DNA of 64,000 bases, taken from NCBI RefSeq assembly GCF_014281055.1, contig NZ_JACRSE010000004.1, forward strand, positions 248,001-312,000. The letters run 5' to 3'. Position 1 is the first letter of the stretch; each line of letters begins with the position of its first letter. A program made the position numbers and the translations under genes. Positions 1 to 64,000 of the stretch are shown here, piece after piece. The stretch is from Fluviispira vulneris. GTDB taxonomy: Bacteria > Bdellovibrionota_B > Oligoflexia > Silvanigrellales > Silvanigrellaceae. The notes beneath the pieces are model-generated. The model did no database searches. It saw only the letters and a program-made list of their open reading frames with translations, and was not told the DNA's origin.

Positions 1-649
1 TTTCTTTATAATTCTTAAAGAGTAATATTAAAAAGCTGATTAACATACTAAAAAAAAGATGCTCTTTAACACCTAAATATCTGAAAAATAAATAAGACAA
101 AATTCCCACAATTAATGAAAAATGATCACGTGTAAATTTATAAGCATCGACTGTAAGAATCGCAAAGAGAGTGACCAATGAAAAAAATAAAAAATTAAAA
201 TCAACCCCTTTAAGATAAGTATGAAGAAATAGACCTAAAAGTGTTCCTAATACCCAATAAATATGACAAAAAATAATAATATAAAATTCATACCATTTAT
301 CATGATATTTTTTTGCACAAATAATTGCATATGATTCATCGGTCAAACCAAAAATAAGATACCCTTTTAAATATTTATTAAATTGTAATTTATTCAGAAA
401 AGCCAAGCCATAAAAGATATGCCGCATATTTACAAGAAATGTCGCAATTGACAGACTTAATAAAGATCCCTGATTTGCCAGAAGTGGAATAGCAATAAAT
501 TGAGCAGAACCAGCATAAACTAAAAAACTCATGAGAATAGCATATATCCAATGCAGATTTAAACTTTGAAAGAGCACACCAAATGCCATCGCAAGCGGGA
601 TATAACCGAAAGCGGCAGCCTTGCTATCTCGAAGAGCTTGACCAAACAT
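1..649 (-). CDS. AzlC-family branched-chain amino acid permease (3' end cut by window)
   Basis: An open frame begins with ATG at 649 behind a strong ribosome site (AAGGAGG) and stays open to the window edge, giving 216 codons. The protein begins MFGQALRDSKAAAFGYIPLA and continues as a string of hydrophobic segments with the AzlC-type motifs YAGSAQF and NMRHIFYG. AzlC is the large subunit of a two-part exporter of branched-chain amino acids in the inner membrane, normally paired with small AzlD. Family members run to about 230-240 residues, so only the last helix is missing. AzlD, if present, would lie beyond the window. The gene follows the PBP gene on the same strand after 96 bases. Family assignment is by recognition of the N-terminal half. 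Confidence 0.8.
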   Translation of the reverse strand, partial: MFGQALRDSKAAAFGYIPLAMAFGVLFQSLNLHWIYAILMSFLVYAGSAQFIAIPLLANQGSLLSLSIATFLVNMRHIFYGLAFLNKLQFNKYLKGYLIFGLTDESYAIICAKKYHDKWYEFYIIIFCHIYWVLGTLLGLFLHTYLKGVDFNFLFFSLVTLFAILTVDAYKFTRDHFSLIVGILSYLFFRYLGVKEHLFFSMLISFLILLFKNYKE

Positions 650-745
650 GTTTCCTCCTTAAAACATATCCTAAGAATTATTAATTTCTAAATATTAATA
701 AAATAGAATTATAAAAAGCTCAAGTTTGTCTTTGAATATTTAATA

Positions 746-3364
746 TTAATAATTATTTGGTTTGTGTTTAAGACTACCTGATGTACTTGGGTTTGGCACT
801 CCCTCTGGTAATTCATGGTCCTTATCAGGTTTTGTTTCTAGATGAGAGTTATTTAAGATTTCACTTTGCGAATCTTCAAATGCATTTTTTGAATAAATTC
901 CTCCTGGCTCAGTACCATCAATGACATAAACATTTATAGAATTAATTGTATTTGAATATTCTCCAGTTTCTTTATCCACTCGAATCTCATGAATCCCTGG
1001 TGGCTTCGGATTTTCATTTTGTGGATAAACTTTTACTGCAGTCAGCATAAGACTTTTCCAAATAGGTGCAGCCATGCCTGAACCTGTACCACCGCCTCCT
1101 AAAGTTTTTGAATTGTCATCATAACCAACCCAAACTCCCGCAACAAGTTGAGCAGAAACTCCCATAAACCAGGCATCCGTATTGCCATTTGTTGTACCTG
1201 TTTTTCCGCCAACGAGGTGGGAAATTCCTTGAACAGGTATACCAGTCCCTATGCGAACAACAGCCTTTAAGAGATCGAGAGTTACAAAAGCTGCTTGAGG
1301 AGAAATCATTTGCAATGAAGATGGATCTTCTTGTCTATTTGTAACTTTACCTGGTAAATAAGGAGCATCTTCTACCATTTGTGGATTGACAGGACTTGCA
1401 TAAATTTTTTTATCTTTAGAAGAATAAATAACATTACCTTTTCTATCAACGACTTCTTGAATATAAAAAGCTTGCGTAAGTTTTCCTTGATTGGCAAAAA
1501 TAGAATAAGCTTGCACCATTTTAATCAGAGTTGATGAGCCAGACCCAAGTGCAAGACTTAAATCAGATGCAGGCCAATTGAAACCAAAACGATTTAATTG
1601 TTTTGATATTTTTGTAGCCCCAATAGAATGAAATAAAAATATACTTGGAATATTTAAACTAAATGCTAATGAATTTCTTAAAGTAACTCTCCCTGTTTCT
1701 TCACCATCATAATTTTCAGGTTGCCAACCATCGAAATCAATAAGCGGACTATCAATTAAGGAAGCTGGACTAAAACCGTTGTCTATTGCGAAGGAATAAT
1801 AAAGTGGTTTAACACTGCTCCCAACCTGTCGCTCCGCTTGCGTTGCTCGATTAAATTGAGTTTGATTAAAATTCTCACCACCGACCATGGCAAGCACATC
1901 GCCTGTTCTTGCGTCCATGACCATACATGCAGCTTCTATCCCTGCAGAATCTGTTAATGTGTAACGTGAAATTCTATTACTCACAGTAAGATTAAATTTT
2001 TTTAAATATGACTGCAATTTATTAATAAATTTTCTTCCCTCGTGCACTCGTTTTGGAATTTCTCCATTTACTTTTTGTACGTGGATTTCATCACCAACTT
2101 TCAAAATATAATTTAAACTTTCTAAATCTGTTTCTTTACTTCGTCCAGCATGCAATGCCCATGAAATATCTTCAGCCAAAAGTAAGCCAATGCCTTTTTG
2201 GGTTACAATACCTACAGCACGCAATTCATCATCAATACTTGTTACAATGGCAATGTCAGATTCATTTTCTGTGATTTTTTCTTTAACTGGAGAGTTGATA
2301 AGTTTTGTAATAGCATCTTGAAAATCATCACCATGACGTTTAATTGCGCCTTTGAATCCTTTTCTGCCTTCATATTGTTTAGAAAAATTCTGTATTGCAG
2401 TCTGAGCTGCAATTTGAATTTTTGAATTTAAAGTTGTGTAAATAGATAAACCACTTGTTTCAATATTTTCAATTTCAAGTTGATTCGAGAGTTGCTTTTT
2501 TACTTCAGCAACGAAATATGGGGCAATTTTATTGTTAAGTGATTCTGCTTTGTAAACAACAATTTTATCTTTAAGAGCTTTTTCATACTCTCTTTGAGTG
2601 ATCATATCCTTTTTTAACATACGATCTAGAACATAAGCTTGGCGTATTTTAGCCACTTCAATATTATCTGTAGGGTCATATGTGGATGGGGCTGGTGTGA
2701 GACCCGCAATTAATGCTGCTTCTGCCAAAGAAAGTTTAAGATTTGACTTTTTAAAGTAATTTTCAGCTGCAGCCTCAACACCATAGGCTCCATTGCCTAG
2801 ATAAATAGTATTTAAATACAACTCAAGGATTTTGTCTTTCGTAAAAGATTGCTCTATTTTACGAGCCATTAATATATCTTTTATTTTACGAGTTATTGTT
2901 CTTTCTCTTGTTAATAATATATTTTTTGCCAACTGCTGAGTGATTGTACTTCCACCCTGTCTTTGATTTGAAAAGGTAATAAAGTGATAAAAAGCACGTA
3001 AAAAACCCTTAAAATCAAGGCCTTTATGACTATAAAAATCGGCATCTTCCGCTGCTATAAATGCATTTTTTAGAAATGGTGACATCTCACTTAAAAGGAC
3101 TGGATAGCGCCTTTCTTCAAAAAGCTCTGCAATTTTCATACCATCTTGACTATAGAGGACTGTTGGTAGTGCGGGTTCATAATTTGCTAATTTTTCAATA
3201 CTAGGAAGTGATCTATCGATTTTATAGACCTTATAAATAACCAAAAAGGTAAAAAGTGCTAAGATAAAAACAATCAATTTCCTTTTTCGCGTAGACAAAT
3301 ATTTTATAAAGTACTTATTCTCTTTCACATGTTGAATGAGCTTATCATAAAACTTTCTAAGCAT
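746..3364 (-). CDS. Bifunctional class A penicillin-binding protein (PBP1a type)
   Basis: An 872-residue peptidoglycan synthase that polymerises lipid II (transglycosylase) and cross-links stem peptides (transpeptidase) on the periplasmic face of the inner membrane. A basic N-terminus is followed by one membrane anchor (about residues 29-48). The GT51 domain shows EDADFYSHKG with catalytic Glu106 and GGSTITQQLAKN (137-148). The transpeptidase domain shows SSVK (Ser516 to Lys519), SLN (569-571) and KTGT (721-724), so both active sites look intact. Start ATG at 3364 has AAGGAA upstream. The C-terminal tail of about 60 residues is Pro/Asp/Ser-rich and probably disordered. The 270 bases upstream, shared with the divergent His-rich gene, must hold both promoters. 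It could be called mrcA/ponA but orthology was not tested. Confidence 0.95.
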   Translation of the reverse strand: MLRKFYDKLIQHVKENKYFIKYLSTRKRKLIVFILALFTFLVIYKVYKIDRSLPSIEKLANYEPALPTVLYSQDGMKIAELFEERRYPVLLSEMSPFLKNAFIAAEDADFYSHKGLDFKGFLRAFYHFITFSNQRQGGSTITQQLAKNILLTRERTITRKIKDILMARKIEQSFTKDKILELYLNTIYLGNGAYGVEAAAENYFKKSNLKLSLAEAALIAGLTPAPSTYDPTDNIEVAKIRQAYVLDRMLKKDMITQREYEKALKDKIVVYKAESLNNKIAPYFVAEVKKQLSNQLEIENIETSGLSIYTTLNSKIQIAAQTAIQNFSKQYEGRKGFKGAIKRHGDDFQDAITKLINSPVKEKITENESDIAIVTSIDDELRAVGIVTQKGIGLLLAEDISWALHAGRSKETDLESLNYILKVGDEIHVQKVNGEIPKRVHEGRKFINKLQSYLKKFNLTVSNRISRYTLTDSAGIEAACMVMDARTGDVLAMVGGENFNQTQFNRATQAERQVGSSVKPLYYSFAIDNGFSPASLIDSPLIDFDGWQPENYDGEETGRVTLRNSLAFSLNIPSIFLFHSIGATKISKQLNRFGFNWPASDLSLALGSGSSTLIKMVQAYSIFANQGKLTQAFYIQEVVDRKGNVIYSSKDKKIYASPVNPQMVEDAPYLPGKVTNRQEDPSSLQMISPQAAFVTLDLLKAVVRIGTGIPVQGISHLVGGKTGTTNGNTDAWFMGVSAQLVAGVWVGYDDNSKTLGGGGTGSGMAAPIWKSLMLTAVKVYPQNENPKPPGIHEIRVDKETGEYSNTINSINVYVIDGTEPGGIYSKNAFEDSQSEILNNSHLETKPDKDHELPEGVPNPSTSGSLKHKPNNY

Positions 3365-3634
3365 CAGTTATTCCTTAATAAAGCAGTTTTTTCAACGCAA
3401 AGCATGTGAAATCGTTTTACAAAGTTAAATTTCGGCAGTCAAACCCTTGAAAATGAGAAAGAACTTAAAAAAAAATATAAGCACCTGTTATTACTTAATT
3501 TATATTACGAAACCCATTATAAAAATCATCCTATCAAGTTAAAAAGAGTTCTGGCAAGCCCATACAAGTTGCAGTAAGCTGAATTCGAGGGTTAAAATTG
3601 CCTTTTCTTAAGTTAATCGTAGAGGATTTTTTCA

Positions 3635-4669
3635 ATGACAAATCAAAAAGCTGAGTTAAGTGAACAGGCTCATTCACACCACAATCACGATAATTGTAAT
3701 CATGAACATCATACTGATCATGGTTGTAAAAATGACCAAAACCATGAACATGGAAAATGCAATCACCACCATGAACACAACCATGAACATGGAAAATGCA
3801 GCCACAACCATGAACACAACCATGAACATGGAAAATGCAATCACAACCATGAACACCACCATGAACATGGAAAATGCAATCACCACCATGACCATGAAGG
3901 ACATTCTCACGAACCTAAAGAGCGTTACAACAGATATTCTTATACAGACGAAGAAATTGTTGAATTTTCAAAAAATTCCACAGATGATTTAATTGAACTG
4001 GTAAATAGCTTTCTTACAGAAGAAATATATGGAAAAGCTGTACCTCTCCTCGAAATTATATTTCTAAGACTTAGCTCAGATAAAAATAATATTGATTCTG
4101 AAAATATTTTTTCCACAAAACACCATTTAGCACTTGCTTATGGAATTATCGGTGAACATAGCAAATCGATTCCACTGTGGAAAGAAGTTATAAAATCCCT
4201 TGAAAAAGAAGAAGATACATCTGAAACATTGGAAGCATATTACAATGCAGCTCTTTCAGCAGAACAAGCACAAAATGAAAAAGAGTATGTCACATTTATA
4301 ACAAAAGGTCTTCAAATCGCAAAAGATAATAATTTTGAGGATTGGGAGGCAGCCTTTGAACATGAGCTTGGTATCCATAATATGGACAAAAGTGATTATG
4401 GAGTAGCAGAAGAAAAGTTTAATCGTGCTTTATCGATTAGAGCAAAGATTGAAGACGAAGAAGGTATTATTATCACACAGTATCACTTAGCATCCCTTTA
4501 TGAAGCTAAGAAAGAAATTGAAAGAGCTAAAAAACTTTATGAAGAGACATTAGCTCTCACTAAAAAAGAATGTATCCGTGAACACGTTGAACATGAAAGA
4601 TCATTAATCGAAGAAAGACTTTCGTTAATAAATAATGCACAACTTCAAAGTAAATTACTTAAATTCTAA
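3635..4669 (+). CDS. His-rich, TPR-containing protein
   Basis: A 344-residue protein without signal peptide. Residues 1-95 are extremely rich in His, Cys, Asn and Glu and contain four consecutive 13-residue repeats of the type HEHGKCNHHHEHN (residues 37-88). These would bind transition metals such as nickel or zinc. Residues 110-340 are acidic and helical with tetratricopeptide-like spacing (for example AEEKFNRALSIRAKIED and YEAKKEIERAKKLYEETLAL). The architecture suggests a cytoplasmic metal buffer or a metal-dependent scaffold, but no enzyme domain is visible and the function is unknown. Start ATG has GAGG upstream. The gene stands alone, divergent from the PBP gene and closed by a strong terminator. 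Confidence 0.85.
   Translation: MTNQKAELSEQAHSHHNHDNCNHEHHTDHGCKNDQNHEHGKCNHHHEHNHEHGKCSHNHEHNHEHGKCNHNHEHHHEHGKCNHHHDHEGHSHEPKERYNRYSYTDEEIVEFSKNSTDDLIELVNSFLTEEIYGKAVPLLEIIFLRLSSDKNNIDSENIFSTKHHLALAYGIIGEHSKSIPLWKEVIKSLEKEEDTSETLEAYYNAALSAEQAQNEKEYVTFITKGLQIAKDNNFEDWEAAFEHELGIHNMDKSDYGVAEEKFNRALSIRAKIEDEEGIIITQYHLASLYEAKKEIERAKKLYEETLALTKKECIREHVEHERSLIEERLSLINNAQLQSKLLKF
3743..3898 (+). repeat. Four tandem 39-bp units encoding a His/Cys-rich 13-mer
   Basis: Units begin at 3743, 3782, 3821 and 3860, each starting CATGAACATGGAAAATGC. They differ at only a few bases, mostly exchanging His, Asn and Asp codons. The unit length is a multiple of three, so copy number can change by slippage or recombination without breaking the frame. 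A degenerate further copy of the same composition lies just upstream (residues 16-36). It is a coding minisatellite, not a CRISPR: there are no spacers. Confidence 0.95.
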
Positions 4670-4685
4670 TTAAAAAGAATTTCAC

Positions 4686-4717
4686 AAGAGTCTCACTAAT
4701 ATTGTGAGACTCTTTTT
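4686..4717 (+). terminator. Rho-independent terminator of the His-rich gene
   Basis: An 11-bp perfect stem (AAGAGTCTCAC / GTGAGACTCTT) with a 7-base loop, followed by a T run, sits 17 bases after the stop codon of the His-rich gene. Confidence 0.9.
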
Positions 4718-4917
4718 ATAATAATTTTTTGCTACCCATTCCTAATAAATCCATTTATATCAAAAATCTCCAAAAAAATAGTTGCAATAAAAAATAATAT
4801 AAAATAAAATTCTAATCGAAAATCATAATAATTTATGCAAAAAGAGAAAATTATTTATCTTAGACATAATTTTCTCTAAATTAATAAAAACACAATATAA
4901 AATAAAGGAGATTTTAA

Positions 4918-6054
4918 TTGAAATTTTTATTTTACTTGATTTTATTTGGTCTATTCATAAACAAAAATGATCCCTATTTATATGCAGACACCTCAGAGTA
5001 CAACATTGATGAAAAAGAAAAAATCTCTCTTGAAATATTCTCAGAAATTAATAATCTTTCAGAAAATTATGGAAGATTTATAGTTGTGCGAGACCATAAT
5101 TTATTTGGCTTACATGGGATTTCAAATAAGTTTCTAACATGCCAGATGGATTTACAAAAATGGATAGATAATTGGAGTACATTTATAAAAAATATTCATT
5201 TTAAAAATCAAAGCAATATCTATCCTTTTTCTACAGAGATGCAAGACTTTTTTTCCATACAAAGTTTTCAAGCAGAAAGCATTAAGGAAAACTGTTCTCA
5301 AGTAATTGAAAAAGCAAATAAATCTTTAGTAATTATTAACAGATCTAGACAATACAGTTCTGAAGTTCTTTCAGAGTTTAGTTATTATCTAAATGAAATT
5401 AGCAATTCTAAAAAAAATCTTTACTCAATCTTAGATAAATACATTACAACTTCTAATCTTATTTTAAAAAAATTAGATGAATTAAATATAAAATCTCATA
5501 AAAGTGTTTTTTCAAAAATCACTATAGAAATATACAAATTAAATATAAATGAACCTATTAAAATATTAAATGGCTTTTATTCTCTTATAAACGCTTCAAG
5601 AGATTTGAATCCATCAGTTGCCAAAATAGATATGACGGAGAAAAAAATGCATGATTATATTGATAAATTTAAATATTTTAGCGCATTAAAATTATACGAT
5701 CATATTCTTTTAGACTGCGCTAAAACACATAGAGAAATATTAAATAGCACAATAAATTCAAATTATTTAATCTATAATTTTAATAAGATGAAGAGAAGTT
5801 GTAGCAACACATATAATGCGTTTATGCGCTTTAAAAAGAAGTTTAAAAGCAAACATGATTACGTTTTGAATTTTATTGAATATACAAAAAATAATACAAA
5901 AATAGACTGCAGCAAAAATATCAACATAATCCGATGCAATGAATTTTCAATCATTAAATCCATAAGAATAGAAAAAATTCAAGGATTTTCAGATAAAAAA
6001 CTTGCATTAATTGAATATAGATTAAATAAAATCTTGGAAGAATATAAACTATGA
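4918..6054 (+). CDS. Secreted six-cysteine protein, first gene of duplicated cassette (copy 1)
   Basis: A 378-residue protein starting at TTG 4918, placed by AAAGGAG nine bases upstream and by the hydrophobic signal peptide that follows. The mature part is helical and Lys/Asn-rich. It is clearly paralogous to the product of 16921-18054: both share YGRF(I)xVRDxNL near residue 50, KFxSK/APKHxYVLNF near 305, and the same length. Six cysteines occupy equivalent positions in the two proteins, suggesting conserved disulfides in the periplasm or outside the cell. It overlaps the next gene by four bases (ATGA), so the two are translationally coupled. I do not recognise a family; function unknown. Codon use is more AT-rich than in copy 2. 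Confidence 0.85.
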   Translation: MKFLFYLILFGLFINKNDPYLYADTSEYNIDEKEKISLEIFSEINNLSENYGRFIVVRDHNLFGLHGISNKFLTCQMDLQKWIDNWSTFIKNIHFKNQSNIYPFSTEMQDFFSIQSFQAESIKENCSQVIEKANKSLVIINRSRQYSSEVLSEFSYYLNEISNSKKNLYSILDKYITTSNLILKKLDELNIKSHKSVFSKITIEIYKLNINEPIKILNGFYSLINASRDLNPSVAKIDMTEKKMHDYIDKFKYFSALKLYDHILLDCAKTHREILNSTINSNYLIYNFNKMKRSCSNTYNAFMRFKKKFKSKHDYVLNFIEYTKNNTKIDCSKNINIIRCNEFSIIKSIRIEKIQGFSDKKLALIEYRLNKILEEYKL

Positions 6055-7703
6055 AAATCAGCATATTTTTAATTTTTGCTTTATTGATGAATTATATTTC
6101 AGCATTTGCAAGTTCAGCATTGCTTTGCCATGATGGATATATCGATAACAAAAGACCAGCAATTCCATTCGTACCTTTTCGTATGACAGATAATAAAACA
6201 GATAGAGAATTATCACCAGATGATATAATCACAGCAATCGACCGCAATGGAAAAAGTTATCAAGTCAAAGCGGAAGAGTTTTTTTCAAACTTAAATTCAA
6301 TAGAATATGGCTTAAATCAATGGGGATATTCTCTTCGAGATTCAACAGGAAGTTACAATCTCAGTTCGCTTGATTCATGCCTAAAACTTTTAGAAAATCA
6401 AAGAGAAGTTATTAAAAAAAACCTTATTGATGAGCCTGTAAATGAAGTGTTAAAGTACGATGATTGGAAAAAAAAAGTACAGCTTATAAATGAAGAGCAG
6501 AAAAAAAAATATCCACGCTTTACTGATCTTATCAAGTATAGAGATCCAGATAAATATAATGAATACACTTCAAAAGTAAACGCCTTCGATGTACCACGCC
6601 CTCTCCTTAAGAAAGTAGCTATGACTGTTTTTAAAAAAAGTAAAAATTGGGTTTTCGAGAAAGGAGAAATATCTAAATTTTTAATCGGTGGGAGTGCAGG
6701 ATATGGTGTTAAAGCTAGCCATCTCGAAGCTTCGAGTTTTGCTCATATGACAATTGATGCTGCTATGCTGAATATTTGGCACGGCAGTGTTTTAAGTGCT
6801 AAAACAAGCGCAAGTTCGCCAGGTACAGGCATGGGAAGCCTCAGCCTTTCAGTTAATATTTTTGGTGCTACTTTATTTGCCGTAGACAATGATTTAGATA
6901 AAAGTGTTTATGCAAATGAAAAAGAGTTTATAAATACTCCGCTGAATATAGAAAAATCAACACATTTTACTCTTGGCCCCATTCCAATCCGCTTATCTCT
7001 TGGCATGCGCGGTAGTAACACAATGCGATGGGGACTCGACGCAAGACCTTTGCAATTACAAAGTTTCTTACAGCATTATGCAGAACTCGATGCATATGCT
7101 GTCGCAGCTGTCGATATTTTAATTGCAGGTGTCGGAGTGCATGGAAGACTATTACTCATTTCAGTAAATACACACATTTCAGGTAACGCTCACGTTGAAT
7201 ACAATGACACCCTTTATTTTAAATTAAATCTTGTCGGAAAAACAGATGTTCATACACTATTTGGAGATTTAAAACTTGTTGCTTATGCATATCTTCCCAC
7301 TTTACAGTTCTGGAAGGGTATTTTAGAAAAAAAAGAATGGTTTAAACGTCTTGGAGAATATCCGGGCTTTAAATACTCTGGTAATATTTTTGACTATTCT
7401 GCAACGCTTTCTCCCACAGGTTTTAGTGCAAAAGGTCAGCTCAGCATAGAAGATGTAAATGATCACGTGCAAATTAAAAAAAGTGTGACTCGCAGAGAAG
7501 CCATTCTTTCTCTAGAAGATGCCACTCGAAAAAGAGCAAAAGAAACTTTTGAGTCGATTGAAGCAGACTTTAACAGCGAAAATAACAAAATATTATTGTC
7601 TGAAGACGAACTCTTAAAGAATCATTCTATTCGAATGAATAATATTTTCAATGATTATGAAAATGAATTAAAAGCAATTGATCACATTGCCGAATATTTG
7701 TGA
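6051..7703 (+). CDS. Secreted beta-rich protein, second gene of duplicated cassette (copy 1)
   Basis: A 550-residue protein with an N-terminal signal peptide (cleavage probably after the AFAS region). It is paralogous over its full length to the product of 18051-19709. Shared blocks include PAIPFVPF (near residue 37), QWGYSLRD, SYNLSxLD, AFDVPRP, NWxFEKGE, GPIPxR, LQHYAxxDAYAxAAVD and GNIFDYSATLSPTGF. The middle half alternates hydrophobic and polar residues as in large beta-sheets; the last 70 residues are a charged helix. No catalytic motif is recognised. Strict co-conservation with the overlapping upstream gene implies that the two products act together, probably at or outside the outer membrane. 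Confidence 0.85.
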   Translation: MKISIFLIFALLMNYISAFASSALLCHDGYIDNKRPAIPFVPFRMTDNKTDRELSPDDIITAIDRNGKSYQVKAEEFFSNLNSIEYGLNQWGYSLRDSTGSYNLSSLDSCLKLLENQREVIKKNLIDEPVNEVLKYDDWKKKVQLINEEQKKKYPRFTDLIKYRDPDKYNEYTSKVNAFDVPRPLLKKVAMTVFKKSKNWVFEKGEISKFLIGGSAGYGVKASHLEASSFAHMTIDAAMLNIWHGSVLSAKTSASSPGTGMGSLSLSVNIFGATLFAVDNDLDKSVYANEKEFINTPLNIEKSTHFTLGPIPIRLSLGMRGSNTMRWGLDARPLQLQSFLQHYAELDAYAVAAVDILIAGVGVHGRLLLISVNTHISGNAHVEYNDTLYFKLNLVGKTDVHTLFGDLKLVAYAYLPTLQFWKGILEKKEWFKRLGEYPGFKYSGNIFDYSATLSPTGFSAKGQLSIEDVNDHVQIKKSVTRREAILSLEDATRKRAKETFESIEADFNSENNKILLSEDELLKNHSIRMNNIFNDYENELKAIDHIAEYL

Positions 7704-7737
7704 TCAAAAAATAGAATAATGAGACATTAAATCTTTA

Positions 7738-8523
7738 CTATTGATGAGCATCATTCCCCTTTTTTTTTATAAGGTCAGTCAGTTTTTTGAATTCATCCGT
7801 TTGCTTAAATGATTCTATAGCATCCTGAACTATGCCTATTAATTTGGATGAGGTCCTTGATGTAGTCCCAATGTATTTATCAAATGTTGCAATTGGATCA
7901 CCAATAACAAAATCTTTCTGAGTTAAATTTTCTTCTTTTGCTAGGGTATTCATTGCATAAGAAGCAACTATATCAATCGTAAACCAAGTATCGATTCTAT
8001 TGCCAATCAGTTTTTTAAAATTTCTAAGATCTTCTGGATTTTCACTAATATTTTCGATATTAATTCCATTTTCAGGTCTTATGAGCATCGCTCTATATGA
8101 AGAGGCACTCAGAACACCTATAGTTGAATTTTTAGCTTCCTGTATTGAATTAATTCTACGTCCTTTTTTCATTGAAACGAAGACAGGATGCGCAGAATAT
8201 ATTTTTGAAACCCAAATAAATTTTTCTTCTCTTTCAGGAATCCTTGTTAAAGGAATAATAAAAGTTTTCATATCCTTATTGTCTAAAGCTTCTTTATAAG
8301 CTCTTGCCCAAGGACGCCATTCCAATTTTATTTTTATATTTTTTGCTTTAAATGCTTTTGCAATTATTTTTCCTCCTAAACCTCCCAGCTTGCCACCCGC
8401 AGTTTCTTCAACTTCTCCTACAAAACCTGGGTCAGCATATAAAGTGATTTCAGTACAAAATCCTTTTAAACAGAAAAATAAATTTAGGATGAGAATGACA
8501 TATGTTTTTTTCTGAATACTCAT
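7738..8523 (-). CDS. Periplasmic solute-binding protein, SBP_bac_3 family, orphan
   Basis: A 261-residue exported protein: signal peptide to about residue 23, then ITLYADPGFVGEVEETAGG, which resembles the first strand of family 3 amino-acid-type binding proteins, followed by a WRPWARAYKEAL segment and a hinge-type NIENISENPEDLRNFKKL region. Such proteins bind small polar ligands and deliver them to an ABC permease or a sensor. No permease or ATPase gene is adjacent, so it may act as a free-standing binder. The start ATG has AGGAGG upstream. It is convergent with the cassette at 4918-7703. Confidence 0.8.
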   Translation of the reverse strand: MSIQKKTYVILILNLFFCLKGFCTEITLYADPGFVGEVEETAGGKLGGLGGKIIAKAFKAKNIKIKLEWRPWARAYKEALDNKDMKTFIIPLTRIPEREEKFIWVSKIYSAHPVFVSMKKGRRINSIQEAKNSTIGVLSASSYRAMLIRPENGINIENISENPEDLRNFKKLIGNRIDTWFTIDIVASYAMNTLAKEENLTQKDFVIGDPIATFDKYIGTTSRTSSKLIGIVQDAIESFKQTDEFKKLTDLIKKKGNDAHQ

Positions 8524-9217
8524 ATTTTAACTTAGCCCTCCTAGGTCATAAATTCCAGGATTTTTTAACAAAAAAAATAAAACATGTAAGCATATATCTC
8601 TTAGTAATCACAAAGATTTTGACAATAAATAAAGAACAAGTAAAAAGTATATCATCTTATAAATATTAGCATGAATTTATTAATTTTACAAAAACAGACT
8701 CGTCTACTAAGAATTTCAAAGTCAAATAAATGCGAATGAAAGATAATATATGAAAATTAAGATGTGCAGGTTTTAGAATTTTTGAGATTATATTATTTGC
8801 ATTTAATGACAAGTGAAAAATTTATATATACATTCTATTCTGTGAAGCATAATTTTTTGAAAAAAGTTGTATACTTAAAAAATGTTATTTTTTGTAAATA
8901 TATAAAATTATTTTAATTGACTTTTTAAAAATAAAATTTCTTTTAGACTGACTCAAATACCACTGTGCAGGAATTCTGTTCGTTGAAAATTTCCTAGCAA
9001 AAATCTAGTTCAAATTATTTCTCTTTTTAAATGCCAGCAACTCCAAATTAAAGTTACAAGAATGTCATTTTTTTAGACAAACAAATATTTGCTTGTGAAT
9101 TGTTTTGGAAATTTTCATTATACACTAAGGTAATCTTAAGTATAATGGGTAAATTATATATATTTTTTTAAATAAAAAAAAGCTATTTCCATTTAAAAAG
9201 TAAAAGGTATTTAAAAA
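8524..9217. other. AT-rich 694-bp intergenic region
   Basis: No coding frame with a ribosome site is visible. The stretch separates the divergent solute-binding gene from the lipoprotein gene at 9218, so it must hold both promoters. A TATAAT at 9141-9146 is a possible -10 box for the rightward gene, but a convincing -35 box is absent. A small RNA cannot be excluded, though no strong hairpin plus T run was seen. Confidence 0.5.
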
Positions 9218-10612
9218 ATGAATCTTTTAAAATCAATTCTGATTCTTTTATCAACGCTAATTATTTCTTGTAAGCCAACAAAAGATGAACACAAAACATC
9301 TGAAAACTTTAGTATAATTAACAATTGGAACGATCCGAACCCTGCTCTAACGAGTGAAATCAATACATTTTTGCAAAGTAAAATGAATAATATACCCCCC
9401 TGTACTGAAGAGAATGTAAAAAATCATCCAAACTGCAGGCTTGAAAAAATTGAAGCAGGAACAGCGGAACCACTGCCAAGTAGTAAAGGTTACCGAGTAA
9501 TGCTAATAGATAGCCAAGGCATGATGCTAGCTGCATATACACGCTATCGAAATAGAGTTTTAGAAAATATATTCGAAAATGAAAAGACTGGAGAATATAA
9601 TGCACGGCCACCAGCTTTATATATTCCTCAAGCTGCAAAGGAAATTTTATTAGACTCTTTTGAGAATCCTGCCTATGAAAAAATCCCTTCTGAGCTTTTA
9701 ACTCCAAGTATGGATACATTTATTGAAAAATTTCCATTTTTAAATTCTAGCACAGGACATGGAGTTATTATTTTCAATTATTTAGCTAATAATTCTCCCA
9801 ATAGCCAATTTGTTTTAGTACATGAAAACGATAGTAAATTCAATAGTATTTTATGTGGTAATGAAACAGAAAACAATAAAATAATAAAAATTAGTAAATT
9901 ATTTGACAAACAAACACAAAGTATTTTAGCGAAAATAAAACAATATGATATTAATTTTATCTCCTATTCTAGGGGCTATAGTACGAAATCATTGCAGAAT
10001 ATCTTAGACGGAAACGAATGCAGAAAAGTTTCACTTGAATTAATTAAAAATATCAATCAAATATATTTTAAGCATTTTTTAGAACCTTTAACTACAAAAT
10101 CAAAAGCGCTTCTAGTTCAAGCAAACCACCCTTCAAGTTATAAGATAAAAACTATCAATGATGAAAATTTTTATTCAGATTGCCAAGAATTAACCAATAG
10201 AGTTCGGGTTGGTACCGCCAATATTCTTGAGCAACCCCTTCCATTTGAAGGAAGTAAAAATATAAAATATCTAAATGAATACGAGAAGAATGCAAAACTC
10301 TGTACAGATTTATATATCAATTTTGCTGTTGAAACAAAAAGACCATTTCGCTATAATAAAGGAGTAATTCATATATCAAAAAGTAACATTGGCACTTCTC
10401 CAGTTTCTGGTCCTGATATTCATTCTTCCCATGCGACTCCTGTTGCAGTGGCTTATCTTATAAATTTAAAAATGCAATTAAAAAATGACTACCCTAATAA
10501 TGAGCTTTCGAATGACATGCTTTTAAAAAAACTATATGAAAATAATAATTTTATATTCGATCCAAGTTTACATAAGCAATTACCTATATACGAACTTCGA
10601 CTCTTAAAATAA
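9218..10612 (+). CDS. Lipoprotein with divergent subtilase-like (S8) domain, paralog 1
   Basis: A 464-residue lipoprotein (lipobox LIISC, Cys18). Motifs follow the order of a subtilisin: GYRVMLIDSQG (Asp98, compare the DTG motif), TGHGVIIFNYLAN (His181, compare HGTHVAG) with SPNSQFVLV downstream as in the usual P-N-A-x-L strand, NFISYSRGY (compare VINMSLG), ALLVQAN (Asn303, oxyanion hole), NRVRVGTAN (compare the VGA strand) and SSHATPVAVAYL (Ser404, compare GTSMATPHVAG). All four positions are kept in the two paralogs at 10622-12153 and 14040-15473. Spacing between motifs is larger than in subtilisin. I infer an exported, membrane-anchored serine protease; the S8 assignment is by eye and needs structure prediction. 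It is followed after nine bases by its paralog. Confidence 0.65.
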   Translation: MNLLKSILILLSTLIISCKPTKDEHKTSENFSIINNWNDPNPALTSEINTFLQSKMNNIPPCTEENVKNHPNCRLEKIEAGTAEPLPSSKGYRVMLIDSQGMMLAAYTRYRNRVLENIFENEKTGEYNARPPALYIPQAAKEILLDSFENPAYEKIPSELLTPSMDTFIEKFPFLNSSTGHGVIIFNYLANNSPNSQFVLVHENDSKFNSILCGNETENNKIIKISKLFDKQTQSILAKIKQYDINFISYSRGYSTKSLQNILDGNECRKVSLELIKNINQIYFKHFLEPLTTKSKALLVQANHPSSYKIKTINDENFYSDCQELTNRVRVGTANILEQPLPFEGSKNIKYLNEYEKNAKLCTDLYINFAVETKRPFRYNKGVIHISKSNIGTSPVSGPDIHSSHATPVAVAYLINLKMQLKNDYPNNELSNDMLLKKLYENNNFIFDPSLHKQLPIYELRLLK

Positions 10613-10621
10613 GGATTTTTT

Positions 10622-12153
10622 ATGTCACTCAATTTTAAATTATTCTTAGCTCTTTTTTTTAATTTCTCAAAACAAATGCATACAATAAAAAAAATAACAA
10701 AGATTAATATAAATAGAAATGGTTTTATGCAAATCGAACTTGATAAATTAAAAACTTATATCTACTTAATTTTAGCAATTTTTTTGATTACAAGCTGTGG
10801 TACAAAACATAATAATTTGAACTTAGTAAAACATTGGGAAAATACTGGCAATTGGGAAGATCCAAACCCTGCACTTACAAATGAAGTAAATTCCTATATT
10901 CAAAGTAAAGCATCTCTTTTAGAACCTTGCACAAAAGTAAATGCTTCTACCGATCCGAATTGTGAATTAATTCCTATTTTCCTGGTGAAGCGACTGAAAA
11001 AAGTAGTAGTTTAGGTTATCGGGTGATGATCATAGATGATGATGGCATGATTCCTGCAGCATACACTCGTTACAGAGGAAGAGTTTTAAAAAATTATTTT
11101 GAGGATGAAACAACGGGTCAACTAAAAGAATCTACCATAAGTATAAAAATTCCAAGAGCAGCAAAGGAAATACTATTAGATACCTTTCAAAATCCAGCGT
11201 ATGAAAAAATGCCTTCTGAGCTTTTAAGACCAAGCTCAAAAATATTTCGGGAGAAATTCAGTGATATGATATACTCCTTGAATCTTATTGGTCATAGTAC
11301 CTTGATCTTTAACTATATTGCAAATAACAGTCCAAATAGTCAGTTTGTCTTGATTCACTCAGGAATGAATAAATTTAATCAAATATTTTGCTCGAACGAT
11401 TTATCAGAAAAAGAAAAAATAAATAATATAAGCGCTCTCTTTAAATCACAATCTGATGATATAATTGAAATCATAAATAAATACAAAATAAATTTTATTT
11501 CTTATTCCCGTGGATATCATTATGATTCTTTAAGAAAAATTGCTGATAAAAATGATTGCAAAAACACTTCAAATGCACTTATTAAAGCAACAAATGAAGT
11601 GTATTTTAAGTCATTTTTACAACCCTTAACAACTCAAACCGAAGCTATTTTAGTACAATCCAATAAAGCTTCAAATAATAAAATTAAATCACTTACTGAT
11701 GAAAATTATTTTTCAGACTGTCAAAAACTCGATAATAGAGTTAGAGTAGGTCCAGTCAATGACTTTAGTCTCTCAATTCCATTTCAAGGAAGTGATAACT
11801 TAAAACTACTGGATTATTCCGAAAAAAATGTTAGGATTTGTACAGATATTTATATAAACTTTGCTGTAAAAAATTATTTTCCTTATACTCAATATAGAAA
11901 TAGCGTGGTACAAACATCACAAATAAATTTAGGCACTACACCTATTATGTTCGAAGGTAGCTCTAGTTCCAATGCAACCCCTGTCGCTGTCACTTATTTA
12001 ATGTATCTTAAGATGCAATGGCAGAAACAAAATCCTTATAGAATAATAACAAATAAAATGCTTTTAAATGAATTGTACTTAAAAAGAAATTTTATATTTG
12101 ACCCAAGTTTATATAAACAGCTCCCAATCTATGGACTTGGTCACTTGCAATAA
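10622..12153 (+). pseudogene. Subtilase-like lipoprotein, paralog 2, broken by a -1 frameshift
   Basis: Two frames together match the full length of paralogs 1 and 3. The first frame runs to a stop at 11014 and contains the lipobox (LITSC), the NWEDPNPAL motif and DPNC. The second, continuing from about 10981 (first ATG 11023), carries Asp (IIDDDG), His (IGHSTLIFNYIAN), Asn (ILVQSN) and Ser (SSNATPVA). Adding one T to the TTTT at 10977-10980 restores one frame through PGEATEKSSSLGYRVM, exactly the paralog order. ATG 10622 has AAGGA upstream; ATG 10727 fits the lipoprotein signal peptide better. Either it is a recent pseudogene or there is a sequencing error in the T run. The downstream frame alone would lack an export signal. 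Confidence 0.8.
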
Positions 12154-12490
12154 AAAAGATAAATTACAGAAAAATTTTATTTTAAAATAATAATATAAAT
12201 AAAAAATTTTATTTATTGAGACATAAATCTATTTGTAATAAATAAATTTAAATAATAATTATTTATTTTATAAAATGCGTCATTTAATTGACACATTCTC
12301 ATAAAAAAAGAACCATAAAAATTGCTTACCAATATAAGTAAAATTTCAAGAAAATACAATAGATATCGAAATAACTATTTTTACTGTTATAAAAAATAAT
12401 CTCAAAATCCAAATTAAATGAAGCTTGTATATGAACTAGCATAACTTATATATTACAAGCATAAATTTTTGCCACTAAGAGGAGATAACT
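12154..12490. other. AT-rich 337-bp intergenic region before the Hint-gene operon
   Basis: No gene is visible. It probably carries the promoter of the long co-directional run that starts at 12491; TTGACA occurs near 12289, but a good -10 box at correct spacing was not found. A strong ribosome site (AGAGGAG) sits at the end. Confidence 0.5.
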
Positions 12491-13276
12491 ATGTTTAATA
12501 AAAGATATAATCATTTTTATTTTAGATTTATTATATTGATAGCTTCTCTCACTTTAGGTTTTCAAGCTTATGCTAATAGAATAACGGGACCATCAGACAA
12601 AAATGGCAGATGCACTGAAAATTTAGGTGGTGGTGCATGCCAAGAAGAAAGAGAATATGCTTTAAAAGCGGGATGCATAACCCAAGATGAATACAATTCA
12701 CTTGTTGGTTATAATTCTTATCCAATTTGTGACAGAAAGAACATTCTAAGAGCTTGGTGCTCATGTGGATGCTTTGAAGAAAGCACACGCATTTTTAGCT
12801 TCGAAGCCCTCACCAATGATATTGGTTATATTCCTATTAAAAAAATAACTGCAGACAGCAAAAAATATAATGTTGCAAGTGTAAAAGCAGACGCTTCTTT
12901 ATCACAACTGAATGTCGGTCTATACAATTTAATTTCAACAACCAGTGGACCAGAGGCAGATCCTCTCATCGTTTTTAAAACGCAAAATGGTTTGCGTCTC
13001 GCAGTTACAAAAGAACATGCTATTTTACTTGCTGATGGCAGAATGGTCGCAGCAAAAAATGTTAAATTAACTGATGCATTGGTTCTTGCAAATGGAAGAC
13101 CTATTGCCATAAAATCAATCGAATCTCTCAAGACAGATAAGAATGTTCTCAATTTATTGACGTCAGGAAAATCAAATTTAGAGCACACTCTCTTTGCAGA
13201 AGGCCTCATCGTTGGTGATTTGGCTTGGCAAAATAACTTAAAAAATATGTTAAATGCCATTGCGATAAGACAATAG
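12491..13276 (+). CDS. Secreted Hint-domain (Hedgehog/intein-type) autoprocessing protein
   Basis: A 261-residue protein. Signal peptide to about residue 28, then a short Cys-rich segment (Cys41, 50, 62, 80, 90, 92), then a Hint fold from Cys94. The Hint signs are CGCFEESTRIFSFEA (nucleophile Cys94 followed by the usual x-x-x-T strand), LAVTKEHAILLADGRMVAA (Thr173/His176, block B) and EHTLFAEGLIVGDLAWQN (C-terminal block). Hint domains make an internal thioester at the first Cys and cleave or esterify the upstream segment. There is no C-extein, so protein splicing is not expected; a Hedgehog-like release of a roughly 65-residue Cys-rich peptide is. Start ATG has AGGAG. First gene of a run with very short gaps. 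Confidence 0.75.
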   Translation: MFNKRYNHFYFRFIILIASLTLGFQAYANRITGPSDKNGRCTENLGGGACQEEREYALKAGCITQDEYNSLVGYNSYPICDRKNILRAWCSCGCFEESTRIFSFEALTNDIGYIPIKKITADSKKYNVASVKADASLSQLNVGLYNLISTTSGPEADPLIVFKTQNGLRLAVTKEHAILLADGRMVAAKNVKLTDALVLANGRPIAIKSIESLKTDKNVLNLLTSGKSNLEHTLFAEGLIVGDLAWQNNLKNMLNAIAIRQ

Positions 13277-13302
13277 TTTTATCGCATTATTTAGGAATAA
13301 CC

Positions 13303-14028
13303 ATGAAAAAAAAGATTTTAATTGCAAGTGTATTTGTCTTAACTATTTTTTTCATTTCAAGAAATCTCATTCAAACAGCTCCTGATCCTGTCAAAATCAA
13401 TAATTCAATGAAAAAGGATAAAGGCGAAAATATTGAAAAAACAACTTTAAATAAAAATTCTGCCAAAAAAAATGAGCTCTTCACTCAAGAGGAGCTAAAT
13501 AATACTGCGCATTTTATTAAAAGTATGAAAAATGAGTATACAAAATTACAGTTTGAAAATGATTTTCACACTCTTGTTTTACAATCCTATCATCAGAATA
13601 ATAATATAGCGCAAATATTTAAAAATATTATTTTAGACAATAATTTTGCTCTCGAACTGAGTAAGGAAGATCAAGCTTACGCAAGAGTTTTTGCTATCCA
13701 AGGCTTAAAAGAAATTGCTTTAAAATACGATAAAGAGCCTCTACTTCAAACAATGCAAGAGCTCAGCTCTTATTTACAAAATAAAACTGTTCTAGCCAAA
13801 GGAGAACAAGCAGATTTAGAAGATCTCTTACGTGGCTATTTATCTATATCTGATCCAATAAATATTGAAGAAAATATTGAACTGCATTTGGCAAAAATGG
13901 GATTTAATAAAGATATGAAAAATAGAGAAATTTATGATATTTACGATCAAACTCTCTATTTTTTTTTAGTTGAAAAGCTGGGTCGCGAGAAAGCAAAAGA
14001 ATTGCTTGGAAAATTTCTTGACACATAA
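13303..14028 (+). CDS. Membrane-anchored helical periplasmic protein, unknown
   Basis: A 241-residue protein with an uncleaved-looking N-terminal anchor (residues 4-21), a Lys/Asn-rich linker to about 55 and a helical domain to the end (for example ARVFAIQGLKEIALKYD, LLQTMQELSSYL). No conserved motif or family is recognised. Anchor-linker-helical layout is seen in membrane-tethered foldases and chaperones, and it lies between the Hint gene (26 bases before) and a subtilase-like lipoprotein gene (11 bases after), but a chaperone role is only a guess. Ribosome site TTAGGA precedes ATG 13303. Confidence 0.75.
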   Translation: MKKKILIASVFVLTIFFISRNLIQTAPDPVKINNSMKKDKGENIEKTTLNKNSAKKNELFTQEELNNTAHFIKSMKNEYTKLQFENDFHTLVLQSYHQNNNIAQIFKNIILDNNFALELSKEDQAYARVFAIQGLKEIALKYDKEPLLQTMQELSSYLQNKTVLAKGEQADLEDLLRGYLSISDPINIEENIELHLAKMGFNKDMKNREIYDIYDQTLYFFLVEKLGREKAKELLGKFLDT

Positions 14029-14039
14029 AGGTTTCTTAA

Positions 14040-15473
14040 ATGATCAAAATAAAACTATTATTAGTCAGCTTATCGCTTGCAACAGTGGGCTGCGGAGTTG
14101 CAGAAACAAATTTTAGTTTGGTAAATTCCAGCGAACCGGAAGACAACTGGAGCGATCCCAACCCTGCATTGAGCAATGAAGTAAACGCTCTCATCCAAAG
14201 TAAGTTGCTGCAAATAAATCCATGCACTAAAAAAAATGAAAATTCGGATCCAAATTGCATTCCTGTCGAGGTTAAAACAAGCAATAATAATTCTTTTGCA
14301 AATAATAATAGCTTAGGATATCGCATATTACTTGTAGATAACGGAATGCAAGTTGCTGCACTCACACGCTATAAAGATCGGGTTTTAAAAAATCTTGTTG
14401 AAGATAAAAAAACAGGAGATTATATCGATAAAGAAATTAGTTTTAAAATTCCATTAGCAGCCAAAGAAGTTTTAGAAAAAACTTTTGAAAATCCAACTTA
14501 CAATAATATTCCTTCAGAATTATTAAAACCAAGTTCGAATATTTTTAATGAAAAATTTCTGCATATGATTGAATATATCAATACCTCTTTAGACTTCACA
14601 GGCCCCCCACATGGACTTACAATTTTTAATTATTTAGCAAATAATATCCCGAATAGTCAGTTTGTTTTAGTCTATGCAACTGAAAATAAATTAACAGAAA
14701 TCCTGTGTGATAACGAAATGAGTGAAGATAAAAAATTGGAACATTTAAAATTGATATTTCAAAACCAAGCAAGCAGACTCATAAATGAGATAAAAGAAAA
14801 TAATATTAGCTTTCTTTCTTTTTCTAAGGGATATTCTAACAAGCAATTAAAAAAAATAGTCAAAGATGAGGGAAGCAAATGCTCTTATGTTTCAGATAAT
14901 TTAATGACAAAAATTAACAAAGCATATTTTCATAGCTACCTCAAATCACTAACCACAAAAACCGATGTAATTCTAGTACAATCAAATTTAGAAGCCGACT
15001 ATTATGTCGATCCTAAGAAAGATAGCAATTATTACTCGGACTGTCAGGAATTAAAAAATAGGATAAGAGTTGGAGCAGCAAATAACTTAACAAACTCCAT
15101 TCCGCCTTTAGGAAGCCATAACATAAGCATATTAGATAATTTCACGAAAAATTCTGAATTATGCACTGAAATGTATATTAATTTTGCAGTACAAAAGAAA
15201 AGACCTTTTTTTTATAACAAAGGCGTTATTCAACTATCATCATTTAATATTGGAACAGAAGCAGCGACAGGTTTTGAAATATCATCATCAAACGCCACTC
15301 CAGTCGCTCTTTCCTACCTTATTTATTTAAAAATGCAACTTGAAAAAGCCAATCCTGGCAAAGAGATAAGTAATGAAATGCTCATCAAGCGTTTGCAGGA
15401 AAATAATAATTTTATATTCGATCCAAGCTTGCACAAGCAATTGCCAATTTATGAGTTAGGATATTTAAAATAA
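14040..15473 (+). CDS. Lipoprotein with divergent subtilase-like (S8) domain, paralog 3
   Basis: A 477-residue lipoprotein (lipobox TVGC, Cys18) homologous along its length to the product of 9218-10612. The candidate catalytic set is present: Asp100 (RILLVDNGMQVAA), His191 (PPHGLTIFNYLAN), Asn316 (VILVQSN) and Ser417 (SSSNATPVALSYL). The N-terminal NWSDPNPALSNEVN and PCTKKN...DPNC segments and the C-terminal NNNFIFDPSLHKQLPIYEL are shared by the three paralogs and are not part of a subtilase core; they may be a propeptide region and a cap. Gaps of 11 and 10 bases to its neighbours indicate an operon. Separation from the other two paralogs by the Hint gene suggests an ancient local duplication. 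Confidence 0.65.
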   Translation: MIKIKLLLVSLSLATVGCGVAETNFSLVNSSEPEDNWSDPNPALSNEVNALIQSKLLQINPCTKKNENSDPNCIPVEVKTSNNNSFANNNSLGYRILLVDNGMQVAALTRYKDRVLKNLVEDKKTGDYIDKEISFKIPLAAKEVLEKTFENPTYNNIPSELLKPSSNIFNEKFLHMIEYINTSLDFTGPPHGLTIFNYLANNIPNSQFVLVYATENKLTEILCDNEMSEDKKLEHLKLIFQNQASRLINEIKENNISFLSFSKGYSNKQLKKIVKDEGSKCSYVSDNLMTKINKAYFHSYLKSLTTKTDVILVQSNLEADYYVDPKKDSNYYSDCQELKNRIRVGAANNLTNSIPPLGSHNISILDNFTKNSELCTEMYINFAVQKKRPFFYNKGVIQLSSFNIGTEAATGFEISSSNATPVALSYLIYLKMQLEKANPGKEISNEMLIKRLQENNNFIFDPSLHKQLPIYELGYLK

Positions 15474-15483
15474 GGGAATACAT

Positions 15484-16065
15484 ATGAGCAAAAAAGTTAT
15501 TTTAAGTCTTTTCGGTTTGATTTTAATTAAGAGTGCATATGCTCTCAAAGTTGAGCCTTACAACAATTATACGCGATTTATTTTTGAACCAAAAGATTTT
15601 ATTGCCGCAAAAGGTAAGGTAAGTGACACTGCTTGGTATTATCCTGGTTATGAAGAATATAATGATTGTGCTGCAACTACTATTCCAATTTTTTTACCTA
15701 AAAAAGCATATATATCTGGTTATGTCACAATAAAATCAACTGCACACACTTGGATAGAATCTCCCCGTGATCTTGCCCGCATTCAACTTTTTAAAGTAAA
15801 AACATTTTCAAATTTTGCCGGCCTGAATCAGGAAATCATGACAGCGCCCTTTTATTTATCTGAATTACGGGATATTAAGACTCTCTATTTTAGTGGGAAT
15901 AGTTCTTATATTCAAGCTAAAACAGAAAATAATCAATTTATCTATTCAAAGTTAATGTTTGATAATCGCAACGAAGCTTGGGATAAAATAAGCTTTTGTT
16001 TGGCAAATATTTCTGAAAGGACTGAACTTTATATAAGCGCTTTAACAATTGACGCCATTTATTAA
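15484..16065 (+). CDS. Small secreted protein, unknown
   Basis: A 193-residue protein with signal peptide (cleavage near YAL, residues 19-21). The mature part has many aromatic and beta-prone residues (AYISGYVTIKSTAHTWIES, IKTLYFSG) and two cysteines, near residues 61 and 172, that could pair. Beta-sandwich character is plausible; no family recognised. It starts ten bases after paralog 3 and is followed after ten bases by another secreted protein, so it belongs to the same transcript. Confidence 0.75.
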   Translation: MSKKVILSLFGLILIKSAYALKVEPYNNYTRFIFEPKDFIAAKGKVSDTAWYYPGYEEYNDCAATTIPIFLPKKAYISGYVTIKSTAHTWIESPRDLARIQLFKVKTFSNFAGLNQEIMTAPFYLSELRDIKTLYFSGNSSYIQAKTENNQFIYSKLMFDNRNEAWDKISFCLANISERTELYISALTIDAIY

Positions 16066-16075
16066 GGAAATCAAT

Positions 16076-16867
16076 ATGAAATTAAAATATTTCTTTGTTC
16101 CTTTAGTATTTTCATTAAGTGCAAAGGGCTTTGCTTATAGCAATCTCCTGAAATGTGATTATGATGAATATTATAAAACGGCCTGTCGGATTGAGCCACT
16201 CGTGTTGAGTGAAAATGATCCTTACCAAATGGATTACTTAATAAAATATGAATATATCTGTGATGGACATAACTTTCAAGTTGGAGCTCAGACGGAAACA
16301 GGATATTACGATTTTACTAGAGGGAACAGCGTAAATTCAGTTACGGCTACAGGTCAAGCACGACTCATTATACAAGCTCTCGATCCAGAAAAACTCTATA
16401 ATAAAATTCTACAAAAAAATTGTTCTGTCCTTGTTAAAGAATTCAATCGCAGACCATCCATTCAGACATTAAATCAATGGACGCAGTACACAAAAATGGA
16501 AGTAACTTTGCTTTATTCGTATTTAGACAACTACACTTTAGCAAAGAATTTGGATGATATTGACAATTGGAATTTATCAAAACTTTTTCTTTTAAAAAAC
16601 AATTTACAGACTCTTGTACAAATCTATCCTCTCAATTTACATTATCGTACCCTTCTTCACACAATTGAAAGTGCCATTAAGAATAAACCTTCTAAAATAG
16701 AAATTCCGTCTGAGTCCAAAGAAGAATTGACAATTTATTATCGGAAAAAGCTTGAAAGTGAAATGGACAGCGCAACAAAAATTCTTGAAATATTTAAGCA
16801 GTGGAATGTTGTGTTTGAAAAAGATCTCGCAGCAGCAATCGAAGAAATTAAGAATTTTATAAACTAA
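16076..16867 (+). CDS. Secreted protein, unknown
   Basis: A 263-residue protein. I place the start at ATG 16076, because AAGGAA lies seven bases upstream and the signal peptide (MKLKYFFVPLVFSLSAKGFA) begins there; an in-frame ATG at 16049 would overlap the previous gene. The first 120 mature residues hold four cysteines (CDYDEYYKTAC, YICDGHNF, KNCSVL) and look beta-rich; the C-terminal half is helical and charged. No family recognised. Same operon as its neighbours. Confidence 0.75.
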   Translation: MKLKYFFVPLVFSLSAKGFAYSNLLKCDYDEYYKTACRIEPLVLSENDPYQMDYLIKYEYICDGHNFQVGAQTETGYYDFTRGNSVNSVTATGQARLIIQALDPEKLYNKILQKNCSVLVKEFNRRPSIQTLNQWTQYTKMEVTLLYSYLDNYTLAKNLDDIDNWNLSKLFLLKNNLQTLVQIYPLNLHYRTLLHTIESAIKNKPSKIEIPSESKEELTIYYRKKLESEMDSATKILEIFKQWNVVFEKDLAAAIEEIKNFIN

Positions 16868-16920
16868 ATTATCTTGAACAGATTTAAAATTGACTTGTAT
16901 TTTTGCTTTAGGAGGTTTTC

Positions 16921-18054
16921 GTGAAGCGATTTCAGATCATTTTAGCTATATTTTTCAATTTGTTTATTTTCAAGAATTTACATGCGCAAAGTCAAACAGA
17001 TCCTCTCTATGAGCGCGAACAAAAAGCTTTGAATCTTTATTCTGAAGTGAACATCATTTCCGAAAGATATGGCCGCTTTATTGCGGTGCGCGATAAAAAT
17101 TTATTGGGCGAAAATGGTATACAAGCAAAATACTTACAATGTTTTGCCAACATGGGACAGTGGATAAAAGATTGGACATTCATTTTTGCAACCATCGATT
17201 TAAAAAACAAGATCGATGCCAATACCATGCAGGTGCAAGTGCAAAATATATTATCACGTCAATCAACCAATGCCGAAAGTTTAAAAAGAACTTGTGGAAA
17301 AATAAAGTCTGAGGTCGATTTATCACTTAAAATCCTTGAAAATTCTCCCCAGTTTAATCCAGAAACTCTAAGCAATTATAAAAATATTCTAATTGAAACA
17401 GAGAATATGAAAAATCACCTCACGCAGGTTTTACAAAATTATGCAGCATCCCCTCTCGTCCGCTTGGAAAAACTCGAGCAGATTTTCGAGTTATCACGCA
17501 AAGCATCAGTGAATAAACTAAAAATAGAATTGCTCAACAATGCACGCATCCCTCTAGAAAAAACTCTGCAAGAATTTCAAAATATTTTAGCCGCTTCAAA
17601 AATTGCCGATGCAACACTCGCGAATCTAATTCAATCTGAAAATAAAATGAATGAATACGTATTAAACCTCCAATATTTTAAAGCAAAAAAACTCATAACG
17701 CAGTTGCAAAAAGAATGTGCAGAAAAGAAAAATGAATTGCATGCGCATCCTCTGAGTAAAACATATTTAAAATCTGCAATACTGAGAGTTGACACCCTCT
17801 GCAAGGCCTCGGAAGAGCACTTCCAATTTTTCATCACACTCAACGCACCAAAACATGAGTATGTCTTAAATTTTTCCAAACTTGTAAATTCAAGTATTAA
17901 TGTAAATTGTCTTGGCCAAGCAAATGTTGTTGCCTGTAATAAATTAGCCGTTTTAAAAAATATTGATGAAGAAAATTTAAAAATATTGCCTGAAAATAAA
18001 CTTGAATTTATTGAAGATCAATGGGACAGCCTTTATCAGGAGTATAGAAAATGA
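16921..18054 (+). CDS. Secreted six-cysteine protein, first gene of duplicated cassette (copy 2)
   Basis: A 377-residue protein starting at GTG 16921 right after AGGAGG. Signal peptide to about residue 23 (LHAQ). The mature chain is helical, probably coiled-coil, with six cysteines matching those of the copy at 4918-6054. Shared motifs: YGRFIAVRDKNLLGENG, QCFANMGQW, KHEYVLNF, CLGQANVVACNKLAVLKN. Copy 2 is less AT-rich than copy 1, so it may be the older or better-adapted one. Overlaps the next gene by four bases. Function unknown. Confidence 0.85.
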   Translation: MKRFQIILAIFFNLFIFKNLHAQSQTDPLYEREQKALNLYSEVNIISERYGRFIAVRDKNLLGENGIQAKYLQCFANMGQWIKDWTFIFATIDLKNKIDANTMQVQVQNILSRQSTNAESLKRTCGKIKSEVDLSLKILENSPQFNPETLSNYKNILIETENMKNHLTQVLQNYAASPLVRLEKLEQIFELSRKASVNKLKIELLNNARIPLEKTLQEFQNILAASKIADATLANLIQSENKMNEYVLNLQYFKAKKLITQLQKECAEKKNELHAHPLSKTYLKSAILRVDTLCKASEEHFQFFITLNAPKHEYVLNFSKLVNSSINVNCLGQANVVACNKLAVLKNIDEENLKILPENKLEFIEDQWDSLYQEYRK

Positions 18055-19709
18055 AAAAATTGAAATTTTTTAATTATTACTTTTTTCTATCTTTTTTATT
18101 TCTAATTCACAGCTATACAACAGCACAGGCAAATGAATGTCCCAAAGATTTTATCGAGAATAAAAAACCAGCCATTCCTTTTGTTCCTTTTCCCATGAAG
18201 GATCCCGATACAGGCAAACCACTTTTGCCAGAAGACAAAATCACCATTGAAGATCGGGATGGAAAAAAATATGAAATAAAGGCCATAGATTTTTTTAACA
18301 ATGTCAATTCCATGGAATATTCACTTTCTCAATGGGGCTATTCTTTGAGAGACACTGAAGGGAGTTATAATTTAAGCACTCTCGACATATGTGCAAAACT
18401 TTTAGATAAACAAAAAGATATTATTGAAAAAGAATTAAGAAAAGATCCATCCAATAAAATATTATCTTACGATGAATGGCTAAAAAATATAAATGCAGCC
18501 CTCGATGCCTATAAAGTTGCCATTCCGAGTTTGGAAGACCTCGCAAAATATGGGAACGATGCCAAATTCGACGAATTTATATCCAATGTCAAAGCCTTTG
18601 ACGTTCCACGCCCTGAGCTAAAAAAAGTAGAATTAAAAAGTTTCAATAAAGTAAAAAACTGGTCTTTTGAGAAGGGGGAAAAATCCAAATTTTTTATTGG
18701 CGGACATGCAGGCTATAAAATTGCTGCAAGTAAGGTTGAAGTAGATGCCTTGGCAGATGCTGGTTTAGATGGCGCCGTTCTTGGCGTTTGGGAAGGGCAA
18801 ATTGCCAATGCCTATGCCAAAGCAAATTCTCCCGCAACTCAAAAAGGTTCATTGGATATAAATGCGAGTGTCTTTGGCAAAACACTTTATGTCTTTAAAG
18901 AAGAATTAAAAAATGACAATTATAAAGATGAAAAAATGCTATTTAACACTCCAGTGAGCTTAGAGCATTCCGTCCGTTTTATGATCGGGCCTATTCCTGT
19001 TCGTGTGGCTGTAGGATTACGTGGCAATAATTTTATGCGCTGGGGAGTGGAACTTGTTCCGTTACAGATTCAGACATATTTACAACATTATGCTGGCATA
19101 GATGCCTACGCTTCTGCGGCAGTGGATGCTTTTATTGCTGGAGCTGGTGCAAGAGGAAGGCTTATTTTAGTTGCTCTTGACACTCGTGTCACTGCAGGTG
19201 CGCTTGTTGAGTTTAATGATGTGCCAGAATTAAAACTAGAACTTGTTGGTACGACAGAGTTAAATACACTTCAAGGTGATATCAGTCTATTTGTTTACGC
19301 CTATGTTCCCACTTGGAAATTTTGGAAAGCATTTTTTGAACGCAAGGAATGGTCCATATCTTTATGGAAATCTCCAGGCTATGTGCTAAAAGGAAATATC
19401 TTTGATTATTCCGCAACTCTTTCCCCCACAGGTTTTCGCGCAAAAGGTGATTTAAGCGTCAGCGATGTAGCAGAACAGCTCGAAATTGATCGCAATTTGC
19501 AAAGAGAAAATAAAATAACCGACCTTGAAAATAAAACTCAGGAAAAGCTCAATGAAACATTCAATGCCATCGTCAACGACTTAAAAAGCGAAAACAATTT
19601 AAAAATTTTTAAAAATGAGGTATTTTATTCGGAGTCAGAAAAAAGCATAGAGAAGATCGTCGGAGATTATTTAACTGAACTTGAGAAATGGTCTGGGCAA
19701 AATATATGA
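18051..19709 (+). CDS. Secreted beta-rich protein, second gene of duplicated cassette (copy 2)
   Basis: A 552-residue exported protein, full-length paralog of the product of 6051-7703. Signal peptide to about residue 27. A helical region (45-190) with QWGYSLRDTEGSYNLS is followed by a long run of amphipathic beta-strands (about 205-450) including GLRGNNFMRWG, LQHYAGIDAYASAAVDAF and GNIFDYSATLSPTGFRAKG, then a charged helix. Large sheets of this kind occur in lipid-carrying and outer-membrane-associated proteins, but no family is recognised. It overlaps the upstream cassette gene and the downstream HEAT protein gene by four bases each (ATGA), so all three should be made in fixed ratio. Confidence 0.85.
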   Translation: MKKLKFFNYYFFLSFLFLIHSYTTAQANECPKDFIENKKPAIPFVPFPMKDPDTGKPLLPEDKITIEDRDGKKYEIKAIDFFNNVNSMEYSLSQWGYSLRDTEGSYNLSTLDICAKLLDKQKDIIEKELRKDPSNKILSYDEWLKNINAALDAYKVAIPSLEDLAKYGNDAKFDEFISNVKAFDVPRPELKKVELKSFNKVKNWSFEKGEKSKFFIGGHAGYKIAASKVEVDALADAGLDGAVLGVWEGQIANAYAKANSPATQKGSLDINASVFGKTLYVFKEELKNDNYKDEKMLFNTPVSLEHSVRFMIGPIPVRVAVGLRGNNFMRWGVELVPLQIQTYLQHYAGIDAYASAAVDAFIAGAGARGRLILVALDTRVTAGALVEFNDVPELKLELVGTTELNTLQGDISLFVYAYVPTWKFWKAFFERKEWSISLWKSPGYVLKGNIFDYSATLSPTGFRAKGDLSVSDVAEQLEIDRNLQRENKITDLENKTQEKLNETFNAIVNDLKSENNLKIFKNEVFYSESEKSIEKIVGDYLTELEKWSGQNI

Positions 19710-21532
19710 AGATTTTAAAATCAAAAATAATATTCTCATTCTTTCTTACACTTTTTATAATCGGCATAGCTTATTATTTAAATGGAAAATATTTTCAAAG
19801 GCACTATAAACTGAGTTGTAGACTGGGAGATAGAAAGTATTATGATGTCTCCTATGTCTCAACTGGATCAAGTGACTTAACCTTATTTCAATCCACCAAA
19901 CAAGCGTTTAAAATTGAATTCAAAGGAAAAGTTAAGGAAACATGCCTTGAAGATAAAGATGAGAGTATTTTTATTCAATATGATTTTAAAAATGCACATA
20001 CCTTTGTAAGAAATCAAGAAATTACTCAGCATCTGAAAGACAGTCATATTAATACCAATTTAGTTCTTGTTGATATATCTAAAAATGGAGTTATCAATGA
20101 GATTTATTTTAGCAAATATATTGATCCAACTATTAGTAATATTTATAGAGAATACATAGCAAATAGCTTTGTCAATTTTACAAATAAAGAAAACAACAAA
20201 AATGAATGGGAAAACAGCATTCAAAATTTCGCAGGTATAAGCCAATACGTTTATACAATTTTAAATGCAAGAGTGACGCGCAATTTTGTTGATGGAGATG
20301 GCCAAAATCAGTCCTTTTTATATGATGATGCCAAAAATATTAAAAAATATTATAGTAATGATTCTCAAACATTTTATAGCCTAGCTGCGAATAATATTCC
20401 TTTTTCTATTCGCATGAAAAGATATTTAAATTTATTTTTAAATAATAAACAAATTGGCTTTGAAGAAACCACATTTTATAAAAAACTGCAAGAAACAAAA
20501 AATACAGATTTAGCAAGTATTCAAAATAAGGTAAATTCTTTGAAAGGATCTGAATTCTATAAAACTGACCTTTTAGCAAAAGATGTTGAAGAGAGATTAA
20601 AAGAAAAGATTCTTTTACAAAATTTTAAATATACACAATTTACAGATTTTTTACGCCAAGCTGATTTAGAAAAAAAGGAAAACTATACAGAATATTTTTT
20701 ACAACTCAAATCTTTATTTAGTTTGGAACCTAAATCAACCAGCGATGCTATTCCATATCTGGCAAAATTAAATCAAATGAGCGATGAATTTTCTCTTGTT
20801 ATTTCTGCTTTAGTAAATGCAAATAACATAGAAAGCCAACAAGCAATGATTCAAACTTATTACTTGCTCACAGATAAAAAGGCTAAAATGGTTCTCCTTG
20901 CGAATTTGGCAACGAGTGAAAGTCCTGCAATTGAGACAGAAACATTTGCTCGCTCCTTTTTATCCATAAATGATCGAGACATTCGCAATACGGCTGTTCT
21001 AGCTTTAGGTAACATTGCTAGAAATTTAAATGGTAAAGATAATAATCGTAAAAATAATGTCTTCAATGATCTCACAAACGAAGTAAACTCAGCGCAAGAT
21101 CCGCATGCAAAAAGCGTTGCTCTCCTTGCACTTGGCAACGCAGCCGATGAAAGAGCTTTAGACAATATCAAAGCCAATCTTTCTGCACAAAATGAAGATG
21201 TGCGTAAATCAGCAGCATTTGCTTTGCGCTTTATAAATCGCAGTGAACCCGATCAAGCGTTAAATAATATTCTGCTTCATGACAAATCAGAAGCAGTTAA
21301 ATTGTCAGCTCTTGAAGCCATTGCCTATAGAAATCAAGCTCAGGAAATTATAGAAACGCAAAAGAAAATTCTTCGTTCTGATGTATCGGAAAAAATTAGG
21401 ATGCAAGCGCTTAAAAATCTTGCCCAAGCAGGGGAAAAAGAGGAAGTGAAATATGCAATGACGAATGATCTGTCAAAATCTGTCCGCACTTATGCTGAAA
21501 ATCTATTAACACGCTTTGAGAATAATCTGTAA
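19706..21532 (+). CDS. Membrane-anchored HEAT-repeat protein with vitellogenin-N-like front half
   Basis: A 608-residue protein; start ATG 19706 overlaps the previous stop as ATGA. An N-terminal anchor or signal (residues 8-25) precedes a beta-rich region (about 35-210). That region contains the sequence LVDISKNGVINEIYFSKYID followed by a helix and an NEWENSIQNFAGISQYVY block, an order that recalls the N-sheet of vitellogenin/MTP-type large lipid transfer proteins (GKI...NIKRG..., then E-x-x-x-G-x-C-x-x-x-Y). Residues 390-600 form HEAT repeats (for example RNTAVLALGNIARNL, AKSVALLALGNAADERAL, VRKSAAFALRFINRSE). The HEAT call is firm; the lipid-transfer call is an inference. It closes the coupled three-gene unit. 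Confidence 0.75.
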   Translation: MKILKSKIIFSFFLTLFIIGIAYYLNGKYFQRHYKLSCRLGDRKYYDVSYVSTGSSDLTLFQSTKQAFKIEFKGKVKETCLEDKDESIFIQYDFKNAHTFVRNQEITQHLKDSHINTNLVLVDISKNGVINEIYFSKYIDPTISNIYREYIANSFVNFTNKENNKNEWENSIQNFAGISQYVYTILNARVTRNFVDGDGQNQSFLYDDAKNIKKYYSNDSQTFYSLAANNIPFSIRMKRYLNLFLNNKQIGFEETTFYKKLQETKNTDLASIQNKVNSLKGSEFYKTDLLAKDVEERLKEKILLQNFKYTQFTDFLRQADLEKKENYTEYFLQLKSLFSLEPKSTSDAIPYLAKLNQMSDEFSLVISALVNANNIESQQAMIQTYYLLTDKKAKMVLLANLATSESPAIETETFARSFLSINDRDIRNTAVLALGNIARNLNGKDNNRKNNVFNDLTNEVNSAQDPHAKSVALLALGNAADERALDNIKANLSAQNEDVRKSAAFALRFINRSEPDQALNNILLHDKSEAVKLSALEAIAYRNQAQEIIETQKKILRSDVSEKIRMQALKNLAQAGEKEEVKYAMTNDLSKSVRTYAENLLTRFENNL

Positions 21533-21556
21533 TTTTCAGAAAGCGAAAATTATTTC

Positions 21557-23500
21557 ATGCAAAATAATTTATTACTTAGTAATGAAGATGCTCGCCTTGA
21601 GGAACTATATTCATTTCAGATACTCGACTCAGAAGCAGATGAGCAAATTGATGCTATAACAGAAATTGCTTTTTATATCACCCAAGTCCCTATCGTTTTA
21701 GTCAGTCTTATTGATAAAGATCGGCAATGGTTTAAATCAAAGATTGGGATTCACGTTACAGAAACACCAAGAGAAATTTCTTTTTGTGCACATACAATTC
21801 AGCAAAAAGAAATATTTATTGTGGAGAATGCATTAATAGATGAAAGGTTTAAGAATAATCCACTTGTCAAAAGCGATCCCAATATAACATTTTATGCAGG
21901 AGTACCCCTTACAACAAGTAAGGGTTTTAATATTGGAACCTTGTGCATAATTGACACAAAAACTCGCAATCTTGAAAAGCAGCAAATATTAATTCTAAAA
22001 AAACTTGCAAAACAAATTATTGTATTATTTGAGCAAAATAAAAAAAATCTTGAATTACAAACAATTGAAAATCGACTAAATTTGAGCTTAAGCACTGCTA
22101 AAATGGGAGTATGGGAATGGGATTTTATAGATGATGTGCTTATCTGGGATAAAAGTATGTATCAATTATATGAAATATCTGAAAATGATTTTTCAGGAGC
22201 AGCAGATGCCTGGGGAAAAATCCTTCACCCAGATGATTTAAAAAAATCGCTTGAACATGTAAAGAATTCAATTGAAAATAAAGAAAATATTGATTATGAG
22301 TTTAGAGTCATTTTACCATCAAAAAAAATAAAATACATTCAGACAAAGGCCCACTTAATTTTAAATTCGAAAGGTGATCCTGTTAAATTTTATGGAATCA
22401 ATTTTGATATAACAAAAGAAAAAATATCTAAAATAGAAGCCGATAAATTGAGATATGCTCTGAATAGTTCTGCTATAATTAGCGCCACGGATGCAAACGG
22501 TATTATCACATTCGTGAACGATAAATTTTCAGATACGTCTTTGTATTCAAAAGAAGAGCTAATCGGAAAAAGTCATAAAATAGTAAATTCAGGTTATCAT
22601 CCAAAAGAGTTTTTTTCAGAGCTCTGGAAAACTATTAAATCTGGAAAAATATGGCAAGGCGAAATATGTAATAGAAAAAAAAATGGCGATATTTACTGGG
22701 TTAGTAGTTATATCATTCCATTCAAAAATGATTTGAATATTATTGATCAATATATCTCAATCCGATATGAAATCACTGAAAAGAAATCTACTGAAAAGCA
22801 ATTGATTCAATCTGCAAAAATGTCCTCTCTCGGGGAGATGTCCAGTGGTATAGCTCATGAAATTAAAAATCCTTTGGCCATTATTAGTGGTAAGGCATCA
22901 TTGCTCTTAGCAAAAATTAAAAATGGAAATAAAATTGACCAAAATGACTTAGAAAAAAAACTAGAAGAAATTCAAAATACATGCGGTAGAATAGCAAGAA
23001 TTATAAAAGGTCTTAGTAATTTCTCAAGAGATTCTGCTGATGATCCTTTTATGAAAGTTAAAGTATCAAATATAATCGAAAATGCACTCGCTATATCGAA
23101 TGAAAGATTAAAAGATAAACTCATAGAAATATTTGTCACAGGTGATATAAATTGTGAAATTAGTTGTAGAGAGAGCCAAATCACTCAGGTACTGTTAAAT
23201 TTGTTAAATAATTCATACGACGCTCTGGAAAATATTACTGAAAAATGGGTTGAAATTGATGTAAAAAATGACTTAGAAAATAAAAAAATAATAATAAGTG
23301 TTACTGATTCTGGAAATGGAATAGATGATAAAATAAAAAATAATATTATGCAGCCATTTTTTACTACCAAAGAACTAGGGAAAGGCACTGGACTCGGTCT
23401 GAGCATATCCAAAGAAATTGTAGAAAATCATGGAGGCAAGTTTTATTTAGACACGAATAATAAAAATACAAAATTTATTCTTGAATTTCCTATTGTCTAG
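21557..23500 (+). CDS. Soluble GAF-PAS-PAS sensor histidine kinase
   Basis: A 647-residue cytoplasmic kinase without membrane segments. Order: GAF (about 20-165), PAS with PAC (175-290, containing the WEWDF motif typical of PAS_3), second PAS (300-415), HisKA with phosphoacceptor His434 in SSGIAHEIKNP, and HATPase_c with N box NNSYDAL, G1 DSGNGI and G2 GKGTGLGLSIS. All kinase boxes are intact. No response regulator is adjacent, so its partner is elsewhere. It begins 24 bases after the HEAT gene and may share the transcript of the secreted-protein block, which would make it a candidate regulator of that block. Its 3' end overlaps the convergent hydroxylase gene by four bases. Confidence 0.92.
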   Translation: MQNNLLLSNEDARLEELYSFQILDSEADEQIDAITEIAFYITQVPIVLVSLIDKDRQWFKSKIGIHVTETPREISFCAHTIQQKEIFIVENALIDERFKNNPLVKSDPNITFYAGVPLTTSKGFNIGTLCIIDTKTRNLEKQQILILKKLAKQIIVLFEQNKKNLELQTIENRLNLSLSTAKMGVWEWDFIDDVLIWDKSMYQLYEISENDFSGAADAWGKILHPDDLKKSLEHVKNSIENKENIDYEFRVILPSKKIKYIQTKAHLILNSKGDPVKFYGINFDITKEKISKIEADKLRYALNSSAIISATDANGIITFVNDKFSDTSLYSKEELIGKSHKIVNSGYHPKEFFSELWKTIKSGKIWQGEICNRKKNGDIYWVSSYIIPFKNDLNIIDQYISIRYEITEKKSTEKQLIQSAKMSSLGEMSSGIAHEIKNPLAIISGKASLLLAKIKNGNKIDQNDLEKKLEEIQNTCGRIARIIKGLSNFSRDSADDPFMKVKVSNIIENALAISNERLKDKLIEIFVTGDINCEISCRESQITQVLLNLLNNSYDALENITEKWVEIDVKNDLENKKIIISVTDSGNGIDDKIKNNIMQPFFTTKELGKGTGLGLSISKEIVENHGGKFYLDTNNKNTKFILEFPIV

Positions 23501-24414
23501 TAATTATATTTTTCTTTTTTCAGATTCGTATAATATTCCTTTTGTAGGTCAAGAGAAGTTTTGCCATTTCCTCTATGATTCCATCCAGGTGGTTTAATAA
23601 GATATTTAATTTTGTCTGAATATTTATCTGCATTTTTTATATCTTGATACAATTCCTTCACCATATGCAGACCGATTATAAAAGGATTGAAGGAATTTAT
23701 ATTATGTAGAACCCCATATTTTGGTTCGTTTTCCTCCGCTTTAAAAGTCTTAAAGATTTTATCCCAGATAATAAAAATTCCTGCATAGTTTTTATCCAGA
23801 TAGAGAATATCAGAGCCGTGATGTACTCTATGGTGGCTTGGGGTATTAAAAATAACCCCAAAATATCCCAGAGATTTTGTCAAACGTGTGTGAAGCCAAA
23901 ATTGATAAAATAAATTCAACGACACCTGTAATAAAATATCTTCGACCCGAAAACCAATAATCGCTAATGGAGCCCAAAACACCCAAGTTATAGGTGATCC
24001 TAACCAAGGTTGGCGCAGAGCTGTTCCGAAATTATAATATTGCGAGGAATGGTGTGTTTCATGTGCACACCAAAAAAATCGACAAATGTGACTGATCCTA
24101 TGATACCAATAATAGCAAAAATCATCTGCAAAGATAAGAAGCAAAAATATCCACCAATTTATTTTTTGCTCATATAAAATAGCAGAAAGAGCATAAGGAA
24201 TTTTGAATAAGCTATTTTGATTGAGAAAGTAAAAAATCTTAAAGACAAAAATATTGCAAATTCCAGATACGATAAGGAATCCAATTCCCATCGATAAACT
24301 TGCAACAGTGTCTCTCAATATATATGTATTTGGTAACCTTTTACGTGCATAGAGCAATTCAAATATGATTGAAAAAAGATAAATAGGAATCGTATATATT
24401 AAAAATTTTTCCAT
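23497..24414 (-). CDS. Sterol desaturase / fatty acid hydroxylase family protein
   Basis: A 305-residue integral membrane di-iron enzyme. Four or more hydrophobic segments surround the His clusters HRISH (105-109), HETHH (118-122), a lone His175 and HHRVHH (194-199), the eight-histidine pattern of the FA_hydroxylase superfamily. Such enzymes hydroxylate or desaturate lipids or sterol-like molecules using oxygen. The substrate cannot be told from sequence; alkylglycerol monooxygenase-like proteins have the same arrangement. Stand-alone on the minus strand. Confidence 0.92.
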   Translation of the reverse strand: MEKFLIYTIPIYLFSIIFELLYARKRLPNTYILRDTVASLSMGIGFLIVSGICNIFVFKIFYFLNQNSLFKIPYALSAILYEQKINWWIFLLLIFADDFCYYWYHRISHICRFFWCAHETHHSSQYYNFGTALRQPWLGSPITWVFWAPLAIIGFRVEDILLQVSLNLFYQFWLHTRLTKSLGYFGVIFNTPSHHRVHHGSDILYLDKNYAGIFIIWDKIFKTFKAEENEPKYGVLHNINSFNPFIIGLHMVKELYQDIKNADKYSDKIKYLIKPPGWNHRGNGKTSLDLQKEYYTNLKKEKYNY

Positions 24415-24496
24415 AATTCACCGTTATAAAGAAAATTATACATTTATAAACGTTATGAAATGGATATCATAATAATATGTTAAAAGCTCCTATAAT

Positions 24497-25021
24497 TTAT
24501 TTATTTGATTCAGCAATGCTTTCTATAATTTGCTGCTTAGTTAAATATTTATTTTCAGGAAGTTCGAGATCATATTTGATTTTCATCTCTCTTTCCTGCC
24601 AACTCCTTACAGTAGAAAATACCATGGGCAAAGTATGACCTACTGAATATTTCATAAAACTATTATAAAAAGTATTATCATTAATGGCAAAAAGAGATAA
24701 ATCATTAGTTTGGTAAACGCCTGCACTTATATATTTAAAGTTAGGATTGAATTTTGCACAAGCATTTGCAAGAGCTTCAATCATAGGTTTCCCACCATTG
24801 ATAACGAAATATCTAAATTTAGTATGGCCTTCAAGAATATTATTCCAATGCCCTGAAACTGAGATTATAAGGCCAGGATTGCTTTTGTCTACAAGCCAAA
24901 ATGACTGTTGATTTTTATTTAAGCATTTAATATGGGTAGTTTCTTCTGCAAGGGCATTCATATGAATAAGAGCTATTGGTGACATAGCTAAGGAAATGAT
25001 AGACAAAAATTTTTTGTACAT
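24497..25021 (-). CDS. Small secreted protein, unknown
   Basis: A 174-residue protein with signal peptide (cleavage near ALAEE, residue 26). The mature part has two cysteines (IKCLNKN and NACAKFNP), a VINGGKPMIEALANA segment and a charged C-terminal helix. No family recognised. Start ATG with GGGGTG upstream. It lies in the same orientation as recD2 but behind a strong inverted repeat, so it is probably transcribed separately. Confidence 0.7.
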   Translation of the reverse strand: MYKKFLSIISLAMSPIALIHMNALAEETTHIKCLNKNQQSFWLVDKSNPGLIISVSGHWNNILEGHTKFRYFVINGGKPMIEALANACAKFNPNFKYISAGVYQTNDLSLFAINDNTFYNSFMKYSVGHTLPMVFSTVRSWQEREMKIKYDLELPENKYLTKQQIIESIAESNK

Positions 25022-25058
25022 ACGACACCCCGTTATTTTATTTTTAAAGAGAAAGTTT

Positions 25059-25099
25059 ATAAAATATCACAACATACTTAAAATGTTGTGATATTTTAT
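25059..25099 (-). terminator. Long inverted repeat, probable terminator of recD2
   Basis: A 17-bp perfect inverted repeat (ATAAAATATCACAACAT and its complement) around a 7-base loop lies 93 bases beyond the recD2 stop codon. The A/T-rich ends of the stem could serve as the U tract in either direction. Confidence 0.75.
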
Positions 25100-25192
25100 T
25101 AAGATCATTTTTATTAATTGTCAAAAAACTATATTTTATTAATTTTTACAAAAAATTTATCAACTGAAAAAATTTAAAAATAAAATAATGCT

Positions 25193-27526
25193 CTATATCT
25201 CAGTTTGATTATCTGTCCCTAATAGAAGTCTATCTAAAAAAGTATGTCTTTTAATAGCATTTTGGCTTCCAATTGCTTTTTTAACAGCCCAATCTTCACC
25301 TATAATAATAACAAATTTACTTGCTCTTGTGATTGCTGTGTATAAAAGATTTCTATCTAGCATTGTAAAATATACACCAAACATGGGAATGATACACAAA
25401 GGAAACTCAGAACCTTGTGATTTATGCACTGTCATAGAATAGCAAAGCTGTAAATCATCTATTTCTTCATCTGCATAAATCACTAAGCGATCGGAAAATT
25501 CGATGGTTGCTTCAAGCTTTTCTTTTGTTTTCAAAATGGTCTTACAATAGCCCAAGTCACCGTTAAAAACATCAAGTTCATAATTGTTTTTAGTTTGAAT
25601 GACTTTATCGCCTTCGCGTAAAATCCCTCCATAAGGTAACGAACATTCCTTTTTACTTTCAGATGGAGGGTTTAATTGATTTTGCATTATTTTATTAATA
25701 TTCTCTTGTCCCACATCCGTTCTACGCATGGGCACTAAAATCTGACAATTTTTAATAGGGTCAAGGTCGTAAATATTTTTAACTGTCTCAGCCAAAAAAG
25801 GTAAGAGAATTTCAAAAAAAGTCTGCTGTGAACAAGGAATAAATGCAAATGACTCAGCTCGTGGAAAGATTGGAATCCGACTGACGTAACTGTACTCTGG
25901 TTTTTTTCCTGAAATTATTTCACGCGCAGCCAATGGAATAGGACTTTCGGAACTCTGGCGAAAAATTTTTGTCAAGCGAGCTATGGGAGCTTGCTCAGAA
26001 GATATAATATCGCGCAAACAATTTCCCGCCCCCACGCTAGGTAACTGATCCACATCGCCCACAAGGATAAGTCTGCGATTGGGACCTAATACGGATAGGA
26101 GGGAATGGAGCAGGTCAAGACTGAGCATTGAGCTTTCATCTATAATAACAACATCGACATTGTCCAAAGCCCCTGTATTGCCTTCAAGCTCTTCAATAAC
26201 ATTTTGTGTTTCGTCTTTATTTTTGCGCCCAAGCCCTAAGAGTTTGTGCAAAGTGCTTGCTTGTTCGCCGATAGATGCTGTCATTCTTTTTGCAGCCAAT
26301 CCCGTTGGGGCGCACAAGGCAACGCGGCGATTTAGGGCTCTCTGCAATCCATAGATTGCTTTCAGCACAAAAGTTTTTCCACAGCCAGGTCCACCTGTTA
26401 AAACCATAAAACGCGAACTCAAGCTCATTTGCACAGCAGAGTGTTGTTCCTGCGAGAGTCTTTCCCAAGGTAGATTAGGGAAAAGTTCTTGAAGTGATTT
26501 TTCATTTCGGACTATATCATTTTCTTTGTGCTCAAAGAAAGAAGGAGTTCTTAATAAACTCTGAATAAATCCTGAAACTTCATCTTCCATCCGTAGCACT
26601 TCTGGCAAATAAAATAATATTTCTTGCGCAGTTTTTTCTTGCAACGATTTAAATTTTGCCGTTTCACGAATAAGAAATGTTTCTTTTTTTTCTTCGCGAT
26701 TTTTTTTATAAATGAGGCGCAATTGCTCCAGCACATATTCACGTGAAAAAGTAGGATCGAATTTCCCTCCGAGTAAATCACGTGCTTTATCCACCAATTG
26801 ATCGCGCGGCAGACAGCAGTGTCCCTCATCTTGCGCAATCTCAAGCGCATAGATAAAAGCAGCTTCTATTCTAAAAGGAGATGTCGTTGGCAATCCTAGC
26901 TTTTGCGCTATTGCGTCGGCGCGTAAAAAACCCACTTGGCGAAAGTCTGCAATCAAGCGATATGGATTTTCCATAAGATTGGTTAAAGAGGCTGCGCCAT
27001 ATTTTTCGTATATTTTTTTGGCAAAGCGTGGTGGGATATTGTGTTCATGGAGAAAAATCATGACATTTCTGAAGACTTCGTCTGTCACCATCATGGTAAT
27101 GACATTCTCAGCAACTTTTCGTTTTTTTTCCCCAAAAAATGCGAAAATCTTTTCTTTCTCATCACGGCAGATTGTGACGAGATCATCGATATTTTTTACC
27201 AGTAATTTATCGACGAGTTTTTTGGCTGTTACCTCGCCAACACCTTTTACGTTATTGGCTAAATAGGGCGCTATTCCAGAGAGCTCAGCAGGCCGAGTGG
27301 GTTCGGAATATATTGCCACAAATGTCTGCCCGTATTTAGGTGAATTCTCCCATTGTCCAATGATTCTATAGCGTTGCTTTGCATCTGCCTTTTGTGAAAC
27401 TTGAATTTTACCTGAGACACGAAAAGCTTTGGCAGAGAGAGCATCGATAAACTCAGCTACAAGAAAGTCGCCTCTTTCTGATTCAAAAATAACTTTAGAA
27501 AGCATAGCAACAACTTCTAGGGACAC
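25193..27526 (-). CDS. recD2: RecD2-type ATP-dependent DNA helicase
   Basis: A 777-residue SF1B 5'-3' helicase of the RecD/TraA family. The N-terminal third holds helix-hairpin-helix motifs (PYLANNVKGVGEVTAKKL and YRLIADFRQVGFLRADAIA) that mark RecD2 and are absent from E. coli RecD. The motor has Walker A GGPGCGKTF, Walker B VVIIDESSM, motif III LVGDVDQLPSVGAG and the C-terminal SMTVHKSQGSEFP (motif V/VI region) with TAITRA. Length is normal for RecD2. GTG 27526 follows GAGG. RecD2 works without RecBC in DNA repair. No recB or recC is present here. Confidence 0.95.
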   Translation of the reverse strand: MSLEVVAMLSKVIFESERGDFLVAEFIDALSAKAFRVSGKIQVSQKADAKQRYRIIGQWENSPKYGQTFVAIYSEPTRPAELSGIAPYLANNVKGVGEVTAKKLVDKLLVKNIDDLVTICRDEKEKIFAFFGEKKRKVAENVITMMVTDEVFRNVMIFLHEHNIPPRFAKKIYEKYGAASLTNLMENPYRLIADFRQVGFLRADAIAQKLGLPTTSPFRIEAAFIYALEIAQDEGHCCLPRDQLVDKARDLLGGKFDPTFSREYVLEQLRLIYKKNREEKKETFLIRETAKFKSLQEKTAQEILFYLPEVLRMEDEVSGFIQSLLRTPSFFEHKENDIVRNEKSLQELFPNLPWERLSQEQHSAVQMSLSSRFMVLTGGPGCGKTFVLKAIYGLQRALNRRVALCAPTGLAAKRMTASIGEQASTLHKLLGLGRKNKDETQNVIEELEGNTGALDNVDVVIIDESSMLSLDLLHSLLSVLGPNRRLILVGDVDQLPSVGAGNCLRDIISSEQAPIARLTKIFRQSSESPIPLAAREIISGKKPEYSYVSRIPIFPRAESFAFIPCSQQTFFEILLPFLAETVKNIYDLDPIKNCQILVPMRRTDVGQENINKIMQNQLNPPSESKKECSLPYGGILREGDKVIQTKNNYELDVFNGDLGYCKTILKTKEKLEATIEFSDRLVIYADEEIDDLQLCYSMTVHKSQGSEFPLCIIPMFGVYFTMLDRNLLYTAITRASKFVIIIGEDWAVKKAIGSQNAIKRHTFLDRLLLGTDNQTEI

Positions 27527-27635
27527 TTATAACCTCTTATATTTACTTATAAATAAAAAAAGAACGAAAACAACAAAAAAACAGATCCAAAGCTTGCACT
27601 TATTTTTTTTATGTGGCAAGTATCCCTTCACAAGT

Positions 27636-27710
27636 CGGGGGTTAGCGCAGTGGTAGCGCATCTGTCTTGGGAGCAGAGGGTCGCGAGTTCGAATCCCGCA
27701 TCCCCGACCA
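27636..27710 (+). tRNA. tRNA-Pro (UGG), copy 1
   Basis: A 75-base cloverleaf with encoded CCA. Acceptor CGGGGGT pairs with ATCCCCG (one G-T), discriminator A; D arm GCGC/GCGC; anticodon loop CTTGGGA gives UGG; T arm GCGAG TTCGAAT CCCGC. The C1-G72 pair and A73 are typical of bacterial proline tRNA. Confidence 0.95.
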
Positions 27711-27727
27711 TCTTTCTTAGTTTTATT

Positions 27728-27802
27728 CGGGGATTAGCGCAGTGGTAGCGCATCTGTTTTGGGAGCAGAGGGTCGCGAGTTCGAATCCCGCATCCCCGAC
27801 CA
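27728..27802 (+). tRNA. tRNA-Pro (UGG), copy 2
   Basis: It starts 17 bases after copy 1 and differs at two positions only: acceptor base 6 is A, making a fully paired stem, and loop base 32 is T. Anticodon UGG and CCA are the same. It is a tandem duplication. Confidence 0.95.
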
Positions 27803-27835
27803 TCTTCTTTTTATTTAATCATACCTATATATTTA

Positions 27836-29800
27836 TTACTCAATTTTTCTCACAAGTTTTTCAAGTTGAATAGCAATTTCACTTAAAGATTTAGCAGCAG
27901 TTAATACCTGCTCTACACCTATGGTGGTTTCATTGGCGGCAGTTGAAACAACTTTCACATTTTCTGCAATGTTCAGCACACCTTTTGTCGACTCCTTCAC
28001 CACACGTGACACTTCATTGGTTGTAGCAGCTTGTTCTTCAACTGAAGCAGCTATAGCTGTAGCAATATTATTCAGTTTTTCAATCGTTTGGGCAATATCA
28101 GTCACAGCCTGAACGGAACTTTGACTGTCTTTTTGAATACTTGTGATTTTATTCGTAATGTCTTCCGTTGCTTTGGCAGTTTGTTTCGCAAGCTCTTTGA
28201 CTTCGTTTGCCACCACAGCAAATCCTCGTCCAGCATCCCCTGCACGCGCGGCTTCAATTGTCGCATTGAGTGCCAAAAGATTTGTTTGTTGAGCGATAGA
28301 ACTGATTACTTTGATAACATTCCCAATTTCTTGACTACTTTCACCTAGTTTCAGAATGGTTGCACTGGTTTTTTGCGCCTGCTGTGAAGTTGCAGCACTG
28401 GTTGCGGAGGCCTCAGAAGCATTACGGGTAATCTCTTTTATCGCTTCGAACATCTCTTCTGTATTTGTTGCAACTGTGCGCACACCTTGTGAAACTTCTT
28501 CAGAAGCCGAAGCTGTAGAAATTGCGACAGAGGAAGTCTTATTCGCATTGGCACTCAGCTGAGTCGCTGTTGCCGTTAATTCTGTTGCAGCAGCTGCCAA
28601 TTGACGAGAAGTTTCAGATAGAGTTCTTATCAAATCTAACTGAGAATACCTTTGTTCTGAGATATCAACAGCGTATTTAACAACTTTAAAAACTTTACCT
28701 GCGAGATCGTATACCGGCACATAAGACGCTTGTAACCAAACGTGCTTTCCCTGTTTATCAAGACGCAAAAATTGACCACTTTGAAAAATACCATTGGCTA
28801 AATTCAACCAAAACTCTTTGTATTTTGGACTTTGCACAAGCTCAGGCGGACAAAACATAGAATGATGCCGATTTTTTATTTCATCCAATTTATATTTAAC
28901 TGCATTTAAAAAATTATCATTCGCAGTTATTATTGTACCATCTAAATTAAACTCAATCACAGCCTGTGCTTTGCTCAAAGCTTCAAGTTGAGCGTCTTTT
29001 AACTTCTGTAAACTTATATCTGATGCATATTTAACAACTTTATATGGTTTTCCATTTAGATCTAAAATTGGATTGTATGAGGCTTGAATCCAGACTTCCT
29101 TCCCACCTTTACCTATGCGTTTGTATTCCCCAGCATCAAACTCACCCCTAGCAAGTTTACTCCAAAACTCTCTATATTCAGGTGAGTTTACATAACTCAG
29201 ATCACAAAACATGCTATGATGTTTCCCCTTAACTTCTGCAAGCGAGTAGCCAAGTAAAGTTAGAAAGTTTTGATTTGCTGTCTGAATAATGCCATCCAAA
29301 GAAAACTCAATCACACCTTGTGATTTGCCAATTGCCGCCAACTGGCTCTGAAAATCACTGTTTAAAACCTTTTGAAAAGTAACATCTGTCGCATACTTTA
29401 CAACTTTTAAAACCTTACCACTGTTGTCAAAAATAGGGTTGTATGATGCTTGAATCCAAACTTCTTTTCCATCTTTTCCTATACGTTTGTATTCACCTGC
29501 ATCATATTCACCTCGATTGAGCTTTGCCCAGAAATCTCGATACTCCTGTGAGTTTGCATATATTGGATCACAAAATATTCTATGGTGCCGGCCTTTCACA
29601 TCAGCCAATGAATACCCGAGTAGATTCAAAAAGTTATTATTTGCATTCAGGATTGTTCCGTCTAAAGAAAACTCAATCACTCCTTGAGATTTATTGATAG
29701 CTGCAACTTGCCCTTCTAGCTCAATCACTCTCGTTTCATTTGTCGAATTATTCAAAGCGCCTAAATTAGCAATATTTGCCAAAGGTACACCATTGTTCAT
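27836..29800 (-). CDS. Soluble triple-PAS methyl-accepting chemotaxis protein (BdlA-like)
   Basis: A 654-residue cytoplasmic receptor. I place the start at ATG 29800, directly after AAGGAG; an in-frame TTG ten codons upstream lacks a site. Three consecutive PAS/PAC units of about 120 residues share [22 protein letters not shown], HHxxFC and [10 protein letters not shown], as in BdlA and Aer2-type sensors. The signalling domain (about 400-654) has the conserved hairpin tip [20 protein letters not shown] followed by [20 protein letters not shown]. There is no membrane segment, so it senses an internal cue such as redox state or a diffusible ligand. Its signalling domain is nearly identical to that of the receptor at 58612-60159. 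Confidence 0.93.
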
Positions 29801-29934
29801 AAAGAAACTCCTTAAAACAGACTGTTTCAATTATTTACGTATGCAGTATCGGCAATTAAAAAAATTTAAGATGAAAAAAGTAAGCATAATAAAAACATGC
29901 CTAAAATATTATATATACATGATATTATTAATGT

Positions 29935-31050
29935 TTAATTTACTCGTAATGTCTTTACTTCAGGATCATTTAGAATCTCTTCAATAAGTTCACGATAGCT
30001 GTTCCTATTTGGGTTCTCACTATACATAGCCTCGATAAGCAATTGCAAACGCAACCCCGCCTTTAATATTTGCAGTTGCATCAACTTTTTCCTCTGACTT
30101 TGGTAATCTTTCCAGCCTTTCACAAAACTTGTTTTAATATTATTAAAATGCTCCCCTGAATCATTTGCAAAAACGAGATCGGTGTAAACACTTTTTATAG
30201 CCAATTTATGCGACTCAATAACCCAATTTTCAACATTTTGAATATTTGTGTCTGAGATTTCTTTTAAAGCCAATTCCATTAATTCATTATCTTCAAGTAA
30301 ATTTTTAGCATACAGTTCATTTAAATTTTTTTGCTCATCTGTAAACTTACCAGTTTTTATATCATTTTTAATATAAGGAAATTGCAAATAAACTGATAAA
30401 GACGAGTCCCACAATGAATGTAAATTATTTACTGGATTCACGCTGCCATCCATATTTGCAATGTTTATTTTATCCAAAAATATAATTTTATTCCCTCCTG
30501 CATCTTCAAAATTTTCATCTACGAGCGAGACATTGTGCAGAGGTTGAGCAATATCGCCCATAATATGAAGAACGAAGCGCATAGCAACCGCCTTATTTGT
30601 GTCAGATTCAGTAAAAGTATTTAAAGTTTTAATAGCACTTTTTAAACAAGACACTGAATTATAAGGAACCTTTTTTATTTCTTCTTGTAGAAGTTCCATT
30701 AAGACTTCATCACTTTTATCAATATTTATTTCACTTTTCTTTAAAGGAATATCTGTGTAGTGACAAAGAGATAAAGTTTTATTAATGGGTTGATTGTAAT
30801 ATGATTTTATACTATCTGCCCAAGATGCTGCAGTGTCAAATGAACTTGTATTCTGGGAAAGCAGTGCATTTCCAGGATATGAAATTTTCACATTTAACAA
30901 TTTTTGAACTTTTGATAAGGACTCCTTATTGAGTTTTTTCTCTGCAACCTTAGCCACAAGTTGATGAGATTGATCCCAAAAGGCAAACACTTGTGTGCGC
31001 AACGCAAAACATGCTACGAATATAGTGAATGATTTTATATATCTATTCAT
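29935..31050 (-). CDS. Secreted S1/P1-family nuclease
   Basis: A 371-residue protein. ATG 31050 fits AGGAG upstream; a TTG one codon earlier is possible. The signal peptide ends at VFA/FW, leaving a near-N-terminal Trp as the family needs for zinc binding. Zinc ligand motifs are WDQSHQLVA, CHYTD, HIMGDIAQPLHN and NLHSLWDSSL, so the trinuclear zinc site looks complete. Such enzymes cleave single-stranded DNA and RNA and remove 3'-phosphates outside the cytoplasm. Useful for scavenging host or prey nucleic acid. Divergent from the cyclophilin gene, with start codons only 28 bases apart. Confidence 0.9.
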   Translation of the reverse strand: MNRYIKSFTIFVACFALRTQVFAFWDQSHQLVAKVAEKKLNKESLSKVQKLLNVKISYPGNALLSQNTSSFDTAASWADSIKSYYNQPINKTLSLCHYTDIPLKKSEINIDKSDEVLMELLQEEIKKVPYNSVSCLKSAIKTLNTFTESDTNKAVAMRFVLHIMGDIAQPLHNVSLVDENFEDAGGNKIIFLDKINIANMDGSVNPVNNLHSLWDSSLSVYLQFPYIKNDIKTGKFTDEQKNLNELYAKNLLEDNELMELALKEISDTNIQNVENWVIESHKLAIKSVYTDLVFANDSGEHFNNIKTSFVKGWKDYQSQRKKLMQLQILKAGLRLQLLIEAMYSENPNRNSYRELIEEILNDPEVKTLRVN

Positions 31051-31078
31051 CAAAATCTCCTATCAAAGGTTACAAAAA

Positions 31079-31762
31079 ATGAAGCTCAATTTTAAAATTT
31101 TACTTTTATTTATTAGCCTCCCAATCTTACCCACACATCTAACTATTACTGCGCAAAACGAAATAAAACAGGAATCAAAAACAGAAAAGAAAAAGCAAAA
31201 GCAAAACTTTCAAAAAAATCAAACACCGCAAGAACCGACAGTTCCAAAAGGAAATGTCGAAGTTATTTTTGTTACCTCGATGGGCAAAATAAGACTTGAT
31301 CTTTTTAAACAGAAAGACCCAGTTACTGTAAATAATTTCTTAAAATATGTCAAAAGTGATTATTATAATAATACTATTTTTCACCGAATTATTGATGGAT
31401 TTATTATTCAAGGAGGTGCTTACGATATAAACTTTAATGCCAAAGAAAATAAAAATCCACCTATTAAAAATAATTCTGACATTGGATTAAAAAACCTAAC
31501 TGGAACAATTGCTATGGCTCGAAAACCAAACTCAATCGATTCTGCAACATCCCAGTTTTTTATTAATTTAACCAACAACAAAAATCTTGATTCTAAAGAA
31601 AATAATAATGGATATGCAGTTTTTGGAAAAGTGATCTCTGGTATGGATGTCGTACAAAAAATTGCTAAAATTAAAGTTGGGCAGCTCGAAGGTATGTACA
31701 ATGTGCCTTTTTACCCTAAGGAAGCACTTATTCTATCTGTTTCGGTAAAAGAACCTCAATAA
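31079..31762 (+). CDS. Exported cyclophilin-type peptidyl-prolyl isomerase
   Basis: A 227-residue protein beginning at ATG 31079 after AAAGG; the frame stays open further upstream but would overlap the nuclease gene. Signal peptide (about 1-24), a Lys/Gln-rich linker, then a cyclophilin domain with NNTIFHRIIDGFIIQGG, GTIAMAR, ATSQFFINL and YAVFGKVISGMDVV. Catalytic Arg of FHRII is present. It accelerates proline isomerisation of periplasmic proteins. The last 35 bases overlap the convergent IMPACT gene. Confidence 0.93.
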   Translation: MKLNFKILLLFISLPILPTHLTITAQNEIKQESKTEKKKQKQNFQKNQTPQEPTVPKGNVEVIFVTSMGKIRLDLFKQKDPVTVNNFLKYVKSDYYNNTIFHRIIDGFIIQGGAYDINFNAKENKNPPIKNNSDIGLKNLTGTIAMARKPNSIDSATSQFFINLTNNKNLDSKENNNGYAVFGKVISGMDVVQKIAKIKVGQLEGMYNVPFYPKEALILSVSVKEPQ

Positions 31763-32366
31763 ACTTATCGTCCTGCTCTTCTATCAAAACGGATCCTTTA
31801 CAAATATCATTTATATCATTTGTTATATTTTGTTTATTTTTTACATAAATTTTAACTTGTATATTTTCAGAAAAAATAGGTTTATCAAATTGAATTAAAT
31901 TTATATTTAAATAATTTTCAATTTTTTTCCAATGAGAATATGCAAAAGTCAAACAAAAGGAGTTGTGCAATACATTTTCAACAATACCTGCTTTTTGAAC
32001 TGCCTCGCTCACACTCGAACTGTATGCGCGAATAAGCCCCCCCGTTCCAAGCTTCACTCCACCAAAGTAACGAGTGACAACAACAGCAATATTGAATATT
32101 TCATTTTTTTTTAAAAATTCTAACATGGGTCTACCTGCCGTTCCCGCAGGCTCACCATCATCATTTGACCGCATAGAACCTGAATTTAAGACATATGCTG
32201 TGCAGTTATGAGTTGCATCAAAATATTTTTTCTTTATCGAAGAAAAAAAATGAAAAACTTGCTCTTCAGAAGTGACTTTCTCAAGAGAAGTGATAAATCT
32301 TGATTTTTCAATTATCTTTTCTGATACAACATTCTCATAAATTGTTTTAAAATTAGCAGAACTCAT
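31728..32366 (-). CDS. IMPACT/YigZ family protein
   Basis: A 212-residue protein. ATG 32366 sits one base beyond the rlmM-like stop, whereas the longer in-frame ATG would overlap it by about 60 bases. The UPF0029/Impact N-terminal domain shows KSRFITSLEKV, HNCTAYVL, SNDDGEPAGTAGRPML and VVVTRYFGGVKLGTGGLIRAY, all hallmarks. A short C-terminal ferredoxin-like domain follows. YigZ-type proteins are conserved but have no settled activity; eukaryotic IMPACT modulates Gcn2. Third gene of the hutH-rlmM-yigZ operon. Confidence 0.92.
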   Translation of the reverse strand: MSSANFKTIYENVVSEKIIEKSRFITSLEKVTSEEQVFHFFSSIKKKYFDATHNCTAYVLNSGSMRSNDDGEPAGTAGRPMLEFLKKNEIFNIAVVVTRYFGGVKLGTGGLIRAYSSSVSEAVQKAGIVENVLHNSFCLTFAYSHWKKIENYLNINLIQFDKPIFSENIQVKIYVKNKQNITNDINDICKGSVLIEEQDDKFIEVLLPKQIE

Positions 32367-32367
32367 T

Positions 32368-33438
32368 TTATTTCTTTTTAAAGAAAAGGGTAATTTCTTG
32401 TTTATTGTTATATAAATGACGTCCATATAAAAATTGACAGTTTTTTAGAGAAAACTCTTTAAGAGCCTGTTCATAATCTTTTTCAAAATTTTCTGATATA
32501 TGGATTTTCAATGTAAAAATTACAATCCCATCTTTTTTTAAGAGAGAAGTTTTATCGCTACATATTTTTGCTGAAATATTTGCTGGCCCATTCAGGTCAC
32601 ACATGAGTGCATCGAAATTCATGTTGATTTTAAAATCACGTGCGTCCATCTGATAAAAATGCACGAGAGGATTTTCGGCAATTTCTTCATCTAAATCAGC
32701 TTTATCAACTGCCCAAACCTCACATTTTTTCTCCACGAGTTCATGGGTAATTCCACCTGGAGCAGCTCCAAGTTCTAACCATTTTTTTGCATTTTCAATT
32801 TTTAATCCACTGAGTTGTAGAGATTCAGCTGCTTCCACAAATTTCGCAGCAGCACGGCTTGCAATACTCTCATTGGAGACACCGACATAACGCCTGCCAC
32901 CCGCAAAAAAGGAACCAGCTTCACTCGGAGTGCTCAAGCCTGCCCAAGTACATTTATCGGAAATAGCAACAATAAGAGTTTGGTTGTAAATCGGTTGCAA
33001 AATTGGTTTTTTTGTCCATCCTGTCAATAATTTCGCAGGGGATTTTTCTTTCAATTTTTCACTAAATACTTGAAGAATACGACCTCTTAAATTAGAGGCT
33101 AATTTTTGCTGCTTACGATCAAGAGAAAAAACAACAACATTGTTAAAATTTTTGTCTTTAAACTTTGCTAATAAACCTTGTGCACATTTCTCAATAAAAC
33201 CTTTCTCTTCACATTTTGTAGGCCACATATAATGAACCGGTAACCAATAGCGAGAAAAAAGAGTATCTGACAGAAATCCTCTTGTGGGAGTAGAATTAAA
33301 TTGCACAGAATAAAAATTATGCCCAAGAGGTTTTATGATGTTTTTTTCAGTCAGATTTAAACGATTCTGCCAAGTGGGAAAAAAATCTTTTGCAACATGC
33401 GCAAGCCAAAGAACAGAATCATTTTTAATTAGAGTCAT
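32368..33438 (-). CDS. rlmM: RlmM/FtsJ-like 23S rRNA 2'-O-ribose methyltransferase
   Basis: A 356-residue SAM-dependent methyltransferase. The C-terminal Rossmann domain holds SRAAAKFVEA, the SAM motif WLELGAAPGGITHELV, Asp of AVDKADL, and MCDLNGPA with DALMCDL (motif IV); catalytic Lys candidates of the K-D-K-E tetrad lie in SRAAAKF and FTLKIH. The N-terminal THUMP-like half (1-190) matches RlmM layout, which methylates C2498 of 23S rRNA in E. coli. Orthology is likely, not proven. Overlaps the upstream hutH stop by four bases and abuts the IMPACT gene. Confidence 0.8.
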   Translation of the reverse strand: MTLIKNDSVLWLAHVAKDFFPTWQNRLNLTEKNIIKPLGHNFYSVQFNSTPTRGFLSDTLFSRYWLPVHYMWPTKCEEKGFIEKCAQGLLAKFKDKNFNNVVVFSLDRKQQKLASNLRGRILQVFSEKLKEKSPAKLLTGWTKKPILQPIYNQTLIVAISDKCTWAGLSTPSEAGSFFAGGRRYVGVSNESIASRAAAKFVEAAESLQLSGLKIENAKKWLELGAAPGGITHELVEKKCEVWAVDKADLDEEIAENPLVHFYQMDARDFKINMNFDALMCDLNGPANISAKICSDKTSLLKKDGIVIFTLKIHISENFEKDYEQALKEFSLKNCQFLYGRHLYNNKQEITLFFKKK

Positions 33439-35000
33439 TGCAAGGTATATCCTGAAAGCGATTGATTGACAAAATGGACAAGTTCACCGCGGAGAAGTTT
33501 GCTAGCGACAGCTTCGATCTCTTCAGAAAGTGAGCGATCTGCATTCTTAACGGCAGGAACAGAATTTCGTGTCCATTCAACAGCCGCACGCGCACCTGCG
33601 CCCGGCTCGAGAGGGAGATGAAACTCAACCCCTTCTACACCAGCAAGCAATTCTAAAGAAAGAATAAAAGAAACATTTTTTAAAATAACTCTTAATTTAT
33701 TTGCTGAAGTCATTCCCATGCTCACATGATCTTCCTTCTCGGCTGAAGTCGCAATAGAATCTACAGATGCGGGTGTACATAAGACTTTGTTTTCATTAAC
33801 CAGAGCAGCAGACACCACATGTGGAATCATATAACCAGAACAAAGTCCTGAATCCAGCGTTAAAAATGGTGGCAGTCCACTCATATGCGCATTAACAAGT
33901 TTCTCCAGTCTTCTTTCAGATATATTGCCTATTTCTGCCATAGCCATGGCAAAATAATCTAGAGCTAAGGCAATTGGTTCACCATGAAAATTACCGCCGC
34001 TTAAAATTTCGTTTGTTTCGGGAAATACTAAAGGGTTATCCGTACTTGCATGCGCTTCTAACATAAAAGTCTCTAAAACATGAGTAAAAGCATTACGGGC
34101 TGCACCATGGACTTGTGGGACACATCGAAATGAGTAGGAATCCTGTACTTTTTCGCAGTTCATATGACTCAACCTTATGCCATCATCTGCAAGAATTTCA
34201 AATATATTTTTTGCAACTATTTTCTGTCCCAAATAGGGTCTGACGTTTTGTATTTCGGGGCGAAATGCAGTTAATGTTCCTTTCACGGCATCAAGACTGA
34301 TTGCTGCTGCTATGTCTGCCGTTTTTAATAAATTGTGTGCATCATAAGCGCACAATAAACCAATAGCTGTCATAACTTGCGTACCATTTATTAAACACAA
34401 CCCTTCTTTGGCTTTTGGTTTAAGGGGCTCAATTTTTACATGCTCCAAAACTTCTCTCGCAGAAACAAGATTCCCTTTATAATAAACTTTCCCTTCGCCA
34501 ATGAGATTGAGAGCTATATGAGAAAGAGGTGCCAAATCACCGCTTGCACCCACAGAACCTTTTGCAGGAACGTAAGGAGTGATGCCGTAATTTAAAAATT
34601 GTTGCATAATAAAAACAGTTTCTTTTCTTGCTCCTGAGTTTCCTTTTAAAATATTCATTATTCTAAGAACGAGTGTGGCGCGGACGATATCTTCAGCCAA
34701 TGGTTCTCCTACACCACAGGCATGAGAACGGATGAGATTTATTTGTAATTCATCAAGTTTTTCATTAGGTATTTTAACATTCGCAAGAGCTCCAAATCCT
34801 GTATTGATACCATAAAATGTTCCTCCGGATTGGAGTCTCTCTTCAACACATTTGCGTGCTGCATCCACTTTTTTTATACTCTCTGGAAAAATATCGACTT
34901 TCTCATAATTTCTAGAAATTTTTATCAGATCCTCTAAAGTCAGAAAGTCGCTGCCAAGAACTATTTTCTTTTGTGATATGTTATCATTTAAAAAAGACAT
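33435..35000 (-). CDS. hutH: Histidine ammonia-lyase
   Basis: A 521-residue lyase that deaminates L-histidine to urocanate. The MIO cofactor-forming triad Ala-Ser-Gly lies in GSVGASGDLAPLSH. NLIRSHACGVGEPL carries the Ser-His pair that marks histidine rather than tyrosine or phenylalanine lyases, and KVQDSYSFRCVPQVHG and FHGEPIAL are conserved. ATG 35000 (M4 of the longest frame) has AGG at good spacing; the ATG nine bases upstream touches it. No other hut gene is next to it; it heads an operon with rlmM and the IMPACT gene. Confidence 0.94.
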   Translation of the reverse strand: MSFLNDNISQKKIVLGSDFLTLEDLIKISRNYEKVDIFPESIKKVDAARKCVEERLQSGGTFYGINTGFGALANVKIPNEKLDELQINLIRSHACGVGEPLAEDIVRATLVLRIMNILKGNSGARKETVFIMQQFLNYGITPYVPAKGSVGASGDLAPLSHIALNLIGEGKVYYKGNLVSAREVLEHVKIEPLKPKAKEGLCLINGTQVMTAIGLLCAYDAHNLLKTADIAAAISLDAVKGTLTAFRPEIQNVRPYLGQKIVAKNIFEILADDGIRLSHMNCEKVQDSYSFRCVPQVHGAARNAFTHVLETFMLEAHASTDNPLVFPETNEILSGGNFHGEPIALALDYFAMAMAEIGNISERRLEKLVNAHMSGLPPFLTLDSGLCSGYMIPHVVSAALVNENKVLCTPASVDSIATSAEKEDHVSMGMTSANKLRVILKNVSFILSLELLAGVEGVEFHLPLEPGAGARAAVEWTRNSVPAVKNADRSLSEEIEAVASKLLRGELVHFVNQSLSGYTLQ

Positions 35001-35085
35001 ACTATGCATCCTACAAATAATTAAACCAATCGGAGATTTTCATGAAACTGAATACTACTACAATTCAATTGGGAGCGCAAAGATA

Positions 35086-37005
35086 ATGTTTCGTTCTCGC
35101 AGTCCAATGATAAAAAGATCCGATAAAATGACGTCATTTATCACAGTACTTTGGCGATATATTATTTATTCAGGTTTATTTTGGGCGGTTTTCTCTTTAT
35201 TATCTTTTATTATTTTATATGATTCAAATTATGGTGAGAAATCAAAGTTGTATTTTTTCTCTTCATTAAATCTTAGCTCTCAATTATTAGCTATTATTTT
35301 TTTGCTTATCATATTTTCTGGATGTATTGGCGGATTATTAGCATTCCCTGCAATAATAATTAAAATATTTTTAAAAATTCAAGTTGACACTCGACTTCAC
35401 AAAGGCCAAAGGCCTATTTTATTAGCTTTCACAGCAACATATTTACCAATTATTTTTTGTGTATATATTCATTTTATGGCTTTGATAATGAGTACGAGCG
35501 CAGCGCCTCAGTTAATGAGAAGATGGTTCGATAAAAACTCAAGTATATATGATATGCAAGAAAAATTTTATAATAAATTCTATGAAAATAAAAAAACAGA
35601 AATATATTCTAAATGGAATTTAATAGGAAAGAATTCGGACCAAGATAGTAAATTTATCTTTATACTTCCAGATTATTTGTTAACTCATAGCAACTCTTTC
35701 AGAGAATCTAAGATCGTACTGAGTGAGGAAAATAAGTGGCTTCAGTATTCACCAACAAAAGCATCCTTAACCGCAACATTATTAGGCAAAGAAAATCTTA
35801 CTGATGAAAAATTATACATACCCTCTCCATTACAAAATTTTCGCGCAGCAAATCAAAATAAAAGTGAAAAATCAGAAATCAGCTCTGACTATTTCATAGG
35901 CATTGATGGTAAAAATAATTTTGTATTCTCACAAATTTTTGATAAAAGTAGACTGAGTAATAATATAAGTCCTACATGGATAAATATATATTTAAATCGA
36001 ATAGCATTGTCTCAACCTCAACTTATGTTTTTCTTTCGCATTGGTTTAGGAGGTTTTTTCTTCTCAGCATGGAAATGGGAAAACCTAACAAGTTCTAATA
36101 GTTTTTTATTAAGCCATTATGCAGATAAAGTATTATCATTTAGTAAAACTATAAATAATTTTATTATTTTACTACCTGAAATGGAGCATAGTAAAGAAAA
36201 CAATTTTATCTCCAGCATTGATTGGCCAGAATATATTTCAAAAAATGAGTTTGATAACAATATCGACAAAATCGACTATTATTTATCTTTTGCAATAAAA
36301 GGACTACTTGACGCAAATCAGAATAATATAATCATAATGCCAGCCAATAAAACAAATAATTCTATTACATTAGGCAAAGGATATTCAAAAAATATAAGTT
36401 CACATTCAATTTTATCACCAGAAATCATAAATCAGAAGATTATTAAGAAAAGTTCTGATACAACATGTAGCTCAATTTTCTTTAATTTTGAACTCAATCA
36501 GTATAACAAAAGCACACAAAATAAATATTACTTTTTATTAGACACTATAAGTTCAAAAAAAGATTCATCTCCATTCATAAAAAAGGATTTTGCATTAGGT
36601 ATTAAAGAAGGTATAAAATACGGTGTTATATGTCAAAATGAAAAAGGATCCACATATATTGTTTTACGAAAAGAAGGTATATTTAATAAAGGAAATCATG
36701 TTAATAAATTTTCGTACAGAAATATTCATAATCAAATATTTTTAAATGTTGATAATAAATTAAAGAAGTTTGAGTCTGAAAAATATCTTGCGGTTAGAAA
36801 TCTCAAAAACTTCGAAAAAATGAATCCTTCTTCTGATTCAAATTTAAATGAATTCTATAAGCAATTCGATATTTATCTGTTGAATATAAATGATACTATC
36901 AATTACAATAGTCTCGAAGATTCCGATAAAGATCAATTTATTAAAAAATATGGAAGTGAAGTAAAATCGAAATTTTATAGTTTTATTCAATACTCTATTA
37001 AATAG
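35086..37005 (+). CDS. Membrane protein with degenerate sulfatase-like domain
   Basis: A 639-residue protein. I chose ATG 35086 because GGGA lies about 11 bases upstream and because longer starts overlap hutH. Three or four membrane segments (about residues 18-115) precede a large exported domain. That domain has FIFILPDYLL (first strand of an alkaline-phosphatase/sulfatase fold), a YYLSFAIKGLLDANQNNIII strand where sulfatases have the L...NTLIVFTSDHG strand, and a GKGYS where the loop after DHG would be. The metal-binding Asp and His residues are missing at those places. I read it as an inactive relative of LTA-synthase or EptA-like enzymes. The next gene follows after nine bases and has the same character. 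Confidence 0.6.
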   Translation: MFRSRSPMIKRSDKMTSFITVLWRYIIYSGLFWAVFSLLSFIILYDSNYGEKSKLYFFSSLNLSSQLLAIIFLLIIFSGCIGGLLAFPAIIIKIFLKIQVDTRLHKGQRPILLAFTATYLPIIFCVYIHFMALIMSTSAAPQLMRRWFDKNSSIYDMQEKFYNKFYENKKTEIYSKWNLIGKNSDQDSKFIFILPDYLLTHSNSFRESKIVLSEENKWLQYSPTKASLTATLLGKENLTDEKLYIPSPLQNFRAANQNKSEKSEISSDYFIGIDGKNNFVFSQIFDKSRLSNNISPTWINIYLNRIALSQPQLMFFFRIGLGGFFFSAWKWENLTSSNSFLLSHYADKVLSFSKTINNFIILLPEMEHSKENNFISSIDWPEYISKNEFDNNIDKIDYYLSFAIKGLLDANQNNIIIMPANKTNNSITLGKGYSKNISSHSILSPEIINQKIIKKSSDTTCSSIFFNFELNQYNKSTQNKYYFLLDTISSKKDSSPFIKKDFALGIKEGIKYGVICQNEKGSTYIVLRKEGIFNKGNHVNKFSYRNIHNQIFLNVDNKLKKFESEKYLAVRNLKNFEKMNPSSDSNLNEFYKQFDIYLLNINDTINYNSLEDSDKDQFIKKYGSEVKSKFYSFIQYSIK

Positions 37006-37014
37006 GGCAAAAAA

Positions 37015-39747
37015 ATGGTTTTGAAATCATCTCGAATATCTAAACTAACTCTTTATATAATTATTTCTTCAATTTCTTTATTCACTATATTAATTATTAC
37101 TTTGATAATTACATATTTTTTCCCAGTTCAAACTATCGCAAATAATTTTAATACTGCAAGAGATTCTCAATTCATTGCTCCATGGCCCATTTCAGCTCTA
37201 GAACAAGAGTATTTAGAGCGTCGTAGACTTAAGCGCTATGCTAAGTCAGAACAAATAAGAAGAATGGAAAAACAATTACAGCGTATGGAAATTTTAAATA
37301 CACCAATTTATGATCTTTTCCTTGATTCTAATGTTGAAATATCAAATACAAGATACATGACATCACTCGAAGATACTGCATTTTTATGGCCTCTCTTGCC
37401 TGCTAAAAAACTATTTTATAATTCTCTAAATCCAAATATTTTTAGAAATTCGTCAAATGTTATTTTTCCTTATCCACACTGGAGCGCTGTTATTGAAGGT
37501 CTACTTTTATTAGGTGGAGAAGAAATAAAAGCAACTATCCCTATAGTTCGAGGAAGAAGATCATTTAATTTTACACTTTTTTTACTTACGCCTGGAAATA
37601 TTCGTATTAATCTTGGCCAATATATCTGGGCTAAAACTTTTACAGAAGATGACGTACAAAAAAGAATGAAATTATCGATACCTATTAATGATTCTACGGC
37701 TTCCATAATAAAGGTCAGTAGCATATCTTCAAGTTTTTATATTTTAGATGCAAGCGTAAATCATACCGAACACAATGCACGCTCTCCGATACGCGTATCG
37801 AGTCAAAGCACAATATGGAACCCAAATAAAGCATTGCTCATTGCAAGCAGTAAGAAAATATCTTCATCAGCAAGTGATGAAGACACACTCAATGAAGAAG
37901 ATGATGATGAAGATAAATTTGTCGATGAGCAAAAACCGGATGAGTTAAAACCTGAAGAAACTTTAGCAGCGCAGAATCAATCTAAGCAAATCAAAAAAAA
38001 GAACATTAATATAATTGATCCATTAACTCAAAATAACAACCCACAAATAATGACTGATGAGCCTTATAGTACTGCATTTGGCTACAATATTGTTATTATT
38101 CAAACACCAAAAATATCTGAAAATATATTAAAAAATAAGAAAAAATTCGCAAAAATATCTCCTAATTTATATTCTTTAATGGAACAGTCAGCCATCTTTC
38201 CCAAAAGTATTTCTATTTCAGAAAATGCAAATGAAAATTTTAGACGTTTTATATTTTCAGACCCAAAATACTTGAATTCAGATAATATTCCTATCACAAA
38301 AGAAGAAGTAAATGAAAAGAAAGCAAAAAATACATATCTAGAACTTAGAAAATATGGCTATGATGTCGTGGGGATTGCAAATCCAGAAGCCTATTTTTAT
38401 AATAAACAAATTGCGGACTCCGCAGATTTTGCGAATTTAAATGGCAGATGGCTTGAAAAAAACGAATGGACTTTTTCTAAAAAAAATTCACAAATTGACG
38501 ATCGAAATATACCCGCCCAAGGTCTTGAAGCTATATTTAAAACAAAGTCAAAAGATATCTCTCCATCTATTACTCAAAAAGATTTTCCCATAATATCAAA
38601 TTTTCTAGCAGGTGTATCACAAAATATTGATGCTGTGCCTGAATGGGGACCTAATCAATTTATTTTAATAAATAATAAAAATCTCTATATTCCACGAACA
38701 ATTGATGCCTTTCAAAACTGGACTTTAGAAAATCAACAAACACGTTTTCTCGCACATATTTTACTCGATACAGATACTCAACTTATAAGACCTACAATAA
38801 AAGATCTTGGTAAATCAATTTTAACTTTAGGTTTTTCTTCAGTCTTTAATCCTTTTCAAATTGACGATATTGCAAATATATCATTTATTGATCGGGCTCT
38901 TGGTCACATTTTCGATACAATAAAAGCAAGAAAAATTGAAAATCGAACCATTGTATTTGTCTTACAGCCTCTAGATAAACCAGATTCTAAAAATAGACTT
39001 TTAGCGACTGGAATTTTAAAAATACCCGGCCTGATTCCTAAAAAGAATTTAAATTATGAAAACTTAAATATAAATGATATTACTGCAACTCTTTTGACAA
39101 ATGTTGGAATACCTGTTGGAAAAAATATTGAAAATAGCCAATCAGAAATTGAAGGCTACATGCTCGAAAAAATCAAGCAAAAAGAATATCAAGAAAGTAA
39201 AAATATTACACAAGAATCTGTTATAAAGAATAAATTTTTTAAATACACAATGTTGATTAAACCAGATGAAAAAAACTGTGCTTCCTTTATCTGGAACCCT
39301 AGAAAAGAGAAAATTTTTGGGATTCAAGCAAATTATCCAGTCAACCAACTTATTTTTGATAGTGCTCTCGAATTTTTTCCATGTTCTATCAAAAACAAAT
39401 TTATTCAATTAACATGGTATCAACGCAATGAAAACTCTAATATTTCGAACGCAAATATAGAAGATTTTTTGGGAGGAAATTTTTCATATAGAAAAAATAT
39501 CACATCCCTTCCCTATTTTTATTTTGGCAACGCAATCACATCATCTGAAAGTATTCCTTTTTATTTTGATACAATAACTCGTCAAAATCTAGAAAAAATA
39601 TTCCTTGTTGAAGAAAAAAATTTAAAAAGAAGTCAAAAAATGCTGAAAGAAAACTTCTATGCAATCGATATTATTGAAAAAACAAATTTATACAATCCAG
39701 ACCTAGCGAATAGAACCAAAATAGGCTTTTTTGTGACACCTCTATAG
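37015..39747 (+). CDS. Large membrane-anchored protein with degenerate sulfatase-like domain
   Basis: A 910-residue protein: one anchor (about 10-36), a basic coiled coil (61-93), a beta domain (about 110-280), an acidic linker, and then a sulfatase-type domain (355-700). Its tell-tale pieces are YNIVIIQTP with KISPNLYSLMEQSAIFPKSIS (as in VILIxxDTLRADH...SPNIDKLA..G..F..AYS), the strand DRALGHIFDTIKARKIENRT with IVFVL after it, and ILKIPGL plus INDITATLLTNVGIP (the VSHVDIAPTLLDLAGI element). The metal Asp pair, the nucleophile and the Asp-His pair are replaced. Probably a pseudoenzyme. C-terminal 200 residues unknown. Paired with 35086-37005. Confidence 0.7.
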   Translation: MVLKSSRISKLTLYIIISSISLFTILIITLIITYFFPVQTIANNFNTARDSQFIAPWPISALEQEYLERRRLKRYAKSEQIRRMEKQLQRMEILNTPIYDLFLDSNVEISNTRYMTSLEDTAFLWPLLPAKKLFYNSLNPNIFRNSSNVIFPYPHWSAVIEGLLLLGGEEIKATIPIVRGRRSFNFTLFLLTPGNIRINLGQYIWAKTFTEDDVQKRMKLSIPINDSTASIIKVSSISSSFYILDASVNHTEHNARSPIRVSSQSTIWNPNKALLIASSKKISSSASDEDTLNEEDDDEDKFVDEQKPDELKPEETLAAQNQSKQIKKKNINIIDPLTQNNNPQIMTDEPYSTAFGYNIVIIQTPKISENILKNKKKFAKISPNLYSLMEQSAIFPKSISISENANENFRRFIFSDPKYLNSDNIPITKEEVNEKKAKNTYLELRKYGYDVVGIANPEAYFYNKQIADSADFANLNGRWLEKNEWTFSKKNSQIDDRNIPAQGLEAIFKTKSKDISPSITQKDFPIISNFLAGVSQNIDAVPEWGPNQFILINNKNLYIPRTIDAFQNWTLENQQTRFLAHILLDTDTQLIRPTIKDLGKSILTLGFSSVFNPFQIDDIANISFIDRALGHIFDTIKARKIENRTIVFVLQPLDKPDSKNRLLATGILKIPGLIPKKNLNYENLNINDITATLLTNVGIPVGKNIENSQSEIEGYMLEKIKQKEYQESKNITQESVIKNKFFKYTMLIKPDEKNCASFIWNPRKEKIFGIQANYPVNQLIFDSALEFFPCSIKNKFIQLTWYQRNENSNISNANIEDFLGGNFSYRKNITSLPYFYFGNAITSSESIPFYFDTITRQNLEKIFLVEEKNLKRSQKMLKENFYAIDIIEKTNLYNPDLANRTKIGFFVTPL

Positions 39748-39834
39748 TTTGTCTTTAGGAAAATATTTCAGATTTTATTTTCTATAAATCGACCGAAACA
39801 CTCAATAAGAAAAAATTCTTGTTGAGGTTTTGTT

Positions 39835-41085
39835 TTGAAAAAAAAATACTTAAAAACCTTCTTATCTTTTACCCTTCCATGCTTATACACAGCTGTATCT
39901 TTTGCTGAAAGTTTACCGACCGATTGGAACAGCTTTAGAAGTGAAGGAATGGGAGGAGCCTTTACGGCCACAGCTAATGACGAAACAGCAATCTATTCCA
40001 ATCCAGCAGGATTAAGCGCGACACGCAATCCTGCCACCAAGAAAAAAATCAGCGATTTTAAATTTCCAGATTTTGAAATTGGAGCAAATAATTTAATGCT
40101 CGGCTATTTAAATCCAAATCCAGTGAAATTGGGAACAAATTTGATTAAAGCTGCTGCGAGTTCCAGAGGAAATCAAGCCTATTTGTTGCTACAGAGTTTT
40201 CCAGAAATTATTTTTGGTGGAAAATTTGCCCCCACATTTTTAATCGGAATCCCTGTTCGCAGTGAGAATAAAATTGCATTTCTCGATAGCGCTAATCCGA
40301 ACAATGCCTATGCCGTTTCGACAACCACAGCTTCTTTTGCCTTTGGTATTGCAGATGTTTCTAAAAGAGGAGGTTTTCGCTATGGGATCTCAATACGCCC
40401 CAATTATCGTATCGATTACTTCAATAAAACTATGGACGCTTCAAAAATAACAACAACGCAAGATCTCGCAAATGAAGTCACTAAAAACGGTACAGAGACT
40501 TCATCTGTTGGCATAGATGCTGGAATCATGATAACAGCTGCTGATTATTGGTTTCCAACTTTGGGAATATCAGTTAGAAATATTCCTACAGGCTGTGTTA
40601 AAACTTACGTTAATCCAATCACACAAAATACGGAAAATGTTTGTGGAGCACTCCGCCAAGGCGGGACAGATTCTTCCCCAAACTCCTCGAAAATAGATCC
40701 AACTGAAGTTCGTGTTGGAGTTTCACTCACCCCCCGTGGAAGAATATCTAAATCAAAAGTGAATTTAAAACTTGCTTTAGATGTCTATCCCATTCCTGTG
40801 GAAATTGATGGAAATAACTACGGTGGAAAAGATGTTGATACAACAAGATTGATACATGCTGGCGCCGAACTTTATTTCGGCAACGTTCTTATTCAACAAG
40901 GTTTTTCACTTCGCGGTGGCTACATGGAGGGAGGAGCGACATGGGGAGTTTCTATCGATGCAGGATTTCTCTCGATAGACTACTCTTCTTATGTTATCAA
41001 CGACACTCTTCCAGTAACAGGTTCTACATCTACAACTTCATTTGTAGAACGCAGACACTTGCTAGGACTCTCTTGTCACTGGTAA
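39835..41085 (+). CDS. FadL/OmpP1-like outer-membrane beta-barrel protein
   Basis: A 416-residue protein starting at TTG 39835, with GAGG upstream and a signal peptide immediately following. The mature N-terminus reads SLPTDWNSFRSEGMGGAFTA and then NDETAIYSNPAGLS, the pattern of FadL/TodX-type hydrophobic-compound transporters and related conserved Bdellovibrionota porins (G-M-G-G-A, NPAG). The rest alternates as beta-strands; it ends in His-Trp, so the last strand has an aromatic C-terminus as outer-membrane barrels need. Likely role: passage of hydrophobic compounds through the outer membrane. Follows the pseudo-sulfatase pair after 87 bases. Confidence 0.75.
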   Translation: MKKKYLKTFLSFTLPCLYTAVSFAESLPTDWNSFRSEGMGGAFTATANDETAIYSNPAGLSATRNPATKKKISDFKFPDFEIGANNLMLGYLNPNPVKLGTNLIKAAASSRGNQAYLLLQSFPEIIFGGKFAPTFLIGIPVRSENKIAFLDSANPNNAYAVSTTTASFAFGIADVSKRGGFRYGISIRPNYRIDYFNKTMDASKITTTQDLANEVTKNGTETSSVGIDAGIMITAADYWFPTLGISVRNIPTGCVKTYVNPITQNTENVCGALRQGGTDSSPNSSKIDPTEVRVGVSLTPRGRISKSKVNLKLALDVYPIPVEIDGNNYGGKDVDTTRLIHAGAELYFGNVLIQQGFSLRGGYMEGGATWGVSIDAGFLSIDYSSYVINDTLPVTGSTSTTSFVERRHLLGLSCHW

Positions 41086-41099
41086 TATCCAAACCAAGT

Positions 41100-41130
41100 A
41101 ATACAAACTTATAATTTTGTTGTTTGTATT
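41100..41130 (+). terminator. Possible weak terminator after the porin gene
   Basis: A 9-bp stem AATACAAAC / GTTTGTATT with a 13-base loop, 15 bases after the porin stop. There is only a short T stretch beyond, so efficiency is doubtful. Confidence 0.4.
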
Positions 41131-41159
41131 CTAAATTTTAGAAAAATAAAAAGGTAGTT

Positions 41160-42161
41160 ATGTCGGAAAAAAAAATAATTTTAAAAGCTATTCTGTACTG
41201 CAGTTTTATTTATTTCATTAGTGGTTGTACAAGCTTAAAAGATAAAAAAGACAGCGTGAGTATTGTGGATTCTCCTGCTGTGGCTCCCGCTCCTTCAGTG
41301 GTCGAAGAACCTGCAAAAAACTCTAAACAAATTCCATTAAAAGTCATTTTAACTGAAAAAGAATTCGCAGAAATTTTATTAAAAATAAAAGAGATTGAAG
41401 ATAATTTTATTTCACAAAATTGTACAACGGTATTGGAATTAACAAAGTCATTAGAAAAGTATGCAAAAACTTTTCCAATTGATTCCTATCCAACTTTAGC
41501 TAAAACTGCCGTTTATGTTTGTGATGCAAAATCTGGTTTAGACAATCCAACCCGCTTACAAAAAGCAATTGCCGCATTAAAAGAGTCACAACTGAGATAT
41601 CCAATTGTTAATGAAGCTTGGTTGAGAAATACTATAGCAGATTTCTACATCGCTCTAGGTGAAAAACCAAATGCATTAAACGAAAAAAGAGTCGCACGCG
41701 ATTTAGTTTTAGCTCAACAACTCGATATTTCAGCGCTGAATTCACAAATCTTACAACTCAACCCACATGAACCAGGTTTACAAAAAAATCCTTCCATGGG
41801 CTTAACAGACACACAAAATCAAACCATCGATCAAATCGTGAGTTCTGCAACTCAGATGATCAACAATGACTCTCCAGAACAAGCCATTGCGATCCTCGAT
41901 ACTATTCCCACAGAGCAAAGAACTGAACCCATTAAAAGAATGCGCTCGGACGCAATCAATTCTCTCGTTATGAATTTACGCTTTAAAGTACGTGCTTTAT
42001 TTGTCAGAGCCAGCCAACAAACGGGAAGCACACGCAAAGACACACTCACTCAGTGCTTGCAAATTTTACAGGGAATCATTAAAAACTACCCCGACTACTC
42101 AGATATGGCAGCTGTGCAAAACAATTTGAAGCAAGTTCAACGAGAATTGAGTAAATCCTGA
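41160..42161 (+). CDS. Lipoprotein with helical, TPR-like domain
   Basis: A 333-residue lipoprotein: lipobox ISGC with Cys23, a Pro/Ala/Val-rich linker (35-55), and a helical region with repeat-like spacing (EFAEILLKIKEIEDNF, LAKTAVYVCDAK, NTIADFYIALGEKPNALNEK, SATQMINNDSPEQAIAILD). Tetratricopeptide structure is likely, as in BamD/YfiO- or LpoA-type periplasmic lipoproteins, but no specific family is recognised. Sits 74 bases after the porin and 11 bases before the phosphomutase gene, and is probably co-transcribed with the latter. Confidence 0.75.
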   Translation: MSEKKIILKAILYCSFIYFISGCTSLKDKKDSVSIVDSPAVAPAPSVVEEPAKNSKQIPLKVILTEKEFAEILLKIKEIEDNFISQNCTTVLELTKSLEKYAKTFPIDSYPTLAKTAVYVCDAKSGLDNPTRLQKAIAALKESQLRYPIVNEAWLRNTIADFYIALGEKPNALNEKRVARDLVLAQQLDISALNSQILQLNPHEPGLQKNPSMGLTDTQNQTIDQIVSSATQMINNDSPEQAIAILDTIPTEQRTEPIKRMRSDAINSLVMNLRFKVRALFVRASQQTGSTRKDTLTQCLQILQGIIKNYPDYSDMAAVQNNLKQVQRELSKS

Positions 42162-42172
42162 AAGGTAAAATA

Positions 42173-43987
42173 ATGGTACAAACTCACATACAAGACTTAG
42201 ATTCTCCACTCTTTTCTCAATTAAATGACTGTAAATCTAGAATTCAAGCTTGGCTATCCGATGATGTTATTTCTCAAGTCGATAAGAATGAAGTGATTCA
42301 GCTCATTGCAGATAAGAATATTAAAGAATTGCGCGAGAAATTTTATCGTGATCTCGAATTTGGCACGGGTGGTATGCGTGGTATCATGGGGACGGGCACA
42401 AATCGAGTTAATTGTTATGTTATAAGAAAAGCAATACAAGGTTTAGCAAATTATATTCTAAAACACTGTGCAAATGACTTGCACAGAGGTGTTGCTATTG
42501 CATATGATTCAAGAAATAATTCAAATTATTTTGCTAAAGAAACAGCTTGTGTGTTAGCTGCAAATAATATTCCTGTGTTTATTTATCCAACGCTTGAAAC
42601 AACACCTGCTCTTTCTTATGCTATTCGACATCTCAATTGTTTAAGTGGAGTGTGTGTAACAGCAAGTCACAACCCTCCTGAATACAATGGAATCAAAATA
42701 TATTGGGAAGATGGTTCTCAGATTATTCCCCCACAAGACTCTGGTATACTTAAAGAAGTATATGCAATTACTTCTTTTTCAGACGTGAAGTATATTCTTT
42801 ATACCGAAGCAGAAAATAAAAAATTAATTAATTATATTAAAGAAGATTTACTTAATGATTATTTTGCTGATATAAAAAAGCTATGCTTAGCACCAAATGT
42901 AACAAAGGATTTAAATATCCTTTACACCCCACTGCATGGAACTGGAAAAATCCCTGTATTAAGAGCTCTTAACACTTGGGGATTTAAAAATGTTTTTGTA
43001 GTTCCTGAACAAGCAGAACCTAATGGCAATTTTCCAACAGTAAAAAAACCCAATCCAGAAGAAAGAGAAGCTCTCTCTCTCGCATTGCAATATGGTGCTG
43101 AACGGAAAGCGGATTGCATTTTTGCGACAGATCCCGATTCTGACAGACTGGCAGTCGCAATTTATGACCCCAAAATGGCTAAAGGCCTCCTTTCGCATCA
43201 GGCTTGTGGTGACTATGTTTTATTAAATGGCAATCAATTAGGAGCTCTCCTCATTGACTCAATTCTGAAACTTATGAAAAGCTCTGGGAAATTAGAGAAC
43301 ACTCATAAAATAGTAAAAACGATTGTGACATCCGATCTACATGAACGTATTTGTTCAAGTTACGATATTGAAATTTTCAATACTTTAACAGGCTTTAAAT
43401 GGATCGCTGGGCTCGTACGCAGTTGGGAATTAGCAGGAAATAACTTCAAATACCTTTTTGGTACCGAAGAAAGTTTTGGTTTTATGCCAGCTAATAATGT
43501 TCGCGATAAAGATGCAGTGGCTGCTATTTGCCAAGCAGCTGAAATTATTTCACTATATAAGGATGAAGGCAAGACTGCCTGCGCAGCACTGTTTGAACTT
43601 TTCAAAAAACATGGAGCATGGCAAGAAGAACTGATTAATATTGATCTTATTGGAGAAGAGGGTGCTCAAAGAATCGCCCGAATGATGAGAGCAATGCGCA
43701 GCCATCCAAGAACCAGTTTTGCTGACATCAATGTAGCGCAAGTAATTGATTACACAGAAAGAAAGACCCAAGAGCAATATCGCATCCCCCATTCGAATGT
43801 TCTCCAATTTTTACTCGTAGATGGCAGTAGGATATCAATGCGTCCGAGCGGCACAGAGCCAAAACTCAAGTTCTACATCTCGGTCTGTACACAAAACCCA
43901 GACATTGAAACAGCTTATAAAGAAACGCTTCAGAAAATTAAACAAATAAGCAATGATATTCATAACTTCACCGCTCAAATTAATTAA
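42173..43987 (+). CDS. Phosphohexomutase (phosphoglucomutase/phosphomannomutase)
   Basis: A 604-residue alpha-D-phosphohexomutase that moves phosphate between C1 and C6 of hexoses through a phosphoserine. Motifs are complete: N-terminal FGTGGMRGIMGTG, active loop TASHNPPEYNG (phosphoserine Ser165), metal loop FATDPDSDRLAVA, sugar loop GTEESFG and phosphate loop MRPSGTEPKLKFY. Length near 600 fits the PgcA/PGM2-like group (B. subtilis PgcA), larger than AlgC-type enzymes. It supplies glucose 1-phosphate or related sugars for envelope polymers or glycogen. Start ATG has AAAGG. Confidence 0.94.
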   Translation: MVQTHIQDLDSPLFSQLNDCKSRIQAWLSDDVISQVDKNEVIQLIADKNIKELREKFYRDLEFGTGGMRGIMGTGTNRVNCYVIRKAIQGLANYILKHCANDLHRGVAIAYDSRNNSNYFAKETACVLAANNIPVFIYPTLETTPALSYAIRHLNCLSGVCVTASHNPPEYNGIKIYWEDGSQIIPPQDSGILKEVYAITSFSDVKYILYTEAENKKLINYIKEDLLNDYFADIKKLCLAPNVTKDLNILYTPLHGTGKIPVLRALNTWGFKNVFVVPEQAEPNGNFPTVKKPNPEEREALSLALQYGAERKADCIFATDPDSDRLAVAIYDPKMAKGLLSHQACGDYVLLNGNQLGALLIDSILKLMKSSGKLENTHKIVKTIVTSDLHERICSSYDIEIFNTLTGFKWIAGLVRSWELAGNNFKYLFGTEESFGFMPANNVRDKDAVAAICQAAEIISLYKDEGKTACAALFELFKKHGAWQEELINIDLIGEEGAQRIARMMRAMRSHPRTSFADINVAQVIDYTERKTQEQYRIPHSNVLQFLLVDGSRISMRPSGTEPKLKFYISVCTQNPDIETAYKETLQKIKQISNDIHNFTAQIN

Positions 43988-44058
43988 CAGAAGTTAAAGA
44001 TTTCATTTCAGAAAGCCTCAAGTTTTACCGAAAAATAAAACTGTGAGGGTTTTCTTCT

Positions 44059-44859
44059 ATGCTAAGTCTTGAACAAGACATTCTTGTCAGAGATATGATC
44101 CTACTTTTTGCTGCAATCATAGGGGCGTTATTTTTATTGATTTTAAATCTAAGAGAATCTGGAATACGCTTTAAAACTTTCAGTGAAAAGACATCTCTGA
44201 ATAAGACGAATATACATTCTTTTGATGATCAACAGTATGCCGAAACGGATTGGCAGGGGATGATCGTTAGCAAATATAAAATTCAATTTGAAGAACAGCA
44301 TACAATTTGGCAAATAAACATGTTTTCAATCACAATGAATCAACGTGAGAAAATATTTTCGAGTTTTTCAGGCTTTCCTTGGTACGAATTCTCTAAATCA
44401 CAAAGTTCAACTGAAAAGATTATGGCCCCTATTTTAAGGAAAATATTCTTAAAATATAAAGATAAATTTGAAAAAACGCATCCCATTCACGTCCTGCGTG
44501 TCCCACGGGATACAATTCATTTTTACACCTGGTTACATAATGAAACGCATACACATTCTGCTATTTTTAATTTTCTCGAAGATGCTCTTTACCTCTCGCG
44601 GAAAGCAGAGGTTTTCCCAAGTTTATCAATTGTTTGGGATGATACAATCTTCATAGAAGTGGTTTTTCCAAAGAACAATATATTTAATGATTTTGAAAAA
44701 GAATTTGAAGATATTGTTGGCATTGAGTGTATTGCAACAGAATCGAGAATATTATTAAAACTTTGGATAGCATTTAGCATTGAAAAAACACCAATTTCTT
44801 TGCGCAGCAAAGTTAAGAAAAAATCTAAATCCTTTAAAACAACCGATCGGGCTTCTTGA
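44059..44859 (+). CDS. Membrane-anchored protein, unknown
   Basis: A 266-residue protein with one N-terminal membrane segment (about residues 11-29) and a soluble domain of mixed alpha/beta character (YKIQFEEQHTIWQINMFSI; LSIVWDDTIFIEVVFPKN). The C-terminal 20 residues are strongly basic. No family recognised. Stands between the mutase gene (71 bases) and the DUF1844 gene (78 bases). Confidence 0.7.
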   Translation: MLSLEQDILVRDMILLFAAIIGALFLLILNLRESGIRFKTFSEKTSLNKTNIHSFDDQQYAETDWQGMIVSKYKIQFEEQHTIWQINMFSITMNQREKIFSSFSGFPWYEFSKSQSSTEKIMAPILRKIFLKYKDKFEKTHPIHVLRVPRDTIHFYTWLHNETHTHSAIFNFLEDALYLSRKAEVFPSLSIVWDDTIFIEVVFPKNNIFNDFEKEFEDIVGIECIATESRILLKLWIAFSIEKTPISLRSKVKKKSKSFKTTDRAS

Positions 44860-44937
44860 TCTTTAACCTCCTGTTGACTCATGCTACTGTGAGAAGGTAG
44901 TTCTCAAGTATGGATTTTCTTCTTGGAGACAGAACAT

Positions 44938-45186
44938 ATGCAAGAACATTCTACATTCAATTTATTGATACTCTCGTTGGGCAATGCGGCTTTAGTCGCT
45001 ATGGGGCTTTATCCAAACCCAGGCACAAATATCATAAAAAAAGATATTGAAACTGCACACTTAAATATTGAAATCCTAGAAACCCTACAAAAGAAAACAA
45101 AGGGTAATCTCACATCTGCTGAAGATGAAATGCTTTCAAGCTTACTTTATGACCTTCGACTTAAGTATGTTGAAGCACGTAAGTAA
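44938..45186 (+). CDS. DUF1844-family small protein
   Basis: An 82-residue protein. ATG 44938 is preceded by TTGGAGA at proper distance; TTG 44923 in the same frame lies inside that site. The pattern FNLLILSLGNAALVAMGLYP, then DIETAHLNIEILETLQKKT KGNLT and EDEMLSSLLYDLRLKYVE is characteristic of DUF1844 proteins found in delta-type proteobacteria and related groups. Their role is unknown. Helical, with one hydrophobic stretch at the N-terminus. Confidence 0.85.
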   Translation: MQEHSTFNLLILSLGNAALVAMGLYPNPGTNIIKKDIETAHLNIEILETLQKKTKGNLTSAEDEMLSSLLYDLRLKYVEARK

Positions 45187-45252
45187 CCGTGCTATCCTTT
45201 TTTTGTGTCATTGATCCCAACTCATGATATGGCATACAATTATTTTGGTTAT

Positions 45253-45282
45253 GCGGGCTGAAGGTTCTTATCTTCAGCCCGC
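45253..45282 (+). terminator. GC-rich hairpin, probable terminator after DUF1844 gene
   Basis: An 11-bp perfect stem GCGGGCTGAAG / CTTCAGCCCGC with an 8-base loop, 67 bases after the DUF1844 stop. In this AT-rich DNA the stem stands out. Only an AT-rich stretch, not a true T run, follows, so it might instead be a 5' structure in the greA leader. Confidence 0.55.
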
Positions 45283-45467
45283 AGAGCAATTTATTATTAT
45301 GCTTTTCTATTTGAAGAGGAAATGGGTTCAGACTACAATGAACCAATCGAATTCTTGAGTTTTTACTTGGGATAATTTTTTGCGAATCGAACTTTGCTAT
45401 TCCATACCAGTTGGCAAAAAGTCGATTTGTTTCTTTTTTTATACAGATTTTAAAAAGGTAATTTTTT

Positions 45468-45968
45468 ATGTCTATAGATACAAACGCTCCAATCCCTATT
45501 ACTCAGATTGGCCATGAGAAATTAAAAGAAGAGTTAAAACGCCTCAAAACCTTGGATCGACCAAAAGTTATTTCTGAAATAGCAGAGGCACGTGCTCTTG
45601 GAGATTTATCTGAAAATGCAGAATATCATGCTGCACGTGAAAAACAGGGTTTTATTGAAGGCCGTATTATGGAGCTCGAAGACAAATTAGGCAGAGTTCA
45701 AGTCATCACGGGCGGGAAAGGCAGAACCGATAGAGTTGTATTCGGTGCTTTGGTTTCTCTTGTTGACGTAAGCGACGATAGCAAAGGTGAAGAAAAATCT
45801 TATCGAATTGTCGGAGATCTTGAAGCTGATATTAAAAACAACGCAATTTCAATTTCAAGTCCTTTGGCAAAATCCCTTATAAACAAAACAGTTGGGGATA
45901 TAGTCACTGTAAACTTACCAAGAGGCGAGAAATATTACGAAGTTAAAGATATTCGCTTTATAGACTGA
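45468..45968 (+). CDS. greA: Transcription elongation factor GreA
   Basis: A 166-residue factor that rescues backtracked RNA polymerase by stimulating transcript cleavage. The N-terminal coiled coil has LKEELKRLKTLDRPKVI and the tip acidic pair in ARALGDLSENAEYHAAREKQ; the C-terminal FKBP-like domain shows DLEADIKNNAISISSPLAKS and GDIVTVNLPRGEKYYEV. Length is normal. Start ATG after AAAAAGG. Monocistronic, preceded by 281 bases that include a hairpin at 45253-45282. Confidence 0.97.
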   Translation: MSIDTNAPIPITQIGHEKLKEELKRLKTLDRPKVISEIAEARALGDLSENAEYHAAREKQGFIEGRIMELEDKLGRVQVITGGKGRTDRVVFGALVSLVDVSDDSKGEEKSYRIVGDLEADIKNNAISISSPLAKSLINKTVGDIVTVNLPRGEKYYEVKDIRFID

Positions 45969-45984
45969 AACACTATGTCCTACT

Positions 45985-46701
45985 CTATAAACGAATTTCG
46001 CTTACCTGCCATGTTAACCCCAATTGCACAAACACACTCTGATTGCTTATTGATAAAGTATTTAAAAATGAAGTCGACGAGCAGTTATTCGTGCAGCGTA
46101 ATATCGTAATGCGATATCCAGACTGAAATGAAAAAGCCAAACTCTTTTTGTAAAAATAATCCAATCCACCAAAAAAAGATAGCATATCTGGGACAGGTGC
46201 AAGAGCTCTTGAGGCCCCATTATCGGTAATAACAATCATATCTGGATACCAATTGGCACCATATTCTGCACCCGTAAAAAGTCGATATTGTTTTTTTAAA
46301 TTTAAAGAAAGTCCGACCAATGCTGTTGGAAATGCGATACCAACCCCTGGTTTTAAATTTCCATAATCTGTAGTTGGAAAAATAACCCCTGTCGTTGAGC
46401 CAAGAAAAAAACCAAAATTTGAGACAATGTTTATATGATAAGCATATCTAAAATAAAGAGCTATACCCATACGTGTTTCAGAAATGGGAGAAATATTGCC
46501 AAAGCTTGAGGATTGGGTTTGATTTAAGTGCCAAGTAGATCGTTCCCATGAAGATAACAGGGAAAGAGTATGGCCAGAGCGAAATGTTGGGGTATAGAGG
46601 GTATTTTCTTCCGTATCTTCTTGTGCATAAAGCATGCTAGAATTAAGACTTAAAAGAAGCAATGTGATTAATTTGCACAAAAAAGCAGTTGAAGGAGACA
46701 T
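45985..46701 (-). CDS. Putative outer-membrane beta-barrel protein
   Basis: A 238-residue exported protein. The frame is open 57 codons further upstream, but the signal peptide begins at ATG 46701 (MSPSTAFLCKLITLLLLSLN...YAQ), so I take that start. The mature chain alternates hydrophobic and polar residues with GLY-rich turns (ALYFRYAYHINIVSNFGFFL, GVGIAFPTALVGLSLNL) and ends LTWQVSEIRL. It is likely a small barrel of 8-10 strands. Two cysteines (CTNNCS) lie near the end. Unknown function. Its start is only six bases from the divergent gene at 46708. Confidence 0.65.
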   Translation of the reverse strand: MSPSTAFLCKLITLLLLSLNSSMLYAQEDTEENTLYTPTFRSGHTLSLLSSWERSTWHLNQTQSSSFGNISPISETRMGIALYFRYAYHINIVSNFGFFLGSTTGVIFPTTDYGNLKPGVGIAFPTALVGLSLNLKKQYRLFTGAEYGANWYPDMIVITDNGASRALAPVPDMLSFFGGLDYFYKKSLAFSFQSGYRITILRCTNNCSSTSFLNTLSISNQSVFVQLGLTWQVSEIRL

Positions 46702-46707
46702 TGTTAA

Positions 46708-47250
46708 ATGCCAATCGTGATAAAAAATAAACTTCTTTCTGCTTTTATAGGTCTTATCTTTTTCAGCATTCTTTTCTGTACAAACCATCATCCATTTATT
46801 TATTTGAATGGCGTTATATTTTCTACAATTTTGCTTATTATTTTCTTTATCTTGCATAAGTTCCAATTTCATTATTTATCTTTTATGACATATCATTTAA
46901 CCGCTATTGTCTTGTTTTTCATTTATCCTCTCGCAGAAATAGCTGTTTTTTCTGTTCTTGCAATTCTTTTGCGTGAATTTATTTTGCTCACAAAAGAACG
47001 CGGAGAGAAGAACTCAAGAACAAGTCTATTATGGGACTTAGGAGCAATAAAGCCCGATAGACAAATATTAATTGTCCTATATCATACTTTACCTTTCATC
47101 ATAACCTCTCTAATCATTGGCATTGCTGCTAACACGATCTCATTTCCTGCTCTTGCTCTTGCTTACATTCCTCTTTTCATATTTGCTATAAGTTTTGGGA
47201 ACCTGCTTTACGTCGAAACGGAAAAAGCAGAATCAGAAAAGAGGTTATAA
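46708..47250 (+). CDS. Integral membrane protein, unknown
   Basis: A 180-residue protein with about five membrane segments (for example KLLSAFIGLIFFSILF, GVIFSTILLIIFFIL, LTAIVLFFIYPLAEIAVFSV, LPFIITSLIIGIAANTI). No family recognised. Its ribosome site GGAG at 46694-46697 overlaps the first codons of the divergent gene. Two bases separate its stop from the next ATG, so it is coupled to the small coiled-coil gene and the AI-2E permease gene. Confidence 0.7.
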   Translation: MPIVIKNKLLSAFIGLIFFSILFCTNHHPFIYLNGVIFSTILLIIFFILHKFQFHYLSFMTYHLTAIVLFFIYPLAEIAVFSVLAILLREFILLTKERGEKNSRTSLLWDLGAIKPDRQILIVLYHTLPFIITSLIIGIAANTISFPALALAYIPLFIFAISFGNLLYVETEKAESEKRL

Positions 47251-47252
47251 CG

Positions 47253-47567
47253 ATGAATATCCAAAATAAATTTGCAATTAGCTGGAAAAAAGTTCAAGAA
47301 TCAATTAGCGATGCTGCAACTATCAGTTCACGTGAAATCAAAAGAGGCATGGATGAAGCAAAAAAACAATTTGGCAAAGTAAAACTTATTCAACGTAGAA
47401 AAGAACTTTTTGCAGAATTGGGGAGAAATCTTTATGAAGCTCAACAAGATGGTCTCCCGAAAGAAATCGATAACTTTCTTAAAGAAACAGAACTTTATGA
47501 GATAATTTTAGAAATAAAGGAAACAGACGAAGAACTTCTGAAATTGAGAGGTACAGAAAAAGAATAA
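47253..47567 (+). CDS. Small helical protein, unknown
   Basis: A 104-residue charged, helical protein (GMDEAKKQFGKVKLIQRRKE; ELGRNLYEAQQDGLP; ILEIKETDEELLKLRG). No signal peptide. The spacing of hydrophobic residues suits a coiled coil. No family recognised. It sits between two membrane-protein genes with gaps of two bases on each side. Confidence 0.7.
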   Translation: MNIQNKFAISWKKVQESISDAATISSREIKRGMDEAKKQFGKVKLIQRRKELFAELGRNLYEAQQDGLPKEIDNFLKETELYEIILEIKETDEELLKLRGTEKE

Positions 47568-47569
47568 TT

Positions 47570-48634
47570 ATGAGAAATAATAGAGGAAAAATATTTTTTG
47601 TTTGTTTCTTCATTATTATTATTATTATATTTGCCTTTATAAATATCGTAATTGGACCTCTCATTATCTCTTTTATTACTGCGTATTTAATAAATCCAGT
47701 TTTTGAATATTTAGAAAAAAAGGGAATCAATCGTGCATTAATTTCTTTTATAACTATTATTGTTCTTGGCATCTTAACTTTTTTTGCTGTCTGGCTTTTT
47801 ATTCCATTACTCTTAAATCAAATTGAAAATTTGATTACTAAACTCCCTACTTTTAAAAATTATATAGAACTCCATCTTGTCCCTAAAATCCAACTCATTA
47901 TTAGTGATATTACAGGACAAAAACAATATAAAATATTACATATTTATGATTTCATTCCGATAAATTTAGAAAATCTTAGTGACACCATTCTGTCACGTAT
48001 AGGTGCAAGCACTCGCTTCATTGCATCACTTCTTATTATCGCTATATTTACTCCTCTGTTCTCCTATTTTCTTATGAGAGATTTCAACAAAATTCATAAA
48101 CAAATATTCGATCTTGTACCTATCGATATAAAACCTATATTTATTGAGTTCATTGAAGAAGTAGATAAAAAATTACGTTCAGTTCTTCGTGGACAATCTT
48201 TAGTTATATTGATACTCTGCTTTTTATACCCAACAGTCTTTTTAATTGCTGGCTTACCAGCTGCAATTGCTGTCGGTATACTCACTGGTATCTGTAGACT
48301 TGTACCATATATGGATATTCTTGTAGGGAGCTTTTTATGTTTCTTTGTTTTAGTCACGAATGCAGCAGATAGTCATTTAATACTGTCTGTTTCGTTAGCA
48401 TTTTTAGCAGTACAGTGTTTGGATGCGTTGTTTATCACTCCCAGAATTCTTGGTCGTTTTTCTGGATTGCATCCATCTCTCGTCATTTTATCGGTACTTT
48501 GCTTTGGAGATTGGTTTGGATTTTATGGAATATTATTAGCAATACCCCTTGCTGCAGTTGGAAAAGTGTCGTTTAAATTAATTCTAAGAACATATAAAGA
48601 ATCGGTGTTTTTCAAAAATGGCAACAACGGATAA
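47570..48634 (+). CDS. AI-2E family transporter (PerM/TqsA-like)
   Basis: A 354-residue inner-membrane protein of the AI-2E/UPF0118 family with about eight hydrophobic segments. Typical features are the two N-terminal helices followed by a soluble loop (FVINLENLSDTI type region here at about 125-150), LMRDFNKIHKQIF, VDKKLRSVLRGQSLVILIL and SGLHPSLVILSVLCFG with the C-terminal PLAAVGKV. Members export autoinducer-2 or act as Na+/H+ antiporters or permeases; the substrate is not predictable. Overlaps the sigma factor gene by 17 bases. Confidence 0.88.
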   Translation: MRNNRGKIFFVCFFIIIIIIFAFINIVIGPLIISFITAYLINPVFEYLEKKGINRALISFITIIVLGILTFFAVWLFIPLLLNQIENLITKLPTFKNYIELHLVPKIQLIISDITGQKQYKILHIYDFIPINLENLSDTILSRIGASTRFIASLLIIAIFTPLFSYFLMRDFNKIHKQIFDLVPIDIKPIFIEFIEEVDKKLRSVLRGQSLVILILCFLYPTVFLIAGLPAAIAVGILTGICRLVPYMDILVGSFLCFFVLVTNAADSHLILSVSLAFLAVQCLDALFITPRILGRFSGLHPSLVILSVLCFGDWFGFYGILLAIPLAAVGKVSFKLILRTYKESVFFKNGNNG

Positions 48635-49280
48635 TGCAATCTATATTGACAGTGTAATTGAGAAAACGATAAATTGGAATTCTATATTTGTGACTCATTC
48701 TAAAAAATATTGGGATCCTATGTTTCGCTTCTGTTTGAGTTTAACAAATAATAAAATAAATGCTGAAGATATTCATCAGACAGCTTTGTTTAAGGCTCTT
48801 AAGGCTTTCGCAAAATTTGTGTTAAAATACAATGGAGAAATCCTTAGCGAACATGAAATTAACGAATTGTTTTTAAAACCTGAAACTCAGTATCATTTTA
48901 AAAATTGGTTGTATCGAATTATCAAGAACACTTATCTTGATGAATTGGAAATTCAAAAAAGATGGAATTTTGATACATCTGAAAACACTCTAGAAAATCT
49001 TTCCAATGAAACCTCATCTCATTCTAGCCAAGAAAGTTCTCAACAAAATTTTGATTTGAAAAAAGAAGAAAAGATTTTTTATCAACTTGCACTAGATGAC
49101 CATTGGAAAAAACGCTTTACGCAGTTAAATGACCGACAAAGAAGCATAATATTTCTTGCCGCTGAAGACTATTCTTACAAGGAAATTTCTGCCATATTGG
49201 AAATTCCAATGGGAACTGTTATGAGTACGCTTTCACGCGCTCTCCAGAAGTTGAAGTCAAATTCATCAAATTTGGAATAA
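48618..49280 (+). CDS. ECF-type RNA polymerase sigma factor
   Basis: A 220-residue sigma-70 family protein. Region 2 is seen in FRFCLSLTNNKINAEDIHQT ALFKALKAF and WLYRIIKNTYLDELEIQKR; region 4 in LNDRQRSIIFLAAEDYSYKE ISAILEIPMGTVMSTLSRAL. An insertion between region 2.1 and 2.4 (about residues 68-90) makes it longer than usual. It reads from inside the permease gene and is followed by a gene for a single-span membrane protein, the classic place of an anti-sigma factor. Confidence 0.88.
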   Translation: MATTDNAIYIDSVIEKTINWNSIFVTHSKKYWDPMFRFCLSLTNNKINAEDIHQTALFKALKAFAKFVLKYNGEILSEHEINELFLKPETQYHFKNWLYRIIKNTYLDELEIQKRWNFDTSENTLENLSNETSSHSSQESSQQNFDLKKEEKIFYQLALDDHWKKRFTQLNDRQRSIIFLAAEDYSYKEISAILEIPMGTVMSTLSRALQKLKSNSSNLE

Positions 49281-49340
49281 AAAACTTTTTTTGATCGTTT
49301 ATACTAATATAAGTATGGTCTCAGCATTGAGGTGTCTTGT

Positions 49341-50141
49341 ATGTTACAAAATGAAAATATGAATGAAAAGGAATTGGAAAATTGGAAAAAGACAATTAAA
49401 AATCATTTTGATACGTTTTCGTTAACAAAAGACAAAAAAAATGAACTTGAACTTTTGCTTTTAAATTCCGATAATTTTTCTCACAGAACAGCCATAACAC
49501 AAAATAAATTCCTGTATTTAAAAAAATTTAAAGGAATTTTAATTAAAAACCAAAAATATATTTTTTCACACATAGGCGTCGCAGCCGTTGCGGCTATTGT
49601 TACTTTTGCCTCTATCGGAGGGTTTGAAAGTAACAATCACGATATTCTCTCAGAAATGGCTTTTTTACCTGATGCAGAATCATTACCTGCTGACTTTGAT
49701 CTCGTGGGCGATGCAGCCGCTCTCCCCCAATTGACTTTGGAGTCACTGCCAAATCAAGCATTTAAACCTGTTATTCCGAAAAAAATTGCACAGAAATATG
49801 AGGCCAATGAAGGACGTTTCTTTTATCTAAAAGGTCAGCAAGGTGTGAGTATATCTATGAAGCCACTTGCAACCACATTACCACATGCCACTTCACAAAT
49901 TCACTCAACTCGGCCAAGCACTCTTTACATAGTTAAACTTTCTCAGAAAAATGAAAATGCATTTCCTAAGCAAAGAGTGTTGAGAAAAATAACCTCTTCC
50001 ACAGGTAAAGTGAGAAGAATATATGCTTGGCAAGATGGCGCTTATGGCTATGCAATGGTGCAACCACAAAATATCTCAGATGGCAGCACCACGGCGGATC
50101 CCTTTCAAACCAGTGAAGAGACATCTCCACTCAGCCCTTGA
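49341..50141 (+). CDS. Single-span membrane protein, putative anti-sigma factor
   Basis: A 266-residue protein; ATG 49341 is set by GAGG eight bases upstream (GTG 49332 overlaps that site). The first 70 residues are charged and cytoplasmic, then one membrane span (about 75-95, SHIGVAAVAAIVTFASIGGF), then a periplasmic part with Pro/Thr/Ser-rich sequence. That topology and its position right after the sigma gene suggest a regulator of that sigma factor. The Zn-binding His-x3-Cys-x2-Cys motif of ZAS anti-sigma factors is absent, so the assignment rests on context. Confidence 0.6.
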   Translation: MLQNENMNEKELENWKKTIKNHFDTFSLTKDKKNELELLLLNSDNFSHRTAITQNKFLYLKKFKGILIKNQKYIFSHIGVAAVAAIVTFASIGGFESNNHDILSEMAFLPDAESLPADFDLVGDAAALPQLTLESLPNQAFKPVIPKKIAQKYEANEGRFFYLKGQQGVSISMKPLATTLPHATSQIHSTRPSTLYIVKLSQKNENAFPKQRVLRKITSSTGKVRRIYAWQDGAYGYAMVQPQNISDGSTTADPFQTSEETSPLSP

Positions 50142-50191
50142 CTTGACTCATTACATTATAAGAAAAATTTAAATCCACTAGTGAGTTTAGG

Positions 50192-51187
50192 TTAAGGTGG
50201 CAATATATCAGGGGTTTGAGCTATAAAATCTTGAGCCTTTAATTTCCCTGCACCAAAGTCAAGAATAACAACATTGCGGCCATTTTCCTTGGCGTGGTAA
50301 AGACATTCATCTGCTCTTTTAACAGCCGCTTCTTTTGTATCATCCACAGAATTTATTAAGGTAACACCTACGCTTGTCGTCACTGGAATTTTAGTGCCTT
50401 GAAAGACATATTCGTGCTCCTGAATTGCTGACCTAAATTTTTCGGCTGTTACGGCTGCTGCTCGCTCATTTGCATCGAAAATAACAACTAAAAGTTCTTC
50501 ACCACCATAGCGCCCAAGAATATCCGACCGACGTGCATTTTCTTTTAATATTTTAGCTGTTTCTGTAAGAACAAAATCACCGGCTTGATGCCCGTAGGTA
50601 TCATTTACATTTTTAAATTTATCAAGGTCAAACATAATTATAGCAAGGCGAGGTTTAATATTATTTATTTTACAACGATCAATTTCTTTAGAAATTTGAT
50701 CTTCAAAATAACGACGCGTAAACAAACCGGTGAGAGCATCCGTAATTGATTGTAAGGACTTATCTTTATATTTAGTTTGTAAATTCGTTTCCGCAGTGAC
50801 ATCACGCATTAAAAGACAAGCGCCTAACATTTTGCCATCGTCTTCATAATAAGGATAGCTGCTTATTATTAAAGTAACTTCTTTTCTATTCGTTACATTA
50901 ATAGCTGCTACTTCATCTATTCGGGTAGGATTTGGTGACTCTAAAAGTTGATCGATTGCAGATTGAGAAGTGCCTGGCATCGTAGTTAAAAGCATTTCTT
51001 TTAATGTTCCTATTCGTCTCACATCGATGGCGCGCAATTCTATGATTTGACAAAATGCAGAGTTAAATTTTAAAACTTTTTGTTCAATATTAATAAGTAT
51101 AAATGCATCAAGAAATACACGAGTAAAGTCTCTATGCACTTCGAATTTTTCTATCAATCGTGAATCGAGAACACTTTGATTCTCCAA
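50192..51187 (-). CDS. PAS-GGDEF diguanylate cyclase
   Basis: A 331-residue protein starting at TTG 51187 behind GAGGTG. N-terminal PAS-like domain (about 18-135), then a GGDEF domain (about 145-310) with active-site GGEEL and the inhibitory RRSD (RxxD) five residues before it. It should make cyclic di-GMP and be product-inhibited. Conserved FDLDKFKNVNDTYGHQAGD supports an active fold. No membrane segment; it senses something cytoplasmic. Nine bases after the STAS gene, in one operon. Confidence 0.95.
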   Translation of the reverse strand: MENQSVLDSRLIEKFEVHRDFTRVFLDAFILINIEQKVLKFNSAFCQIIELRAIDVRRIGTLKEMLLTTMPGTSQSAIDQLLESPNPTRIDEVAAINVTNRKEVTLIISSYPYYEDDGKMLGACLLMRDVTAETNLQTKYKDKSLQSITDALTGLFTRRYFEDQISKEIDRCKINNIKPRLAIIMFDLDKFKNVNDTYGHQAGDFVLTETAKILKENARRSDILGRYGGEELLVVIFDANERAAAVTAEKFRSAIQEHEYVFQGTKIPVTTSVGVTLINSVDDTKEAAVKRADECLYHAKENGRNVVILDFGAGKLKAQDFIAQTPDILPP

Positions 51188-51196
51188 ATTTTCACC

Positions 51197-51664
51197 TCAG
51201 CGCTTTAAAAAAACAAAATACTCATCCTCTAGTTCTTCTGTTTGCATTCCACATTCATCAGATTCACATTTTGGGGCATTTGGAATTGTTTTTGGAGGAA
51301 GAGAAGACGTTTCTATTAATTTTTTTTCTTCTTTATTACAAACTTCGCATATATAATTCACAAAAAAACTTGCAACAGATGCTTTTCCAAGAAAGCTCGG
51401 AATCATATTTATTTGCATAATCACATCAGGTGTGCACTCATAAAAGATAAGATTGCGCCCCTCTTCAATTGAGCGTAAAAAGCTCACCCAAGCACGAACA
51501 CCTAAAGAATTGATGCTTTTGACTTGAGAGAAATTAAACCCAACTTTTTTTACATCTTTAAGCTCGAGAAAAAGATCTTTAAACGTCATTTCAGAGTCTT
51601 CATTGATTAGACCCATCAACGTTATCATTTTTCCATCTTCTTGCTGCATGATGGAGTATTCCAC
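51197..51664 (-). CDS. STAS-domain protein with Cys-rich tail
   Basis: A 155-residue protein starting at GTG 51664 after GGGAGGGGG. Residues 1-100 fit a STAS fold (MITLMGLINEDSEMTF; VGFNFSQVKSINSLGVRAWV), the fold of anti-sigma factor antagonists; the usual phosphorylatable Ser position is SINSLG. The tail has four cysteines in two pairs (CEVCN and CESDECG), a likely zinc ribbon. Translationally close to the diguanylate cyclase gene, so it may control or report to it. Confidence 0.8.
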   Translation of the reverse strand: MEYSIMQQEDGKMITLMGLINEDSEMTFKDLFLELKDVKKVGFNFSQVKSINSLGVRAWVSFLRSIEEGRNLIFYECTPDVIMQINMIPSFLGKASVASFFVNYICEVCNKEEKKLIETSSLPPKTIPNAPKCESDECGMQTEELEDEYFVFLKR

Positions 51665-51751
51665 TTTTTCCCCCTCCCATAGAGAATCACATGAGTATTC
51701 TCAATAGAGTTTAGCAATTTTTTAAAGAAGTAAGATTTTTAGGAGAGAATC

Positions 51752-51780
51752 TTGACATTATAGGAAACGATTACTAAATG
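51752..51780 (+). promoter_or_regulatory. Possible sigma-70 promoter for tRNA-Leu
   Basis: TTGACA at 51752-51757 and TAAATG at 51775-51780 are 17 bases apart, about 47 bases before the tRNA. The -35 box is perfect, the -10 box weak. Confidence 0.4.
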
Positions 51781-51826
51781 AGTAATTGGCAGATAGATGA
51801 ATTTTAAAAGCATCATCACCCTTTGT

Positions 51827-51912
51827 GCTCTTGTGGCGGAACTGGTAGACGCGCGCGACTCAAAATCGCGTTTCCATCGGAAGTGGGAGTTCGATTCTCC
51901 CCGGGAGCACCA
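51827..51912 (+). tRNA. tRNA-Leu (CAA)
   Basis: An 86-base class II tRNA with encoded CCA and discriminator A. Acceptor GCTCTTG/CGGGAGC, anticodon stem CGCGA/TCGCG around loop CTCAAAA (anticodon CAA), a long variable arm (TTTCCATCGGAAG region) and T loop TTCGATT. Confidence 0.95.
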
Positions 51913-52134
51913 TTTTAAGAATCATTCCAGCTTGACTCCCCCTAGATTATTCAATTATTAGAACTTTTTAATTTCGAATTTAATGCTCTAAAAAGCTTGT
52001 AGACTTGAATGTTCAGCTTTAAATTTTCCTTGTCAAACGGGAAAAAATGAGGCATGGTTTCGGTTTCTAGGAATGATTTTCTAAAGAAAATTCGTTCTAT
52101 TTTTATTTTATTCAATAAATTTAAGGGGTTAAAC

Positions 52135-52284
52135 ATGACTTCACCTACAGATAAGACAAATCGCTGCCGCGAAGCCAAAAAGGTAAAAATGGGCAAGAAA
52201 GATAAAAATAAACTCCGCAAAACTGGTACAACTCCAAGTTTGTTCTCACTCAACAAACCAACTCCAAATGAGCTTAAAAATTAA
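52135..52284 (+). CDS. Small basic protein, unknown
   Basis: A 49-residue protein starting at ATG 52135 behind AAGGGG at good spacing; the frame is open further upstream but without a site. It has a highly basic centre (REAKKVKMGKKDKNKLRK) flanked by Thr/Ser/Pro-rich ends. It could bind RNA or ribosomes, being next to infC, but no family is recognised. The coding call rests on the ribosome site and composition. Confidence 0.55.
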   Translation: MTSPTDKTNRCREAKKVKMGKKDKNKLRKTGTTPSLFSLNKPTPNELKN

Positions 52285-52482
52285 AGTTCTGGTTAAAAGT
52301 TATCATTTTAGGGAAGAGATTCCTCATGCATCGGCGGGTTAAATATTGCATTTCTCCTGTTTATGCTGAGAATTTTCTTCTCTTTTTTTATTTTTTATGG
52401 AAGACATGATAGATTCTGATTGATATAGTAAAAAAGACTATACATTCCTCTTATTCATTTTTTAAAGGAGATTGCACACAAT

Positions 52483-53037
52483 ATGCGTCCAATGGGAAAC
52501 CAACAAACTCGTACACCTGCTCAAGATGGTCCACGTATTAACGATCGTATTAAAGCCACAGAAGTCCGCCTGATTTCAGATACCGGCGAACAAGTTGGCG
52601 TTTTACCAATCCGCGAAGCTCTTATGCGAGCAGAAGAGCTAGGGCTGGACTTAGTTGAGGTTTCACCTGACGCAAAGCCACCTGTATGCCGTCTTATCGA
52701 CTATGGTAAATTCAAATACCAACAAAGCAAAAAAGCTCAAGAAGCAAAGAAAAAACAAGTTGTTATTGAAGTCAAAGAAATCAATTTAACCCCCAATATT
52801 GATAAACATGACATCGAAACAAAGCAAAATCATATTAAAAGATGGGTTGCGGAAAAAGCACGCGTCCGCGTAGGAGTCAAATTCAGAGGACGCGAAATGT
52901 CTCATATAGATCTTGGTTATAAAGCTCTACAAGAGCTTATGACAGGCCTCGAAGAAATTGTTGTTCAAGAGGCGCCACCCCGCATGGAAGGACGTCGCCT
53001 CGTTGTCACTCTCCTTCCAAAAAGCGATAAGGTATGA
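52483..53037 (+). CDS. infC: Translation initiation factor IF-3
   Basis: A 184-residue factor binding the 30S subunit and guarding start-codon choice. N-terminal domain GPRINDRIKATEVRLI and LGLDLVEVSPDAKPPVCRLI DYGKFKYQ, linker rich in Lys/Gln, C-terminal domain VKEINLTPNIDKHDIETKQN and VKFRGREMSH. The start appears to be an ordinary ATG after AAAGGAG, not the rare AUU that underlies autoregulation in E. coli. The usual partners rpmI and rplT are not downstream; the next gene overlaps by four bases and encodes a phosphatase. Confidence 0.97.
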   Translation: MRPMGNQQTRTPAQDGPRINDRIKATEVRLISDTGEQVGVLPIREALMRAEELGLDLVEVSPDAKPPVCRLIDYGKFKYQQSKKAQEAKKKQVVIEVKEINLTPNIDKHDIETKQNHIKRWVAEKARVRVGVKFRGREMSHIDLGYKALQELMTGLEEIVVQEAPPRMEGRRLVVTLLPKSDKV

Positions 53038-54857
53038 CACACAATTATCAGAGATGTGAATTAGCTATCTTAGAAACCTCTGATCTTCACTGCAATGTCG
53101 TTCCACACGACTATTACAATGATGTAAAGATCGAGCATTTTGGTTTAGCTAAAACAGCATCTCTGATAAAAAAATTTCGTAAAATTTACGAAAATAATCT
53201 CCTCGTTGACAATGGCGATCTACTGCAGGGCTCTGCCCTTGCTGACCTTGTCGCTCGGGTTCATCCTCTTAAAAAAAATGAAACCCATCCTATCTTAAAA
53301 GTTATGAATATCTTGAACTTTGATATTGCTACTGTAGGCAATCATGATTTTAATTATGGCCTCGATTTTTTATTGAATGTCATTCAAAAAGCAAAATTTC
53401 CTTTTATTTGCTCAAATGTTTATTACTATAATGAAAACGCCAAAAACAAACGTGGTGAGAGAATATTACCCGGTCATTTTATAATTGAAAAAAAACTCAG
53501 CTGTAATGAAACAATTAAAATTGGTTTTATGGGTGTCGCTCCACCACAAATTATGACCTGGGATAAACATATTTTATTAGGAAAAGTAGTCGTCCAAGAA
53601 ATTGTGGATGCTGTTAAAGAACAGGTAAAAGAATTAAAGAAAAAAAAAGTAGATCTAATTTGTGTTTTAGCACATAGTGGAATTTTACCATTAAAATACA
53701 ATTTAGGTACAGAAAATGCCGTCTGTGAAATAAGTAAAATCAAAGGTGTCGATGCTATATTTTCTGGACATGCACACAGTGTTTTTCCAGGCGGTAAAAT
53801 TTTCAATAATCTTGAAAATATGCATATTGATAACACAATTGGTAAAATCAATAATGTGCCTGTCGTTATGCCCGGTGCATGGGGAAGTCATTTAGGTATA
53901 ATTCGTTTTATATTGGAAAAAAAGAATAAAAAATGGAAAGTCTTACAGTCATTTTCCGAAGTTCATAATGTTAAAGAAACTACAGCTGACTCAGAAGTTC
54001 TTGCTACAATTAAAGATGATAATGAACATACATTGAAACATATTCGTTCTACCGTTGGTGAAAGTAATATACATATTTATTCTTGGTTTTCTACCTTACA
54101 ACATACTTTAACTTCACAAATCATCCAAGAAACAGGAGTTGAATATGCAGCAAATTATCTTAAACACACAGAGTGGAAAAATCTGCCTATTTTATGTTCC
54201 TTTGCCCCTGTAAATACGGGTGGACATGGCAGCCCCTATATTCATATTCAAAAAGGACCGCTCGCTATAAAAGATATTTCTAATCTTTATCCTTATGACA
54301 ATGAACTAAAAGTTGTACTTATAAATGGTGAACAATTAAAAGAATGGCTTGAATTTTCTGCCCAAGCATTTCTGCAGATAGATATAGATTCAGAAAAAGA
54401 AATCTCTTTATTAAACCCTTTTTATCCATCATTTAACTTTGATTGTATATCAAATATTGAATATAATATTGATGTCACAATGCCATTAGGTAATCGTATA
54501 AAAAACCTCAATTATAAAAATACACCTATTTCTACTACGCAGCAGTTTGCTCTTGTCACAAATAATTATCGCGCATCCGGAGGGGGGAATTTCCCAAACT
54601 TCGATAAATTAAAAACAATTGTCGATTCCACTGAATTTTTTCGGGATATATTAATCGAAAAAATTAAAAAAATAAAAACTCTCGATCTCAAACTTACAAA
54701 AAGTTGGTCTCTTCTACCAACTCCTTATTGTAAAGCAAAGGTGTTTTTTGAAAGCACAATGGATTCTATCCCATTTCACCCCCCATTCTTATCTGTGATA
54801 TCCACAGATCCCAAAACAAAAAGAGTCAAATACGCAGTAGATACGACAAAATTTTGA
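53034..54857 (+). CDS. 5'-nucleotidase / 2',3'-cyclic phosphodiesterase family protein without signal peptide
   Basis: A 607-residue metallophosphoesterase of the UshA/CpdB/YfkN type. N-terminal dimetal domain: SDLHCN (Asp17, His19), VDNGDLLQGSALADL (Asp59/Asp62), VGNHDFNYGLDFL (Asn103-His104), LAHSG and FSGHAHSVFPGG. C-terminal 5'-nucleotidase domain from about 345 to 570 with NTGGHG and the ASGGGNFPNF substrate loop. Such enzymes are normally periplasmic with a signal peptide; here the chain starts MTHNYQRCELAILETSDLH with none, so it should stay in the cytoplasm. It shares an ATGA overlap with infC. Confidence 0.9.
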   Translation: MTHNYQRCELAILETSDLHCNVVPHDYYNDVKIEHFGLAKTASLIKKFRKIYENNLLVDNGDLLQGSALADLVARVHPLKKNETHPILKVMNILNFDIATVGNHDFNYGLDFLLNVIQKAKFPFICSNVYYYNENAKNKRGERILPGHFIIEKKLSCNETIKIGFMGVAPPQIMTWDKHILLGKVVVQEIVDAVKEQVKELKKKKVDLICVLAHSGILPLKYNLGTENAVCEISKIKGVDAIFSGHAHSVFPGGKIFNNLENMHIDNTIGKINNVPVVMPGAWGSHLGIIRFILEKKNKKWKVLQSFSEVHNVKETTADSEVLATIKDDNEHTLKHIRSTVGESNIHIYSWFSTLQHTLTSQIIQETGVEYAANYLKHTEWKNLPILCSFAPVNTGGHGSPYIHIQKGPLAIKDISNLYPYDNELKVVLINGEQLKEWLEFSAQAFLQIDIDSEKEISLLNPFYPSFNFDCISNIEYNIDVTMPLGNRIKNLNYKNTPISTTQQFALVTNNYRASGGGNFPNFDKLKTIVDSTEFFRDILIEKIKKIKTLDLKLTKSWSLLPTPYCKAKVFFESTMDSIPFHPPFLSVISTDPKTKRVKYAVDTTKF

Positions 54858-54933
54858 TTGAGCAAAAAGTAAATCATTTAATATTTCTAAACATCGACTA
54901 AAATTTATAAAGTTAATGTCTAGGGAGATAATA

Positions 54934-56439
54934 ATGTTTAAAAGACTCAGTATCAAACAAAAAATGATTTATTGGAATATCTTAATCATTATTATCTTTG
55001 CAGGAATTCTTTTTTTTATCATGAACAACTCTTTAGAACATATTCTAAAAGAAAAAGAAATACAAATAAAACATATCACAGAAGTTTCTTATGGAATCAT
55101 AAAAAAATATATCGAACTTGAAAAAGAAGGTAAAATGACCCGTAAAGAAGCTATGGAGGAAGTAGGAAATATTATTGAAAATGCTCGTTATGACGGAACA
55201 AATTATGTATTTATCGATGACATTGATCAAAGACAAATAGTAAATCCTACAAGACCAGAGTTTAAAGGACAACTGCAACCCACTCCTCCAGAAACCATGG
55301 CTCGCTTAGTCAATAGTATGAAGCAAAATAAAGAGGGTGATTATTTCCATTTCTTTACAAAAAAACCTGGTCAAGAAGGAACATTTAGAAAAATTGCCTA
55401 CGTAAAACCGATACCTGAATGGCAATGGTTCGTCGGCACTGGAACATATATCAATGATATCGATGAACAACGAAGAGACTATATTATTGAATTGACTGCA
55501 ATTTCAGTAGTTATCACAATCTTCCTCATGTTTGGTGGTATTTTTTTTGCGAATCTTATTTCTGTTCCTTTAGCAAGTTTATCTGCACGTTTGTTAAAAT
55601 CAGCCGCTAATATGGAAGAAAAATCGAAGCATTTAACACAAATGAGCGAAAATGTAGGGAACTCTTCTAAAGGACAAGCAAGCTCAATTCAAGAAACCGC
55701 TGCAGCCATTGCTGAAGTCACCAGTATGATCACAAGAACATCTGCACTGACAGTGCAATCTGGCAACCTAGCCCACAAAATATCCGAAGGTACTGCGCAA
55801 GGCGGAGAAGCTGTACAACGTATGGTAACCTCTATGGAAGCCATTCAAGAATCCAGCCAACGTCTATCAGATATTGAAGCTATCATTAAGCAAATAGAAA
55901 CAAAAACAATGGTGATTAATGAAATTGTGACTAAAACAGAACTACTCTCCCTCAACGCATCGATTGAAGCGGCACGCGCTGGAGAATATGGCAAAGGCTT
56001 TGCTGTGGTGGCAGAAGAAGTCGGAAATCTTGCAAGCACGAGTGGTCGATCTTCCAATGAAATAAGAGATCTCCTTGAAAAAAGTCGGGGAAGTGTCCAA
56101 GATATCTTACAAATGACTGTCGAAAGGGTTTCTGAAGGACAAAATAAGACGATTGAAGTGAAGACCACATTTGAAAAAATAACTGCGGATGTCAATGAAA
56201 TAAATACGCAAATGACACAGATAACAGAAGCCACACGCGAGCAAGAAATTGGGGTTAAGCAAATAGCAAGTGCAATGGCTAAAATCGATGCTTCAGCAAT
56301 CCAAAATACAAACAGCGCTGAAAAATCCATCACTGCTTCAAATGACGTATTCAATATAAGTAAAGACTTAAAAGATATTGCTCACGAAACTGAAGATATA
56401 ATTTTTGGAGAGAAGAAAATTGAGAACAAAAAGAAATAA
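54934..56439 (+). CDS. Methyl-accepting chemotaxis protein with single Cache domain
   Basis: A 501-residue receptor. ATG 54934 has AGGGAG upstream. TM1 (about 10-30), a periplasmic sCache_2-type domain (35-180; [22 protein letters not shown]) that in this family binds small carboxylates or similar, TM2 (about 190-213), and a cytoplasmic signalling region with the tip [29 protein letters not shown]. It lacks an obvious HAMP domain after TM2. Unlike the two PAS receptors here, its signalling domain belongs to a shorter class. Overlaps the FecR-barrel gene by about 20 bases. Confidence 0.93.
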
Positions 56440-57892
56440 ATTAATTATAATTTTATTAATTTTTTTTCCGTTGTATTCTTTTGCTGACGAAGAAGAAATC
56501 GGAAAAATAGAAAATATTATAGGATCAGCAGATATAATTATTAACAATTCCCGCATAGAATTGGCAAAAGACACACCTGTACATCCATCAGATACAATTA
56601 TAACAAAAGACAAAACGCTCGTTAAAATATTATTTTTTGATGGAGCTGATATTATATTATACGAAAATACACAAATTAAAATTAAAGAATATAAATTTAA
56701 AATCGACGCAGAAAAAAAGAATTTAAAAGGAGTTTTTGAAGAAATCAAAGGAAAAATTCGCTTTTTTGTTAAGCCTGCAAAAAATACTGAAAATGATGTA
56801 AAATATAAAACCAACAATGCTGTCATGGGAATCCGCGGCACGGGTGGTGTTATTGTTGCTCAAGGAAGTCAAAAAACACAGCTCCTGGTCACATCAGGTA
56901 AAGTTGATTTCAGTAACCCCGCCGCTCCCGATAAAATCGTTCAAGTGAAAGAAAATCAGTGGGGAGAAATGCGCGGGGAAAAACCACCGGCACCGCCCAA
57001 ACCTGCTACACCAGAACTTATAAAAAGTTTAGCTATCGATCTACCAGAAGGATTTGAAATAACGAAGAGTGGAGAAGATGAAAAAGAAAACAATAAAGAA
57101 GAGGATAAAAAATTAAATAATTCGAATCCAACAGCTCCACTTCCACCAGCAGCATCACCAACAGGTGTTGAGGGAGATGATGACGACGAATCTGATAAGG
57201 AAAAGACTAGTAGTGACAGTAACAATACAAATAAAAATGAAGAGAACGAAGTCTTCAGAATGGGACCAACAGTCAGTGTAGGCATGTACCAATATCTTTC
57301 AGTTGGAATTGAAATGCGCATTTTAAAATTTCTGGGTTTGAGTGTTAATATCGGGGGAGCACCGGGGAAAATGAATTTGAAGGACTTTCCTAATATAGGC
57401 AATAAAATAAATAATAATAATCAACCAGAAATAAATAATATCAAAGCATCATTTTTTCATGTTGAAGCACGAGCTGTTATCTATCCTTTTAGCGGCCGTT
57501 TTTTTATAGGTTCCGCTTTTGGTCTGCGCAAGCTTGATGTACAAGCTGATACCTGTATCTACGTAACTGTTAGCTCACAAAACGTTTGTGTGCCTGCAAA
57601 TGGTGGAGTAAAAATCAATACGACTTATGCAACTCCTCAATTTGGTTGGTTATTTGTTTGGGACAGTGGATTTAGCATTGGTACAGAACTTGGTGCACAA
57701 ATTCCTTTAAGTATGAGTTCTAATAACTTTTATTCAAATGTAAATACTTCAAATCCTTCAGCCTATACTCAAGCAACCAGCTCAGGAAATTATCAAAATT
57801 TTCAAAACATTCTACAAAACAGTTTACCTGAATATTTTAACCATCAGGTATTACCCTTTTGGAATATTTTAAAAATTGGTTGGCTCTTTTAA
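56420..57892 (+). CDS. FecR-domain protein fused to a C-terminal beta-barrel-like domain
   Basis: About 490 residues. TTG 56420 gives a ribosome site (GGAG) at good spacing; TTG 56405 in the same frame is less likely. Signal peptide to about residue 22, then a FecR domain (25-180: [52 protein letters not shown]). A charged Pro/Glu/Asn-rich linker (190-275) is followed by about 210 residues with strands as in outer-membrane barrels ([33 protein letters not shown]), ending NILKIGWLF, a C-terminal Phe typical of barrel insertion signals. I infer an outer-membrane protein displaying or tethering a FecR domain. Coupled to the Cache receptor gene. Confidence 0.8.
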
Positions 57893-57973
57893 ATAAATAT
57901 GCACTAAAAACTTTATAATCTAAGCTGAGTCGAAATTTTTTACTTAAAGAAACAAGAAAGTATAAAGTGATTT

Positions 57974-58345
57974 TCAAGACTTCGTTAATTTTTTAACCGC
58001 TTCAATCAGCATTTCAGGTTTAAATGGTTTAACAATCCATCCACTAGCACCGGCTTTTTTAGCTTGCGCAACTATTTCTGTAGCTCCTTCTGTTGTCAAT
58101 ATTAAAATCGGTGGATGGGGTAAGCTTGCATCGCCGTTGATTGCAAGAACCATTTCTATCCCATTCATCTCAGGCATATTGATATCAGATATAATAGCGT
58201 CGATATCTTTATTAGCCCTCAATTTTTCAATTCCTTCTTTTCCACTTTCTGCTTCTATAACCTCAAAACCACTTTTAGACAGTGTGAAGTTGACCTGCTG
58301 ACGGATTGTTTTCGCATCATCGACAATGAGTATTTTTTTTGTCAT
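57974..58345 (-). CDS. cheY: CheY-like single-domain response regulator
   Basis: A 123-residue receiver domain: acidic pocket VDD (Asp9-Asp10), phosphoacceptor Asp54 in ISDINMPEMNG, Thr of ILTTEGA and Lys of VKPF. No output domain, so it likely acts on the motor or as a phosphate sink. Convergent to the FecR-barrel gene and divergent from the PAS receptor gene at 58612; its partner kinases are probably the two CheA proteins downstream. Confidence 0.93.
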   Translation of the reverse strand: MTKKILIVDDAKTIRQQVNFTLSKSGFEVIEAESGKEGIEKLRANKDIDAIISDINMPEMNGIEMVLAINGDASLPHPPILILTTEGATEIVAQAKKAGASGWIVKPFKPEMLIEAVKKLTKS

Positions 58346-58611
58346 GTGAGTTCCTCTAATTAAAAAAATTTTTTAATTATACATCTATTTATTATACATT
58401 CTTTCAAAGCTTTGCACAAAGGACATTTTTTACTTTATCTTTTTGTTAAAAAAAATATTTTGAATTTTTTTTTATAATTCAATAAAAAAATAAATATCGT
58501 CATTTTTTTAACACCATTTTTATTTTTTTTACTGACAAGCGCAATCTAACAAATGTTATTTTATAAGTATTTAATTTCAATTTTGGAGTTTATAACGGCA
58601 AGGAGAATTTA

Positions 58612-60159
58612 ATGGATGTTGCTAAACTCACAGCTCTAAAATCGCCAAATGAAGAAGAATATATTGGTATGTCTGAGAATTCTCCGATCAATATTTTATA
58701 CTGTGATTTAGATTTTACAATAAAATATATGAATCCAACTAGCAGAGAAACTCTTTTAAAAATTGAAAAGTATTTACCGATTAAAGTAAATGAAATATTA
58801 GGATCGTCAATCGATGTATTTCATAAAGTTCCATCTCATCAGCGTCGTATTTTAGCGAATGATAAAAATTTACCACATAGAGCCATTATTAATGTTGGTC
58901 CCGAAAAATTAGACTTACTCGTTTCTGCTATATATGACAAAAATAGCAAATATATTGGGGCTATGGTTACTTGGGATATCGTCACAGAAAAACTGGAGCT
59001 AGCGAATAGTCTCGCTCGAATCAGCTCCATGATGGAAAATATTCCGATCAATGTTTTATTTTGCGGGCTCGATTTCAATATAAGTTATGCAAATACAGCA
59101 AGTATGAAGACATTAGAAAAACTAGAAAAATATCTACCGATAAGAATTAGCAATCTAATCGGCACGAGCATTGACGTCTTTCATAAAGTACCATCCCACC
59201 AACGCAACTTATTATCCAATGAAAAAAATCTTCCCCACAGAGCAATTATAAGCGTGGGACCAGAAAAACTCAGCCTTTTAGCTTCCGCAGTGCTAGATTT
59301 AAATAAAAAATTTATAGGTGTTATGGTTACCTGGGAAATAATCACTGACAACGTAAAACTTGTTGAAAATATCAGACAAGCAGCACAGCAACTTGCTTCA
59401 GCCTCTGAAGAACTCAATGCAACCGCTAAAGAAATGAGTATAAATGCAGAAAAAACCACTGCTGTTGCAAACTCTACCGCGGCTGCTTCTGAAGAGGTTT
59501 CACATGGAATACGTTCGGTTGCTACGAATACAGAAGAGATGTCTGCTGCAATAAAAGAAATTGCCCGCAATGCGACAGAAGCATCCGCCAATACTTCGTT
59601 GTCTCTTAAACAAGCACAAAATACCAATGCAATCATAATCAAGTTAGGTGAAAGCAGCCGCGAAATCGGCAATGTCATAAAAGTGATCAGCTCAATTGCG
59701 CAACAGACAAACCTTCTCGCTTTAAATGCCACAATTGAAGCCGCCCGTGCTGGTGATGCAGGGCGTGGTTTTGCAGTGGTTGCTAATGAGGTGAAAGAAT
59801 TGGCAAAACAAACAGCTAAAGCTACTGAAGATATTACAAACAAAATCACTGGTATTCAAAGCGATTCAAAAAGTTCAGTGGATGCCGTCAGTCAAATCAG
59901 TCAATCCATTGAAAAACTTACAAGTATTGCCAATGCGATTGCTGCTTCAGTAGAAGAGCAAGCAGCGACAACGAATGAAGTTTCTCGCATTGTGCTAGAG
60001 TCTGCAAAAGGGGTCACAAATATTACTGATAATGTAAAAGTGGTATCAGATGCGGCGACACAAACTTCCAATGGCTCATCCCAATTGCTTTTAGCAGCAA
60101 AATCTTTGAGTGAGCTTGCTGTTAATTTAGAAAGTCTTGTAAAAAATATAAAAATTTAG
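58612..60159 (+). CDS. Soluble double-PAS methyl-accepting chemotaxis protein
   Basis: A 515-residue cytoplasmic receptor after CAAGGAGA. Two tandem PAS-type units (about 22-130 and 143-250) share [46 protein letters not shown] and GAMVTWDIV. This FHK-x-P-x-HQR version is a known MCP-type PAS variant. The C-terminal half is a signalling domain (tip [20 protein letters not shown]) almost the same as in the receptor at 27836-29800. It lies upstream of two CheA genes and likely feeds them. Confidence 0.93.
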
Positions 60160-60299
60160 TTTTTTCTAATTAAATTAATAAATTGCTGCTTTTTCTAGCT
60201 CTAGGCATTTCTTGCTTATCAAAACAAATCTTAAACAAATTGAATTCTTAATTGCAAAATTAAACCGATAATAAAATTATATAAACTTGAGATAAATTT

Positions 60300-62858
60300 A
60301 TGGAAAATGAAAAACTAAAAATTTTATGGGTTGATGATGAAGAAGACAATCAAGAAATGATTGAATTTATCATTAATAAAGCTGGGTTTATACCAATATT
60401 TATTGCAAAACCAGAAAAAGCTCTCGAAATTTATAAAGAAGAATTTTTTGATCTTGCAATGGTTCTTTGTGATTATTTGATGCCAAAAATGAACGGCTTT
60501 CAATTTAGAGAAAATATTTTAAAAATCAGTGATTCTGTTCCATTCGGGATAGTTTCAGGACAAATTACAAAAGAGATGGCACTTGAAGGAATTTCCCACA
60601 AAATTTGCGGATTCTTTGATAAACCATTTGATGAACAACAAATTATTGCAATGATAGAGAAAGAAACTCTCTCACGCGTTCAGTCTATCAAAGAAAATAA
60701 TGCCATTGAAGAAACTTTTGTAGAAGAAGCTTCTGCAATTTTAGATGAAATAGAACCTTTTTTATTATCTCTTAATTTCAACCGTCATGATCCCGATGCA
60801 TTGAAAGCAATAGCCCGTGGTATTCATACTCTAAAAGGCTCAAGTGGTTGTCTCAGAAGCAATACATTAACAAAATATATTCACAAATATGAAGATCTTT
60901 TTTCACCAATTCTAAAAGGAGAAACAGCTCTTTCAGATGACATTTACGATGTATTATTTCGCGGTCTTGATAGAATCAAAGAAATTGTTGTCAGTATTTC
61001 AAATAAAAAATTCCATTTGTATAAAATAGAAAATCTTCTAGATGATTTAAATATTAAAATAGAAGATTTTTCAAAATCAATCCAGAATATTGAAAATAGA
61101 AATCAAAAGGACAATCAAGCATCTCCTACCCCTTTGCACCAAAAACCTAAAGAAGCAATTTCGGTCCCCATCCAGATGCTTGATGAACTTTCTGGATATT
61201 CTGGCGAAATAACAGTTATTCGCAATATGATAAACAAAATCATTTTTTCACTTGAAGCAAAAAATACGAACGATAAAGATATTCAAGGTCTTCGAGAATT
61301 ATTTGATGAAATGCATAAAATAAATAGCACAATTCAAAACCGCATTACAGATCTTTGTAAAGTTCCGCTTTCAGGAATTTTTAAACCTATTCCACGTATA
61401 ATACGCGATCTTGCAAGGGAATTAGGCAAAGAAATTCAAGTTAAAATTAGTGGTGAAAATATTAGAGTAGCAAATGCTCTTGTTTTAGTATGCAGCAATT
61501 CTCTCATCCACCTCGTTCGAAATAGTGCAGATCACGGGATAGAATTACCGAATGAACGGTTACAAGCGCATAAACCAGCACATGGATTTATTGAGATTCA
61601 ATGCATCGAAGATAATAACGATCTGCAAATAATTATAAGCGATGATGGTAGAGGAATAAATCCTGATAAAATCAAAGAAAAAGCAATTGAAAAAGGGCTT
61701 TTTAATGAAGATGATTTGAGTAAAATGACTGAAAAGCAGATATTGGAAATTATTTTTTCTCCAGGTTTTAGCACAGCAGAGAAATTGACAGATGTTTCAG
61801 GCCGTGGTGTTGGCATGGATATGGTTAAGTCTTCAGTTGAATCTGCTGGTGGCCAAATAGATATCGAGTCCAATATTGGTTCCGGTACTACTTTTAAATT
61901 GCGTTTACCAAAACCAAAGTCAGTTCTTATAATAAATTCATTATTAATTAAATGTGCTGACAGATGTTTTGCAATTCCCCAGGATTCAATTTTACATGTT
62001 TTACGAGTTGAACAAGAAAAATACCAAGCTATGGTTCAAAAAATTGCTTCTGGCTATGTGCTTTGTTATAACAATCATTTGTATCCAATATTAGATTTAA
62101 AATCTTTACTTAATATATCTGATAATTCTCATATTGATAACTCAAAAGAAATTATTAAAGAAATACTTATTCTCCAAACGGAAAAATATTTATATGCAAT
62201 GTTTGTTGATGGTATTCTCGATTCTGAGGAAATTGTTGTTAAAAGAATAAATTCGTGTTTCAACTTTAAAGGAATTTATACAGGTGCAACTTTTATGGGC
62301 GATGGATCTGTTGCACTCATTTTAGATATTAAAAATCTTGCAGAATATGCTGGTTTAAAAGTAACTGAGACTAAAACCCAACAAAAAAACAATGAATTAA
62401 AAATAGATAAAATAGAGACAAAAAAAGATTCTATGCAAGATTATTTATTGTTCAATTTAGATTCTAAAACTCTTTATGGTGTTCCATTAAACCAAATATT
62501 TAGACTAGAAGAAATAAGAAAAAATAAAGTACAATATTGTGGACTTGAGAGAGCTGTATTATATCGGGAAAGTATTATGCCTATCCACTCTATGGAAAAG
62601 CTTTTAAATATTCATCCTAAAAAAACAGAAAAAGAAAATTTTAGTGAACAAATATCCATAATTGTAACTCAATATTTGGATGGATTTTTGGGTCTCGAAG
62701 TTCCGCAAGTTATAGACATAGCTTCTGGAGAGAAAAATTTAATCGATCAAATTCGCGATAGAATTGGTGTTATGGGAAATACCTTTATACAAGATAAAAC
62801 AGTAACTATTTTAGATTTGCCAACAGTTATTCAGAATTCGGACAAATACAAGGCATAA
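60300..62858 (+). CDS. Hybrid REC-HPt-CheA-CheW-CheW kinase
   Basis: An 852-residue protein. Receiver domain (1-125; DDEED, Asp58 in LCDYLMPKMNG, Lys108 in DKPF), HPt (about 135-240; His176 in GIHTLKGSSG), a linker, CheA dimerisation helices (about 290-360), HATPase (365-540; VRNSADHGIE, SDDGRGI, SGRGVGMDMV) and two CheW-like domains (545-690 and 710-850). A receiver in front of a CheA is uncommon, and two CheW domains in one chain are unusual for chemotaxis kinases. It could autoregulate by phosphate shuttling His176-Asp58. Followed after 37 bases by a standard CheA. Confidence 0.92.
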   Translation: MENEKLKILWVDDEEDNQEMIEFIINKAGFIPIFIAKPEKALEIYKEEFFDLAMVLCDYLMPKMNGFQFRENILKISDSVPFGIVSGQITKEMALEGISHKICGFFDKPFDEQQIIAMIEKETLSRVQSIKENNAIEETFVEEASAILDEIEPFLLSLNFNRHDPDALKAIARGIHTLKGSSGCLRSNTLTKYIHKYEDLFSPILKGETALSDDIYDVLFRGLDRIKEIVVSISNKKFHLYKIENLLDDLNIKIEDFSKSIQNIENRNQKDNQASPTPLHQKPKEAISVPIQMLDELSGYSGEITVIRNMINKIIFSLEAKNTNDKDIQGLRELFDEMHKINSTIQNRITDLCKVPLSGIFKPIPRIIRDLARELGKEIQVKISGENIRVANALVLVCSNSLIHLVRNSADHGIELPNERLQAHKPAHGFIEIQCIEDNNDLQIIISDDGRGINPDKIKEKAIEKGLFNEDDLSKMTEKQILEIIFSPGFSTAEKLTDVSGRGVGMDMVKSSVESAGGQIDIESNIGSGTTFKLRLPKPKSVLIINSLLIKCADRCFAIPQDSILHVLRVEQEKYQAMVQKIASGYVLCYNNHLYPILDLKSLLNISDNSHIDNSKEIIKEILILQTEKYLYAMFVDGILDSEEIVVKRINSCFNFKGIYTGATFMGDGSVALILDIKNLAEYAGLKVTETKTQQKNNELKIDKIETKKDSMQDYLLFNLDSKTLYGVPLNQIFRLEEIRKNKVQYCGLERAVLYRESIMPIHSMEKLLNIHPKKTEKENFSEQISIIVTQYLDGFLGLEVPQVIDIASGEKNLIDQIRDRIGVMGNTFIQDKTVTILDLPTVIQNSDKYKA

Positions 62859-62895
62859 TTAAGGTTACATTTTCTGTTAAAAAGGAAACGGTTTG

Positions 62896-64000
62896 ATGGC
62901 AATGTCAGCTGAAGCAAAACAATCCGCTCTTTCTGAATATTTCGATGAATGCCATGAAATGCTTGAACGTCTTGATAAAAATATATCTACAGTGGAAAAA
63001 AATGGTTCTGATAAAGAACTTTTAGCCGCTATTTACCGAGATATGCATACTTTAAAAGGCACTTCACAATTATTTGGTTTTGCTAAAATCGGTCGACTTG
63101 CTCATGTGATGGAGACGTGTCTTGATCCTATTCGCAAGGGCAAAGCAAAACTTTCGGATGAACTGCTTGACAGCTTGTTTATTGGTCTTGATTTCATCAC
63201 ACACTCTTTGGATTTTATAAAGGAAAAACAAAAGGAGCCTGAAAATCATGAAATACTGGAAAATATTCTTGCGAAATTTATTGCAGCAGTAGAATTAAGT
63301 ATCACGGGGTTAGATGCAATTTCTAAAGATAAAATTCTAATGGTCGATAATATCTTGCCACCTCTTAAAAATGACATAAAACAAGAGGAGATAAGACAGG
63401 TGCCCGTAGAAAATAAAAAAGAAGAAGAACATGTCGCCTATGAAATCTTTGACATACCCGAAAAAACTGTCCAAAATGTAACCTCAACTCCTAAATCACC
63501 TACTCAAAATAAGTCTGAAGAAATCCAAATAAATGATAAGAAAAATAAGTCTGAAGAAAACCAAACAAATGATAAGAAAAACACGGATGAACAGATATCA
63601 GAAACAATTCGTGTTCAAGTCAATCTATTAAATAATTTAATGAATTTAGTTGGTGAACTGGTACTTATCCGCAATCAATTGCTTCAACATGCAAAACTAA
63701 ATGATGAAGACACTGAGTTTTTAAAAATCAGTCAACGTTTAAATGTTCTCACTGCAGAATTACAAAATGAAGTTATGAAAACAAGAATGCAACCTATTGG
63801 CAATGTCTTAACTATATTTTCTAGAGTTGTTCGTGATTTATCTAAAGAACTTGGAAAAAAAATTGACCTTGTACTCTTAGGTGTTGATACAGAGCTCGAT
63901 AAAACTGTTATAGAAGCTGTGAAAGATCCTCTCATGCATATTGTTAGAAATGCTGTGGACCATGGCATAGAAACTTTAGAAGAAAGGAAAAAAGTCGGCA
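62896..64000 (+). CDS. cheA: CheA chemotaxis histidine kinase (3' end cut by window)
   Basis: An open frame from ATG 62896 (AAAGGAAAC upstream) to the window end. It begins MAMSAEAKQSALSEYFDECH and has an HPt domain (His51 in DMHTLKGTS), a Glu/Lys/Asn-rich linker (about 150-235) and a dimerisation domain with VNLLNNLMNLVGELVLIRNQ, MKTRMQPIGNVLTIF and the start of the HATPase, HIVRNAVDHGIE. The rest lies beyond the window. Same orientation as the hybrid kinase, 37 bases downstream, so one transcript. Confidence 0.93.
   Translation, partial: MAMSAEAKQSALSEYFDECHEMLERLDKNISTVEKNGSDKELLAAIYRDMHTLKGTSQLFGFAKIGRLAHVMETCLDPIRKGKAKLSDELLDSLFIGLDFITHSLDFIKEKQKEPENHEILENILAKFIAAVELSITGLDAISKDKILMVDNILPPLKNDIKQEEIRQVPVENKKEEEHVAYEIFDIPEKTVQNVTSTPKSPTQNKSEEIQINDKKNKSEENQTNDKKNTDEQISETIRVQVNLLNNLMNLVGELVLIRNQLLQHAKLNDEDTEFLKISQRLNVLTAELQNEVMKTRMQPIGNVLTIFSRVVRDLSKELGKKIDLVLLGVDTELDKTVIEAVKDPLMHIVRNAVDHGIETLEERKKVG
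63508..63579 (+). repeat. Two tandem 36-bp units in the CheA linker
   Basis: Units at 63508-63543 and 63544-63579 encode NKSEEIQINDKK and NKSEENQTNDKK. They differ at only a few bases. The frame is kept, so the linker between HPt and dimerisation domains can vary in length by slippage. Confidence 0.9.

Follow-up and report, generated by a model that had tools for sequence, protein, structure and literature searches.

The locus

The genome of Fluviispira vulneris comprises 3,604,777 bases in 9 contigs; the strain, GX5518, comes from a human wound (PMC10645651). The window referred to below is the whole stretch of 64,000 nucleotides of this genome that was analyzed. At positions 9218-15473 it contains three paralogous lipoprotein genes, two of which (the first and the third) are intact and one of which (the second) is broken. 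Pairwise the paralogs are 49-55% identical, which is far above chance. The features of the locus are listed in Table 1.

Table 1. Genes and candidate catalytic residues at the locus (positions refer to the window).
Feature	Position	Strand	Remarks
Subtilase-like lipoprotein 1	9218..10612	+	464 aa; lipobox LIISC, Cys18
Protein 1, triad candidates	D98 = 9509-9511, H181 = 9758-9760, S404 = 10427-10429	+	
Protein 1, N303	10124-10126	+	column variable among family members
Second copy, N-terminal piece	10622..11014	+	likely start 10727; lipobox LITSC
Second copy, catalytic part	11023..12153	+	reading frame open from 10981, first start codon at 11023; complete set of motifs
Secreted Cys-rich protein with C-terminal Hint (intein-like) domain	12491..13276	+	Cys94 and T173xxH176 invariant; GD in place of the C-terminal HN
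Protein X	13303..14028	+	241 aa; membrane anchor at the N-terminus; belongs to no known family
Subtilase-like lipoprotein 3	14040..15473	+	477 aa; lipobox TVGC, Cys18; copy within the conserved module
Protein Y	15484..16065	+	193 aa, exported; conserved neighbor, also in G056 and other members of the genus
Protein Z	16049..16867	+	272 aa, exported; conserved neighbor
Protein A	16921..18054	+	377 aa, exported; paralog at 4918-6054
Protein B	18051..19709	+	552 aa, exported; paralog at 6051-7703
Protein C	19688..21532	+	614 aa; N-terminal membrane segment, C-terminal HEAT repeats

The first-pass annotation proposed that the three genes code for a highly divergent family of subtilases, based on a series of motifs found in the same order in each of them. 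The subtilase signature is this motif order together with an S-x-A-x-P block. A check of the sequence showed that the coordinates, the paralogy and the motif positions had been read correctly: protein 1 has D98, H181 (in TGHG), PNSQFVL, VQAN303, RVG and S404-H-A-T-P-V-A, the counterparts in protein 3 are D100, H191, N316 and S417, and the catalytic part of the second copy likewise retains all four residues (Asp, His, Asn and Ser).

The description of all three as lipoproteins holds in so far as each copy has a lipobox, including the N-terminal piece of the second copy, but this second copy is not one intact protein. The frame is lost at a T run near 10980, so that the piece with the lipobox and the catalytic part are read in different frames. 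In the tree the catalytic part groups with two genes of Fluviispira multicolorata (contig C24). On contig C19 the same species has a counterpart of the first gene (84% identical) followed directly by a short truncated N-terminal copy, and a broken second copy is thus found at this place in two species.

In the window proteins the distance from Asp to His is 83-91 residues, from His to Asn 117-125 and from Asn to Ser about 101. These spacings, which had been pointed out as exceeding those of subtilisin by 30-50 residues, are indeed longer than those of simple subtilisins, but they are not exceptional and resemble those of two large-loop subtilases from the same class (L123 and L124), in which Asp and His are 98 and 111 residues apart.

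Relationship to the subtilases

It had been anticipated that routine profile searches may miss the family, and this is what we found. Searching each member against Pfam with hmmscan gave no report of PF00082 at E-values up to 1, no member was detected by the subtilase models of Pfam or NCBIfam, and a search of the whole F. vulneris genome with PF00082 returned six other genes and none of the three lipoproteins. The matches to Diphtheria_C and ZnuA (hmmscan against Pfam, NCBIfam and PADLOC) were below threshold and are regarded as chance. When the family profile was searched against the PDB sequences, no subtilase was matched and nothing else of use came up.

A profile-profile alignment (hhalign) of the family with the canonical subtilases of the same class gave P 5e-7, and P 1.1e-11 when two bridging subtilases were added. 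Against a score of 59.5, none of 30 column-shuffled controls exceeded 19, and P was 0.5 for the reversed control. It should be noted that the N-terminal part, which holds D98, gave no significant alignment alone (P 0.014). When the family profile was run over 58 genomes the only proteins matched outside the family were the bridging L123 and L124 (E 3.6e-7 and 6.9e-6 per genome), which are PF00082 proteins at 2.2e-33 and 4.2e-16. In the merged profiles D98, H181, S251 and S404 fall on the canonical Asp, His, NxSxG Ser and nucleophile Ser, and the Asp-His-Ser order is found at aligned positions.

Around the nucleophile the SxAxP block is kept in nearly all members, and the GT in front of it has been exchanged for other pairs (SS, ST, VS, PP). 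The loss of GT noticed in the window copies extends to the whole family, and GTSxAxP is not a motif of this family. Asn303, which had been proposed as the Asn of the oxyanion hole (N155 in subtilisin), is no more than a candidate for this role: the column has N in most copies of the window's genus and G, A or S in others, and in the merged alignment the canonical Asn follows two residues after it. N303 would fall on the canonical oxyanion Asn if two residues had been deleted here.

Structure models of proteins 1 and 3 were made with AlphaFold using only sequences from the window and from F. multicolorata and no templates. Model confidence is moderate for both; protein 1 reached pLDDT 69.8 and pTM 0.77, and the model of protein 3 is weaker (pLDDT 58.4). 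A predicted fold without a subtilase core had been named as evidence against the family, and the models did not provide it. When the two models were compared to known structures with VIA-align 2, the best 50 listed were all subtilases in both cases, with Z 11.5-13.2 over 196-240 residues for protein 1 and Z 9.6-11.4 for protein 3. The closest structural matches among the subtilases (MEROPS S8, PF00082) are mycosin MycP5, EpiP, NisP, intracellular subtilisin, PatA and Tk-subtilisin.

Two readings compete with descent from the subtilases. With Foldseek the four best rows for protein 1 were kumamolisins, which are sedolisins. Foldseek by itself gives its top rows only E 1e-3 and low TM-scores (0.25-0.34), a weak point of the subtilase reading. 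The kumamolisin rows prompted the idea that the family belongs to the sedolisins (S53), which share the fold and use Ser-Glu-Asp chemistry; the Glu found in some members at the Asp98 column could be taken in the same direction. Sedolisins, however, have Glu at the general-base position instead of His. In our family this position is His in every aligned member, and the bridging L123 and L124 are S8 proteins by Pfam. The sedolisin reading was rejected because of this His, and we consider it highly improbable. That the motifs have arisen by chance on an unrelated Rossmann-like exported protein would agree with the failure of the single-sequence Pfam and NCBIfam searches and of the PDB profile search to find a subtilase, but is contradicted by the profile comparison with its controls, by the bridging subtilases and by the two structure models, and can hardly be upheld. 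The same body of evidence, together with the merged profiles, supports the divergent subtilase family proposed from the window sequence, and it is highly probable that the three genes have the subtilase fold and descend from the subtilases.

The family shares with S8 the fold and the order of Asp, His, NxSxG strand, VxA strand and Ser-x-Ala-x-Pro block. It differs from S8 in having no GT before the nucleophile, a His motif (GHS/HG) from which the second His is missing, no conserved oxyanion Asn, a lipoprotein character and long insertions, and in being invisible to the Pfam and NCBIfam models. The bridging protein L124 (genome G024) resembles the family in its lipoprotein-like start and similar length and is matched by both the family profile and PF00082, whereas its motifs (DSG, HGT, QAAGN and GTSFSAP) are those of canonical S8 proteins and comprise the oxyanion Asn. 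Unlike the genomes of the family, that of L124 lacks both the Hint subfamily and X. Fold and descent are those of subtilases, but the family stays below the Pfam cut-off, lacks the GTS motif and has an equivocal oxyanion residue. We would therefore place it beside S8 as a divergent branch whose members presumably work like S8 proteases.

Distribution and conservation of the family

Searches of whole genomes gave about 30 relatives in 9 of the 58 genomes of the class. These nine genomes belong to several families and have from 1 to 8 copies or fragments each. Scanning the genome contigs with an exact degenerate pattern reached only F. multicolorata. No relatives were found on plasmids (tblastn) or in viral contigs (scan), and thus nothing points to an origin from phages or plasmids. 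By inspection a lipobox signal peptide is present in both intact window proteins and in most relatives, and a clear lipobox is missing in some members (G002, G003 and elsewhere). Several copies are broken or truncated.

The four motifs are found in the same order even in relatives of about 20% identity. Among 22 aligned members seven columns are invariant (D98, H181, P194, I245, S251, S404 and P408); when distant members are added H181, P194, S251, S404 and P408 are still invariant, and the D98 column has D in 16/19 and E in 3/19 (L076, L077 and probably L010). The statement that the catalytic residues are kept is thus true for all three window copies and, for H181 and S404, throughout the alignment, but in the most distant members Asp98 is replaced by Glu. 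As judged from the aligned sequences, such a pattern is expected for an enzyme in which base and nucleophile are constrained.

A conserved module with a Hint protein

The third copy is found in the gene order Hint, X, subtilase-like, Y, Z, A, B, C. The Hint protein has a signal peptide-like start and five conserved cysteines before the Hint block. C94, T173 and H176 are invariant in 14 aligned members of its subfamily, which gives the N-terminal catalytic Cys and the TxxH block of a Hint domain. In the PDB profile search its best match was a bacterial intein-like domain (E 4e-5); inteins were matched as well, and the leading matches lie at E 4e-5 to 1e-4. Its Pfam scores are weak and below cut-off. 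Its TxxH block and the Cys that opens the Hint block are shared with bacterial intein-like and Hedgehog-type Hint domains. Inteins end in HN; the Hint partner differs from them in having a conserved GD at this place. Self-cleavage of the protein is plausible from these sequence features.

Parts of the module recur in the same or similar order in other families of the class. In G056 Hint, X, the subtilase-like gene and Y are together with Z and A also beside them, in G038 the order is Hint, X, subtilase-like, and in G022 it is Hint, subtilase-like, Y, X. The subtilase-like family, the Cys-rich Hint subfamily and X are found in the identical 9 of 58 genomes and all three are absent from the other 49. 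Random draw would give identical sets of nine genomes with a chance of about 1e-10, a figure which makes the link look stronger than it is since the genomes are related. Even in the genus, however, the three occur together in four species and are all missing from four others.

All 17 genes of the Hint subfamily have a subtilase-like gene at most 1.5 kb downstream on the same strand. Seen from the other side, a Hint gene is alongside 17/27 subtilase-like genes and missing from the neighborhood of the remaining 10/27, so the adjacent Hint product is not the sole substrate. One of the subtilase-like copies in F. multicolorata (contig C20) has a decayed remnant of X just upstream, an indication that some of the copies standing alone are what is left of a complete module.

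Possible function of the module

Fold, identity of the triad and signals for export and lipidation are supported by homology, and the strict genetic linkage of the subtilase-like gene to the Hint protein and X is supported by the genome comparison. We hypothesize that the proteins would be lipid-anchored serine endopeptidases facing the envelope, with a subtilisin fold carrying long inserted loops and an Asp/Glu-His-Ser triad (D98/H181/S404 in protein 1). The Hint domain may cut its own chain before Cys94 and thereby free a disulfide-rich peptide of about 70 residues, which the anchored subtilase, in turn, would trim or activate at the envelope; another exported product of the operon could take the place of this peptide. 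As an overall explanation, lipid-anchored subtilisin-type endopeptidases, probably processing either the Cys-rich peptide released by Hint or an operon partner, are the best and a likely one. That the subtilase-like lipoproteins are active proteases is also probable, judged from their conserved residues, and the more specific proposal that the Hint-derived peptide is the substrate must be considered tentative.

One of the two main competitors is a general digestive protease, where the lipoproteins on the cell surface would degrade proteins of prey or host, with the link to Hint reflecting co-regulation only. The bacteria are relatives of predatory ones, the number of copies in a genome reaches seven or eight, and the same F. 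vulneris genome has six ordinary S8 proteases, all of which fits; the strict co-occurrence with one Hint subfamily and X (9/9, and all absent in the other 49) is unexpected for such an enzyme, and we find this explanation rather unlikely. The other main competitor is a pseudo-protease, with the subtilase fold kept in a lipoprotein which binds or scaffolds without cleaving peptides. PCSK9 is an example of a subtilase fold which acts on its receptor without cleaving it. The oxyanion Asn that is not conserved, the GT lost before the Ser throughout the family, the change from Asp to Glu in distant members and the several broken or truncated copies all agree with a dead enzyme. However, at about 20% identity H181 and S404 are invariant when nearly everything else has changed, which is unexpected for a dead fold and makes the pseudo-protease unlikely, more so than the digestive enzyme. 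A further alternative keeps the module but changes the chemistry, so that it would serve maturation and display of a peptide. The acyl shift of Hint would activate the Cys-rich peptide, and the lipid-anchored subtilase, altered near the nucleophile and the oxyanion hole, would act as a ligase or transpeptidase which joins the peptide to an exported partner, by analogy to PatG, a peptide ligase/transpeptidase. Asn cyclization by Hint would not take part in this scheme because HN is replaced by GD. We judge such a ligase to be very unlikely.

Biological meaning

The family adds a branch of subtilases which current family models do not see, and it comes from a poorly studied class that includes relatives of predatory bacteria as well as an isolate from a human wound. 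More surprising than the branch itself is its association with the Hint subfamily. The literature searched, on Hint domains with subtilases or Bdellovibrio and on subtilase lipoproteins in Oligoflexia, contained nothing on this system. The joint occurrence of the enzyme and the Hint protein in the relatives points to a peptide-processing system for which no description was found there. The context is a Hint subfamily, an anchored protein and a type of subtilase which are gained and lost together, and which may thus be the partners, and possibly the substrates, of an exported processing system.

Divergent relatives and a bridge to PF00082

The subtilase-like family is connected with PF00082 by a bridging sequence, L124, a lipoprotein-like subtilase from a genome (G024) in which neither the Hint subfamily nor protein X is found. 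In three distant members of the family (L076, L077 and L082) the column of the catalytic Asp is occupied by Glu and the His is retained. The nucleophile Ser is also retained in L076 and L077; the L082 sequence ends before this position.

Neighbouring genes

In the Hint partner a conserved Gly-Asp replaces the usual C-terminal His-Asn of the Hint domain, and the domain is preceded by an N-terminal peptide rich in Cys, in which another five cysteines are conserved. The proteins Z and Y, encoded next to the subtilase-like gene, may be fused in genome G055, since a single open frame of 492 aa matches both of them. The exported protein adjoining the first subtilase-like gene resembles family 3 solute-binding proteins with a score slightly under the Pfam cut-off.

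Proteins A and B form an exported tandem pair which occurs twice in the window. No Pfam family was found for protein B (552 aa), distant relatives of which are present in 19 of the 58 genomes of the class. Pfam likewise gives no assignment for the N-terminal half of protein C, the overall layout of which may recall that of large lipid-transfer proteins.

Features of the subtilase-like family and its neighbours
Feature	Location	Strand	Remarks
Tandem pair A + B	window 4918-7703		exported, about 378 + 551 aa
Tandem pair A + B	window 16921-19709		exported, about 378 + 551 aa
Exported protein	window 7738-8523	-	
Hint partner	window 12491-13276		
Protein C	window 19688-21532		membrane segment N-terminal, HEAT repeats C-terminal (Pfam)
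Z/Y frame	L105:3395-4870		
Bridging subtilase	L124:925-2337		canonical motifs
Distant member	L076:932-2341		
Distant member	L077:1486-2829		
Distant member	L082:1261-2502		
Broken/truncated copy	window 10622-12153		
Broken/truncated copy	G005 C19:661457-661687		
Broken/truncated copy	G003 C1:811400-812743		

Decay and turnover

Three species carry copies of the subtilase-like gene that are broken or truncated, which shows a turnover of the family by duplication and decay.

Follow-up and report, generated by a model that had tools for sequence, protein, structure and literature searches.

The window, a stretch of 64,000 nucleotides from Fluviispira vulneris, contains a gene for a secreted protein of 261 amino acids in which a small domain with six cysteines is followed by a C-terminal Hint domain. 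Self-cleavage before Cys94, the residue at which the Hint fold begins in the predicted structure, probably frees the N-terminal domain, which would then act together with a subtilase system encoded immediately downstream; the cleavage itself is a prediction. The best description of the protein is the group of bacterial proteins with C-terminal Hint-like domains defined by Bürglin (2008; PMC2362128), an assignment made by description. The six-cysteine domain and the subtilase cassette are new, both being absent from that description.

The protein and its gene

The gene and the parts of its product are as follows.

12480–12484, + strand: probable ribosome binding site AGGAG upstream of the Hint gene, by sequence reading
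12491–13276, + strand: Hint gene, ATG start, 261 aa, secreted Cys-rich N-domain and C-terminal Hint
12491–12574, + strand: signal peptide, residues 1–28, cleavage site approximate, from sequence, model helix and evolution rate
12575–12769, + strand: N-domain, residues 29–93, six Cys (41, 50, 62, 80, 90, 92); stand-alone forms exist
12770–13219, + strand: Hint core, residues 94–243, from model, fold comparison and conservation
13220–13273, + strand: tail, 18 residues (244–261), with invariant Gln247 (Q in 63/63)
13261–13286, + strand: hairpin spanning the stop codon of the Hint gene, candidate attenuator or processing element

The three-part layout of signal peptide, six-cysteine segment and Hint domain, put forward in the original prediction, is borne out by the open reading frame, by an AlphaFold2 model with a mean pLDDT of 89.6 built on a 67-row alignment of relatives, and by the match to Hint folds described below. 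The signal peptide is hydrophobic and, judged by eye, ends at about Ala28, between QAYA and NR; in the model, residues 2–25 form a long hydrophobic helix. Cysteines of the 261-residue protein lie at positions 41, 50, 62, 80, 90, 92 and 94, and the N-terminal part was read correctly from the start as 65 residues with six cysteines between residues 41 and 92. The hairpin at the stop codon recurs in five related loci, where the arms vary and the pairing is kept in most. It may act in attenuation or processing and so raise expression of the Hint gene over that of the rest of the run.

The Hint domain

In the model, the Hint fold starts at Cys94. Structure prediction against Hint folds had been proposed as a check, and VIA-align matched the core (residues 94–243/248) to inteins with Z of about 19 (up to 19.4) and to the Hedgehog autoprocessing domain, 1AT0, with a Z of 17.4 and an rmsd of 1.9 Å over 133 residues. 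In the latter superposition residues 94–247 lie on 258–402, with Cys94 on Cys258; with the Mtu RecA intein, 94–243 correspond to 1–440, and residue 243 pairs with Asn440. On sequence alone, family profiles detect the domain only weakly, with scores under their cut-offs (PF14890, E 0.0078; TIGR01445, E 0.021, from residue 94). The best PDB profile match is a BIL domain, 2LWY, with an E of 1e-9.

The residues expected at the active site were located in the 67-row alignment, from which the row counts below were taken.

12770–12772, + strand: Cys94, predicted nucleophile of the N-S acyl shift (C in 64/67 rows)
13007–13018, + strand: block B motif T173-x-x-H176 (T173-K-E-H176), by conservation
13151–13153, + strand: Asn221 of a V-x-N motif, block F position (64/64 non-gap rows)
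13214–13219, + strand: Gly242-Asp243, where inteins have a penultimate His and a terminal Asn, by alignment

Position 173 is Thr in 60 rows and Ser in 4, and His176 is present in all 65 non-gap rows. Cys94 is preceded by Gly in 57 rows and by Ser in 8, and is itself kept in 6/6 full-length members from the genus. Gly242 is found in 63/63 rows, while position 243 is Asp in 58 and Ser in 5 of 63, and is usually followed by Leu rather than by Cys, Ser or Thr. At the sequence level, a G-P-E motif is also conserved near the region that would correspond to Asp303 of Hedgehog. Asp303 of Drosophila Hh represents the active-site Asp or His that activates cholesterol. Since the active-site positions are near-invariant in more than 60 relatives and the gene is under strong purifying selection, the Hint match is not a chance one, and the domain appears, from substitution patterns, to be under maintained selection.

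The residues of the acyl shift are thus kept and the His-Asn end is replaced by Gly-Asp or Gly-Ser; N-terminal cleavage is therefore the plain prediction. The claim that the Hint domain ends the protein with no C-extein holds insofar as there is no true C-extein and no His-Asn end; it requires amendment in that 18 residues follow Asp243.

Protein splicing was rejected as unlikely, the end reading Gly242-Asp243-Leu244 in place of His-Asn with a Cys, Ser or Thr extein.

The N-terminal domain

The N-domain module, for which 15 relatives were aligned, had no match in Pfam or the PDB in sequence and profile searches. It also occurs apart from an intact Hint domain. Fluviispira multicolorata has two complete copies without Hint and another that ends 15 residues into Hint, and in one copy the beginning of the Hint domain, Cys94 included, has been lost. 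A paralogue of the Hint gene (L012/L132; L132:10027–10608, + strand) shows an in-frame loss that removes Cys94 and the start of Hint, with N-domain and cassette intact.

The six cysteines are present in nearly all members. Where they change they do so in pairs: Cys62 and Cys80 are jointly absent from L060, and four paralogues in G017 have lost Cys92 and gained a cysteine at position 77. These paired changes would fit three disulfides that leave Cys94 free. Two close orthologues, L130 and L131, give dN/dS values of 0.015 (N-domain), 0.049 (Hint) and 0.24 (signal peptide), so that the N-domain is the most constrained section of the protein and the signal peptide the fastest-evolving; the cassette partners have values of 0.21 and 0.29. 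Because it occurs alone and has the lowest dN/dS, the N-domain is likely the product of importance, that is, the functional product of the gene.

The subtilase cassette

The Hint gene stands in a run of genes on the same strand.

9218–10612, + strand: paralogue of the subtilase-fold lipoprotein
10622–12153, + strand: further lipoprotein paralogue, third copy, split (ORFs 10622–11014 and 11023–12153)
13303–14028, + strand: cassette partner 1, helical protein of 241 aa with a membrane anchor (A5 family), adjoining the Hint gene in 7/7 genus loci
14040–15473, + strand: cassette partner 2, 477-aa lipoprotein of predicted subtilase fold (D100, H191, N316, S417), from model and neighbourhood
15484–16065, + strand: 193-aa secreted protein, with relatives in other cassettes (genus loci; similar genes recognized by eye in L157 and L160)
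16076–16867, + strand: secreted protein of the same run, conserved in L134
16921–18054, 18051–19709 and 19688–21532, + strand: three more secreted proteins of the run

The gap between the Hint gene and the helical gene is 26 bases, and that between the helical and lipoprotein genes is 11. The third lipoprotein copy, being divided into two ORFs, looks broken or frameshifted. In 7/7 genus loci the order is Hint gene, helical protein (about 245 aa, with a single membrane segment at the N-terminus) and a protein of about 470 aa, often with a lipobox. In nine loci from other families of the class the Hint gene adjoins a homologue of the 470-residue protein, and five of the nine also have the helical protein. 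Of the genomes that carry a window-type Hint gene, 9/9 have the subtilase family (seven recognized by N-domain profile, the others being G018 and G026, whose N-parts are more diverged), as against 1/49, a weak match, among those without (Fisher p about 1e-9, genome relatedness ignored). Congeners without the Hint gene also lack the subtilase.

The original prediction had drawn attention to a nearby lipid-transfer-like gene, which is likely the HEAT-repeat gene at 19688–21532. This link has turned out to be weak: the gene belongs to the same run, but the travelling partners of the Hint gene are the subtilase-fold lipoprotein and the helical protein. Among the genus loci compared, the HEAT-repeat gene is kept only in L134; unlike the subtilase, it is thus no constant companion of the Hint gene.

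The best 50 VIA rows for the lipoprotein model are all subtilases, with Z from 12.0 to 13.7, and Foldseek alone gave an E of 0.014. D100, H191, N316 and S417 occupy the positions of the subtilase triad and oxyanion Asn and are invariant in the genus. Among eleven members from across the class, H191 and S417 are invariant, D100 is Asp or Glu, and N316 varies. As modelled, the lipoprotein at 14040–15473 is a divergent S8 subtilase by its fold and, at the sequence level, by its Asp-His-Ser triad. The assignment comes from fold comparison. Pfam and PDB profile searches found no subtilase; these null searches, the modest model (pLDDT 71, pTM 0.77) and the oxyanion Asn, which is unconserved outside the genus, are points against a protease partner.

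In one distant locus (L166:3490–5115, + strand) a lipoprotein adjoining a small Hint gene has a match to MACPF of 16.6 bits, below the cut-off of 21.5. That some distant cassettes contain a pore-former is an idea suggested by this one sub-threshold match.

Alternatively, the N-domain could serve the neighbouring subtilase as a pro-inhibitor or chaperone, freed by Hint cleavage or by that protease itself, and the protease would be the real effector. Strict adjacency and co-occurrence of the two genes agree with such a role, and serine protease inhibition is common among small disulfide-rich domains. On the other side, the N-domain has no sequence likeness to a known inhibitor, and some subtilase paralogues occur without a Hint gene nearby. 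We regard this as a possible role, short of a probable one.

Proposed mechanism and alternatives

In the mechanism that we favor, release of the N-domain by self-cleavage, the product of the Hint gene would be exported as a precursor. The C-terminal Hint domain, through Cys94 with T173 and H176, would carry out an N-S acyl shift that activates the bond between Gly93 and Cys94, and we infer water or a small thiol as the agent that resolves the resulting thioester. The 65-residue N-domain, stapled by disulfides, would thus be freed, leaving the 168-residue Hint as a spent processing module. The freed domain would work at the cell envelope or outside it with the helical protein and the subtilase-fold lipoprotein; toward the latter, the predicted protease, its likeliest role would be that of a substrate, a ligand or a regulator. 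The L012/L132 paralogue is a point to the contrary, since it retains the N-domain and cassette although its Hint lacks Cys94.

Another point to the contrary is that the conservation of Hint extends right to the end of the domain, beyond the needs of a disposable cutter. It bears on the Hedgehog-like ligation that was originally raised as a possibility, in which a nucleophile other than water (a hydroxyl or amine on a lipid, a glycan or a surface protein) attacks the Gly93 thioester and so anchors the C-terminus of the N-domain. Ligation keeps a place in the argument because conservation at Gly242, Asp243 and Gln247 and in the tail exceeds what release needs; G242, D/S243, Q247 and a helical tail have persisted despite the loss of splicing, as if binding or positioning an acceptor. 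The layout and the GCF junction also agree with it, and sister Hint proteins lie in pseudopilin operons, where surface attachment is plausible. Against it, there is no match to the Hog HMM, a sterol-recognition region would not fit in so short a tail, and the data indicate neither an acceptor nor an adduct. The lipid adduct once suggested is not upheld: the 18 residues beyond the Hint core could not accommodate such a region, and the data give no sign of a lipid. On balance, ligation in some form is unlikely. The wider proposal of Hint as a ligation device, joining both the N-domain and the large surface proteins of pseudopilin operons to lipid, glycan or protein acceptors, is quite unlikely; if true, a Hedgehog-type reaction would be used by bacteria for surface display or for attaching to other cells.

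A further alternative is that Hint no longer cleaves and serves as a folded carrier or recognition domain, or as a switch locked by redox state through pairing of Cys94 with either Cys92 or Cys90. The cysteines at -2 and -4 could trap Cys94 in a disulfide, which would also count against cleavage; a C-x-C-G-C1 junction is found in many small members, and a redox trap between intein Cys1 and an upstream cysteine is on record (Callahan, 2011, as cited in PMC7765530). However, T/S173 and H176 match Cys94 in conservation even in large members without the upstream CxC, and the six cysteines of the N-domain change pairwise without involving Cys94. Loss of cleavage is accordingly held to be improbable.

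Processing of the polymorphic-toxin type, with Hint freeing a C-terminal piece, here the tail past Asp243, is very improbable: Asp243 stands at the last-residue position of inteins, and large members have sub-threshold matches to PT-HINT, but the tail has only 18 residues (0–37 in relatives) and contains an invariant Gln, the penultimate His is replaced by Gly, and position 243 is Ser in five rows. A terminal Asp is accepted by, and active in, some class 1 inteins (PMC7664689), and tail cleavage by the window protein is therefore unlikely, yet possible.

Relation to known Hint proteins

Secreted bacterial proteins with C-terminal Hint-like domains were described by Bürglin (2008; PMC2362128), who credited also Dassa and Pietrokovski. 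The group comes from Myxococcus, Stigmatella, Reinekea, Photorhabdus, Serratia and Yersinia and has two conserved cysteines (PMC2362128). The window protein resembles it in its signal peptide, its short cysteine-bearing N-terminal part, the position of Hint at the very C-terminus and a similar total size; it departs from the group in its six-cysteine N-domain and subtilase cassette, the published members being compared by description only.

With Hedgehog and Hog the protein shares the fold, the order of parts, the Gly-Cys-Phe junction, TxxH, the Asn of V-x-N and the lack of a His-Asn end. It differs in that the N-terminal part is unrelated to the Hedge domain and there is no sterol-recognition region. 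In the window genome (G000), PF01079 (Hog) had no match at an E of 0.01. The term Hedgehog-like is thus apt for the layout, the GCF junction and the acyl-shift residues, but not in the sense of membership in the Hog family.

BIL domains have the Hint fold, and the type A terminal motif is absent here as in type B; in contrast to BIL domains, the Hint of the window family is always at the end of the protein. A type C BIL domain of Bdellovibrio has been reported with a PPS-1 domain (Dori-Bachash, 2009, PMID 19153786, as cited in PMC9185962). Large members of the family fall just under the cut-offs for PT-HINT (PF07591; 25.9 of 27.7 bits) and Vint (PF14623; 26.3 of 27 bits). Unlike PT-HINT they have no toxin after Hint, the tail being 0–37 aa, and unlike Vint they have no VWA domain before it. 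The window protein falls in a separate, little-known bacterial family and not in Hog.

Two established classes were ruled out. BIL type A is excluded by Gly242-Asp243 in place of the C-terminal His-Asn, and a class 1 intein by Asp243 followed by Leu244 and a short tail, with no C-extein beginning with Cys, Ser or Thr.

Distribution in the phylum

Hint-profile matches were found in 37/58 genomes of the phylum. The domain is C-terminal in about 90 ORFs from the phylum, with a tail of 0–37 residues (median 9); longer tails in two alignment rows are alignment artefacts, and Hint is terminal there too. About half of the family is small (380 aa or less, with leader, cysteine-bearing part and Hint) and half is large. 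A search with the family alignment found no relatives in viral contigs. Outside the phylum, a 9-Mb genome (G085) encodes three small secreted proteins with C-terminal Hint that match the family profile (2.5e-30). Small secreted C-terminal Hint proteins of a 9-Mb genome outside the phylum were seen at L181:5188–6246 and 12155–13261 (+ strand), and are probably members of the group described by Bürglin.

Large terminal-Hint proteins with pilin-like leaders are encoded at L127:2851–5352 (- strand) and in L124, L125, L126, L128, L079, L082 and L083. In L127 both flanking genes are prepilin-like, with PF07963 (prepilin N-methyl motif) over the cut-off, and the gene neighbours in L124 and L128 resemble those of L127. 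These large proteins are possible pilus-tip proteins carrying Hint. Another protein (L147:3907–5622, + strand) is a trypsin-like protease, over the cut-offs for PF13365 and PF00089, with a Hint-like C-terminal part.

Two further genomes from the phylum, G020 and G024, have true Hog modules that score over the PF01079 cut-off. They encode four small secreted Hog proteins (L144:5934–6920 and 6886–7806, - strand; L145:5564–6418, + strand; L146:370–1332, + strand), which score 44–89 bits against a cut-off of 29.7 and have the motif APLT...A/C-SCxA. The contigs that encode these proteins carry ordinary bacterial genes.

Significance

Secreted bacterial proteins with C-terminal Hint domains have been on record since about 2005–2008, and no function for them was found in the literature covered. 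A terminal bacterial Hint now has a conserved genetic setting, a small defined product, orthologues and stand-alone forms of its N-domain, and the role of a terminal Hint toward its host protein is thereby directly testable. The phylum is rich in terminal-Hint proteins, and the Hog modules in two of its genomes bear on the origin of the Hog domain of Hedgehog.
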